This document shows positions 1-43,928 of a DNA stretch of 43,928 nt, one piece after another. Source of the stretch: Candidatus Poribacteria bacterium (GTDB lineage Bacteria; Poribacteria; WGA-4E; WGA-3G); NCBI GenBank assembly GCA_026710795.1, contig JAPOQK010000020.1:1-43928 (forward strand), given 5' to 3'. The notes beneath the pieces are model-generated. The model was not told the DNA's origin and did no database searches. It worked only from the letters and a program-made list of their open reading frames with translations. Both the position numbers and the translations under genes were made by a program. Position 1 is the first letter of the stretch. The number at the start of each line of letters is the position of its first letter.

Positions 1-1
1 G

Positions 2-322
2 ATTCTGTCTGCAACACGTAAGGTTTCATTGCTCTCAAATCCGAAATGTCCTTCGGTATATTTAGAGATAGACGAAAAACAAATTCGGATTTCTCCTAAA
101 CTTTCTGCACCGGATGAAGAATGTGAGACATTAGCAGTAGAGTCGTGCATAGGGAAAGTCCATATCCGTATTGATTCACGGTTTCTGATAGAGATATTAG
201 AGCATATTGAAACGGAGTCTTTTTCCATGGGGTTCTCAGGTTTGATACATCCTATAGTTGTTAAACCGATTGGGGACGAAGGACATATCTACTTCATCAT
301 GCCGATGCGTTTGGAAGACTAA
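2..322 (+). CDS. dnaN: DNA polymerase III beta subunit (sliding clamp), C-terminal part, 5' end outside window
   Basis: The frame is open from base 2, so the gene starts before the window. About 106 residues of the third clamp domain are present. The first residues (ILSATRKVSLLSN) match the start of clamp domain 3, and the end (GLIHPIVVKPIGDEGHIYFI, then MPMRLED) matches the very conserved DnaN C-terminus, where the family has a P-V-x-x-P stretch and ends in M-P-x-R-L. The protein forms the ring that holds the replicative polymerase on DNA. A TTG at 29 is only an internal codon. No dnaA or recF is visible and the following gene is an ECF sigma factor, so the classic dnaA-dnaN-recF order does not continue on this side. 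Confidence 0.85.
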   Translation: MLSATRKVSLLSNPKCPSVYLEIDEKQIRISPKLSAPDEECETLAVESCIGKVHIRIDSRFLIEILEHIETESFSMGFSGLIHPIVVKPIGDEGHIYFIMPMRLED

Positions 323-332
323 CCCCTTCAAG

Positions 333-368
333 TCCGATAGGTGTGGATTCCTAATCCCATCTATCGGA
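333..368 (+). terminator. Two-part hairpin downstream of dnaN
   Basis: The arms TCCGATAG (333-340) and CTATCGGA (361-368) pair perfectly. An inner GGATT/AATCC stem (345-349, 353-357) extends the structure. It lies 10 nt after the dnaN stop. No T-run follows, so factor-independent termination is only possible. Confidence 0.4.
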
Positions 369-476
369 TTATAGGGTCGTAAAGTTGACACCTATGAAGC
401 GTGATATTCAATATCTTCCATAGATCTATCTTGGATTAGCATTTTCCACCCAAACTTACTCCACTTCTAAAACTAT

Positions 477-508
477 AATTATGCACCTATTTTTCTTAAA
501 CTCGCGTC
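477..508 (+). promoter_or_regulatory. ECF-type promoter candidate, shared with the second sigma gene
   Basis: AATTATGCACCT (477-488) is followed by CGCGTC (503-508). The same 12-mer, the same distance and CGCGAC occur before the second ECF gene at 5158-5189. Counting from the shared CACC, the spacer to CGCG is 15 nt in both, close to the -35/-10 spacing of ECF promoters. The most natural reading is that one or both sigma factors recognise it and autoregulate. The motif was not seen elsewhere in the window by eye. Confidence 0.5.
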
Positions 509-550
509 ATTATATATGAGTGAATGAAGATGAGTTGTTGGAGGAATCTG

Positions 551-1804
551 GTGAAAAATGATGATATTGCGTTGATCCAACGTATCCTTGCGGGTGATCA
601 GTCGGCTTTTGAGAATTTGCTGAGAAAATATCGGAAGCAAGTTCACACACATGCATGGCGACAAACAGGTGATTTTCATATTGCTGAAGATATTACGCAG
701 GATACTTTCCTGCAAGTGTATCAGAAATTGGAAACGTTGGAAGATCCGATGCAATTTTCACGATGGCTTCATGCGATTGTGAATCGTCTCTGTATTGCAT
801 GGCACCGAAAAAACCGTATACAGACGCAGCCTCTGGAAAAAACTGACCATTCAGAGATACAGACAGAAGCATATTCCCAATATGTTGCAGCTGAACACGC
901 GAATACTACTGCTGAGATTGAAAACGATCTTGTCAAGAAACTGCTTGCAAAGTTGAAAAAAAGTGATCGGGAGGTTATCACCCTCCACTACTTTGAAGAG
1001 ATGACATCATCTGAAATTGGAACCTATTTAGGTGTATCGGAGAATACTGTCAAAAGCCGTATCCATCGTGCCCGAAAACGACTAAAGCAATATGAAAACA
1101 TGATTCAAGAGGCGTTAGACATTACTATTGAACGGGAACAACCTTCCCAACAACAGTTGAAAGGAAATATTATCATGGAAAAAGAAGTGAAAGATGAAAC
1201 AAAAACTGAGGAAAATACTGAAGAAACCTTGCATAACCTAACGGGGATGTCAGTAAGGATTTTACCTGATTTGCAAGAAGAGATGACTGAGCTTCGTGAA
1301 CAGATTCATTCTCTCTCGGATCAACTAAGTGAAAAATTTGATATTCCGCATCCTCGGTCGCAACGCGGAGATGCACTTAAGACTTTAAGTAGACTTCCTG
1401 ATGATGCTGATAATCAGATAAATTGGGGTTATGTTGGCGGATATAAAACGGCTTCAAATTCTGGAAAATCACGTATCGCGTATTGGTCAGACAGTCTTGA
1501 TATCTTCCTTAACAAAGCACCGGATACTGAAATCGTGAATCTTGCGAATCTCTTCACAGATCCTACTATAGTTGCTATTTTACGACAGTTGGTGGAAGGT
1601 GAGAAATCAGTTACGGATTTGGCAAACGGGACTGACATATTAGAAACTGATATAGAGAATGCCTTGACATTACTGATAGAATCCAAATTAGTTTTGCGTA
1701 CTGAAGACAATCTCATTAAACCGGTAAATGATGTGATCTCCTTCTTTTTTAACTTCGTGAGTATGACGATTGTACATCTCGGACATATCAAACCAAAGAA
1801 TTAA
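551..1804 (+). CDS. ECF sigma-70 factor with C-terminal winged-helix extension
   Basis: The first ~195 residues are a complete group-4 sigma factor. Region 2 includes AFENLLRKYRKQV and DITQDTFLQVYQKL. Region 4 carries a helix-turn-helix (EIGTYLGVSENTVKSRIHRA). A linker and an acidic segment follow, then a possible short coiled coil (LQEEMTELREQIHSLSDQL). The C-terminal ~120 residues look like an ArsR-type winged helix (LANLFTDPTIVAILRQLVEG, then a second helix and wing). I chose GTG 551 because GGAGGA lies 5 nt upstream and VKNDDIALIQ aligns with the start of the second sigma factor; an in-frame ATG at 524 is the alternative. No zinc-binding anti-sigma gene is adjacent, so the extension may control the sigma part. 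Sigma and wHTH domains are clear; the ligand and target are unknown. Confidence 0.82.
   Translation: MKNDDIALIQRILAGDQSAFENLLRKYRKQVHTHAWRQTGDFHIAEDITQDTFLQVYQKLETLEDPMQFSRWLHAIVNRLCIAWHRKNRIQTQPLEKTDHSEIQTEAYSQYVAAEHANTTAEIENDLVKKLLAKLKKSDREVITLHYFEEMTSSEIGTYLGVSENTVKSRIHRARKRLKQYENMIQEALDITIEREQPSQQQLKGNIIMEKEVKDETKTEENTEETLHNLTGMSVRILPDLQEEMTELREQIHSLSDQLSEKFDIPHPRSQRGDALKTLSRLPDDADNQINWGYVGGYKTASNSGKSRIAYWSDSLDIFLNKAPDTEIVNLANLFTDPTIVAILRQLVEGEKSVTDLANGTDILETDIENALTLLIESKLVLRTEDNLIKPVNDVISFFFNFVSMTIVHLGHIKPKN
1160..1177 (+). promoter_or_regulatory. Internal Shine-Dalgarno and in-frame ATG at the sigma/wHTH junction
   Basis: AAAGGA at 1160-1165 precedes ATG 1175-1177 by 9 nt. The ATG is in frame with the sigma gene and lies just past region 4. 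Initiation here would give a separate 209-residue wHTH protein. The same arrangement occurs in the second sigma gene. Confidence 0.45.
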
Positions 1805-1886
1805 ACTTGGTATGCTAACTTGGAGAAGTACCTTGATGAAATGACAGCATTGTTTCTGATTATCAACTGACAAGCAAAACTGATTA

Positions 1887-1934
1887 CTGCTATGGTATAT
1901 GGCGAGGTACTAACTACACCATATACCATAGCAG
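1887..1934. repeat. Perfect 16-bp inverted repeat (hairpin)
   Basis: CTGCTATGGTATATGG (1887-1902) is exactly complementary to CCATATACCATAGCAG (1919-1934) across a 16-nt loop. It sits 82 bp after the first sigma gene. No T-tract follows, so it is either a termination or stability structure without a tail, or a small palindromic element. Confidence 0.7.
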
Positions 1935-2086
1935 AGGATTCAATTGCCGTATTTCTAAAAGGTGAATTGATATGAAGTAGGTGGAATTCGTCCGGTTAAT
2001 AGAGATGGTCCACCTCCGTTCCCTCTTGCCCTACACCAACCCCTCAAAAAACACAATTTTAGGAATGTATCTTGTAAATATATTCG

Positions 2087-2254
2087 TGACAATTGACTAT
2101 ATTAAAATGTCATACTTTAGAGTTTTTAGAGTCAATGACAATTTTGTCAATTTTTGAAAAATACCACAAACCTTTGTTAACACTTGATTTATGGCTTATT
2201 TATGACAATTTTAGTCAGGATTGACTCTAAAACTTTTAGAGTCATGCCATAGGT
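2087..2254. repeat. Cluster of TGACAATT and TTTTAGAGTCA repeats, partly palindromic
   Basis: TTTTAGAGTCA occurs at 2124-2134 and again at 2244-2254, exactly 120 bp apart. The second copy is one arm of a 23-bp near-perfect palindrome (2232-2254, 11-bp arms around C2243). TGACAATT occurs at 2087, 2136 and 2213; the 2136 copy is itself a palindrome (TGACAA-TT-TTGTCA). ATTGACTCTAAAA (2230-2242) is the reverse complement of 2124-2136. The pattern resembles multiple operators for a dimeric regulator or iterons. Confidence 0.6.
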
Positions 2255-2392
2255 TAGATACCTCGGTTTGATAATCCCTAAAACAACAATTAATATGCGT
2301 GAATTGCGTTTGGGAATCCATTCAATAAACGCTAATCGGAACAATTGATTGTCTCTAAATATCGGAGCAGAAGAAGTTGTCTTAATATAATT

Positions 2393-2483
2393 GTCTCATT
2401 TGTGGTTGTTAGGATAGTAATACTGTAGGACACAACTAACAGTTTGTGCTACAAAAAGGGACATTATATGTTAGAAATGGTAT
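2393..2483 (+). repeat. ~90-bp dispersed repeat, copy A
   Basis: This stretch aligns with the reverse complement of 35239-35330 with about 12 mismatches and one 1-nt gap by hand, roughly 85% identical. Similarity ends sharply on both sides. The core contains an imperfect CACAACT/AGTTTGTG hairpin. No terminal inverted repeats or coding capacity are visible. Confidence 0.7.
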
Positions 2484-2713
2484 TACTTGAAATCATGACC
2501 CATTTTCATGAACATAACCCACAAGGACCTTTATAACTAATGATTTATGACAATTTTTGATAAATGTCAGCGATATTTTTAATATTTTGCAACCATTCTA
2601 ACCTAAAACTGTGTCTTTAAATTATGAAGTTGTATAATACATCTTTTTCAGAGATCCTATATCAAGTATTTTGCATAAATTCTATAATGCACAAACATTT
2701 GGAGTAACATTTT

Positions 2714-4387
2714 ATGAAAACTGTTCAGCTTATAATCTCACTACTATTTCTTATTATTATAATTGTATTGCCTAACAGTTTTGCGGCAGATTTTCCACAT
2801 ACTGTGCTTGAAGGACACACTGATTCAGTATTCAATGTTACGTATACACTTGATGGTAAGATTCTTGCAAGTAAAAGTAAAGACGGAACTATCAAGATAT
2901 GGAATCCAACAACAAGACTTCTGTTGAGGACTATAAACACAAATAGTGGAGGAGGTATTGCATTCAGTCCTGATGGTAGCATCCTTGCAAGTGGAGGTGG
3001 AGAAGACCAAGTAATTAATCTGTTTGATCCTAATACAGGTGAACTACTTAAAACCCTGAAAGGTCATCAAGCTTATGTCAGCGATGTGATATTTAGTTCT
3101 GATGGATCTATTCTCGCAAGTGGAGATTGGGATGGTAGAATACGTCTGTGGAATCCTGAAACAGGTGAATTTATACGAATTCTCAATGCTAATAAACTTG
3201 GTGGAATCGCTTTTCATCCTGATAGTAGCATCCTTGTTAATGCTGGTGGAAGTCATGAGAACCTTAAAGTGTGGGACACGATGACAGGAAAACTCTTACA
3301 TACCCTTGAACCAGAAGTGTTCGGGGTTTATGATGTCTCATTTAGTCATGATGGTTCCATATTAGCAAGTGTAGGTTGGGGAGGAATGGATTTATGGGAT
3401 GCCAATTCAGGAGAGTCATTACGAAGTTTTCCAAGGGACCGGAATAGACTCTACTTATCAGTTGCATTCAGTCCAGATGGGAAAATTATTGCATGTGGAA
3501 AGGATTTTGAGGGGATTAGTTTGTGGGATACAAACACAGGTGTACTGCTTAAGAATCTAAGGATAGATACTGAGGATGTAAACGACCTTGAGTTCAGTCC
3601 GGATGGAAAAATACTTGCAAGTGCGAGTAACGATAATATGGTTCGTCTTTGGGAAATAACAAAACCAGAAGAGGTAGAACCGCCGCCACCTCCAGATTTT
3701 TTAATTGACGAGAATCTGAAAACTTGGTCAGAGGACTTCGGTGAAGGAAATCTAAAATCATGGAAAAGACGGGAACTCCAACGTGAACGGGTAACCTGGA
3801 AATCCCAAAATAACCAGTTACATATACGAACTAAAGTTTGGTGTAATGGACGATTAAATCTCAATAATCGCTTGGAAGAACAAACTAATTATACGCTCAG
3901 ATTCACAGCCTTTCCTTTTAATGTTGAGCAGATCCGTGTAAAACTTGACGTTGTATCTACAAGTAATGCTAATGTCGGTATTTTTCTTGGTAAGGATCCT
4001 CAAGATGAAATCAAACATCCATTTAATAATGCTTATCAGTTTGCTGACCATGTACTTGGTAGTCCAGAAGAATTTCCAAGAACATCCGCACCTAAGATAG
4101 CATTGGATAACTTAGTCGAGATAGATGTCGTGTTTGATCGTGGACATTTCTATCTTTTTTCCGATGATGAATATATCATTGATTTCAAAATAGACCCGCA
4201 ATTGAATGATTTACAAACAATAGATCTTCTCGGCATTGCAGTGTTTCCAAGAAATTGTCGACAGGTTGCTCATGTAGTTGTAGATAATTTCATCATTTCA
4301 GGTCCAACAATTCCTGATTCCGTCAGTCTCAATGTTGGTGCTAAAGGTAAAGTTAGTGTATTATGGGGTAAACTGAAGCAATACTAA
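2714..4387 (+). CDS. Exported seven-bladed WD40 propeller with C-terminal beta-sandwich-like domain
   Basis: A signal peptide (about residues 1-24, ending NSFA) is followed by seven WD40-type repeats spanning about residues 30-315. Typical pieces are FSPDGKILAS and VRLWEITKP. A proline hinge (PPPPPDF) joins them to a ~225-residue C-terminal domain that begins WSEDFGEGNLKSW. That domain resembles LamG/DUF1080-type concanavalin-like folds and is homologous to the whole mature part of the next gene, including the tail ISGP...KGKVSVLWGKLKQ. GGAG lies about 10 nt before ATG 2714. The protein probably acts in the envelope or outside as a binding scaffold. No catalytic motif is visible. Together with the next gene it sits between the two ECF sigma genes, so regulation by them is plausible but unproven. 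Confidence 0.75.
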   Translation: MKTVQLIISLLFLIIIIVLPNSFAADFPHTVLEGHTDSVFNVTYTLDGKILASKSKDGTIKIWNPTTRLLLRTINTNSGGGIAFSPDGSILASGGGEDQVINLFDPNTGELLKTLKGHQAYVSDVIFSSDGSILASGDWDGRIRLWNPETGEFIRILNANKLGGIAFHPDSSILVNAGGSHENLKVWDTMTGKLLHTLEPEVFGVYDVSFSHDGSILASVGWGGMDLWDANSGESLRSFPRDRNRLYLSVAFSPDGKIIACGKDFEGISLWDTNTGVLLKNLRIDTEDVNDLEFSPDGKILASASNDNMVRLWEITKPEEVEPPPPPDFLIDENLKTWSEDFGEGNLKSWKRRELQRERVTWKSQNNQLHIRTKVWCNGRLNLNNRLEEQTNYTLRFTAFPFNVEQIRVKLDVVSTSNANVGIFLGKDPQDEIKHPFNNAYQFADHVLGSPEEFPRTSAPKIALDNLVEIDVVFDRGHFYLFSDDEYIIDFKIDPQLNDLQTIDLLGIAVFPRNCRQVAHVVVDNFIISGPTIPDSVSLNVGAKGKVSVLWGKLKQY

Positions 4388-4437
4388 TCACCACAAATTC
4401 TAAGTAGGAGTGTTCTTTAAACTTTAAGGATAACTAT

Positions 4438-5157
4438 ATGAAACAATTCATTTGTATTTGCATAATTCTTTGTATACTATTGTTCATCTTCATAGAGGTT
4501 GCCTCCACCAAGACATGGGTTGAGGATTTTAACACTGACTCTTTTGATTCTTGGACAAAACATGATCTTGAAAACAGAAGTACATGGCTGCCGAAAGATG
4601 GACACTTGGATGTATGGGCACAACCACCGCCTCCCCCAGGAGCAACGGATAGATATGTATTGGAATTCACAGGATTTCGTTTTGATGTTGATAAACTTAA
4701 TGTCAAAGTGAGGATTCTTGAGGCGCGAAACACAGGTGTAGGTATTCTTATTGGTCAATATGATGGACAAGGAAGTATAACTGAGAGAACTATAGCATTT
4801 CTTCACAGATCTGTATTTGGAGTAACCAGAAAGCCAAAGGGTTTTGAATTAATTGAAAAAGCAAGAAATGATAACCCAACACTTGCTCCACTTGAAGCTA
4901 TGGAGATTTCTTTTAATAAGGGAGATTTTGAGGTATTGTCTAAGGGTAAATTCCTCATTAAATATCATGTCCCTCAACTTCCAACAATTAATTGTGTCGG
5001 ATTAATTTCTTTAGTCGGAAGAGGGAGAGGTGTCGTGGCACATTTTGTGTTGGACAATTTCATCATTTCAGGTCCTGATGTGCCAGCACACGGCACACTA
5101 AACATCAATCCTAAAGGTAAGATAGCGGCTTTGTGGGGAGAACTTAAGCAACAATAA
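4438..5157 (+). CDS. Exported beta-sandwich-like protein, paralogue of the preceding C-terminal domain
   Basis: A hydrophobic N-terminus (FICICIILCILLFIFIEVAS) is a signal peptide, probably cut near residue 23. The mature ~215 residues match the last domain of the preceding protein: WVEDFNTDSFDSW against WSEDFGEGNLKSW, DNFIISGP in both, and KGKIAALWGELKQ against KGKVSVLWGKLKQ at the C-terminus. The fold is probably concanavalin/LamG-like, which would suggest carbohydrate or surface binding; this is inference. AAGGA lies about 8 nt before ATG 4438. The gap to the upstream gene is 50 nt, so the two are likely co-transcribed and arose by domain duplication. Confidence 0.65.
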   Translation: MKQFICICIILCILLFIFIEVASTKTWVEDFNTDSFDSWTKHDLENRSTWLPKDGHLDVWAQPPPPPGATDRYVLEFTGFRFDVDKLNVKVRILEARNTGVGILIGQYDGQGSITERTIAFLHRSVFGVTRKPKGFELIEKARNDNPTLAPLEAMEISFNKGDFEVLSKGKFLIKYHVPQLPTINCVGLISLVGRGRGVVAHFVLDNFIISGPDVPAHGTLNINPKGKIAALWGELKQQ

Positions 5158-5189
5158 AATTATGCACCTTTTTCCAGCCAATTCGCGAC
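5158..5189 (+). promoter_or_regulatory. ECF-type promoter candidate of the second sigma gene
   Basis: AATTATGCACCT (5158-5169) and CGCGAC (5184-5189) repeat the motif found before the first sigma gene with identical spacing. It begins directly after the stop codon at 5157. It would give a leader of about 120 nt before ATG 5318. Confidence 0.5.
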
Positions 5190-5213
5190 TATATATAGCG
5201 AAGTGATTTATTA

Positions 5214-5254
5214 GACGTTTCTCCGTGCCATTAGGCATCCTACCCAAAAACGTC
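5214..5254 (+). promoter_or_regulatory. Hairpin in the leader of the second sigma gene
   Basis: GACGTTT (5214-5220) pairs with AAACGTC (5248-5254). Inside it TGCC (5226-5229) pairs with GGCA (5234-5237) around an ATTA loop. It would lie in the 5' untranslated RNA if the shared motif is the promoter. The first sigma gene lacks an equivalent. Confidence 0.35.
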
Positions 5255-5317
5255 CTATTCATTTATTCACAAATTCTACTATAATTCTACGTAATGAACC
5301 CTTTTCGGAGACGACAG

Positions 5318-8131
5318 ATGAAAACGGATGATGTTGTTTTGATTCAATTCACACTTGCGGGTGATGAAGCTGCCTTTGCAAATTTGGTAAGTAAATACCA
5401 TGGACAGGTTCACGCATACACGTATCGGAAAGTTGGAGATTTCCACATTGCTGAAGACATTACACAAGAAACATTTTTCGAAGTGTATCAGAATCTGGGT
5501 AAGCTGCGAGACCCGACGAAGTTTTCAACATGGCTTTTTGCGATTGCGAATTATCTCTGTATAGCGTGGTTCAGAAAAAAGCAACCCATGTCTGAATTGT
5601 TGCGTGAGAGCTATACAATAAATACAGAGACAGATTCATATTCACGGTATGTGGCATTAGAAAATGAGAGGGATGCTGCTGAAGCACAACGCGAATTAGT
5701 CCAAACACTAATTTCTAAACTAAAGGAAAGCGATCAACAGTTAATCACACTCCACTATTTTGAAGAGATGACATCCACTGAGATCAGTAACTATTTAGGT
5801 GTTCCCCAAAATACGATTAAGAGTCGACTACGACGCGCAAAACAAAGGTTAAAACAATACGATTTATCAATTCAAGATACAGTAGATAGTTCTATTGAAA
5901 AGATATACAGTTACCAACATTCCTTACAAGGAGAAATGAGCATGGCAGATAGAATGAGTTCGGATATACTCAAAATTAAGTCGTTATCGGATCGTTCACG
6001 AATGCAACTTTCCTCAGATGGAGAGTGGCTTGCTTATGTAGTAGTAGACCCTGAGCGAAAATCATCATTCGAACAACAGACCCCTGAATTTTCACTGCAT
6101 CAACTAACGGGTGCCTTGATAGAAAATCACAGTCAGGAGGTATGGGTTACCAACATAAAAACGAATGAAACACATAAACTCGGAACAGATATGGGAGTTG
6201 ACTGGGCACCACGGTGGTCTCCAGATGGAAACTACTTAGCGTTCTTTTCTGACCGAATGGGGACACCCCAGCTTTGGCTTTGGGATAAGATTGAAAATGA
6301 ACTCCGACAAGTGAACAAAAAACCGATTACAGCAACACATGGTCTTGAAGTGCCACAGTGGACTTCAGATGGAAAACATATCATAACAAAGTTACGTCCC
6401 GAAGATATGGACCTTTCCACAATTATCTCACACAAGACGATGCCACAAGCGATAAACGTCTGGCATACGGATACGGATGAAGAGTCTACTATAGATGAAG
6501 ATTTAGACCAATTCGTGTGGATGAAAGGGGATTTAGGTGTTTTCAACGTTGACACAGGTGATGTGCAAGTTCTCGCGCGGGGTTTGTTTACGAGAAAAAT
6601 CATTCTCTCACCGGATGATACCACAGTTGCTGTGCTCAATGTAATACGTGAAGAGCGGTTGACAACTCAAGAAACCCTATATGAGTTGTTATTAGTTCCT
6701 TTAGATGGGTCGGCAGTCCGATGTTTAGCGACAAATATCAGCGAAAGAACGCTATTCGTTAGTTGGTCACCAGACGGTAAATATCTGGTATATCCGCAAC
6801 AAGATGGTCTGTTTATTGTTTCAGTCCAAGACGGTGAACAGGAGAACCTGACCGCAAACCTCACAGAGAAACTACGATTTTATGCACGTCCATTATGGCG
6901 ACCATCAGGAGAATCGTTTTTCTGCGGTATTGATGGAAATATATGGGAATTTGCAGCAGACGGCACTGATGCTCGGAAACTGACAGAAGAATTGAAGAAA
7001 CACATCATGGGTATTGTCGCGAAAGAGAATACAAATGTTGTCTGGCAGTCAAGCGATGTGCAGTCTATCTGTGTCCAGACTCATGATCCAGAAACAAAGA
7101 AAGATGGCTTCTATTTGATAAATACTACAGAAGCACGTGCTACTTGCTTATTTGAAGAACCAATTAGCATAACCCGTCAAATAGCAGACGAACAAGATTT
7201 AAAGGTTGTCAGTAACGACACACAGATTGTCTACAGAGCGCAAAATGCAACACACCCAGAGGAGGTCTGGATGTGTAATACAAACTCTGGAGAACGTCAG
7301 CAGGTGTCCGATCTCAATCCGCATCTGCGCGACTTACAATTTGGTGAGGTCCGTTTCGTCGAATCAGAAACAGAGAAAGGCAAACGTTTACAGGGTGTTT
7401 TGATGCTACCCACCAATTATGAGGAAGGCAAACAGTATCCTTTAGTTACGTGGATTTATCCGGGCAGACACTTATCAATGTATATTTATAGTTTTGGGTT
7501 AGATAAATTTGTCATGAACTTCCAACTCCTTGCTGCACGCGGTTTTGCCGTACTTGGTGTTTATATGCCGTCAAGGTCCAGCGAATCGTTGAAAGAATTG
7601 CCCGAATACGTTATGCCTGTGGTAGACAAGGTCATTGAAATGGGTATCGCCGATGCAGATCGTTTGGGGATAACGGGATACGGTTACGGTGGATACTTCA
7701 CTGCCGAACTGATTACACAAACCAACCGTTTCAAAGCCGCAGTTTGTGGTGGCGGTTTTTATAATTTGACGAGAATCTACGGAGATCTTACGAAACAGGG
7801 AAGAAGTCTTGGTATTAAATGGATAGAAGGCAAGAATCGTATGGATATAGGTGGTTCGCTTTGGGAAAAACGCGAACAGTATATTGACAGTTCACCGCTA
7901 TTTCACTTAGATAAGGTTACAACCCCGGTTCTGATCTATTGTGGTGAAGGATATAATGGCGATGATTACACGCGATCTGGCGAGCTTTTCTCTGGATTAC
8001 GTAGACTTGAGAAGAAAGCGGCTTTTGCGTGGTATCGTGGTGAAGGACATCTCGTAAGGTATTGGCGACCTGAACACCGTGCTGATTGTTGGGAACGTAT
8101 CATTGATTGGTTTGGAAAACATTTATCATAA
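5318..8131 (+). CDS. ECF sigma-70 factor fused to a catalytically dead S9 prolyl-oligopeptidase-like protein
   Basis: Residues 1 to ~190 are an ECF sigma factor closely related to the one at 551: DITQETFFEVYQNL in region 2, EISNYLGVPQNTIKSRLRRA in region 4. A ~20-residue linker leads to a full S9-family architecture: a TolB/PD40-like propeller (about residues 220-650, with repeats such as APRWSPDGNYLAFFSD and VSWSPDGKYLVYP) and an alpha/beta-hydrolase domain. The nucleophile elbow reads GYGYGG where active members have GGSYGG, so the catalytic serine is glycine; the histidine motif (RGEGH) remains. No signal peptide is present, which fits a cytoplasmic sigma factor. ATG 5318 has GGAG 7 nt upstream and matches the start of the first sigma; ATG 5294 is the alternative. 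The dead hydrolase may serve as a ligand sensor. Confidence 0.85.
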   Translation: MKTDDVVLIQFTLAGDEAAFANLVSKYHGQVHAYTYRKVGDFHIAEDITQETFFEVYQNLGKLRDPTKFSTWLFAIANYLCIAWFRKKQPMSELLRESYTINTETDSYSRYVALENERDAAEAQRELVQTLISKLKESDQQLITLHYFEEMTSTEISNYLGVPQNTIKSRLRRAKQRLKQYDLSIQDTVDSSIEKIYSYQHSLQGEMSMADRMSSDILKIKSLSDRSRMQLSSDGEWLAYVVVDPERKSSFEQQTPEFSLHQLTGALIENHSQEVWVTNIKTNETHKLGTDMGVDWAPRWSPDGNYLAFFSDRMGTPQLWLWDKIENELRQVNKKPITATHGLEVPQWTSDGKHIITKLRPEDMDLSTIISHKTMPQAINVWHTDTDEESTIDEDLDQFVWMKGDLGVFNVDTGDVQVLARGLFTRKIILSPDDTTVAVLNVIREERLTTQETLYELLLVPLDGSAVRCLATNISERTLFVSWSPDGKYLVYPQQDGLFIVSVQDGEQENLTANLTEKLRFYARPLWRPSGESFFCGIDGNIWEFAADGTDARKLTEELKKHIMGIVAKENTNVVWQSSDVQSICVQTHDPETKKDGFYLINTTEARATCLFEEPISITRQIADEQDLKVVSNDTQIVYRAQNATHPEEVWMCNTNSGERQQVSDLNPHLRDLQFGEVRFVESETEKGKRLQGVLMLPTNYEEGKQYPLVTWIYPGRHLSMYIYSFGLDKFVMNFQLLAARGFAVLGVYMPSRSSESLKELPEYVMPVVDKVIEMGIADADRLGITGYGYGGYFTAELITQTNRFKAAVCGGGFYNLTRIYGDLTKQGRSLGIKWIEGKNRMDIGGSLWEKREQYIDSSPLFHLDKVTTPVLIYCGEGYNGDDYTRSGELFSGLRRLEKKAAFAWYRGEGHLVRYWRPEHRADCWERIIDWFGKHLS
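5928..5944 (+). promoter_or_regulatory. Internal Shine-Dalgarno and in-frame ATG at the sigma/S9 junction
   Basis: AAGGAG (5928-5933) lies 8 nt before ATG 5942-5944, which is in frame and starts MADRMSSDIL, a natural S9-protein N-terminus. Initiation here would give a free ~730-residue S9-like protein of normal family length. A second ATG at 5936 is too close to the Shine-Dalgarno sequence. Confidence 0.5.
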
Positions 8132-8389
8132 TGCTGTCAACTTAAGGACATGTTGATTGTCTGAATCACTGAAGGCACTGAGAACGCAGAAAACACTGAA
8201 GGGGTGGTTAGTTTGTCAAGCCGGTTTTCATAAGATAAACGTTTGGATGGTATTGATTTAAATAACTCTGTAAACACCCTCTTTTTTCTTTACTTTTTTA
8301 AGTAAGTTGAATATACTCTAACGTATTAATACACGCGACCTGTTTGTTATTCAACAATGAGAATCAATATAGTCAATAGGAGGTCCACC

Positions 8390-10231
8390 GTGCAAAATAC
8401 AACTTCTGCTCTTGAAGAAACCAGTATCGGTTCCATCAACGTTGAACCGATACCACCAATTGAAATAGATGAAACTGAACTTGTATACCACCAACTTTGC
8501 CCCGCCGAGGATTTTGAGGAACTTGAAGGGAAACCTTTCCACGTCAACGGAACACATCTGGCGGTCTTCAGGAATAACGGCAGCTATTACGCAGTTGATA
8601 ATCGGTGTCCACACATGGGATACCCCATGTCAAAAGGAAGTATTCGCGACGGTGTCCTGATATGTCATTGGCATCACTGGGAATTTGACCTAAAATCAGG
8701 GGCATGCTTCTTAGCCTCAGGCGATGACCTAAAAGCCTTTCCTGTTGAAGCCAGAGATGACGGATATTTATACGTCGGGTTAGCAAAAGGTGAGAGGGAA
8801 GCAGCAAAACAACGTGTCATTGCAAACGGCAAACGTGCACTTGAACGTGGACTCAAAGACCGAAGCACATTCTTTATCGCAAAAGCCGTTACAGCACTCC
8901 GTGATGCAGGCGCACCTCCAGAGGTGATTATCCAACAAGGACTCCACTACGGCGCACATAAAAGTAGTGATGGATGGTCATCAGGTGTAGCAATCCTAAC
9001 ACTTGCAGCGAACCTATGGGATGATGTTGACCCAAATGACCACAACCTATTTCTCGTACACGGATTAAGCCAGATTAGTCGTAGAACCACAGGAAGTGCA
9101 CGTCCATATCGCGCACCTTTCCCACGTGTCAAAGATGATCACGACTTGGAAACACTCAAACGATGGTTCCGCTATTTCATTGATAAACGCCACAGAGGCG
9201 CAGCAGAACGAATCTTGCTAACGCTTAATGACAGAGACTATGATAAATCGATCATAGCAGACTTCGTCTACACGGCAGCAACAGATTATTACTTCACAGG
9301 AGACGGACACGCGCTTGATTTTGCTAACAAAATGTTTGAGGCGTTAGATTACGTGAAATGGGAAGGATCACACGAGATTTTGCGTCCAATCGTTGTTGAC
9401 CTCGTTAGTAGAACACGACATGAGGAAACTTCTCGATGGGCAGACTCCGTGCCTGTCTTAAGACCGATTTTCAAAAAACTTGATAGTATATGGGAGGACA
9501 ATCAAAAGAACAGTGCCGAATTGGATATATCCGCGTTTGCACAGACACTGCTTGGTGACGATTTTGAACCTACTGTCGTTGAGGTAGAGAAGCAACTACG
9601 CAATGGTGTTAATCCAACTGACATCTGTCGTGCTATGACTTATGCCTCTGCAATTCGCACTGCACGGTTCCATCTCAAAAACGAAGGAGACTGGCACGAT
9701 GTCGCGAACATATACTCATACGCTCACGCACTTTATCACGCTTTCCAATATGCACCAAGTGCGAACCTATTGCGCGGTATATTTCACGGTGTGGTCTATT
9801 TGGCATATCTGCGTTGGCTGAACATGCCTGCCGCACGAATTCCTAAACCCGGTCAGCGACTTGATGAAACTTACACATCTGTTGACAAAATGTTAGAACG
9901 ACTACAAGAATTTGCTGACTTCCAAAAAGTCTACGAAGCAGAAATTCTCGTCAATCAGTATCTGGAAGAAGGACATGATGTTGAACCACTAAAACGAACG
10001 CTTGCACACATCCTGCTCCGTGAAGATGCAGAACTCCACATGTTCCAAGTCCTTGAAGTCGCGTTTAGACATTACGACTTGTCAGAGGACACAGAAGAAA
10101 AGCGGATGCATCTATTGGCAGCGACCCGTTACATCACAGCACAGAAGCTGATGAAGAACATCTTGTGGTCAACCGAGAACGCGGAACGTCTTGCACGAGG
10201 TGAGTTGCTAAGCGAACGTGACGATGATTAA
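8390..10231 (+). CDS. Rieske [2Fe-2S] protein with large helical C-terminal domain
   Basis: The N-terminal ~125 residues are a Rieske domain. Its two cluster motifs are CPH (NRCPHMGYP) and CHWHH (LICHWHHWEFD), giving the two cysteine and two histidine ligands. The remaining ~480 residues are predicted mostly helical, with many histidines and aromatic residues, and I do not recognise them with confidence. A distant resemblance to questin-oxidase-like proteins is only an impression. GTG 8390 has AGGAGG 6 nt upstream and is preferred over ATG 8357, which has no such site. The next gene is a molybdopterin sulfite-oxidase-like enzyme, so an electron-transfer or oxygenase role in the same pathway is plausible. 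Confidence 0.75.
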   Translation: MQNTTSALEETSIGSINVEPIPPIEIDETELVYHQLCPAEDFEELEGKPFHVNGTHLAVFRNNGSYYAVDNRCPHMGYPMSKGSIRDGVLICHWHHWEFDLKSGACFLASGDDLKAFPVEARDDGYLYVGLAKGEREAAKQRVIANGKRALERGLKDRSTFFIAKAVTALRDAGAPPEVIIQQGLHYGAHKSSDGWSSGVAILTLAANLWDDVDPNDHNLFLVHGLSQISRRTTGSARPYRAPFPRVKDDHDLETLKRWFRYFIDKRHRGAAERILLTLNDRDYDKSIIADFVYTAATDYYFTGDGHALDFANKMFEALDYVKWEGSHEILRPIVVDLVSRTRHEETSRWADSVPVLRPIFKKLDSIWEDNQKNSAELDISAFAQTLLGDDFEPTVVEVEKQLRNGVNPTDICRAMTYASAIRTARFHLKNEGDWHDVANIYSYAHALYHAFQYAPSANLLRGIFHGVVYLAYLRWLNMPAARIPKPGQRLDETYTSVDKMLERLQEFADFQKVYEAEILVNQYLEEGHDVEPLKRTLAHILLREDAELHMFQVLEVAFRHYDLSEDTEEKRMHLLAATRYITAQKLMKNILWSTENAERLARGELLSERDDD

Positions 10232-10264
10232 TATCAGAACATATTTATGCGTGGTCAACATTGT

Positions 10265-10290
10265 AGGTTGGGGTCTCTGTACCCAGACCT
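10265..10290. repeat. Imperfect hairpin before the molybdoenzyme gene
   Basis: AGGT (10265-10268) and GGGT (10271-10274) pair with ACCC (10281-10284) and ACCT (10287-10290). The sequence resembles the GTAGGT-type intergenic element seen near 43721 and supports leaving this stretch outside the downstream coding region. Confidence 0.35.
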
Positions 10291-10330
10291 GACAGTGTCC
10301 AACAACACTTTGAAACAAGATACACTTACC

Positions 10331-11608
10331 ATGCAACATTCATCACACGAAACCAATATTGAGGATCGCTTAGATTCCATACTGACTACAAGACGCAATT
10401 TTCTTTTCAACACAGGTAAAATCACATTACTTGCAAGTTTAGGGATGTTTGGTGCAGGTTGTGAAGCCGTCAATCAAGGCTTGTTGGATAGAGGACTCAT
10501 GCCGGTTGTATTGGAAGATTTGCAAGCAGCAGGACTTCCAAAACCGGATATGCTTGTCCATTCCCAAAGTCCATTTAACGGTGAGTTTGCACCACATCTT
10601 CTCAACGACGATGTTACCCCCACAGATAAACATTTTGTCCGAAATAATAGTGGTGTTCCAGAACGTGCCATTAACCAAGACCTTAATGGATGGAAATTGG
10701 TTATAGACGGTGAAGTGCATAAAAAGCTTGCTCTATCAATGGAGGATCTACAACAGTTTCCACAGGTAACAATGGAAGTGGTATTGGAATGTGCGGGGAA
10801 TGGAAGAAGTCTGTTCATGCCAGAGGTTAGCGGTACTCCGTGGCAACGCGGTGCCGTTGCCTGTAGTGAATGGACCGGTGTACGGCTACGTGATGTCCTG
10901 CAAGCAGCAGATATAAAACCGAGTGCTGTTTACACTGGAAACTACGGTGAAGATATTCCCAATGATGGCAGTGAACAGTTTTCACGTGGAATTCCAATTG
11001 AGAAGGCGATGGATGAACACACACTCATCGCATTAAAGATGAATGGAGAAGTCCTACCAGATGCCCACGGATTTCCCGCAAGATTGATCGTACCGGGATG
11101 GATTGGCAGTGCAATGCAAAAGTGGCTCAATCGCATCTGGGTAAGAGATAAGGTTCACGACTCCGAAAAAATGAGTGGATATTCCTACCGTATTCCTAAG
11201 TATCCAATAGAACCGGGTAATAATCCACCGATAGAAGACATGCAAATTGCAACTGCATGGCGAGTGAAATCTCTAATTACACAGCCACAACCATCTTTGG
11301 AATTCAGCGTAGGGATACCTATCTCAGTCCGAGGACACGCATGGGCAGGTGAAAACCGTATTGAGAAGGTTCTTGTTTCCACAGATTTTGGGATTAAGTG
11401 GCAAGAAACCGTGTTGATGCCACCATCAAACAGATACGCTTGGTCACATTGGGGAACCGAATTGACCTTTGCTAACAAAGGTTATTACGAGATTTGGGCA
11501 CGCGCTTATGATGATGAAGGCAACACCCAACCCTTCATTCAACCATGGAATCCTAAAGGCTATCTTGGAAACGTCATTCATAGGGTACCTGTAATAATAA
11601 CCACATAA
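10331..11608 (+). CDS. Tat-exported sulfite-oxidase-family molybdopterin oxidoreductase
   Basis: The N-terminus has a twin-arginine signal (TTRRNFLFNTGKITLLASLG). The catalytic domain contains the invariant molybdenum-ligand cysteine in VVLECAGNGRSLF and the family segments GTPWQRGAVACSEW and HGFPARLIVPGW. The last ~110 residues match the Mo-cofactor dimerisation domain (PISVRGHAWAGENRIEKVLV). Expected role: periplasmic oxidation of sulfite or a related sulfur compound, with electrons passed to a cytochrome or Rieske partner. ATG 10331 is preferred; the in-frame ATG at 10247 would add 28 residues encoded by a hairpin-containing spacer and would bury the Tat signal. It lies about 100 bp after the Rieske gene on the same strand. 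Confidence 0.85.
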   Translation: MQHSSHETNIEDRLDSILTTRRNFLFNTGKITLLASLGMFGAGCEAVNQGLLDRGLMPVVLEDLQAAGLPKPDMLVHSQSPFNGEFAPHLLNDDVTPTDKHFVRNNSGVPERAINQDLNGWKLVIDGEVHKKLALSMEDLQQFPQVTMEVVLECAGNGRSLFMPEVSGTPWQRGAVACSEWTGVRLRDVLQAADIKPSAVYTGNYGEDIPNDGSEQFSRGIPIEKAMDEHTLIALKMNGEVLPDAHGFPARLIVPGWIGSAMQKWLNRIWVRDKVHDSEKMSGYSYRIPKYPIEPGNNPPIEDMQIATAWRVKSLITQPQPSLEFSVGIPISVRGHAWAGENRIEKVLVSTDFGIKWQETVLMPPSNRYAWSHWGTELTFANKGYYEIWARAYDDEGNTQPFIQPWNPKGYLGNVIHRVPVIITT

Positions 11609-11625
11609 ATAGAGAGGATTTTGAT

Positions 11626-12108
11626 ATGAAACTCGGTGTAATGTCCGATAGTCACGACAATGTTCCAAACGTAATACGCGCTGTTGAGGCATTTAACGAT
11701 ATTGGAGTTGATTTAGTAGTCCATGCAGGTGATTTCATCGCTCCGTTTGCCATTGACCCATTAGCAGATTTGAGCTGCAGTGTCGTAGGTGTTTTTGGAA
11801 ACAATGACGGTGAGCGGGTTGTCCTTGCGAAGAAGTTTGAGCAAATAGGAGAGGTGCACCCTAACCTTGCAAGCACTTCACTCGGTGACGTGACCATTGC
11901 AGTAATGCACTATCCTGAACTCGCTATCCCTATTTCAAAAAGCGGAGAATTCGATATTGTCGTCTATGGACACACGCATAAGATAGACATTCAGAAGGAC
12001 AAATCTTTACTGCTCAATCCAGGTGAAACAGGTGGATGGACAACGGGGAAGGCAACGATTGCCGTTGTGGACATAGAAACACTTGAAGCAACAATTCATG
12101 AAATGTAG
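11626..12108 (+). CDS. YfcE/MJ0936-type metallophosphoesterase
   Basis: This is a 160-residue calcineurin-like phosphoesterase with all metal motifs: DSH (GVMSDSHDN), GD (VVHAGDF), GNND (VFGNNDGE), a histidine in AVMHYP and GHTH (VVYGHTHKI). The length is normal for the YfcE/MJ0936 phosphodiesterase group, which binds two divalent metals and hydrolyses phosphodiester bonds in vitro; the physiological substrate is unknown. A GAGAGGA site precedes ATG 11626. It starts 18 nt after the molybdoenzyme gene, so it is probably the last gene of that operon. Confidence 0.88.
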   Translation: MKLGVMSDSHDNVPNVIRAVEAFNDIGVDLVVHAGDFIAPFAIDPLADLSCSVVGVFGNNDGERVVLAKKFEQIGEVHPNLASTSLGDVTIAVMHYPELAIPISKSGEFDIVVYGHTHKIDIQKDKSLLLNPGETGGWTTGKATIAVVDIETLEATIHEM

Positions 12109-12190
12109 AACCAGTAATTTGCGAACACTCTAAATCCATTCCTTGTTCTGAGTTTTCTAATTGAGACCATTAAAATAATGAACCAATTGT

Positions 12191-12219
12191 TTGACTTTGA
12201 GGTAAAAAGATGTTAATCT
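12191..12219 (+). promoter_or_regulatory. Sigma-70-type promoter candidate for the Ntn-hydrolase operon
   Basis: TTGACT (12191-12196) and TAATCT (12214-12219) are 17 nt apart. The rest of the 317-bp gap 12109-12425 contains only the leader hairpins and no gene. The leader to ATG 12426 would be about 200 nt. Confidence 0.45.
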
Positions 12220-12241
12220 ATTTTATATAGTCTATAGAGTA

Positions 12242-12292
12242 GGAGTTTCTCTTTGACATACTCCAAATTTAAGGTTTTTCTCCACATTTGGA
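12242..12292 (+). promoter_or_regulatory. Two overlapping, mutually exclusive leader hairpins
   Basis: GGAGT (12242-12246) can pair with ACTCC (12260-12264). TCCAAAT (12262-12268) can instead pair with ATTTGGA (12286-12292). Both use bases 12262-12264, so only one can form at a time. This is an RNA-switch-like layout but the stems are short. Confidence 0.25.
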
Positions 12293-12425
12293 ACAGCAGA
12301 GTGATAGTTGCAAGTCATACCTCGTCTACCTTTTTATTTAAATAATATTTCGTTAGATTGACGCGTTTTGAAATGTAGAACTAAGAAATTAATTGGATTC
12401 CGCGCCATGAATAGGATAAACTTAT

Positions 12426-13247
12426 ATGACACTAATTGTATCAGTCATATCGGCGGATGGCATCGTTATTGCCGGAGATAGTCTTTCGTCGTTGAACAAA
12501 CAAATTAATATGAATAAGCCTGCGGAGGCTAAGTGTCCTAATTGCGGACAAATGCATACAGTGAAAGTGAATTTTCAAGGGAATATAGGTCAAGCGACCT
12601 ACTCTCATACTGAAAAGGTCTTTCCTTTCCTTGAAAACTTCGGTATTGGAGTTTTTGGATCGGGGCTCATTGGCAGTAATTCTGTTAACTTTCTAATACG
12701 TTCCTTTGAACATTCTTTAAAAAAGGAAAATAAATTTATTGACGGTGTTACTAACCTTGCCCAAGATATAGGTATACACCTGCATAATCTTTTAAAAAAA
12801 CAAATTGAGATCGAAAAAAAATCACTTAAGGATTTTCCTAAAAATCATACATTTCTCGGTTTTCAAGTCGTGGGGTACGACGAGTTTCAACCTAAAATAA
12901 TTGAAGTTTCGTTGGGCAGAAACGTAATATCTAAACCTTTTGACAAATTAGGATGTTATGCCTCAGGTAATCGAGAAGTCGTGACAGCAATATGGAACCT
13001 TTATAAGAGTAAACCTGGAATTCACCCTATCTATGAGGTTTTTTCGTTGCAGGAAGCAATTGACTACGTTGATTTTTTGATTAGTTCAACAATATCTTTT
13101 CAAAGATTTTCTCCAATAACAGCCAATGTTGGTGGAGAAATTGATATTGCTCTCGTGCGACCTTTTGGTGAATTTCAATGGATTCGTCAAAAACCACTGG
13201 GTGAACTTTTAGAAGGAGGCAAACATGGAACAACAAAAAAACATTAA
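12426..13247 (+). CDS. Proteasome-fold Ntn-hydrolase with zinc-knuckle insertion
   Basis: The N-terminus MTLIVSVISADGIVIAGDS matches the 20S proteasome/HslV/Anbu fold. Numbered from Thr2 as the nucleophile, Asp18 occupies the position of proteasome Asp17. The basic residue equivalent to Lys33 is probably Lys64 in HTEKVFPF. The shift is explained by a ~30-residue insertion carrying CPNCGQMH, a likely C-x2-C-x3-H metal site. A glycine-rich strand follows (FGIGVFGSGLIG). The C-terminus is not recognisable. The last 23 bp overlap the next gene, so the two are translationally coupled. It is shorter than HslV-type assemblies need for AAA+ docking to be inferred; no unfoldase gene is adjacent. Catalytic activity is likely but unproven. 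Confidence 0.7.
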   Translation: MTLIVSVISADGIVIAGDSLSSLNKQINMNKPAEAKCPNCGQMHTVKVNFQGNIGQATYSHTEKVFPFLENFGIGVFGSGLIGSNSVNFLIRSFEHSLKKENKFIDGVTNLAQDIGIHLHNLLKKQIEIEKKSLKDFPKNHTFLGFQVVGYDEFQPKIIEVSLGRNVISKPFDKLGCYASGNREVVTAIWNLYKSKPGIHPIYEVFSLQEAIDYVDFLISSTISFQRFSPITANVGGEIDIALVRPFGEFQWIRQKPLGELLEGGKHGTTKKH

Positions 13248-13725
13248 ATCAGTTAACACTCATAGTGAACAAGAAATACAGATAATCTTATCTCTTGATT
13301 ACAGTACTACTCCCGATGGTTCAGAAATTATTGGTCTTCTTAAAGTACCACTGAATTATAGGACGGTTCCCATAGGACTAGAGAATCTACCGCAGAGTAA
13401 ACGCTCTGATGAATCTGCGATAATACACTCTCGAATTGTCGAAATAGAAGATCCTCGCTTTGAGGAAACCTACACTGCTTATGTGACAAGAACGTCTACG
13501 GGGTGGAATGGACAGATTCCGGATGTGCCAGAAGTTAATAAGTGTGAGGGAACTACCAAGCCAGCACTATTGACAACTCTAAAAGATAATCTGTACGAAG
13601 TTCTAAAGGCTCGTTCAGATGCTTGGGATAAGCAAATTGAAGAGGATATAAAAGCCGGAAAACTCGAACCTCTTCGCGAAGAAATACTTGAAGATATACA
13701 GGCTGGGAGGTTAACCGATCTATAA
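13225..13725 (+). CDS. HicB-like protein, probable antitoxin
   Basis: It has 166 residues. The middle (ETYTAYVTRTSTGWNGQIPD followed by VPEVNKCEGTTKPALLTTLK) has the pattern of HicB-type antitoxins: a strand, a short turn with a P-x-V/L-P element, then a helix (NLYEVLKARSDAW). The N-terminal ~70 residues are unassigned. The C-terminal ~40 residues are charged and helical and contain a near repeat (EEDIKAGKLEPL and LEDIQAGRLTDL). GGAGG lies about 6 nt before ATG 13225. It overlaps the Ntn-hydrolase gene upstream and the toxin-like frame downstream, as expected for a tightly coupled unit. The antitoxin role rests mainly on context. Confidence 0.6.
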   Translation: MEQQKNIKSVNTHSEQEIQIILSLDYSTTPDGSEIIGLLKVPLNYRTVPIGLENLPQSKRSDESAIIHSRIVEIEDPRFEETYTAYVTRTSTGWNGQIPDVPEVNKCEGTTKPALLTTLKDNLYEVLKARSDAWDKQIEEDIKAGKLEPLREEILEDIQAGRLTDL

Positions 13726-13984
13726 AGCAAACCCTACTTTTTGGGATTGTTATGACAAACTTCCTCCCCGTATTCAAAAACTTGCCGACAAAAATTATGA
13801 ACTGCTGAAGCAAGATCAAAGTCATCCTTCCCTTGAATTAAAGAGGGTCCAGGATTGGTGGTCAGCAAGGGTTGGTGATAACTATCGTGCCTTGGCTTAT
13901 GAAACCGAGGGATATTGGGTTTGGTTTTGGATTGGAAACCATGACGAATACATGAAATTGATACGAAGTAAAAGGAGGAGATAG
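13718..13984 (+). CDS. RelE/ParE-family toxin-like protein without a standard start codon
   Basis: Frame 13715-13984 encodes YKANPTFWDCYDKLPPRIQK, then a helical LADKNYELLK stretch, HPSLELKRVQDWWSARVGDN and YRALAYETEGYWVWFWIGNH, and ends DEYMKLIRSKRRR. This is the typical pattern of small RelE/ParE/HigB-type ribonuclease or gyrase toxins, including the conserved S-x-R-x-G-x-x-Y-R-A core. The family start aligns with ATC at 13718, which lies 7 nt after GGGAGG inside the preceding gene. No ATG, GTG or TTG occurs in frame before the conserved core, and a TAA at 13712 closes the frame upstream. Either a rare ATC start is used, or the start has been lost. The frame overlaps the HicB-like gene by 8 nt. 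Confidence 0.68.
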   Translation: MYKANPTFWDCYDKLPPRIQKLADKNYELLKQDQSHPSLELKRVQDWWSARVGDNYRALAYETEGYWVWFWIGNHDEYMKLIRSKRRR

Positions 13985-14003
13985 AGTGTTGTCAATTCTG
14001 AAG

Positions 14004-14025
14004 TATATTGAATTCACTCAATATA
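14004..14025. terminator. AT-rich hairpin between convergent genes
   Basis: TATATTGA (14004-14011) pairs with TCAATATA (14018-14025) across 6 nt. It covers the end of the minus-strand sulfatase-like gene and follows the plus-strand toxin frame, so it could stop transcription from both sides. The stem is weak and lacks a clear T-run. Confidence 0.35.
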
Positions 14026-15291
14026 TCCCAAATTCCGCAATCTACCCTCCAAAATCTTCTTCTCCTCAGGTGTAGAGGATTGTGCTTGGAGGTGTTGATA
14101 ATTGGAATTCATCAATATCTCGTCGTATGTATCACGGAATCTGTCGGGATCTTCGCAGGTCGTATCCTCACCGCTCATGATATGGCGGAATACGAACTCA
14201 CCTGTCTGTTCATCTTCACGATACATATATTCACCATCCGTTAGTGACCATAGCCGAACACCATCTGAATACCTACTAATCTCTTTGTTGTCAACTGATA
14301 TGCGAGAAGTCACGCGATGGTGCGGCATCTCCAAATTTTTCTGACTGAGGAATCCGATACCATAAAGACTGTCTAACTCCGACAACACTAAGCGGTTGTC
14401 ATCAATTTCGGATGGTGACAATAGGTCTTGACCGTAGCCTTGATAGTCTGTTTCAATGCCCGCGAGTTTTGTGATAGTTGGAAATAGATCAATCGCTGAG
14501 ATAGGCGCGGTTGGAAAGTCCAGCTTATCTACATTGGGAATGTGTGCTAATAGTGGCACGTGTAACACGTTCTGATTGAGTGTATGTCCGTGGTCAATGA
14601 TCTCTTCGCAAATACCTTCCCCGTGGTCACCAAAGATAAACACTGTCCATTCCGATAGATCAAGTTGCTTCAGTATTTCAACGAGTTTGAACTCAAGGAT
14701 GTGTGTTGCGGCAGCATAGTAAAACCGAAGTGCTTCATCCATTCTGCCTTTGTTGACAAGTAATCCGAGACTTGGCGCACCGGGTATGCCACTCATACCA
14801 TAACCACCGTGTGTATACCAAAAGTGCAAAAAGCAGAATTGAGGAGTCTCCGACGGTTGTTTGAGATGATGCATCATGTCTTCAAGGGAACCCAATTGCT
14901 GTGCCTTTGCATTTGGATCTACTGGTGTAATGAATGACTCATAGTCAAGGAACCGAAATACCTCAGCGCGTTCGGAACGACCAGTAATGTGATAACCCGC
15001 ATCAGCAAACAGCTGAAATAGGTTTGGTATTCCCTCAAACATCTTGAGATAGGTTTGTCCGTAAACTCCGTGCTCAAAGGGATACAAACCTGTGAAATAG
15101 GATGTATGAGAAGGACGCGTAGCAGGTGCTGCCACGAAGAACTTCTCTGCGAGTGAGTAATCTTTGGTTAATAAATCAAACTTCGGAGTGTTGAAGGAAG
15201 GATTGGTTCGGCTAAGTGCGTCATATCGCCAACAATCAATTGAGATGAGTAGAAATTTATTAATAGACATAGTTTCCATATTCTTAGTCAA
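14014..15291 (-). CDS. Sulfatase-like alkaline-phosphatase-superfamily hydrolase with threonine in place of formylglycine
   Basis: The 425-residue protein has the sulfatase layout: metal aspartate in ISIDCWRYDAL, an active-site loop TRPSHTSYFTGLYPFEHG, and the second metal cluster FIFGDHGEG with DHGH later. In true sulfatases the loop begins C/S-x-P-S-R and the Cys or Ser becomes formylglycine. Here it is T-R-P-S-H, so formylglycine cannot form. Threonine is the nucleophile in several phosphatase-type relatives, so a phospho- or phosphono-ester substrate is more likely than a sulfate ester. No signal peptide is visible. The TTG start overlaps the upstream propeller gene by 8 nt; ATG 15279 is an alternative. 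It is the last gene of a five-gene run. Confidence 0.8.
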   Translation of the reverse strand: MTKNMETMSINKFLLISIDCWRYDALSRTNPSFNTPKFDLLTKDYSLAEKFFVAAPATRPSHTSYFTGLYPFEHGVYGQTYLKMFEGIPNLFQLFADAGYHITGRSERAEVFRFLDYESFITPVDPNAKAQQLGSLEDMMHHLKQPSETPQFCFLHFWYTHGGYGMSGIPGAPSLGLLVNKGRMDEALRFYYAAATHILEFKLVEILKQLDLSEWTVFIFGDHGEGICEEIIDHGHTLNQNVLHVPLLAHIPNVDKLDFPTAPISAIDLFPTITKLAGIETDYQGYGQDLLSPSEIDDNRLVLSELDSLYGIGFLSQKNLEMPHHRVTSRISVDNKEISRYSDGVRLWSLTDGEYMYREDEQTGEFVFRHIMSGEDTTCEDPDRFRDTYDEILMNSNYQHLQAQSSTPEEKKILEGRLRNLGYIE

Positions 15292-16642
15292 TTAACCTTG
15301 CATTGTACTGTCGCGCAGTATGTTGATAGTCTTCATATTGGTCAGGATGAAAAGGATGAGGGGTATAGACATAAACAGCATCGCTATAAGGGTCGTAAAG
15401 GATAACATCTTCACGGGAATCTCCACAAACATTAGCAGGAAAGCAGTGATACCATCCCATTTTACCACCAGACGGAGGCGGAAGGTCAGGAAAAGATACA
15501 ACTTTGTTCCCTTCAGCATCATAGAGTGCAGCTGGACTATAAATCAATTCAGGATCCCCAAACCCATGCCAACGGATAATCTCTAATCCTGTGTTATTCG
15601 GTGTTTCATCTACCTTAAAGCGACTACGAATTTCACCATTATTATCTACAACTATCAAGTCAGAATGGTGTCCATTATAGCGTATAATTAAGTTGGGTGT
15701 TGAATCTGATAACAGGTTACCGTGTCTTATCTCTTGTCCATGTGGTACAATACCAAATCCAAGTGAAAACACAGGATTACCTTCAGAGTCAACTACCTGT
15801 CCTCCACCAGAAAGGATTGCACGTTTTTTACCATCCCACTCCTCAACTAAAACAGAGTCTATGTTGTCACCGAGGAATTTGTCCCACAACACCGTTCCAT
15901 CAGCAGCAAGTCCGAAGTTGCCTCCGTTCACCTCGTCAAGACCATCGTCATTGAAATCACCAACTGCGGGGATATATGCTGAATGTTTTGGATACCGAAA
16001 CCATCTGTCTGTATGCTGCCAAAGCAATTCAAGCTTGTGGTTAAACGCGAGGATATTCACTCCCACCTTCACGACGAAATCTTGTGGTTGTGCATTTCCA
16101 CTAAGGTTAGCAATCATCAATCGTTGATGAACATAGTTCGGGATATGTTTTTCACCATCTACATAAGCGTTACATTGCCGAAGTTCATCAGATACGACAG
16201 AACGTTTGACAGCACCCGTTGCCCCATCTAAAATCATCAAGCGGATTGAAGATAAATCCCATTTACTCGCTTCCGAGACATCTGTATCTATCCAAAAACA
16301 TATAACCTCTGCATGTCCATCAGCGTCAATATCGTAAATTGCAACGGGTCCGGGTCTGTCTGGTGAGAGTGTTGTAAGAAAGGCATCTTTTGAATCCGAG
16401 TCTTTGATTTCAAGATGTTTATCACCCAGTGACCACAACGGTTCACCTTCAAGAGAAAATGCCCCAAGAAAACATGGATGGATACCACCAAGTGCCTTAT
16501 AGACCAGAAAATCAACTTGTCCATTTCCTGTCAGATCCCCGATACGAATATCACCACCCCATGAACTACCTTCGGTCATGTTGAGGAAATCACCTGGAAT
16601 CGCAACCCGTTTATAGAGATGTGCTGCTTGTGGTATATTCAC
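15284..16642 (-). CDS. FG-GAP/VCBS-like beta-propeller, possibly polysaccharide-lyase-family-11-like
   Basis: The 452-residue protein contains repeated Asp-rich calcium-type loops spread along its length: GDLTGNGQVDFLVYK, IYDIDADGHAEVICF, VGDFNDDGLDEVNGGN and GDSREDVILYDP. This is the signature of FG-GAP/VCBS propellers and of rhamnogalacturonan-lyase-like propellers. No signal peptide is seen, which is unusual for a carbohydrate-acting propeller. The GTG start shares one base with the stop of the gene upstream (TAGTG), showing translational coupling to the isomerase. Function within the operon is unknown; handling of a sugar or sulfated/phosphorylated glycan is inferred from the neighbours. 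Confidence 0.65.
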   Translation of the reverse strand: MNIPQAAHLYKRVAIPGDFLNMTEGSSWGGDIRIGDLTGNGQVDFLVYKALGGIHPCFLGAFSLEGEPLWSLGDKHLEIKDSDSKDAFLTTLSPDRPGPVAIYDIDADGHAEVICFWIDTDVSEASKWDLSSIRLMILDGATGAVKRSVVSDELRQCNAYVDGEKHIPNYVHQRLMIANLSGNAQPQDFVVKVGVNILAFNHKLELLWQHTDRWFRYPKHSAYIPAVGDFNDDGLDEVNGGNFGLAADGTVLWDKFLGDNIDSVLVEEWDGKKRAILSGGGQVVDSEGNPVFSLGFGIVPHGQEIRHGNLLSDSTPNLIIRYNGHHSDLIVVDNNGEIRSRFKVDETPNNTGLEIIRWHGFGDPELIYSPAALYDAEGNKVVSFPDLPPPSGGKMGWYHCFPANVCGDSREDVILYDPYSDAVYVYTPHPFHPDQYEDYQHTARQYNARLID

Positions 16643-17406
16643 TACACAAATGCCTTGAATAATCCAACGTAGAGTGCCAACACCTTTTCAGGATCAGGTC
16701 CAGTATATGCACATTCGTTAGATATATAACCAGAAAAACCGATACGGTTGAGCCATTCAAACATTTGTCGGTAGAGTTCAAACGTATCAGGAACTTCTAC
16801 CTTGTGGGTATGTACTGAAGTGATATGTGATGCAACGCGTGAAAATAACGGTTCAATACTTCCATCTTCGCAGCCGATGAATTGTGAATTGAAAACAAAA
16901 CCTACGTTTGGGAGATTTACACCTTCAATCACCTCCATAGCAGAATTCGGGTCTGTGAAAGAGCCGTGCATCTCAATAGACACCGTAATGTCCTTCTCTC
17001 CCGCATAAGTACCAAGAGCCTTTAATCCATCAGTAACGTAGCCTACCACCGCATCACGGTTGTCATCGGAATACCTGTCACCGAGCACACGAACATGGTC
17101 ACATCCCATAAATTCCGCCATGTCAATTACGCGGGTGACGCGGCGAACAGTCTCTTCACGATCAGAAGCATTTTCTGAGTGAAAATTCTGGCAACTCGTT
17201 AGTGATGAAATAACAACACCACTTTCATCTACTTGTGCTTTCAATCCACCCCATGTATCTTGTGGGGTGTCCCACTCAAATCCGTGTTTCTGTTTGTAAT
17301 CCATTAGCAACTCAACCCCGTGATAGCCGGTTGCCTCAGCGACATCAAGAATTCGGTTGAGTTCCCAATCTTGGCACGTCTGATATGTATTTAATGCCCA
17401 TTTCAT
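16642..17406 (-). CDS. Sugar phosphate isomerase/epimerase (xylose-isomerase-like TIM barrel)
   Basis: It has 254 residues of the AP-endonuclease-2/xylose-isomerase-like TIM barrel. The four likely metal or catalytic positions are visible: Glu in VSIEMHG, Asn in FVFNSQF, His in SVHTHKVE and Glu in SNECAYTG. The family includes inosose dehydratases, tagatose epimerases and related enzymes, so the exact substrate cannot be read. The start is 9 nt after the VWA gene and the stop overlaps the next GTG by one base. Relatives are common next to sulfatase-like and oxidoreductase genes in these lineages. Confidence 0.85.
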   Translation of the reverse strand: MKWALNTYQTCQDWELNRILDVAEATGYHGVELLMDYKQKHGFEWDTPQDTWGGLKAQVDESGVVISSLTSCQNFHSENASDREETVRRVTRVIDMAEFMGCDHVRVLGDRYSDDNRDAVVGYVTDGLKALGTYAGEKDITVSIEMHGSFTDPNSAMEVIEGVNLPNVGFVFNSQFIGCEDGSIEPLFSRVASHITSVHTHKVEVPDTFELYRQMFEWLNRIGFSGYISNECAYTGPDPEKVLALYVGLFKAFV

Positions 17407-17414
17407 ATTAAATT

Positions 17415-18485
17415 TTACTCCTGAATTGGAATCGGGTACCAGAGTCCGCCAGTCTTAGTTGTTAGTGCCCGATGTGTCATATGATTTATACCAATGACAT
17501 CTACGGTGATTCTGTTCTGTTGACACTGACGCAGAATATCTAATAGTGTGTAAGAACCTTTGCTGGCTTCATCGGTTACAAGGACAAAACGTCGGTCAGC
17601 TTCATCTCGAAATTTGACACGTCGTATTGCTTTAATAATAGCATTGTGCGCGCGTTCATCACCTGCAGCAGCCACAACGTGCGTCGTCAACAGCCTCTTA
17701 TACCTTTCAACGTCCCATGTTGGTTGGTGAATGATGGTATCACCTTCAAGATACCTGAAGATGACAATCCCAAGTCTGAAATCAATACCTTTCTCCTCGA
17801 ATACCGTTGCCATCTGACTAAGTTGTCTCCCAACAGCACGGATATTATCTATCATACTCCCACTGATGTCAAGCAGAAATACAATGTCAACGATGCTGTC
17901 AGTTTCACTATCAGCAACGCTTTCAGCGATACCTTCTAACGCTTCACCCATCATTCCATCACGATCAACAGGTAAAGGTGCATCCTCCATTCCTTGCTGA
18001 ATTGCACCCGTATCTTCTTGAATTCTTTCTGTTATTGGTGTGATAGTTGGGGATTGTGCATTTCTTACTGCTATTGACTTCCATTCTGGTGAATCCGTAG
18101 CATTAGCACTCAGCGAGGTCTCTGCTATTGGTAAACCTGTGTCTGTTCCAAATTCTTCCATTGATGTCCCAGTTCTGATGGGACTTGAAGAATTCATCGG
18201 TTGTGCAGCAGTTTGCTTGGAAACCTTTACAGCGTTTGTAGAGGTAGGACGTCGTTTTGGCATTGAACGTTTGCGTTCACTGCTCATGTGAAGACGTTTA
18301 ACTGTTGTTAAGGAAATTGCATCCTTTACAAGGGTTTCTGGCGAAAGCATCGGACGGTACCAAGTGACATAACTAATACTCACAAGTGCAACTGCAATGA
18401 CATGCAATACCACTGATAACAGAAACGCGCGTTGTATTTTTTTACGTTTACGTTGAAGTTGTTCTGAGTAAATTTCAAACAGCAT
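17415..18485 (-). CDS. Membrane-anchored von Willebrand factor A protein
   Basis: One transmembrane helix (about residues 20-41, FLLSVVLHVIAVALVSISYV) follows a basic N-terminus, in the style of TonB-like anchors. A ~155-residue low-complexity linker leads to a VWA domain with the metal-ion-dependent adhesion motif DISGS (residues 206-210), later VTDEAS, and a T in the expected second-loop region. VWA domains of this sort bind ligands through a Mg ion, often with MoxR-type chaperones. It lies 13 nt after the dikinase gene and 8 nt before the isomerase. The DUF4159 protein at 23506 has a similar N-terminal anchor. Confidence 0.8.
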   Translation of the reverse strand: MLFEIYSEQLQRKRKKIQRAFLLSVVLHVIAVALVSISYVTWYRPMLSPETLVKDAISLTTVKRLHMSSERKRSMPKRRPTSTNAVKVSKQTAAQPMNSSSPIRTGTSMEEFGTDTGLPIAETSLSANATDSPEWKSIAVRNAQSPTITPITERIQEDTGAIQQGMEDAPLPVDRDGMMGEALEGIAESVADSETDSIVDIVFLLDISGSMIDNIRAVGRQLSQMATVFEEKGIDFRLGIVIFRYLEGDTIIHQPTWDVERYKRLLTTHVVAAAGDERAHNAIIKAIRRVKFRDEADRRFVLVTDEASKGSYTLLDILRQCQQNRITVDVIGINHMTHRALTTKTGGLWYPIPIQE

Positions 18486-18498
18486 GTCTCACCTATCC

Positions 18499-21048
18499 CT
18501 ACAGTGTTTCTGAAACAATTGAAACCGTCCCTTGATTCCCATCAACCTGCAACATCTGTCCATCTAATATAGTTTGAGTTGCATTTGGAATATTGGCTAC
18601 TGCGGGAACACCGTACTCCCTCGCAACGACTGCTCCATGCGATAACACTCCACCCCGCTCCATTACCAACCCAGCAGCGTGGAGAAAAAGCGGGGTCCAT
18701 GCTGGGTCTGTTGAAGGACATACAAGAATATAATCCCGTTCATTAGGAAGAATATCTGTAGGTTCTAATAGAACGCGTGCTTGTCCATTTGCTACACCAG
18801 CCGAGACTCCTACACCTGTGTATGTATCCATACTATCCAATGACAACGATGTACCAATACAATCAAGTGAATCGCTGAAAATAACATCCTGCACAGCAAT
18901 TTGAAGTAGTAATTTCCGTTCTTCCGTACGTTTTGCTATCACATCTCCGAATTCTTCACCCTTAATAAGTTGATCCAATTCGTCTGGTAAAAGATAGAAA
19001 ATTCCACCGTTGAGATTATAACGACTATCCAATTCAACTAATGCGCGTCGTATCTGTTCATATCCGAGCATGAGATAAAATTTTGCTGTTTCACGAAAAG
19101 GCATATACCGTCTTGTAAAATCCAATTCACTTTCAATCTGTTTTCGCAATCCTGTCTTTTTTTCTGTAATCTGAGCAAGTTCTTTTTCTGCTGCCTCACG
19201 TTGTTCTACCTGTCGTGTCAAATGTTCTTCTGTTACTTTTTCGCTATTAACTGTATCATGACGAAATGATGCGATTATATGTTTAAGATAGTCATCATTT
19301 TCCCGCCACCTCGGCTGCGCTAATTCAAACTCTCCTACTGCCCGATGTCCATAATCATTTAAGAAATCATCCAGTGTCAAATCTCCATTTGCGACCTGTT
19401 GTAGCTTCTCATTTGTCTCTACAGTAAGATTCCCAGAGATCCCACTAATCAACCTGTTCATAAGGTTCTTTGCTGTTGTTTTATCCACACATTTTTGAAG
19501 TGCAGCTTCAAAACGTTGCAGTGAAAACCCAGCAAGGACTGTGGCAGTAAGTGCCTTCGGTGCAAAATCATCCATTGTCTTCAGACACCATTCCCGAAAC
19601 TTTGTAACCAATTCCGCATCTGATAGTTCTGAATACCGTAGTGTTTTTTCATTCTCAACACCTTCCTGAAATTCGGGAAATATTTGTGTCTTTAACTCCT
19701 GATCAAAGTCGGCACGGAACTTTCTTAACCGCAATTCTGCTTTCGTCATTCGGATGATGTAGACTGGCAGTTTGAACCAAAATGCAGGAGTGCTCCGCTT
19801 AATATCGAATGTTGCTTGAGCGGAGACCACCTTATTAGGATTCTTCTTAAAATCAGCAAAATTGTGTGTAAACGGGTAACCCTCAAAGAACAGTTCCGCT
19901 TCACGGTTTAAGTTAACGTAAATCCGTCCGCATATTAAGTCGAGAATACTGACGTTATCTAACCATTTGCTTGGATAAAAACCTAAGCTGCGGTATGTTT
20001 TACCTAACCCACCTGATCCTGACATAAAAACCCTCATAATCTCCCATGTCATTGGTAATGGAGCTGGTAAGACTTCGGCAAGGTTGTGGTGGCTCCAGAT
20101 TGTGCCGTATGGGTCTGCAAGTGTCTTTAATATCTGAATCTCTGATTCGCGAAGTTTCGCAATTTCATCGTCTTTGTAATCTACTGACAGTTGTCCTTGT
20201 GGGTGCGTTGTGATTGACCTTGCCTGTAACAGAACAAACTCACCATCAGCAAGTGCCCACTCAATATCCATTGGTTGTCCATAAAGAGTTTCTACCTTAA
20301 TTCCGAGCTGCACGAGTTGATTTAGCTGCGCATCCGTAAGACTCGGAATATTCTGTTCAGCAGATGGAACTTCACTCATACCAGATTCAGTTATCATCTC
20401 ACGTTTCGTTGCGACTCTCTTTTCCAACACCTCACCTGTTTCACGAGAAATGTGGTAACTATCAGGTGTAATCTCTCCAGATACAACCGATTCTCCTAAA
20501 CCCCAATTCGACTCAATGATACTAACGTTTCCATCAAAGGGACTAACAGTGAAAAGCACACCAGAAACATCTGCATTACACATTTCTTGTATCACTACAG
20601 CCATTGCCAATCCTTCATCCAAAATACCTTGTGTTTGTCTATAGGCAGTTGCACGTTCAGACCATAGCGATGCCCAACATGCTTTCAGTGCATCTAAGAG
20701 TTCTTCGGTTTTTACATTCAGAAAGGTGTCTTGTTGACCCGCAAAACTTGCAGTCTCCAAATCTTCTGCTGTCGCACTGGAACGCACAGCAACAGTATCT
20801 GTCCGTAATTCTTCTCGCGCTTTCAGTACCGCTTCAATCAGTTCAGGCTCTAACGACACTTCTTTAACACTGGCTGCGTTCTGTTCAGATAGGTGTTCAA
20901 CAGAAGATCGATATGCATCTGTGGTGACACAGAATCCTGGTGGAACGGTGAATCCTGCTCTCATCAGCTTCCCGAGATTCAGACCTTTCCCACCGACTTT
21001 TTGGAGGTTATCCTCATTAATATCCGAAAAGCGTTTGATAAATTGCAT
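18499..21048 (-). CDS. PEP synthase/rifampicin-phosphotransferase-like dikinase
   Basis: It has 849 residues in the order ATP-grasp-like domain, helical middle domain, mobile phosphohistidine domain. The N-terminal part has VGGKGLNLGKLMRAG with the nucleotide lysine (K21) and VAVRSSATAEDLETASFAGQ. The C-terminal domain has GGVLSHGAVVAREYGVPAVA with the phosphoryl-carrying His804. Length and domain order fit the rifampicin phosphotransferase group better than pyruvate-phosphate dikinase, which carries its PEP/pyruvate TIM barrel at the end. The large central region (about 300-760) would hold the acceptor site. The acceptor is unknown; rifampicin inactivation is possible but only by family. It starts the minus-strand five-gene run. 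Confidence 0.82.
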   Translation of the reverse strand: MQFIKRFSDINEDNLQKVGGKGLNLGKLMRAGFTVPPGFCVTTDAYRSSVEHLSEQNAASVKEVSLEPELIEAVLKAREELRTDTVAVRSSATAEDLETASFAGQQDTFLNVKTEELLDALKACWASLWSERATAYRQTQGILDEGLAMAVVIQEMCNADVSGVLFTVSPFDGNVSIIESNWGLGESVVSGEITPDSYHISRETGEVLEKRVATKREMITESGMSEVPSAEQNIPSLTDAQLNQLVQLGIKVETLYGQPMDIEWALADGEFVLLQARSITTHPQGQLSVDYKDDEIAKLRESEIQILKTLADPYGTIWSHHNLAEVLPAPLPMTWEIMRVFMSGSGGLGKTYRSLGFYPSKWLDNVSILDLICGRIYVNLNREAELFFEGYPFTHNFADFKKNPNKVVSAQATFDIKRSTPAFWFKLPVYIIRMTKAELRLRKFRADFDQELKTQIFPEFQEGVENEKTLRYSELSDAELVTKFREWCLKTMDDFAPKALTATVLAGFSLQRFEAALQKCVDKTTAKNLMNRLISGISGNLTVETNEKLQQVANGDLTLDDFLNDYGHRAVGEFELAQPRWRENDDYLKHIIASFRHDTVNSEKVTEEHLTRQVEQREAAEKELAQITEKKTGLRKQIESELDFTRRYMPFRETAKFYLMLGYEQIRRALVELDSRYNLNGGIFYLLPDELDQLIKGEEFGDVIAKRTEERKLLLQIAVQDVIFSDSLDCIGTSLSLDSMDTYTGVGVSAGVANGQARVLLEPTDILPNERDYILVCPSTDPAWTPLFLHAAGLVMERGGVLSHGAVVAREYGVPAVANIPNATQTILDGQMLQVDGNQGTVSIVSETL

Positions 21049-21206
21049 AAGTTAAGGTTTGACTGTACAGGTTGGAATAAGTTGAATTAGTATAGCAGCG
21101 TCCAAGTGCTGAATGCAAATAGGATTTGCTCGCCTGTGTGTGATGGCACACAAGATGATCTCAGTGTCCGCCTTTATCAGGTCAGTATAGTGAGATAACG
21201 TGAAAA

Positions 21207-21229
21207 GAGACTGGTTGGGAACCAGTCTC
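21207..21229 (-). terminator. Intrinsic terminator of the heme-site lipoprotein gene
   Basis: GAGACTGGTT (21207-21216) pairs perfectly with AACCAGTCTC (21220-21229) around three bases. Read on the minus strand it is followed by TTTT. It separates the lipoprotein gene from the dikinase operon, so the latter needs its own promoter within 21049-21206. Confidence 0.7.
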
Positions 21230-21267
21230 AATATTGTCAAATTGTAAAATGATAGTAGGATAGATGG

Positions 21268-21771
21268 TTATTCATCGCCATGATCGTGGTCATCGTCATC
21301 GTGGTCATCGTCCATGTCATCATCATGGTCGTCGTCATCATCATGGTCGTCGTCATGATCATGCCCATCACCTTCTTGTAGTGGCTGTTGATTTATCCAA
21401 TCTACAAAAAGTTGAATTTGATCTGAAGTCAGCGGAGGACCGCCTGGGGGCATTCTGCCAGATGTGATTTCTTTGATTACTACACTGTTTTCAGCATTTC
21501 CCGGTATGAATATTGGTCCGTGTTCACTACCCACTTTGAAACTTTCATAAGTCCTTAAATCCAGACCTTTTGGACCATCTGCAACGTGGCATCCAGCAAG
21601 GGCACATCTTTCAGTTAGGATTGGCAAAATGTTCATGTGGAAAGAAGTTTCAATTTCAGCAGGGTCAGGGTGGTCTACAGGTGGGTTAATGACTTCAGTA
21701 TAATCACGAGTACATCCAAATATGCATAAGAGAAAAACGACTGTTAGTACGGAAAATCTTAATGTGTTCAT
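21268..21771 (-). CDS. Lipoprotein with CX4CH heme-type site and Asp/His-rich tail
   Basis: The N-terminus is a lipoprotein signal (FLLCIFGC). The body resembles planctomycete-type cytochrome c domains: SFHMNILPILTERCALAGCH has CALAGCH, a C-x4-C-H rather than the usual C-x2-C-H, then SGRMPPGGPPLTSDQ with a methionine that could be the axial ligand. The last ~35 residues are almost only Asp and His with few Glu, Gly and Met, an evident metal-binding tail. Whether heme is attached to the longer motif is uncertain. GGAG in the leader can pair with nearby CTCC just before the start. A terminator follows at 21207-21229. Confidence 0.7.
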   Translation of the reverse strand: MNTLRFSVLTVVFLLCIFGCTRDYTEVINPPVDHPDPAEIETSFHMNILPILTERCALAGCHVADGPKGLDLRTYESFKVGSEHGPIFIPGNAENSVVIKEITSGRMPPGGPPLTSDQIQLFVDWINQQPLQEGDGHDHDDDHDDDDDHDDDMDDDHDDDDHDHGDE

Positions 21772-21999
21772 AATCGTAAAGGAGCACCTCCAACAAAGGT
21801 TAAAAAAGAATATGATTGTGTCCTACGGTTGTTATAAATTGTTAGGAAACTAAACGCACGCACATCAGATAATACAATGGAAGAGTAACATTAAACGTTG
21901 ATACAGTCAAGGAAATTGTTCTCAAAATTCAACTGACATGTGTAATGAATTCACATAATGTTATTGTTGAATCAAGGCAATTGTCATAACTGAACTTAC

Positions 22000-22028
22000 T
22001 TGACAGATCTGGCTGATTTACGTAAACT
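22000..22028 (+). promoter_or_regulatory. Sigma-70-type promoter close to the GT9 start
   Basis: TTGACA (22000-22005) and TAAACT (22023-22028) are 17 nt apart. The expected start of transcription, 6-8 nt further on, coincides with ATG 22035, which has no Shine-Dalgarno sequence. This suggests a leaderless or nearly leaderless message. Confidence 0.5.
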
Positions 22029-22034
22029 GAAAAG

Positions 22035-23150
22035 ATGTTTCAAAATGCAACTGAAATACTCACAATAATCTTCTCTTCATTGATTCAGTGGTTGTTTTAT
22101 ACAAAACGTCTACCAAAAGAATTCACCCCTAAACGCATTCTCGTTGTCAAACTCGATCACATTGGAGATGTTTTGTTAGCAACACCTGTGTTTTCAAATC
22201 TACGTCTGGCATACCCACACGCAGAACTACATGCACTTACTGGAACTTGGAGTCGTGTCATTCTTGAAAACCATCCCGATGTAGATAAGGTCTTAACATA
22301 CAATTCACCTTCATTTTGCCGATCTGGACAACCAACATCAATTAAAGAAACATTCCAACTCTATCGACAATTACGTAATCAGAAATATGATCTGTTGATA
22401 GAACTACGGGGTGATATGCGTGTCGCATGTTTTTCGCTCCTAGATGTCACACCAAAACGAATCAATCGTGCCTCCTTGCAGGTAACAAACAGATTAGGTT
22501 CTCAACGATTTAGTAGCACACATGAGACCATCCGAAATCTTGATGTACTCGAACTTGCAGGTATTCCAACACCAATACAAAAGACTACTTTTGCTGTGTC
22601 AAAAGAAGATGAAAATTGGGCATCAGATTTTATATATGCACAAGAGATGAATAGTAAGATTGCTCTCATTGGTATTCATCCAGGGTCACCGATTCCATTA
22701 AAACGATGGATTCCCGAACGTTACGCTGAATTAGGCGATTGGTTGATTAAACAGAAACATGCACAGGTTGTATTTGTGGGTGTAAAAGATGAAATTCCAA
22801 TAATTGAGAAAATCCAAAATTTGATGGAAGAAGAATCAACTAATATTGCAGGCAAAACTACCATCCCACAGTTAGCATCCATGTTAAAGAAATGTAAACT
22901 CTTTATTGGGAATGATAGCGGTCCAATGCATCTTGCTGCTGCAGTAGGCAGTCCGACAATTGGTCTTTACGGTCCTGGTGATCCAACACGATTTGGTCCT
23001 GTCGGAGACAAGTGCAAAACTATTCGAAAGAAACTTGATTGTCCACCGTGCTCAGATAACACTTGTCGATTCGGGGAAGAAGGATGCATGTCTAAAATTC
23101 AGGTTGCCGATGTGATACAGTTGATAGAAGAATCTGGATATTTACATTGA
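22035..23150 (+). CDS. Glycosyltransferase family 9 (heptosyltransferase-like)
   Basis: It has 371 residues with the GT9/ADP-heptose:LPS heptosyltransferase pattern. The N-terminal domain starts ILVVKLDHIGDVLLATPVFS with the conserved Gly-Asp. The C-terminal nucleotide-sugar domain has GIHPGSPIPLKRWIPERYAE and FIGNDSGPMHLAAAVGSPTI followed by GLYGP. A cysteine cluster near the end (CPPCSDNTCRFGEEGC) is common in this family. It would add heptose or a related sugar to lipopolysaccharide core or another surface glycan. Its presence supports a didermic cell. It has its own promoter and no close downstream partner. Confidence 0.87.
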   Translation: MFQNATEILTIIFSSLIQWLFYTKRLPKEFTPKRILVVKLDHIGDVLLATPVFSNLRLAYPHAELHALTGTWSRVILENHPDVDKVLTYNSPSFCRSGQPTSIKETFQLYRQLRNQKYDLLIELRGDMRVACFSLLDVTPKRINRASLQVTNRLGSQRFSSTHETIRNLDVLELAGIPTPIQKTTFAVSKEDENWASDFIYAQEMNSKIALIGIHPGSPIPLKRWIPERYAELGDWLIKQKHAQVVFVGVKDEIPIIEKIQNLMEEESTNIAGKTTIPQLASMLKKCKLFIGNDSGPMHLAAAVGSPTIGLYGPGDPTRFGPVGDKCKTIRKKLDCPPCSDNTCRFGEEGCMSKIQVADVIQLIEESGYLH

Positions 23151-23206
23151 AATCCAAAGAAATTAATCATATCAATTTCCAAATGAAGTAAGGTGAAAGT
23201 TAATTG

Positions 23207-23235
23207 TTGACTTTTTTATGCGGATTTGCTATATT
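23207..23235 (+). promoter_or_regulatory. Sigma-70-type promoter overlapped by a 13-bp palindrome
   Basis: TTGACT (23207-23212) and TATATT (23230-23235) are 17 nt apart. The palindrome ATATTGACAATAT (23231-23243) overlaps the -10 element and could be an operator. The leader to ATG 23506 would be about 265 nt and contains the hairpins at 23308-23358. The rest of the gap 23151-23505 shows no gene. Confidence 0.45.
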
Positions 23236-23307
23236 GACAATATGAATATTAATTTCAGAGGAAATCATTTTTTAGTAATTAAATGTTATCGGATACTATA
23301 GTAAGAA

Positions 23308-23358
23308 AAGCTGCCCCATTTTGTGCAGCTTAATATTCTGAATGCACTATTTCGTGCA
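23308..23358 (+). promoter_or_regulatory. Tandem hairpins with shared GCA/TGC core in the DUF4159 leader
   Basis: AAGCTGC (23308-23314) pairs with GCAGCTT (23325-23331). TGCAC (23343-23347) pairs with GTGCA (23354-23358). The right arms share the element GTGCAGC, so alternative pairing between the two is possible. Confidence 0.35.
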
Positions 23359-23505
23359 GCAACCACTCTTAAAATGGCGTAATTCTACATATATCGCCTA
23401 TTTTGTTAATGGCATATAAATTGCATAAAGGAAGTATAGGTTTAGTAATATCATATTCAATTTTTTATCAAAACCAGTTATGTATAAATATTATGAGGTG
23501 AAACA

Positions 23506-24987
23506 ATGAGTGTAAAAAGAACGTCAGGTGCTTTAATGACTTCACTCGTGATTCACTTGGTTTTAGCTCTTATTGCGGGACTCTATTTTGTAACGCAAAC
23601 ACAAACATTTAAAGATTTAGTTGGAGTTGAAACACTTGAACCACCAGATCCACCGAAGCCTAAAGTACGAAAACCGATTGTAAAGAAGATCCTTAAACCG
23701 ATCGTTCCTGTGGAAAGCACTGTTGTTGTTGAACAAGTTCAAGTTCAACCACGTCTAACAACAGCATTTGCACCAAAGGTAACTGAAAATATCCAACAGA
23801 CGACATTAGAATTTTCTAACCAAGCTATCAAAGTAGATGCACCGATTAATCCGAACGTGCCGAAAGTAGTTAGACCAAACGCACCAGTTCCAGAGGTAGT
23901 AACACACACAGACTTACCAGTAACAAATGCACCGAGCGCATTAGCTTTTGCCGGTCCTGCAGCAAGCGCACCTTCCGCTGGACCGACCAATATTTCTCGC
24001 GGTATCGCTGGAAGTCCTGTTCAGGTAAAAGTTACATTCCAACGTCCTCCAGGTTTAGCTATGGTTGAAAACGTCGGCGTTGCACGTGATGCACTTGGTG
24101 AAGTCGCTGATAGTATCACGCTCGGTAACGTTGAAGTTCCACCATTGCCCAAAGGCGAACCCGGTGGACGCGTCATCGGAAAAGGTCGTGACATTCGCGG
24201 TGTGCTTCGGTTCACACGAATTCGACATACCCTTTCTGACTGGTGGGCAGATTCATCCTCGTTGAACGCTCTCACCAAATGGCTAAACGAAAAAACCAAG
24301 ATCAAAACGGACATGAACGTTGAAGGTGGCTCGCTCAAACTAACCGATGCCAATCTATATAAAACACCACTCGCATTTATGACAGGACACGATCCGGCAC
24401 TTGTACGCTCACGGAACCTGCTCGGAAAACAGTATGGTGGTGGTAAAATGGATAGCCGTTTGACCGAATCAGAAGCCGCTGGACTCCGTAAATACCTTGT
24501 TGAAAGAGGTGGATTCCTTGTCTTTGATGACTGCGGTGTAAATGCACCCGCACAAGCAATGGTCCGTTTGTTTATCGCACAAATGCGATATGTCATGCCT
24601 GAATATCAAATTGAACGGATTGACAACGAACACGAAATTTACGACAACTTCTACGAAATGGGTGGTCCTCCAGTTGGATTTGATATTTTCTGGTGGGGAA
24701 CAAGACCACCGAGACGGAATTACCTTGAAGGGTTCTCTGTCGGTGAAAAATTATCCGTTTTAGTTGTCCGTCGTGATTACATGTGCGCAATGGAAGCTGT
24801 CAGTCTACCGACACGTAGTGTACACTATTCGCCTGGTGTCTATCGCTTTATGACAAATGTTGTCGTTTATGCATTGACACACGGTGCCATTTCCGACTAT
24901 TCCGGTTATGTCCCCGAAGATACTTTGGCGCAGAAAGAACTTCCGACTCGTGCACCTGAAGCAGCCAAAATTGGCGCAACTGAATAA
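23506..24987 (+). CDS. DUF4159 protein with TonB-like N-terminal anchor
   Basis: A single membrane helix (about residues 10-30, LMTSLVIHLVLALIAGLYFV) is followed by a Pro/Lys-rich stretch (EPPDPPKPKVRKPIVKK), as in TonB-type proteins. A Pro/Ala/Val-rich spacer runs to about residue 225. The C-terminal ~225 residues match DUF4159: RIRHTLSDWWADSSSLNALT, the FMTGHDPALV element, LRKYLVERGGFLVFDDC and YRFMTNVVVYALTHG. DUF4159 is related to class-I glutamine amidotransferase-like folds and is usually found with MoxR, DUF58 and VWA genes. Here those partners are elsewhere in the window (VWA at 17415, DUF58/MoxR at 41218-43531). GAGGTG precedes ATG 23506. A strong terminator follows. Confidence 0.82.
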   Translation: MSVKRTSGALMTSLVIHLVLALIAGLYFVTQTQTFKDLVGVETLEPPDPPKPKVRKPIVKKILKPIVPVESTVVVEQVQVQPRLTTAFAPKVTENIQQTTLEFSNQAIKVDAPINPNVPKVVRPNAPVPEVVTHTDLPVTNAPSALAFAGPAASAPSAGPTNISRGIAGSPVQVKVTFQRPPGLAMVENVGVARDALGEVADSITLGNVEVPPLPKGEPGGRVIGKGRDIRGVLRFTRIRHTLSDWWADSSSLNALTKWLNEKTKIKTDMNVEGGSLKLTDANLYKTPLAFMTGHDPALVRSRNLLGKQYGGGKMDSRLTESEAAGLRKYLVERGGFLVFDDCGVNAPAQAMVRLFIAQMRYVMPEYQIERIDNEHEIYDNFYEMGGPPVGFDIFWWGTRPPRRNYLEGFSVGEKLSVLVVRRDYMCAMEAVSLPTRSVHYSPGVYRFMTNVVVYALTHGAISDYSGYVPEDTLAQKELPTRAPEAAKIGATE

Positions 24988-25029
24988 ATACCTGTCTTAC
25001 GTATTATTCAGTCAAAACTAATTATTCAA

Positions 25030-25080
25030 AATCTCCCGATATTGGTTCATTTGATCTACCAATCATCGGGGGATTTTTTA
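25030..25080 (+). terminator. Intrinsic terminator after the DUF4159 gene
   Basis: AATCTCCCGAT (25030-25040) pairs with ATCGGGGGATT (25065-25075) with one G-T pair, and a run of T follows at 25074-25079. It ends the single-gene DUF4159 transcript. Confidence 0.8.
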
Positions 25081-25106
25081 TGCCCATTAACTGTAGGTGT
25101 GGTTGT

Positions 25107-25132
25107 CTGTAGGAGCGACCTCCTGGTCACGA
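25107..25132 (+). repeat. Dispersed GTAGGAGCGA-type palindromic element, copy 1
   Basis: CTGTAGGAGCGA (25107-25118) is followed by a small hairpin (GCGACC-TCCT-GGTCAC). The reverse complement of 43684-43709 begins with the same 12 bases and also forms a GCGAT/ATCGC hairpin. These look like members of a REP-like intergenic family. Confidence 0.55.
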
Positions 25133-25281
25133 TCCACCAAATTCCATATACGCATTTAGCGATGGTAGCTAAACTCCGCTCGCTGTCTACAGCTACAGCA
25201 GGTGAATAGCAAAATTACATAGATTTTCAGCTAAAACCGTGCTATCATGAAAAAAACATACAATTAGAGGTAACTAACAAA

Positions 25282-26106
25282 TTGAAACTTGGTGTATCCA
25301 CTTATTCCTATTGGCACTTCACTCCTGAGCGAGTCCCAATTGAACACGTCATAGAAGAAGCAGCGAAACTTGAACTTGACGGTATTGAAATCTTGCATCA
25401 ACAAATGGCATCCGAATCCACGCCATATTTACAGAAACTAAAGCGACTTGCATTTATCCATGGACTTGATCTCTATGCACTTTCCATCCATCAAGGCTTT
25501 GTTTCTCCAGAGGCACATACACGGCAAAGAAACATCAATCACACGATACATTGCATACGTCTCGCTCATGAACTCGGTATTCCGTCTATTCGACTCAATT
25601 CAGGACGATGGGGAACCATTGAATCCTTCACTGAATTGATGAATACAGAAGGAAAAGAGCCAGCACTCCCTAACCATACAGAAGATGAAGCATTTGATTG
25701 GGTAATTGAATCAATTGAAAACTGTCTCCCAGATGCTGAGAGATACGGTGTTGTACTTGGACTTGAAAATCATTGGGGGTTAACCTGTACGCCCGAGGGA
25801 GTCAACCGTATCCTATCTGCATTCGATTCAGATTGGTTGAAGGTTACCATGGATTGCGGTAATTTCCTCTCTGATCCCTACGAAAAATTGGAACAGATAG
25901 CCCCAGAGGCAGTACTTGTCCATGCGAAAACCTATTACGGTGGGGGAGAATGGTATTCTCTTGATCTGGACTATGCTAAAATCGGTGAGATACTAAATAG
26001 TGTAGATTTTCAGGGGTATGTTTCCATTGAGTTTGAAGGAAAAGAGGACGCACACACAGGTGTACCAAAAAGTGTAGAGATGCTGCGTAATAGTCTCAAC
26101 CTATAA
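25282..26106 (+). CDS. Sugar phosphate isomerase/epimerase (xylose-isomerase-like TIM barrel)
   Basis: It has 274 residues and is a second AP-endonuclease-2-like TIM barrel, only distantly similar to the one at 16642. Likely metal ligands are Glu in VLGLENHWG, Asp in KVTMDCGNF, His in VLVHAKTYYG and Glu in SIEFEGKED. It starts at TTG 25282 with GAGGT about 10 nt upstream; there is no better start. Substrate is unknown; inosose, keto-sugar or sugar-phosphate isomerisation are the usual roles. It converges on a Gfo/Idh/MocA oxidoreductase gene, a frequent functional partner in sugar and inositol breakdown. Confidence 0.85.
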   Translation: MKLGVSTYSYWHFTPERVPIEHVIEEAAKLELDGIEILHQQMASESTPYLQKLKRLAFIHGLDLYALSIHQGFVSPEAHTRQRNINHTIHCIRLAHELGIPSIRLNSGRWGTIESFTELMNTEGKEPALPNHTEDEAFDWVIESIENCLPDAERYGVVLGLENHWGLTCTPEGVNRILSAFDSDWLKVTMDCGNFLSDPYEKLEQIAPEAVLVHAKTYYGGGEWYSLDLDYAKIGEILNSVDFQGYVSIEFEGKEDAHTGVPKSVEMLRNSLNL

Positions 26107-26116
26107 GGGAATAATA

Positions 26117-26136
26117 AGGCGGGTTTGTACCCGCCT
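26117..26136. terminator. Bidirectional terminator hairpin between convergent genes
   Basis: AGGCGGGT (26117-26124) pairs with ACCCGCCT (26129-26136) around TTGT, and T-rich sequence follows on the plus strand. The form, a GC-rich stem with a four- or five-base loop, recurs at 35392-35410. Confidence 0.6.
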
Positions 26137-26158
26137 ATGATGTTCTTTCTTTTCTATT

Positions 26159-27265
26159 CTATTCCCATGGTGCAACTTCACCTACAGCGGGTGGTTCTGG
26201 AAAGCGACTAACCACATCCACCGGTCTACCCAAATCCGAGGATTCAAGTATCCTTTCACATACTTCTAACACATGGCGCGCTTGTGCACCATTGCAACGC
26301 GGATTACGGTCATTCCTAATTGCATCAGCAAAATCTGCTACACCTTTCCCCCAATCCAGACCGGTATGGGATTTTGGAGGAGAGGGTTCATCTTGCCAAC
26401 CAGATTGCGGGATGAATTTCTTAATACCCCTTCCATCGTCATGTGCTTGAAGTGAGAATCCACCTTTTGTACCATGTATCTCATAAGGTGGAAGTTGTGA
26501 GGTAACAGTAAAACTATGATAGATAAATCCGTGTGTTCCGTCAACTTGCGGTACATCAAACTCAAGAACAGCAAATCCATGATCCTTCTCTGTTACTTCA
26601 AATTCAGTGCCTTGTCGAGGTCCGGTAGTTAAAATTCGTTTAGGCACAGCAACTCTGGCAAATCCGTGAACTGTTTTGACAGGTCCAATCATTGTTGTCA
26701 TAGCCGTTAAAGGATACGGCGCGACATCTCGGAAGGGACCTGCATGCATTAAAAACGCATCTGCACTCGGATGCCAATGTTCCAAAGGACCACCGAAGTT
26801 ACCAAGCGTAGAAATTACATCTCCAATTTCCCCATCACGAATCCGTTGCCAAACGTTCTGTTGAACATAGCCGAGTATCGCTGAGGGCGCACATGCCAAT
26901 TTTAAATCATTAGACTCTGCTGTTTCTACAAGTTCGTTCGCTTCATCGGTTTTAATAGAAATTGGCTTTTCAGAGTAAACATGTTTACCAGCTTTTAGAG
27001 CAGCGAGTGAAACAGGATAGTGTGAGATATGTAGAGTTAGGTTAACAATCGCTTCCACATTGGGGTCATTGAAAACTGCCTCAAGTGAAGGATAGACCTT
27101 ACCTCCATCTCTCTCTGCAAGTGCTAATGCGCGCGCTTCGTCTTGGTCATAATAACCAATCAATTCAATATGATCTGGATATGCTTTGCACCGTGGTTGA
27201 TATCCTCCTGATGCAATCATTCCACAGCCAACAATCACTGTTCGCAATGGAGTAATGTTAGACAT
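26159..27265 (-). CDS. Gfo/Idh/MocA-family oxidoreductase
   Basis: The N-terminal Rossmann fold has VIVGCGMIASGGYQP, then EAIVNLTLHISHYPVSLAAL and the family signature AGKHVYSEKPISIKTDEANE containing the catalytic-region EKP. The C-terminal domain contains the expected H-x-x-P-x-x-D/A element (LEHWHPSADAFLMHAGPFRD) and a glycine-rich sheet. The enzyme would oxidise or reduce a sugar or cyclitol with NAD(P). ATG 27265 has AAGGAG 7 nt upstream and is preferred over ATG 27292, which would add nine residues before MSNITPL. It converges with the TIM-barrel isomerase gene. Confidence 0.88.
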   Translation of the reverse strand: MSNITPLRTVIVGCGMIASGGYQPRCKAYPDHIELIGYYDQDEARALALAERDGGKVYPSLEAVFNDPNVEAIVNLTLHISHYPVSLAALKAGKHVYSEKPISIKTDEANELVETAESNDLKLACAPSAILGYVQQNVWQRIRDGEIGDVISTLGNFGGPLEHWHPSADAFLMHAGPFRDVAPYPLTAMTTMIGPVKTVHGFARVAVPKRILTTGPRQGTEFEVTEKDHGFAVLEFDVPQVDGTHGFIYHSFTVTSQLPPYEIHGTKGGFSLQAHDDGRGIKKFIPQSGWQDEPSPPKSHTGLDWGKGVADFADAIRNDRNPRCNGAQARHVLEVCERILESSDLGRPVDVVSRFPEPPAVGEVAPWE

Positions 27266-27422
27266 AGTTATTCTCCTTACCTCGTATTTCATTACGCAAT
27301 TTGTTTAAGCATATCAGATTATTAGTAAATTGCCAATACAAAACTCTTACATCACCTTGATTTTTCCTTGACATCTAAAGGAAAATCAAGGTAAAATTGA
27401 GAGTGCTGAAAAGGATAACAAA

Positions 27423-27848
27423 ATGCAAAAAATATATACAACTATTCAGATCACTTCTATTTTCGGACTTATAATCCTAATGGGATGTGCTACGCATAAT
27501 GCAGCGAGAGTACAGGATTATAATCATTTTGCTATCAAATCCGCACAAGCAGGACTCTGGAATGAAGCCATATTTCGTTGGAATCAGATATTATCCATCG
27601 ACCCAGATAACGCTGCTACCTATAACAACCTTGGAGTCGGATACGAAGCGATTGGAAAGATAGATGAAGCAAAGTCAGCATATCAACGTGCTACCGAACT
27701 TGATCCTGACAGTAAATACTATCGCATAAATTACCGTAGATGCAGGTTGCATATACGGAGAAGTGGAACTGAAAGTAATGAAACAAAACCTGAATCCTCG
27801 GAACAACCGATAGAAAATTCACCAAGGAACACTCCTGATGTTCAATAA
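27423..27848 (+). CDS. Small TPR lipoprotein
   Basis: It has 141 residues. The signal ends in a lipobox (GLIILMGC), giving an acylated Cys22. About two tetratricopeptide repeats follow, best seen in NAATYNNLGVGYEAIGKIDE and AKSAYQRATELDPDS. The C-terminus is polar and disordered. TPR lipoproteins of this size often scaffold envelope complexes. The stop overlaps the next start by 11 nt, so it is coupled to the CsgG/LpoB-like lipoprotein. An AAGGATAAC stretch precedes ATG 27423. Confidence 0.8.
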   Translation: MQKIYTTIQITSIFGLIILMGCATHNAARVQDYNHFAIKSAQAGLWNEAIFRWNQILSIDPDNAATYNNLGVGYEAIGKIDEAKSAYQRATELDPDSKYYRINYRRCRLHIRRSGTESNETKPESSEQPIENSPRNTPDVQ

Positions 27849-28611
27849 ACTAAAACCTCTCACTCCGCAGTTACGTCAGCAATTGAATCTGCTACGTCAA
27901 CATATAATTACCTTGGTCTTGGTTGTGATAACCTTATCCATATCTGCCTGTGGTAGCAAAGTAGCTCGTGTTCCTATTCCGATTAAAGTGCAATCTGAGA
28001 TTGATATTTCTACCTATTCAAACTTTGCCGTGTTGCCGTTTGTAGGTGAGAAAGGTAATTCAAGATTAGATAAAATCCCTGTTGAAATTGGTCCTGAAAT
28101 TGCACAAATACTAAGGAGTAATCTTACACGACAAAAGCATTTCAAGGTGGTTGATAAACAAGAAACCGAAAGGTTGATGACTGGAGAAAAGATTGAAGAA
28201 GAATTGCTTACAAATATAGAACGTTTGAGCGAATTAGGGAAATATTTTGAGGTGAAGGGCATTATAGTTGGAAGTTACAGATTTTTTTCAGATACACGTC
28301 CTCAACGTTACTACGGTGAACGATACTCACATAATCAACAAAGGTATGTGATGGACTATCAGGACTATATGCAAAAAACCTATATCCTTTTACTCCGTGT
28401 AATGATAATTGATGTTGACACTGAAAAAATAATCTGGGATGAAACATATCAACAAAAGACTGCAGAGGCACACACGCTCGGTTCATTCGTATTCGCACAG
28501 ATGGCACCACAAGAAACAACCCTAAGAGAATTAAGCAGACGCGCTATGTTCGATTTCACACGTGAGATCTCACCGCACTATGAAGAAGAAGACCGATTTC
28601 TGTTGCGGTAG
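27838..28611 (+). CDS. CsgG/LpoB-like lipoprotein
   Basis: It has 257 residues. The lipobox is SISAC at about residue 38 after a hydrophobic segment. The mature part has the pattern of CsgG/LpoB/TolB-N-like folds: FAVLPFVGEKG, then LRSNLTRQKHFKVVDKQETE, then FEVKGIIVGSYRFF and LLRVMIIDVDTEKIIWDE. Relatives form outer-membrane export pores or activate peptidoglycan synthases; which applies cannot be read here. The N-terminal pre-lipobox segment (about 37 residues) is long for a signal. It is coupled to the TPR lipoprotein and precedes an outer-membrane barrel gene, suggesting a shared envelope role. Confidence 0.7.
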   Translation: MFNKLKPLTPQLRQQLNLLRQHIITLVLVVITLSISACGSKVARVPIPIKVQSEIDISTYSNFAVLPFVGEKGNSRLDKIPVEIGPEIAQILRSNLTRQKHFKVVDKQETERLMTGEKIEEELLTNIERLSELGKYFEVKGIIVGSYRFFSDTRPQRYYGERYSHNQQRYVMDYQDYMQKTYILLLRVMIIDVDTEKIIWDETYQQKTAEAHTLGSFVFAQMAPQETTLRELSRRAMFDFTREISPHYEEEDRFLLR

Positions 28612-28710
28612 AAACATTCCTAAAAATATAAGATACTGATGCTGTCGTAATGCTGAAACACCAAATTTAAAATTCTATTCGCGATGATTACAAACACATA
28701 AGGGTAAACG

Positions 28711-31623
28711 ATGAGTAAACGACAAAAGAACAACACAATAATTATCTTCGTCAATAATAGCATCGCGCTACTTTTACTTTCATTTTGTATGGTAACGTTT
28801 ATTTCATCAAACGTTTTTGCACAAAGTTTTGGTAAAAACAAGATAACCGCACAACGATTTGATTGGCACATACATCGTACAGAACACTTTGATATTCACT
28901 ATTATCCCAGTGAAGCGAAACTTGTGCCAGTGATGGCAGCAATAGCTGAAGAAGCCTACGAAAAACATAGTGAAGACTTTGAACACAAACTTGAAGATAG
29001 AACACCGCTTATACTATACAAATCACATAAAGATTTTCAGGAAACGAACATCATTCTTCAAGAGTTACATGAGGGCATAGGAGGATTTGCTGAACTTTTT
29101 AAACACCGTATTGTTATCCCCTTTACAGGTTCACTTGAAGCTTTCCGTGAAGTCATTTTTCATGAACTAATACACATCTTCCAATTTGATATCCTCTATC
29201 AAAAACCGCATGCAAGTATCTATAGCGGAGAGTTCCTCTATTCTCCACCGATCTGGTTTATTGAAGGAATGGCGGATTATTTTGCTGAAGATAACGATGC
29301 TATCGGGGAAATGGTGCTACGAGATGCAAGTTTCAACAATAATATACCACCCTTACCACAATTACAGAACTTTAATCGTCTAAGTTCACCTTATCTCGGT
29401 TATAAGATGGGACAGTTAGCCGTTGGCTACCTCGTCCAGACGCACGGACGTGAAAAAATCGCTGAAATACTACGTGGATTGCGTCAGAGTCGAACCAAAA
29501 ATTTAGACCATGTCTTTAAAAATGTCCTTAACGTGAGCCTTAATGAGTTTGATAAAGGATACCGACAGATGGTACGTAAACGATATTGGCCCCTTATTGA
29601 AGACAAAGAGTTGCCAAGTATCGTTGCAAAGAAACTTACCGAAGAATCACGATTTTCTCACAATATCAAACCGGTATGGTCTCCCAGCGGAGACCTGATT
29701 GCTTACGTCACCGCGAATGATGGATTTTTAGAAATTGTCCTGATGTCAGCAAAAACTGGGAAAAAACTGGATCGAATTACCAAACGTTTCTTCCGCAATA
29801 AATATGAGGAAATCAGAACCGGTTCCAGCGGTTTCGATCAAAGTCTGGCATGGTCACCAGATGGCGACCACATTGCGTTTATCGGTAAACATAAGGATGC
29901 AAATTATCTTGTAGAAGTCAATATCCTTACACACAGTTTGACACAATATGTTAAACTTGATTTTGATACCGCAAATTCACCCAATTATGATAATACTGGT
30001 AAACAAGTTGTTTTCTCTGCTCTACAAGAAGGGCAAACAGACCTTTACATTATCAACCTTGAGGATGAAGTTATCAACCGATTAACCCAAGACCCGTTTC
30101 ATGACACACATCCATCGTGGCATCCAACCAAAAATGCAATCGTTTACGCCTCAGAACGAGAACGCAAAAATAGACTGGTATTAATTGATATTGATCAACA
30201 GACAGAACAGGTACTCACAGATAGCACTACAAACGCGATTAGTCCGGTATGGATGTCTAACGGTGAATCCGTGTTGTTTTGTGCTGACCTGAACGGTGTG
30301 TATGACGCATATAAACTCAACCTTAGTGACCAACAGATGACCCGTCTCACAAATCTGATAACAGGTTGTTTCAACCCAAGTTTTTCACCCGATGAAACGC
30401 GACTCCTGTTTAGTGCCTATGACAATGGTAAGTATGATATTTGTGTTATGGAATCCGCTAACATTCTTGAAGAGGAAGTTGAGATGCCTCCAGTAGAAAC
30501 ACAACCTGTAGCAACTCTATTAGATACTGATATAAATGAACCTAACTATAGGATTGCTAAACGGAAGTACAGCACAAGATCTTCATTTCGTGTTGACGCG
30601 ATCTTTCCCGAATTTAGTTATGGGGCAGATGGATTACTCCGTAGCCAGATTCAATTGACAGCAAGTGATATGCTGGGAAATCATCGTGTCGGTGTGAGTG
30701 TAATAAATCAAACAGGTGGATACCTTATACCTGACTTTATCGCGCAATACGGATTTTTGACGAATCGTGCTGATGTCGGCGCGGTCATATATAATTATCA
30801 TCAATACCATTTACTTGGTTCAATACGAAATCAACGGGGTATTTTACAACGTGTCACAGGAGTTGGTGGGTATATGAGTTATCCATTCGACAGGTATCAT
30901 CGGTTAGATTTACAGTATTCAATGTATACCACTCCATTTTCCTATAATTATCTTACTCGTGATCCATTTGACTATTTTGACCGTGGACTACTTTCGATCG
31001 GATCTGTCGCTTTTGTTAAAGATAATACGATGTGGAGAGAATGGGCACCATACAGTGGCACGCGTTACCGTGTTGAAGTTGAACGGTCCTTCCCAACACT
31101 TGGAAGTCAATTAGCACTTACAAATGTTGTATTTGATTACAGAAATTATTTCGGTTTAGGGAGACGCACGACTATTGCTACACGATTCTTACTCGGTGGG
31201 AGTTTCGGTACTGACAAATCCCTCTTTTATCTCGGTGGAATTGACACCCTTCGTGGTTATAACTACGAAGACTTGGTCGGTTCCCGTCTCGGACTATTCA
31301 ATGTTGAGTTTCGCATTCCGTTCATAGATGTCCTATATTTCGGTTGGCCCATTCGTTGGTCTATCGGTGGCATCGGTGGCATACTTTTTGCTGATTTTGG
31401 TGGAACTTGGTCAGATTTACAATACGGTCCAGACAATCCTTACAATATGTTTAACCGTGAGGGTTTACGTATCCGTCTTGATGACCTAAAAGGTTCTGTA
31501 GGTGTGGGGTTAAGACTACGACTTGGTGTGTTATCATTAGATTTCGCAGCAGCTCGTCACACGGATTTACGGAGCGTAAAACCCGGTTATAAATACCATT
31601 TCGGTTTAGGACAAGCATTTTAA
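28711..31623 (+). CDS. Metallopeptidase-TolB propeller-outer-membrane barrel fusion
   Basis: It has 970 residues in three parts. After a signal peptide (cut near VFA-Q, residue 37) comes a peptidase-MA-like gluzincin domain with HELIH (151-155) and the third-ligand region WFIEGMADYF (Glu185). A PD40/TolB-like propeller covers about residues 305-610, with repeats such as PVWSPSGDLIAYVT and LAWSPDGDHIAFIG. The C-terminal ~340 residues form a beta-barrel with the Omp85/surface-antigen loop IDTLRGYNYEDLVGSRLG and an aromatic terminal strand. The catalytic site looks complete. The protein is probably inserted in the outer membrane with the protease and propeller on one face. Related PD40-peptidase-barrel proteins are known from other phyla, but the substrate is not. 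It lies 100 bp after the two lipoprotein genes. Confidence 0.82.
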   Translation: MSKRQKNNTIIIFVNNSIALLLLSFCMVTFISSNVFAQSFGKNKITAQRFDWHIHRTEHFDIHYYPSEAKLVPVMAAIAEEAYEKHSEDFEHKLEDRTPLILYKSHKDFQETNIILQELHEGIGGFAELFKHRIVIPFTGSLEAFREVIFHELIHIFQFDILYQKPHASIYSGEFLYSPPIWFIEGMADYFAEDNDAIGEMVLRDASFNNNIPPLPQLQNFNRLSSPYLGYKMGQLAVGYLVQTHGREKIAEILRGLRQSRTKNLDHVFKNVLNVSLNEFDKGYRQMVRKRYWPLIEDKELPSIVAKKLTEESRFSHNIKPVWSPSGDLIAYVTANDGFLEIVLMSAKTGKKLDRITKRFFRNKYEEIRTGSSGFDQSLAWSPDGDHIAFIGKHKDANYLVEVNILTHSLTQYVKLDFDTANSPNYDNTGKQVVFSALQEGQTDLYIINLEDEVINRLTQDPFHDTHPSWHPTKNAIVYASERERKNRLVLIDIDQQTEQVLTDSTTNAISPVWMSNGESVLFCADLNGVYDAYKLNLSDQQMTRLTNLITGCFNPSFSPDETRLLFSAYDNGKYDICVMESANILEEEVEMPPVETQPVATLLDTDINEPNYRIAKRKYSTRSSFRVDAIFPEFSYGADGLLRSQIQLTASDMLGNHRVGVSVINQTGGYLIPDFIAQYGFLTNRADVGAVIYNYHQYHLLGSIRNQRGILQRVTGVGGYMSYPFDRYHRLDLQYSMYTTPFSYNYLTRDPFDYFDRGLLSIGSVAFVKDNTMWREWAPYSGTRYRVEVERSFPTLGSQLALTNVVFDYRNYFGLGRRTTIATRFLLGGSFGTDKSLFYLGGIDTLRGYNYEDLVGSRLGLFNVEFRIPFIDVLYFGWPIRWSIGGIGGILFADFGGTWSDLQYGPDNPYNMFNREGLRIRLDDLKGSVGVGLRLRLGVLSLDFAAARHTDLRSVKPGYKYHFGLGQAF

Positions 31624-31707
31624 CCAAATCTGCTGCGCATAAGTTCTCACAACCAACAGACATAGGAGATAGGGTTAAATTATACATAATCCATACAAGG
31701 AGAAACA

Positions 31708-34700
31708 ATGGATTCAAAAATAAAACGTTTTATTATCTCTATAGGAATATTGGCAGTCATCGGCGGAGCTTTTGCAGCTTGGATCAATATATTCCCAGAT
31801 TTATTATGGTTCAAGATGGTACAATATCCCGATATATTTACCAAAATCCTAATGACCAAAATTTATTTTGGTGTAATCGTAGGTGGTACATACCTAATAA
31901 TTCTTTTGGTAAATCTGTTTATTATGTACAAACTGACACCAGCCCACCTAAGTCCTGCTTTCCTTGAGGAAACAGATTTCTCAGGTACAGGTAAATCCCG
32001 ACAGTTGATTTACGGAGGACTGACGGTTATTGCAATCTTATTTAGTATTTTAATGGGATATACTGCAATAGACCGTTGGGAAGTCTTTTTACGGTATACA
32101 CACGCGGAAGATCTAAATTTCCAGTCTGCTACACCTATAGTGGTTGAGGATAATATAAATTCAAACGAAATCACTGTTTCAACTTTAGAACTTGAGGCAA
32201 AGAAGATCCAAGCTGGTGATCAAGTAAGTGTTCACGTTGAAGGTAATGACCCAATTGTCGCACAAGTAGAAGAGGTATTGACAAGGAGCCTTGAGCAAGA
32301 GGGGAAACCAAAGACAATACCAGTAGGTCTACGTTTAGATTCTGCGGTGCAGATAGAGAGTGGACAGAAAGCGTATTTCACATCACTGGCACGTGATCCA
32401 ATTTTTCATCGAGGTGTTTCTTATTACATTTTCAAAATGCCTTTGGAACGTTACGGCATCGGCACACTTTTTGGTATCTTTTTCTTAGTAACGATTTTCT
32501 CGATCATCATTTACTTTTTCCACGGTTTGATAACTGGTGATACAAACCAACTAAAGTTCCAACCACCAACCCGAGTAAAAGCGCATCTGTTCACCTTAGT
32601 TGCTCTGACACTGTTATTCCGTGCATGGAACTACCGTTTTGTTATGTTCGATCTGTTATATACATCAAACGATGTGGTGCGTGGTGGAGGAGGATATGCT
32701 GCAATAAACGCACGACTACCTATCCTATGGATTATGTTGGTAATAACCGTTTTGTGTGCAATTGTATTCATAATAGGTATTTTCCTACGCCGCAATACTC
32801 TTGTCTTCACAGGATTCATTATATTCATAATTGCCGGTTTTCTCGGACAGTTGTATCCAAGACTTGTTCAGACATATCGTGTTGAACCTAACAAACAGGT
32901 TTTAGAACAACAGTACATAAACTATAATATCAAAGGAACGCTAAATGCTTACGGTTTAGAAAACAATACGGTTACGGAAGAAGAGTATCCACTAACAGAG
33001 AAACTCTCCTATGCTGACATAACGAGTCCAGAAAACGAACCTGTTCTAAATAGTATCCGTCTTTGGGACTGGCGTCCCTTACGCAGAACATTCCGACAAC
33101 TCCAAGAATTACGGTCACAATATGACTTCTTTGATGTTGATATTGATAGATACAAGGTGAATGACGATATTCAGCAAGTGATGTTGTCCGCACGCGAACT
33201 AAACATTGAAGAACTCCCACCTGCCGTCAGAAATGATTGGTATAAGCAAACCTACACTTATACCCACGGATATGGGGCGGTTGTCAGTCCAGTAAACGAA
33301 ATTGTGAACGGTAATCCAAGTATGTTTATTCGAGGATTACCACCTATTGAGTACGAACCCGAATGGCCTCATAAGTTCAATGATGATCCAGGTCCACGCA
33401 TCTATTATGGGGAACGGACCAACAGGTATGTCATTGTCCATCCCACCCGTACAGAAACGAAGCTTGAGTTTGACTATCCACAAGAAGGTCAACAGTATGT
33501 TGATTATGCATATCAAGGTGATGGCGGTGTGCAACTTTCTTCATTTTGGCGCAAACTGGTCTACATGCTAAAGTTTAATAATGAAATCAAATTTGTTCTA
33601 CCAGGGGAAATAAAATCTACAAGTAAAGTGTTATATGAGCGGAATATCAAAAGACGGATTCACAAAATCGCTCCTTTTTTACGGTATGACGGTGATCCTT
33701 ATGCAGTTATTCATGATGGACGACTTGTCTGGATGATTGATGCGTATACTATCACTCATCGATATCCGTATTCCGTTTCAATGCAGGAATTCGTTCAACG
33801 AAGAAGACAACAAGGTCCTATGAACCAACGTGACGGTCAACCGTGGGGAAACTACATCCGAAATTCGGTTAAGGTAGTCGTGGATGCATATCATGGTTCA
33901 GTTGATTTTTATCTCATAGAACAGGTGCAAGATCCGATTGTAGAATGTTACCGTAAAATTTTCCCAAGTCTATTTAAGCCCTTTGATGAGATGCCTGCTG
34001 ATTTAAAAACACACATCCGTTATCCGACTACGATGTTCCTCATCCAATCCCGTGTCTATCAAGATTACCACATGAAAGATCCTATAACATTTTATGCTGG
34101 TGAAGACCAATGGCAAATTGGTACTGAACTATATGACAATACTGACGCACAAAGCAGACAAGCCGCTACGACGACACAACAAGTCAGTCCGCTTACACCG
34201 CAAAGTATAGTAGAGAAAAATTTACCGGGCAATGTCCAACCAGTTGAACCCTACTACGTCATCCTACGTTTACCGGGAGAAGAGAAACCTGAATTCATGT
34301 TGATGCTACCGTATACACCTCGGAACAAACCAAACCTTATCGCTTGGCTTTCTGCGAGATGTGATCTACCGCAGTATGGACAACTCCTCGTCTATCGCTT
34401 TCCTAAACAGGAATTAGTTTCCGGACCGATGCAGGTTGAAAACTTCATTAGTCAAAAACCAGAGATTTCTCAGCAAATCAGTCTATGGAATACACAAGGT
34501 ACACGTGTTCTACGCGGCAACCTACTAATTATGCCGATGAACAACGCGCTCCTATATGTTGAACCCATTTATATTCAGTCTGAAGATGAGGAAACAGCAA
34601 TCCCTGAACTACGACGCGTCGTTGTCAGTTATGAAGAAAATGATAACCTGCATGTCGTATGGGGTGAAAGTCTTGATGTAGCACTTAGAGAGATGTTCGT

Positions 34701-34929
34701 TAATACGTTGGGGACGCAAAGCGACATATCTACTACAGAAGATGGCACTTCAGAGGCAACTGAACAGCCAGAAGTTGCCACAACAATACGGGGATTAATT
34801 GAACAAGCAAGTAGTTATTACAATAACGCACAACAGGCTCAACGCAATGGTGATTGGACAGGATACGGACGCAATCTTCAACTTTTAGAGAATACATTGA
34901 AACAACTTGAAGAAAATATCCAAGAGTAA
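31708..34929 (+). CDS. UPF0182-family large membrane protein with inserted domain
   Basis: The N-terminal third contains about seven transmembrane helices, for example ILAVIGGAFAAWINIF and YLIILLVNLFIMY. A large extracytoplasmic domain follows with the family blocks FRQLQELRSQYDFFDVDIDR, SARELNIEELPP and TYTHGYGAVVSPVNEI, later FIRGLPPIEYEPEWP. The end is helical (LLENTLKQLEENIQ). The protein is long at 1073 residues, compared with about 900 usual. Part of the surplus is a ~75-90-residue segment (about 135-225) between the third helix and FTSLARDPIFHRGVSYYIF, a place where typical members have only a short loop. Function is unknown for the family. A CAAGGAG site precedes ATG 31708. Confidence 0.85.
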   Translation: MDSKIKRFIISIGILAVIGGAFAAWINIFPDLLWFKMVQYPDIFTKILMTKIYFGVIVGGTYLIILLVNLFIMYKLTPAHLSPAFLEETDFSGTGKSRQLIYGGLTVIAILFSILMGYTAIDRWEVFLRYTHAEDLNFQSATPIVVEDNINSNEITVSTLELEAKKIQAGDQVSVHVEGNDPIVAQVEEVLTRSLEQEGKPKTIPVGLRLDSAVQIESGQKAYFTSLARDPIFHRGVSYYIFKMPLERYGIGTLFGIFFLVTIFSIIIYFFHGLITGDTNQLKFQPPTRVKAHLFTLVALTLLFRAWNYRFVMFDLLYTSNDVVRGGGGYAAINARLPILWIMLVITVLCAIVFIIGIFLRRNTLVFTGFIIFIIAGFLGQLYPRLVQTYRVEPNKQVLEQQYINYNIKGTLNAYGLENNTVTEEEYPLTEKLSYADITSPENEPVLNSIRLWDWRPLRRTFRQLQELRSQYDFFDVDIDRYKVNDDIQQVMLSARELNIEELPPAVRNDWYKQTYTYTHGYGAVVSPVNEIVNGNPSMFIRGLPPIEYEPEWPHKFNDDPGPRIYYGERTNRYVIVHPTRTETKLEFDYPQEGQQYVDYAYQGDGGVQLSSFWRKLVYMLKFNNEIKFVLPGEIKSTSKVLYERNIKRRIHKIAPFLRYDGDPYAVIHDGRLVWMIDAYTITHRYPYSVSMQEFVQRRRQQGPMNQRDGQPWGNYIRNSVKVVVDAYHGSVDFYLIEQVQDPIVECYRKIFPSLFKPFDEMPADLKTHIRYPTTMFLIQSRVYQDYHMKDPITFYAGEDQWQIGTELYDNTDAQSRQAATTTQQVSPLTPQSIVEKNLPGNVQPVEPYYVILRLPGEEKPEFMLMLPYTPRNKPNLIAWLSARCDLPQYGQLLVYRFPKQELVSGPMQVENFISQKPEISQQISLWNTQGTRVLRGNLLIMPMNNALLYVEPIYIQSEDEETAIPELRRVVVSYEENDNLHVVWGESLDVALREMFVNTLGTQSDISTTEDGTSEATEQPEVATTIRGLIEQASSYYNNAQQAQRNGDWTGYGRNLQLLENTLKQLEENIQE

Positions 34930-34988
34930 TATAATCTATATAGAGAATACGTAGGTAGAAATCGATTAATACGAAGGAGGTGAAACAG

Positions 34989-35234
34989 ATGTCTCTTGAT
35001 TGGAAACCACGCCACAGAGATATGATTATTGGTGGTATTCCTTGGCTTGCCAGAATTTCTGATAAAGCGAATGCAAAACTACAAGGAATCATCGGGGAAT
35101 ACATATACCCGTGACCACAGGACAAAATGTTCCTGGAGGAACATAACATATCTGCTGACGATTTTGTTGAAATGGTACAGAACAATCCATCAGATGATGA
35201 GATGATTGCTGCCATAAAGAAATTGAACGGTTAA
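34989..35234 (+). CDS. DUF5069-family protein with in-frame TGA, candidate selenoprotein
   Basis: ATG 34989 has a near-perfect Shine-Dalgarno sequence (AAGGAGGTG) 8 nt upstream. The frame reads WKPRHRDMIIGGIPWLARIS, DKANAKLQGIIGEYIYP, then TGA at 35112-35114, then PQDKMFLEEHNISADDFVEM and VQNNPSDDEMIAAIKKLNG to TAA 35232-35234. The total is 81 residues with the TGA at codon 42. From memory, DUF5069 proteins have L-P-R-x-I-D-K-A-R-A before this point and Y-x-x-C-P-x-D-x-x-F/L after it, so the TGA replaces the conserved Cys. Both halves stay in the same frame with good family sequence. A perfect hairpin (35127-35144) has the placement of a bacterial SECIS. The alternative is a nonsense mutation in a decaying gene. 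No sel genes are in the window. Confidence 0.75.
35127..35144 (+). promoter_or_regulatory. Candidate bacterial SECIS hairpin
   Basis: ATGTTCC (35127-35133) and GGAACAT (35138-35144) form a perfect 7-bp stem with loop TGGA. The stem starts 12 nt and the loop 19 nt after the in-frame TGA. Published bacterial SECIS criteria as I recall them are a loop 16-37 nt after the UGA and a G among the first two loop bases; both hold here. Confidence 0.65.
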
Positions 35235-35238
35235 TATT

Positions 35239-35330
35239 ATACCGTTTCTAACATATAATGTCTCTTTTAGTAGCACAAACTCTTAGTTTGTGTTATACAG
35301 CATTATTAACCTAACAACCTTAAATGAGAT
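35239..35330 (-). repeat. ~90-bp dispersed repeat, copy B
   Basis: It is the inverted partner of 2393-2483, at about 85% identity by hand. It begins 4 nt after the DUF5069 stop. The core is a perfect hairpin: CACAAACT (35274-35281) with AGTTTGTG (35285-35292) around CTT. In copy A one base of this stem is missing. Confidence 0.7.
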
Positions 35331-35391
35331 AACAATTGATAGAAATGGTGTTAGTTGTATATAGATAAACGTTGATGAATATATAATCTTT

Positions 35392-35460
35392 GGTGGGCAA
35401 CATGCCCACCCGCAACATTTGGTAATAGTTTTAGCAGTGTGTTTTACAACACACACTGCT
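35392..35460 (+). promoter_or_regulatory. Two adjacent perfect hairpins before the prephenate dehydratase gene
   Basis: GGTGGGC (35392-35398) pairs with GCCCACC (35404-35410). AGCAGTGTGT (35433-35442) pairs with ACACACTGCT (35451-35460). They lie 27-95 nt upstream of TTG 35487. Either intergenic repeat elements or a leader structure; no leader peptide rich in Phe was seen. Confidence 0.5.
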
Positions 35461-35486
35461 TATATCGTTCATTGGAGATAGTTTCC

Positions 35487-36551
35487 TTGAAACTAAAAGA
35501 ATTACGCGATCAAATTAATCGCATAGATGACCAACTTCTAAACCTTCTTCAGAGACGAGCTGAGATATCCAAGAAGATTGGCTCCTTAAAGGCGGATACA
35601 GCAACTAAAATTCATGTGCCTCATCGTGAATACGAAATACTTGACCGTCTAAAAACCCAAAATCTTAATCTCTTCCCTGAAGAAGCAATAGACAAAATTT
35701 GGTCTGAGATCTTTACTGCTTCCCGATCAGTTCAATCACCAAATCGTGTTGCATTTCTTGGACCACCGGGTAGTTTCGGACACACAGCAAGTTTATCGTT
35801 TTTTGGTAATCAAGCTGAAATGGTACCAATCACACCGCAGGTAGATATCTTCACTGAAGTAGAAACGGAACGTGCTGATTTTGGTGTGGTAGCAATTCAG
35901 AACTCAATATACGGTACTGTCCGAGATGTTTTAGAACGATTCCAACATACAAATATGAATATCTGCGCTGAGATATTCCAACCTATCAGACACCACCTCA
36001 TGTCAAAGTCACCTCTCTCTGAGATTAAACGTATCTATTCACACAGTCAACCATTTGCACAATGTAGATTGTGGTTGAATAAGTTTTTGAATTCGGTTGA
36101 ACAAGTTGAAGTTGTGAGTACGTCTGATGCAGCACAACGCGCAGCAAATGAGCCAAACACCGCAGCAATCGCAAGTAAACTCGCAAGCGATCTCTATGAT
36201 GTTCCTGTGATAGCGGACTCTATCATGGATGATCCAAACAACTCTACCCGATTTCTTGTTGTGGGTGATCAAATAGTTGGTAAAAGCGGGAAAGACCGTA
36301 CATCTATCTTTTTTGCAGTCAAAGACAAAATCGGTGCATTGTGGGAAATATTAGGAGTCTTTGAAAAACAAGATTTAAATCTTGATTATATTGAATCACT
36401 CCCTTCAAAAAGCAAACCTTGGGAATACATCTTTTTTGTCGATATTAACGGTCATATTGATGATGACAACATGCTTTCTGCTCTTGAATTTCTTGAGGAT
36501 CTTTGTCATGATGTCAAATTCCTCGGTTCTTACCCACGCGGTGCAGAATAG
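35487..36551 (+). CDS. pheA: Bifunctional chorismate mutase/prephenate dehydratase
   Basis: The N-terminal ~85 residues are an AroQ chorismate mutase (LRDQINRIDDQLLNLLQRRA, then ISKKIGSLKA). Prephenate dehydratase follows, from VAFLGPPGSFGHTASLSFFG through VVAIQNSIYGTVRDVLERF to the catalytic TRF motif in DDPNNSTRFLVVG. The C-terminal ACT domain (TSIFFAVKDKIGALWEILGV, then LDYIESLPSK) is the phenylalanine regulatory site. The enzyme makes phenylpyruvate from chorismate. TTG 35487 has GGAG 9 nt upstream. The upstream ATG at 35439 lies inside the 35433-35460 hairpin and is rejected. The next gene starts 63 nt later on the same strand. Confidence 0.9.
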   Translation: MKLKELRDQINRIDDQLLNLLQRRAEISKKIGSLKADTATKIHVPHREYEILDRLKTQNLNLFPEEAIDKIWSEIFTASRSVQSPNRVAFLGPPGSFGHTASLSFFGNQAEMVPITPQVDIFTEVETERADFGVVAIQNSIYGTVRDVLERFQHTNMNICAEIFQPIRHHLMSKSPLSEIKRIYSHSQPFAQCRLWLNKFLNSVEQVEVVSTSDAAQRAANEPNTAAIASKLASDLYDVPVIADSIMDDPNNSTRFLVVGDQIVGKSGKDRTSIFFAVKDKIGALWEILGVFEKQDLNLDYIESLPSKSKPWEYIFFVDINGHIDDDNMLSALEFLEDLCHDVKFLGSYPRGAE

Positions 36552-36614
36552 CAGCGGTTAAATTCCTTAAGACCTTTCTCTATTGAAAATATTTCTCAAT
36601 CCCTGAATAGAGCA

Positions 36615-37751
36615 ATGGCAAACACATTGACCCAACAAATTCAGTCACGCGCCTACCAACTCGGATTTGAACTTGTCGGAATCACCCCTGCTGAAGAGAG
36701 TCAGACTATCCAACGTTACAAGGAATGGATTGCAAACGGGTATGCCGGTAAGATGGGTTACCTGGAAAGACACCTACCTCTCAAGGAAGATACCCGAACA
36801 CTCCTCCAAGAGGCAAAATCTGTTATTAGCCTCGCAATGAACTATTATACACTGGACCCTCCTAAAGAACTTGCTGAGGATCCATCACGCGGGCAGATAT
36901 CTCGGTATGCATGGGGTGATGACTACCATGATGTTATTCGAGAACGACTTTTATTGCTGGTGGAGTTCATAAAAAACACCGCTGAAACTGAACTTAAAAG
37001 TCGCGTCTTTGTAGATTCGGGACCGATTTTAGAAAGAGAATACGCCCAAAGAGCTAAACTTGGTTGGATTGGAAAAAACACCAATCTAATAAACTGGCGT
37101 ACGGGGTCATGGTACTTTCTCGCAGAAGTTCTTGTGAGTATTGAATTGGACTCTGAGATGGGAACCCTCCGTGGCAGTTGCGGCACCTGCACAAAGTGTA
37201 TTGAAGCATGTCCGACAGATGCGTTTGTTGAACCGAATTTGCTTGATTCAAGGCTATGTATTTCCTACTTAACGATAGAATTAAAGGACAGCATACCGAA
37301 GGAACTCCGTCCTAAGATGGGGAACCTAATCTTTGGGTGCGACATTTGCCAAGAAGTGTGTCCGTGGAATAGTAAAGCAATTCCTACGTCTGAACCTGCA
37401 TTTCAACCACACGAAGGAAACCTTGCCCCTGAGTTGCTAAAGCTTGTTGGTATGACACAAAGCGAGTTCAGTGAAAAGTTTAAAGGTAGTCCGATTAAAC
37501 GTGCAAAGCGGAGGGGTTTCTTACGTAATGTTCTCGTGGCTATTGGTAATTGGGGGGCACGTGCTGCCATTCCTGCTTTGAAGAAAGCCTTAGTTGACGA
37601 AGAACCTTTAGTTCGTAGTCATGCTGCGTGGGCAATGGGACAAATCGGTGGGAAAACTGCTGAACAAATCTTGCAAACGCAATTGGAGTGTGAGCATGAT
37701 AACGAAGTAATCTTGGAAATTCAGGATGCACTCCAAGTCATAAACTCATAG
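36615..37751 (+). CDS. queG: Epoxyqueuosine reductase with C-terminal HEAT repeats
   Basis: It has 378 residues. The N-terminal cobalamin-binding part has the segments VGITPAEES and GYAGKMGYLERHLPL and the conserved catalytic-type Asp in VFVDSGPILEREYAQ. Two [4Fe-4S] motifs follow: CGTCTKCIEACPTDAF and CDICQEVCPWNSK with a lone Cys between (RLCISYLTIE). The last ~65 residues form PBS/HEAT-type repeats (AAIPALKKALVDEEPLVRSH), as found in the longer QueG forms. The enzyme reduces epoxyqueuosine to queuosine in tRNA anticodons. Other queuosine genes are not in the window. Confidence 0.93.
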   Translation: MANTLTQQIQSRAYQLGFELVGITPAEESQTIQRYKEWIANGYAGKMGYLERHLPLKEDTRTLLQEAKSVISLAMNYYTLDPPKELAEDPSRGQISRYAWGDDYHDVIRERLLLLVEFIKNTAETELKSRVFVDSGPILEREYAQRAKLGWIGKNTNLINWRTGSWYFLAEVLVSIELDSEMGTLRGSCGTCTKCIEACPTDAFVEPNLLDSRLCISYLTIELKDSIPKELRPKMGNLIFGCDICQEVCPWNSKAIPTSEPAFQPHEGNLAPELLKLVGMTQSEFSEKFKGSPIKRAKRRGFLRNVLVAIGNWGARAAIPALKKALVDEEPLVRSHAAWAMGQIGGKTAEQILQTQLECEHDNEVILEIQDALQVINS

Positions 37752-37769
37752 AATTAGTATAACTACATC

Positions 37770-38537
37770 TTAAGATTGATCTTTTGTCTTTAGCGTATAA
37801 ACTTCCTCCAGAAATCTATCGTAACGTATAGTTCCTTCACCACCCATCTTTTCAGCAATTGGTTTGCCAATTGTCCGTGAAAGTTCAAATCTGCGTGTGG
37901 AAGATAGGTCAGCACGACGACCAAGATATTCACGAATCATATCAAAATCGGAATCTGTTACTAACTCAGGTTGTATCCAATCTATGTATAGGTTTTCCTG
38001 TGTCGTAATGTTGATAGGTGATGTGGATGCATTTAGGGTTGCGCTGGTAAGTTTTATGTCTGATTGCGCTGTTTTTACAACAAGAGTACCAGCTGCCAAG
38101 TCTCCTAAACGTTGCCAATCCTTGTTAATCAACATGACAAACAGACCAACACCGTAGCAGACAGGTAGAAAATCAACCACTCTAACAAGGTTGCGAATTG
38201 CTGAATCAGTGAAACTTATAGGGTATCCTCCTTCTTTGATGACACGTAATCCGAGAGCACGTTTGCCGGGTGATTGTCCATTTGTTGTAATCTCAAATAC
38301 TATATAATAACTCCACAATATTGCAAAGATAATTATTCCACCAAGTGCCCCAAGCCATTTGCCAAACACATCCCCGAGTTGCATTATAAAGTTGATATTT
38401 ACATAAGTACCGACAAATAAAATAAGTGCGAGTAACAACGTGTCCAGTAAGGCTGCATAAAAACGGGATCCAACGCCTGCTTTCTGATAATTGATTTCAA
38501 TCTGTTCTGGAGTTTCTACTGAAAGTTGTTCGTTCAT
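37770..38537 (-). CDS. RDD-family membrane protein
   Basis: It has 255 residues. The RDD core is visible: AGVGSRFYAALLDTLLLALI carries the Arg and Asp of the name, followed by two further membrane spans and the FEITTNGQSPGKRALGLRVI signature. The C-terminal ~85 residues are soluble and unassigned (SRKLSSTRRFELS-type, actually RRADLSSTRRFELSRTIG). RDD proteins often sit with SpoIIM-like, DUF58 and MoxR genes, as they do here within 6 kb, though an intervening PhyH gene and a long AT-rich gap break the cluster. Confidence 0.83.
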   Translation of the reverse strand: MNEQLSVETPEQIEINYQKAGVGSRFYAALLDTLLLALILFVGTYVNINFIMQLGDVFGKWLGALGGIIIFAILWSYYIVFEITTNGQSPGKRALGLRVIKEGGYPISFTDSAIRNLVRVVDFLPVCYGVGLFVMLINKDWQRLGDLAAGTLVVKTAQSDIKLTSATLNASTSPINITTQENLYIDWIQPELVTDSDFDMIREYLGRRADLSSTRRFELSRTIGKPIAEKMGGEGTIRYDRFLEEVYTLKTKDQS

Positions 38538-38660
38538 AGACCACTTTATGTGTGCGGTGCACGGAATGTGCTTACTACAATGGGACTTCCGTAATTCTCA
38601 CGATTTCTCAAAAAATTGAGCCTAAAATGTCGTAATTTTCAAGAGTATTGTGGTATCTGC

Positions 38661-38677
38661 CGCGCTTACAAAGCGCG
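38661..38677. repeat. Perfect CGCGCTT/AAGCGCG hairpin
   Basis: CGCGCTT (38661-38667) pairs with AAGCGCG (38671-38677) around ACA. It is followed 30 bp later by the 28-bp palindrome. Probably an intergenic repeat or stability element. Confidence 0.5.
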
Positions 38678-38706
38678 CCGACCTTATTGTGCGTAAGTTC
38701 TGCCTT

Positions 38707-38734
38707 AAAAAGGTTACCGTACGGTAACCTTTTT
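38707..38734. repeat. Perfect 28-bp palindrome, possible operator or bidirectional terminator
   Basis: AAAAAGGTTACCGT (38707-38720) is the exact reverse complement of 38721-38734. Each strand ends in a T-run, so it could terminate transcription in both directions. The GGTAAC core recurs at about 38743, 38843 and 38943, which would fit an operator family instead. Confidence 0.6.
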
Positions 38735-39197
38735 TTACATAACGGTAACTTTTGGTGTAATCGTTCTGAGTATAGTGCCTGTTTGGGTTTATTGGTTATT
38801 TGAATCGGTTTTTTCATGAGAAAATAATTTAATTTTGGTAACTTTTGCTTCATTTGGAAAAACACCAGTTTTTTGACTGCAATTTCGTATAATTTTTCTA
38901 ATTTCATAAGAATGTTGGTATGGTAAAATGTTAACATAATTGAGTTACCCGTAACCAAAAATTATATGTGATATATATAATAACATATAAAAATAACGAA
39001 TGTCAAGTTAAAAATTACATATTTTATGCTTTTTTTGAATTTTTTTCAATTTTGTCGTCAAATTCGTAAAATATTTTATGAATTACCGTTTGGATTAGAA
39101 ATCTTGAAACAGGATTGATAAGCGACAATTGAATGGTTCTGTATTTCTCTTGAGAATCACAACGATTTTATGATAAAGTATATTATGTTTGTGATGT

Positions 39198-40022
39198 TTA
39201 TTCCCATCGTGCCCAAGCATTTGGGGTGATATAGCCTTCATCAGAATAAGGATCATCGCCAGAAACGACAACTACACCACGGTAATTGCGTTGTCCTCTC
39301 CATCCGAGCCAAGAAGCTGTTGAACAGTAATGGCTAACGAGAACGCGGCGATATGCATTACTTCGATTCTTTTTTGATCTATGTAAAAGGTAACCATTGA
39401 AAAAGAGGACACTTCCAGTTGTCATTTCAATTGGAATTTCTTCAGAATCGTCAAATCCGATTGCTTCGTGGCAACTGTCAAACTCGTCACGTTTATTATG
39501 TGGATGACGATCATATATCACACCGGAGCGATGGCTGTTGGGTAAAATCCAGATACATCCATTATCAACGGTGGCATCATCCAATGTGATCCAAGCCCCA
39601 ACGAGGGATCGGTCTCGTGTTGGTATGGGATGTTCGTCTTGGTGCCAAGGATTACCGGTATGCCCTGGAACTTTACCTAACATCATTGATTGCATGCACT
39701 TGACACCACCATCCCAGAATGGGATATGAGCACCGACAATTTCTTTGAGGATTTCACATATTTTTGGATGTTCAACGTAACGTCGAACGAGAGGACTTAA
39801 TGTATGTGGTTCACCGACACACATAATGCGATCTAAGATTTCAGTCTCAGTAGCATTTTGTGGCATTGTCGGAATTGCATCACACTCATAATCTCCACGG
39901 AAGATATTTAGCATTTCTGACTTTAACTCTTCGCATTCATTAGGTGTAATGACATCTGGGACCAATAAATAGCCGTCATTGATGTACTTTTCTGCCCAGC
40001 ATTCAGAAGGATGATGCGGCAT
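39198..40022 (-). CDS. Phytanoyl-CoA dioxygenase-family (PhyH) oxygenase
   Basis: It has 274 residues of the Fe(II)/2-oxoglutarate-dependent PhyH family. The iron facial triad is H-x-D in NPWHQDEHPIP and the distal His in NGYLLHRSKKN, with the 2-oxoglutarate Arg probably in the following KNRSNAYRRVL. The N-terminal helix has YINDGYLLVPDVITPNECEE, standard for the family. Substrate is unknown; many members hydroxylate small secondary metabolites. Large PhyH families are a reported trait of Poribacteria. It is divergent from the SpoIIM-like gene. Confidence 0.88.
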   Translation of the reverse strand: MPHHPSECWAEKYINDGYLLVPDVITPNECEELKSEMLNIFRGDYECDAIPTMPQNATETEILDRIMCVGEPHTLSPLVRRYVEHPKICEILKEIVGAHIPFWDGGVKCMQSMMLGKVPGHTGNPWHQDEHPIPTRDRSLVGAWITLDDATVDNGCIWILPNSHRSGVIYDRHPHNKRDEFDSCHEAIGFDDSEEIPIEMTTGSVLFFNGYLLHRSKKNRSNAYRRVLVSHYCSTASWLGWRGQRNYRGVVVVSGDDPYSDEGYITPNAWARWE

Positions 40023-40217
40023 TTAGAAGACTCCTGTGTATTTACGAATCTGTTTCATGATACCATATCTTTAAGGACATGTCATTTCAAATTGAGTGAA
40101 TAATATATAATCTACTATTGCCTGAACCAGGATTCTTGAATGTAATAGATGCAATGAATTGCGCGACTACTAATGTAGGTATTCTAATCCATGAGTTCAT
40201 AATATAAGGGTAAAATA

Positions 40218-41174
40218 ATGACTGTAAGTGAATTCATAGAGAAAAAACAGGGAAGTTGGAATGAGTTAGAGGGATTGTTGCGTCAATCACGAAATGCGGA
40301 GGCACATCAACTTAACCGCCTCGGTTATCTGTATCGACGGATTACGTCTGATTTGGCGGTTGCGCGTCGCGACTATCCACAAGATCGTTGTGTTACATAT
40401 CTGAATGAGTTGGCATCCCGTGCCCATTCTACAGTCTATCAGACCTCTCCTCTGAAGCGTGGCACACTTGGGGAATTTCTACGTTTCGGTTTTCCTTCCG
40501 TATTCCGAGAAAATCTTTATTTTATACTTGCCTCCTTCCTTCTATTTACGCTTGCATTTGCGGGTGCCTATTTGAGTGCGTTGAAAACCCCTGATTTTGC
40601 TGAGAAACTTGTTCCTGATTCTGTGCTAACTCATATCAAAAAGTTGGGAGCAGGTGATTGGAACGATACACCTGCTGAAAATAGAAATCTATTAGCCTCC
40701 TTTGTTATGACAAACAACATCCGAGTTGCGTTTTTTGCATTCGCTTGGGGTATTATGTTTATGGTCGGTACTGTCTATATATTAGTGTACAACGGTATCC
40801 TTATTGGTGCGATTGCTGGATTGTGTGATGTAAATGGAGTTGCGTTGGCATTATGGTCGTTTGTGTCCCCACACGGTTACATTGAACTGACAACCATTTT
40901 TATTGCAGGTGGTGCGGGTATGAAATTAGGATATTCCCTGATTGCTCCCACACTATTAACACGAAAGCAGACATTGGTTAATGCTGCAAAAACAGCTATT
41001 CGGTTGCTTGGTGGTTGTGTTTTCTTGCTGATTATCGCGGGTACTATTGAGGGTTTTGTGTCTCCTTCTGAGTTATCAAATCCAGTGAAAATCGGCTTTG
41101 GTGCTTTGACAGGAATTGTGCTTTTCACCTATCTTTTTGGTATGAAAAAACCTGTTAGACTGTATTCGCCATAA
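40218..41174 (+). CDS. Stage II sporulation protein M-like membrane protein
   Basis: It has 318 residues. A cytoplasmic helical N-terminus (FIEKKQGSWNELEGLL, then LGYLYRRITSDLAVAR) precedes at least five membrane spans (YFILASFLLFTLAFAGAYLS, then VAFFAFAWGIMFMVGTVYIL and others). The signature NNIRVAFFAFAWG and SPHGYIELTTIFIAGGAG match the SpoIIM/DUF95 family. In non-spore-formers these occur with MoxR, DUF58 and RDD genes, as here. It has no peptidase motif of its own. Confidence 0.85.
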   Translation: MTVSEFIEKKQGSWNELEGLLRQSRNAEAHQLNRLGYLYRRITSDLAVARRDYPQDRCVTYLNELASRAHSTVYQTSPLKRGTLGEFLRFGFPSVFRENLYFILASFLLFTLAFAGAYLSALKTPDFAEKLVPDSVLTHIKKLGAGDWNDTPAENRNLLASFVMTNNIRVAFFAFAWGIMFMVGTVYILVYNGILIGAIAGLCDVNGVALALWSFVSPHGYIELTTIFIAGGAGMKLGYSLIAPTLLTRKQTLVNAAKTAIRLLGGCVFLLIIAGTIEGFVSPSELSNPVKIGFGALTGIVLFTYLFGMKKPVRLYSP

Positions 41175-41217
41175 GATTGTTGAAATATTATTGGTTTCTC
41201 GGTTCATACGATATTAT

Positions 41218-42573
41218 CTATATCATAGATTTTGCTTTTAATTCCAGATATTTATTTACTACTGCCATTGTCAATTGGTGTGCGGGTACATCAATAGTGA
41301 CAACACCTTGTCGACGCAAAATTTCCAAAGTTGCGTGTTTCTCCTGCAATAACCGTTCTGCGATTGCTTTTTGATAGACAGACTTTGAGTTCGTAGACTT
41401 CTGATCAGCCAATTCAACGATGCCAGAATCTGTTAGAGTCACACAGACAACAAGGTGATGTTTGGAGAACTGTGCTACGTAGGTAGCGATCCCTTCAGCA
41501 GAGTCGTTATCCAGAATGTCGGTGAACAGTATAATGAGTGCGCGTTTCCGCTGCTTTGTTGCGAGATATGTGAATGCGGATTCAAAGTCCGGTTCTACTG
41601 GATGCACTGGAAGTGCGTAAATGGTTTCTAACATCGTAAGAAACTGTTTTTTCCCAGGTTTTGGTGCAAGGTATTGATGGACGGTATCTGCAAAAGCCAT
41701 CATGCCAACTTTATCACCCTTTAACGTAGAGACATAAGCAGCCATTAATGTTGTGTTGATGGCGTAATCCAATTTTAGCATCGCATTTTGCAATAATGTT
41801 TCTGAATCAGGAGTATCGGATGTCCCCAACAGGATCGGTGATGCCATTAGTCTGCCCGTATCCAACATAATCATAATATCTTGACTGCGTTCTGTCTCAA
41901 ATTCACGAACGATCGGTTTGCGGTGTCGTGCTGTGGCTTTCCAATCAATACGTCTAAAGTCGTCATCTGGCAGGTATTCGCGTAATCTCTCCATTTCAGT
42001 GCCTTCCCCAAATTGTCGTGAATTTTTTAGTCCCATGCGATATAGCATCCCACGTTTCACCAAGAGTTCATACTGCTTGATTGCTTGTAGATTAGGATAT
42101 ACCTTTATCTCAGTTTCTGCTGCAATATTTTGGTGTCGGACAACTAATCCCAATACTCCCCAACACCGCACATTGATATTCCCGAACTTATAAACTCCTC
42201 GCCGCATTGGTGTTAGACGATAAGAGATAGTCTCATTTTCCATAGGTGAGATTTCACATTCGTGGATAACTTTCGTATACAGAAATTCGTTTGGAAAATC
42301 GTCTTTGAGTTGCAATTTTGTCCGATGTTGTGTCCTATTGGTAATCTGCAGTGTCACCACATTTTCAATTCCCAACGAAAACTTAGCATTCATTTCTCGG
42401 TTAATCTGGATACTTTTGAATAGTGGATTTGATACATAATCTATTGCACCCATAATAGATAGCAAGACAAGGTATGCCCCACCAACATATAGTAGTTGCG
42501 GAGAGACGTTGTAAAGCACAATCGGAATTGCTGTTGGTAGTAGAAAGATTAGCGTGCGTTTCGTTATATGCAT
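41218..42573 (-). CDS. DUF58-family protein
   Basis: Two N-terminal membrane helices (TLIFLLPTAIPIVLYNVSP, then LYVGGAYLVLLSIMGAIDYV) precede a beta-rich segment and the DUF58 signature (EGTEMERLREYLPDDDFRRI, then DWKATARHRKPIVREFETER). The C-terminal part is VWA-like with IMIMLDTGRLMA, where the usual D-x-S-x-S is D-T-G-R-L, so metal binding is doubtful. ATG 42573 is 4 nt after the MoxR stop and gives MHITKRTL; an upstream ATG at 42615 would overlap moxR by 38 nt. It is the MoxR partner in the usual envelope-stress or chaperone cluster. Confidence 0.88.
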   Translation of the reverse strand: MHITKRTLIFLLPTAIPIVLYNVSPQLLYVGGAYLVLLSIMGAIDYVSNPLFKSIQINREMNAKFSLGIENVVTLQITNRTQHRTKLQLKDDFPNEFLYTKVIHECEISPMENETISYRLTPMRRGVYKFGNINVRCWGVLGLVVRHQNIAAETEIKVYPNLQAIKQYELLVKRGMLYRMGLKNSRQFGEGTEMERLREYLPDDDFRRIDWKATARHRKPIVREFETERSQDIMIMLDTGRLMASPILLGTSDTPDSETLLQNAMLKLDYAINTTLMAAYVSTLKGDKVGMMAFADTVHQYLAPKPGKKQFLTMLETIYALPVHPVEPDFESAFTYLATKQRKRALIILFTDILDNDSAEGIATYVAQFSKHHLVVCVTLTDSGIVELADQKSTNSKSVYQKAIAERLLQEKHATLEILRRQGVVTIDVPAHQLTMAVVNKYLELKAKSMI

Positions 42574-42577
42574 ATTT

Positions 42578-43531
42578 TTATCGTGGTATCTCGACCTCGG
42601 CAAGTAGTCTGTCAATTATATCGTCTGGAGTTAATCCCTCTATCTCAGCATCAGGTTTCAATAGTATACGATGCCTATATACGTGTGGTGCCAAGTATTT
42701 GACATCATCAGGGAGAATGTAGTCGCGTCCTTGTAATGCGGCGTAAGTTTTGCTTGCTAATAAGAGTGCGATTGATGCGCGAGGACTCGCACCTAACACC
42801 AATTCATTTGACTTTCGCGATGCTTCTGCTAAATTGACAATATAATTGAAAATAGATTCCTCTACTGTGACTGTCTGAATTACATCTTGGCATTGCTGAA
42901 GTGAAGTGCTGTCAATAACACTTTCGACTCCAACAGCCTCCAAGCGAATGGCGTTAAACCCTTGGTGATAATTCATCAAGATCTGTGTTTCCACCTCAGT
43001 GCCGGGGTAATCCACCCGAAGTTTGAACAGAAACCTATCTAATTGTGCTTCGGGTAATGGGTATGTACCCTCATATTCAATAGGGTTTTGGGTTGCTAAA
43101 ACTATAAATGGTTGAGGTAGTTCGTGTCGTATGCCGTCAATACTGACTTGTCGTTCTTCCATACATTCTAAGAGTGCGGATTGAGTTTTTGCGGGTGCTC
43201 TGTTGATTTCGTCTGAGAGTAAGACGTTGGTAAAGACTGGTCCACGTTTCAGGTTAAATTGATTTGATCCTAAGTCATAGACACTTGTACCGACAATATC
43301 TGATGGCATCAGATCGGGAGTGAACTGGATACGACTGAACTTTCCAGAAACTACCATTGCTAAGGTTTTGGCAATTAAGGTTTTCGCTGTGCCGGGAACA
43401 CCTTCTAATAGTACGTGTCCACCCGTAAATAGGCTGACGACAACGAGTTCAAAGAGTTCTGTTTGTCCGACAATTACTTTTTGTGCTTCTTGCTTTATTC
43501 TATCGAAAGTTGTTTGGATTATATTTTCCAT
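42578..43531 (-). CDS. MoxR-type AAA+ ATPase
   Basis: It has 317 residues. Walker A is GVPGTAKT, Walker B is [11 protein letters not shown], and the family block [20 protein letters not shown] followed by [21 protein letters not shown] is intact, as is the sensor and C-terminal lid ([18 protein letters not shown]). MoxR ATPases act as chaperones for VWA and DUF58 partners. It is directly coupled to the DUF58 gene (4-nt gap) and likely the first gene of that operon. Confidence 0.93.
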
Positions 43532-43683
43532 AATGTGTTATACCGTGTCTGAAGACTGATGTTGGATTTTCAAGTATTAAGAAATATGAGGTTATACGGA
43601 ACAAACTATAGTGAACTTTAGAATTAACGGGACATTTTGAGATGTCCGAGGGAACTCCTATTCCCGATTATCAGTGAGTTTCA

Positions 43684-43752
43684 TCGCGATTCGGATATCG
43701 CTCCTACAGAATGTAAGATGTCGTAGGTCGCTGTGCTCACTCCGACCTACGA
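43684..43752. repeat. Dispersed GTAGGAGCGA-type element, copy 2, with adjoining 10-bp-arm hairpin
   Basis: 43684-43709 is the reverse-complement counterpart of 25107-25132. It adjoins TCGTAGGTCG (43721-43730) pairing perfectly with CGACCTACGA (43743-43752). The intergenic stretch 43532-43812 holds only these elements; no gene is seen. Confidence 0.55.
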
Positions 43753-43812
43753 AGACTAATCTCTACCATAGTTTGCGTATAATGGGTCACAATCTAAATG
43801 AAGATTAAGTTA

Positions 43813-43928
43813 TTAATTCGGCAATAATCCGACATAGCGTAGCAATGACTGTGATCCTCCTATGAACTGCGACATAAAGGTAATCACCTTGCTTTTAAGA
43901 GTTTTCCAGTCCTCACAAAGACGATGGA
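43813..43928 (-). CDS. Possible C-terminal end of a gene running off the right edge
   Basis: On the minus strand a frame is open from the window edge to TAA at 43813-43815. It encodes 37 residues: HRLCEDWKTLKSKVITFMSQ, then FIGGSQSLLRYVGLLPN. The composition is protein-like and a repeat cluster lies just beyond the stop, but a 37-codon open frame is not rare by chance. No family is recognisable. Confidence 0.35.
   Translation of the reverse strand, partial: HRLCEDWKTLKSKVITFMSQFIGGSQSLLRYVGLLPN

What the first reader, a model, noticed from the sequence alone, without database searches (positions are those of the whole stretch)
34989..35234. DUF5069 gene with in-frame TGA at the conserved cysteine and a SECIS-like hairpin: candidate selenoprotein
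Codon 42 is TGA while the same frame continues with family-like sequence to TAA. From memory of DUF5069, the residue before the P-x-D motif is Cys. A perfect 7-bp stem with loop TGGA starts 12 nt after the TGA, as bacterial SECIS elements do, and the gene has a near-consensus Shine-Dalgarno sequence, so it is not an abandoned frame. Standard gene callers would report only 41 residues or nothing. I know of no described DUF5069 selenoprotein.
Basis: partly seen in the sequence, partly recalled or inferred. Interest (0 to 1): 0.93.

Follow-up and report, generated by a model that had tools for sequence, protein, structure and literature searches.

The report
A new small selenoprotein family (DUF5069)
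A small gene of unknown function in Candidatus Poribacteria and in a second bacterial phylum has an in-frame UGA "stop" codon exactly where its closest other relatives have cysteine, so it very likely makes a protein containing selenocysteine, which public gene catalogues cut short or misspell.

Summary
The gene at 34989-35234 has TGA at codon 42, then 39 sense codons and TAA. Read through, it matches DUF5069 (E 1e-13). The genome, whose nearest named relatives are Candidatus Poribacteria, has selA, selB beside tRNA-Sec, and a selD with its own TGA.

Orthologues were read in 84 Poribacteria genomes and in 64 genomes of a second phylum (reached from a record titled Ca. Latescibacterota). The site was TGA in 108 genes, TGC/TGT in 13, nothing else. 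All 108 TGA genes carry loop TGGA at one register (one gene is a codon further on); 107 have a stem of at least 5 bp. Of 21 Cys genes 1 has that stem, without the TGGA loop. Stem pairs covary between the phyla. Hairpin codons TTC-CTG-GAG-GAA are invariant in 70 of 70 Poribacteria genes. Of 160 listed public proteins, 23 carry Trp at the site and 10 end just before it.

A 2026 inventory of 119 prokaryotic selenoprotein families does not list DUF5069; no paper in the searched library mentions it. I call it a new selenoprotein family of unknown role. Decoding itself is not shown by experiment.

The parts
34974..34983 (+). Shine-Dalgarno sequence AAGGAGGTGA
   Evidence: Sequence; GGAGG lies within 22 nt upstream of the start in 69 of the 71 Poribacteria TGA genes whose upstream DNA is held (L126 is cut at a contig end).
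34989..35234 (+). Short DUF5069 gene, 81 residues when TGA is read through; predicted selenoprotein
   Evidence: orthologues.
35112..35114 (+). In-frame TGA (codon 42), predicted selenocysteine codon
   Evidence: TGA in 72 of 78 Poribacteria and 36 of 43 second-phylum orthologues, TGC/TGT in the other 13.
35127..35144 (+). Predicted bacterial SECIS hairpin: stem 35127-35133 with 35138-35144, loop TGGA 35134-35137
   Evidence: Loop TGGA in 108 of 108 TGA genes, stem of at least 5 bp in 107; covariation; synonymous randomisation.
31708..34929 (+). Upstream neighbour, UPF0182 protein (PF03699)
   Evidence: found in 56 of the 80 loci, some of which are cut by contig ends.
35439..36551 (+). Downstream neighbour, chorismate mutase/prephenate dehydratase (pheA-like); the Pfam scan used the start at 35478
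   Evidence: found in 57 of the 80 loci, including the 5 Poribacteria loci with Cys.
36615..37751 (+). Next gene, epoxyqueuosine reductase (queG-like)
   Evidence: found in 41 of the 80 loci.

Best explanation
The gene at 34989-35234 encodes a short DUF5069-family protein whose in-frame UGA at codon 42 is very likely read as selenocysteine, with SelB and Sec-tRNA(Sec) predicted to act through the conserved hairpin that starts 12 nt downstream of the UGA. Shown here: the conserved TGA/Cys alternation, the conserved and covarying hairpin tied to TGA, purifying selection on both sides of the TGA, and the Sec machinery in the genome. Inferred: the decoding itself, and the role. The Poribacteria form is an 81-residue protein, helical in its model, with one Sec and no Cys, so it could not form an internal selenenyl-sulphide bond. 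The role I think most likely is a single selenol acting as a redox centre or nucleophile that is recycled by an external thiol.
For: Site: TGA 72, TGC 5, TGT 1 in 78 Poribacteria orthologues; TGA 36, TGC 5, TGT 2 in 43 second-phylum orthologues. Machinery. selA is over its cut-off in 63 of 71 TGA Poribacteria genomes; 5 of the other 8 have selB over its cut-off. In the second phylum selA is over its cut-off in 35 of 36 TGA genomes, 6 of 7 Cys genomes and 4 of 21 genomes without the short gene. Hairpin: loop TGGA 108 of 108 and stem of at least 5 bp 107 of 108 in TGA genes, against 1 of 21 Cys genes. Synonymous randomisation reached at most 62 of 107 stems, and 33 of 107 with the loop, against 106 observed. 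Covariation: 44 cells with changes on both sides against 15.0 in shuffles; one pair is G-C in 45 rows and C-G in 13. Codons 48-51 invariant in 70 of 70. pN/pS 0.125 before and 0.192 after the TGA. The window hairpin meets the bacterial SECIS rules quoted in PMC13188914.
Against: No protein or selenium data. SECIS-like hairpins are common by chance (65 of 500 random TGAs). Two covariation measures, the number of pairs with double changes and the number of pair types, do not exceed shuffles, and the outermost stem pair is unpaired in 29 of 58 rows. Three TGA Poribacteria genomes (G029, G032, G059; 73-83% complete) show neither selA nor selB over the cut-offs, most simply by incompleteness. Second-phylum gene L244 has a mismatch at the top of the stem. 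The genome's own selD hairpin did not pass my SECIS rules, so they are imperfect. Most Cys genomes keep selA, so Cys does not simply follow loss of the machinery. The role rests on chemistry and homology only.
Confidence: 0.96

Rival explanations
1. The UGA is read as tryptophan, or is suppressed generally, because these bacteria use another genetic code.
For: Public gene calls give Trp at the site in 23 of 160 listed proteins.
Against: Relatives have Cys, not Trp: 125 of 160 listed proteins and all 13 non-TGA orthologues. The genome has tRNA-Sec, SelA, SelB and SelD. A conserved hairpin follows the TGA. Two of 30 window ORFs that I picked end in TGA. All 23 Trp entries lie on contigs of at most 1,237 bases, where a gene caller may have chosen code 4 (inference).
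Confidence: 0.01
2. TGA is a true stop: a 41-residue protein is made, and the rest is a relic or a second gene that starts inside.
For: Ten of 160 listed public entries end exactly there. Codon 47 is ATG in 38 of 70 genes.
Against: pN/pS after the TGA is 0.192, not far above 0.125 before it. Codon 47 is not ATG in the other 32 of 70. The DUF5069 match spans the TGA (residues 7-78), and the read-through match spans it in the relatives too.
Confidence: 0.01
3. UGA is read through, but by hairpin-stimulated misreading by a near-cognate tRNA, without selenium.
For: Stem-loops can stimulate read-through (established knowledge, not tested here).
Against: The aligned residue in non-TGA orthologues is Cys. 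Loop and stem go with TGA and are absent from 20 of 21 Cys genes. selA is over its cut-off in 35 of 36 second-phylum TGA genomes and in 4 of 21 that lack the gene.
Confidence: 0.02

Closest known systems
DUF5069 (Pfam PF16798), Cys forms in Ca. Poribacteria, Latescibacterota, Chloroflexota and Bacillota records
   Same: Same short protein; Cys sits where the window gene has TGA; the 5 Poribacteria Cys loci also stand before the pheA-like gene.
   Different: Cys instead of predicted Sec; no TGGA hairpin.
PDB 3omd, protein of unknown function from Leptospirillum rubarum
   Different: 145 residues, so longer; Cys, not Sec; no function given in the entry title.
Prokaryotic selenoproteins inventoried in PMC13188914 Table 1 (119 families/subfamilies), e.g. 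SelD, KCU-star (DUF466), DUF523, DUF1858
   Same: UGA at a conserved Cys, bacterial SECIS, Sec machinery.
   Different: DUF5069/PF16798 is not in the table. The Poribacteria protein has no second Cys and so no UxxC or CxxU motif; the review says most characterised selenoproteins have a thioredoxin-like fold, while this model is helical and matches only 3omd clearly.
selD of the same genome (C43)
   Same: Also carries one in-frame TGA in its conserved frame.
   Different: A long-known selenoprotein family.

Membership tests
Selenoprotein | In-frame UGA aligned with a conserved Cys in homologues | tested here: met
   TGA 108, Cys codons 13, others 0 in 121 orthologues. The 14 loci outside Poribacteria also have Cys, but one of that scan's two patterns demands Cys.
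Selenoprotein | selA, selB, selD and tRNA-Sec in the genome | tested here: met
Selenoprotein | Selenium in the protein | not testable with these tools
   Needs 75Se labelling or mass spectrometry.
Bacterial SECIS element | Apical loop 3-9 nt, upper stem 4-16 bp, G in the first two loop positions, 16-37 nt from UGA to loop, MFE at most -7.5 (rules quoted in PMC13188914) | tested here: met
   Window gene: loop TGGA (4 nt), 7-bp stem, 19 nt, -14.5 kcal/mol in the best segment. Caution: 65 of 500 random TGAs also pass.
Bacterial SECIS element | Conservation at RNA level beyond the protein | tested here: met
   two of five covariation measures do not exceed shuffles.
Bacterial SECIS element | Binding by SelB | not testable with these tools
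   Needs binding or reporter assays.
DUF5069 (PF16798) | Match above Pfam's gathering score | tested here: met
   52 bits against 27, profile 4-75 of 133: only the first part of the profile is present.
Any NCBIfam selenoprotein model | Match to a curated model | tested here: not met
   P0001: no family at E up to 1; 28 rows of A2: only two families, one row each, best E 0.075, neither a selenoprotein.

The most novel reading that the evidence does not exclude
DUF5069-Sec is a selenoprotein family with a non-thioredoxin, helical fold and no resolving cysteine, already present in a common ancestor of Ca. Poribacteria and the Latescibacterota-type phylum. It is a near-universal selenoprotein of Poribacteria that helps to keep the Sec machinery in these lineages, and it works through one selenol by chemistry not seen in the thioredoxin-like selenoproteins.
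Probability: 0.4. Interest if true: 0.82.

Novelty: new member of a known kind. Interest (0 to 1): 0.7.

Why it matters
It adds a predicted selenoprotein family carried by 71 of 84 Poribacteria genomes and 36 of 64 genomes of a second phylum. Public gene calls truncate it or write Trp, and no NCBIfam model names it. It gives selA/selB in these bacteria a widespread predicted client gene. It also offers a natural Sec/Cys comparison in a small helical protein outside the thioredoxin fold. DUF5069 has no assigned function, so the Sec site points to the likely active residue of the short family.

Tried and rejected
Hairpin as sole evidence: rejected, since 65 of 500 random window TGAs pass the same rules.

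A purely Poribacterial origin of Sec: my first tree (75 rows, 56 Sec) showed Sec as one side of a branch (support 83/87) inside Poribacteria. The scan could hardly find TGA genes outside that phylum, because its two patterns need DWKPR or YPC. The search found the TGA form in a second phylum, so I dropped that reading. The second tree (72 rows, 51 Sec; bootstrap not settled, midpoint root) needs 3 changes of state and cannot tell one gain with two losses from several gains.

Function from neighbours: UPF0182, pheA-like and queG-like genes stand beside it in many Poribacteria; a tblastn search with five window neighbours found nothing in the 43 second-phylum loci, which hold about 2 kb on each side at most. 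No function follows.

A Sec-linked sequence difference (His9 in the Poribacteria Sec rows, Gly9 in the 6 Poribacteria Cys rows of A2) was dropped, because second-phylum Sec genes have Ala, Ser or Gly there.

Paralogue count: one search counted overlapping loci twice (70 hits); one search recounts 62 distinct stretches.

Chloroflexota and Bacillota were not searched for TGA forms with the read-through search.

Full report
What is there. The window gene at 34989-35234 starts with ATG behind AAGGAGGTGA, has TGA at codon 42 (35112-35114) and ends at TAA after 39 more sense codons. Read through, the 81-residue product matches DUF5069 (PF16798) at E 1e-13 over residues 7-78, which covers positions 4-75 of the 133-position profile. 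A 7-bp stem with loop TGGA begins 12 nt after the TGA.

Genome. The window lies in a 4.7-Mb, 114-contig assembly. It has selA (611.9 bits), selB (360.9 bits) 60 nt from a tRNA-Sec gene with anticodon tca (73.9 bits), and selD (354.4 bits) with one in-frame TGA of its own. The closest named records (the first 65 rows) are all titled Candidatus or uncultured Poribacteria.

The site in relatives. A read-through search of the 84 genomes of the phylum gave 78 short DUF5069 genes: 72 with TGA (71 genomes; G057 has two) and 6 with Cys (5 TGC, 1 TGT), all six in family f7. Seven genomes gave no short gene. In the named collection 113 stretches were found and the best 80 kept: 61 have TGA, all Poribacteria, and 19 have Cys, of which 5 are Poribacteria and 14 lie outside it. 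Of 64 genomes, 47 had a DUF5069 match and 43 the short form: 36 with TGA, 5 with TGC and 2 with TGT. In all 121 genes of the two phyla the site is therefore TGA (108) or a Cys codon (13).

Hairpin. Of 108 TGA genes, 107 have TGGA at the same place after the TGA, and L122 has it one codon further on; 107 have a stem of at least 5 bp, the exception being L244. Of 21 Cys genes (6 Poribacteria, 7 second phylum, 8 other), one has such a stem: L213, with loop TACA, in genome G084, which has no selA over the cut-off. It may be a relic of a lost Sec site. In 70 distinct Poribacteria TGA genes (L122, which has an extra codon, and L126, cut at a contig end, left out), codons 48-51 are TTC CTG GAG GAA without exception, although Leu has six codons and Phe and Glu two each. 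Elsewhere the invariant codons besides the TGA are 4-5 (GAT TGG), 19 (TGG) and 72 (ATG). Redrawing synonymous codons 1,000 times from these genes' own usage gave at most 62 of 107 stems and at most 33 of 107 stems with TGGA, against 106 observed (L122 left out). On 58 sequences (26 Poribacteria representatives, 32 distinct second-phylum ones), three pairs change on both sides in 44 cells (15.0 in shuffles, 0 of 500 as high), and the covariation score is 0.281 against 0.081; the third pair is G-C in 45 rows and C-G in 13. The number of such pairs and of pair types does not exceed shuffles, and the outermost pair is open in 29 of 58 rows. Within Poribacteria alone the signal is small but present (8 cells against 3.1 on 65 sequences). 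L122 keeps the stem with A-U for G-C. The element meets the bacterial SECIS rules printed in PMC13188914. These rules are loose: 65 of 500 random TGAs in the window pass, and the genome's selD hairpin does not pass in my implementation. The comparative evidence, not the single hairpin, carries the claim.

Selection and context. pN/pS is 0.125 for codons 1-41 and 0.192 for codons 43-80, so the part behind the TGA is maintained. In the 80 named loci, the UPF0182 gene was found in 56, the pheA-like gene in 57 and the queG-like gene in 41; some loci are cut by contig ends. The 5 Poribacteria Cys loci in that set also stand before the pheA-like gene, so Sec and Cys forms are orthologues in place.

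Machinery across genomes. In Poribacteria selA is over its cut-off in 71 of 84 genomes: 63 of the 71 TGA genomes, 5 of the 6 Cys genomes and 3 of the 7 without the gene. Of the 8 TGA genomes without it, 5 have selB over the cut-off; the other three are 73-83% complete. In the second phylum selA is over its cut-off in 35 of 36 TGA genomes, 6 of 7 Cys genomes and 4 of 21 genomes without the short gene. So Cys in this gene does not require loss of the machinery.

Public databases. Three protein searches listed 160 different proteins (18; the best 120 of 1095; 70; with overlap). At the site 125 have Cys, 23 Trp, 10 end exactly before it, and 2 look frame-shifted. The 23 Trp entries are all on contigs of at most 1,237 bases. 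P0101 has Cys and is 91% identical to the Sec gene of L224. Records that carry U cannot be seen by that search.

Evolution. The tree of 72 rows places Poribacteria and second-phylum genes together against 8 Cys genes, mostly of Chloroflexota and Bacillota, and needs 3 changes of the Sec/Cys state. One gain with two losses fits, and the near-identical hairpin speaks for one origin (inference), but 88 columns, a midpoint root and a bootstrap that had not settled cannot decide.

Literature. Searches of the held PMC library for DUF5069 and for DUF5069 with selenoprotein gave no paper; Poribacteria with selenoprotein gave none, with selenocysteine two and with selenium seven (listing only); Latescibacteria with selenoprotein gave two. 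I read passages of PMC13188914 and parts 1 and 2 of 3 of its section 7, with the whole Table 1: 119 families/subfamilies, no DUF5069. Passages of PMC12013277, PMC9312934 and PMC5029168 show none either. PMC5649159 (passage) reports SelA and SelB together in the majority of sponge symbiont bins and names no client protein there. PMC8318568 (passages) names DUF166, not DUF5069. PMC9999580 was seen in the listing only. Subscription papers and preprints are largely or wholly outside the library.

Verdict. Selenocysteine at codon 42: 0.96. A new family of a known kind of protein, with an unknown role.

Noticed in passing
9967-10055, minus strand: ARAGORN calls a tRNA-SeC inside the Rieske-domain ORF 8357-10231; Rfam finds nothing at gathering score in the window, so it is probably false.
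   Followed up: partly
L213 (genome G084): A Cys gene that still has a 7-bp stem at the SECIS position, but with loop TACA, in a genome without selA over the cut-off: a possible relic of a lost Sec site.
   Followed up: partly
L122 (genome G016): An extra codon between TGA and hairpin, with the stem kept by a G-C to A-U double change.
   Followed up: yes
G000:C14:27753-29000: Three DUF5069 domains in one 428-residue frame; frames of about 430 residues with DUF5069 matches are common in the phylum, and most paralogue stretches read have Ser at the Sec column.
   Followed up: partly
G000:C43:17522-18448: selD of this genome carries one in-frame TGA, as in the known Sec form of SelD.
   Followed up: partly
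524-1804 and 5294-8131: Both proteins begin with what by eye looks like an ECF-sigma-like part fused to other domains; not scanned.
   Followed up: no
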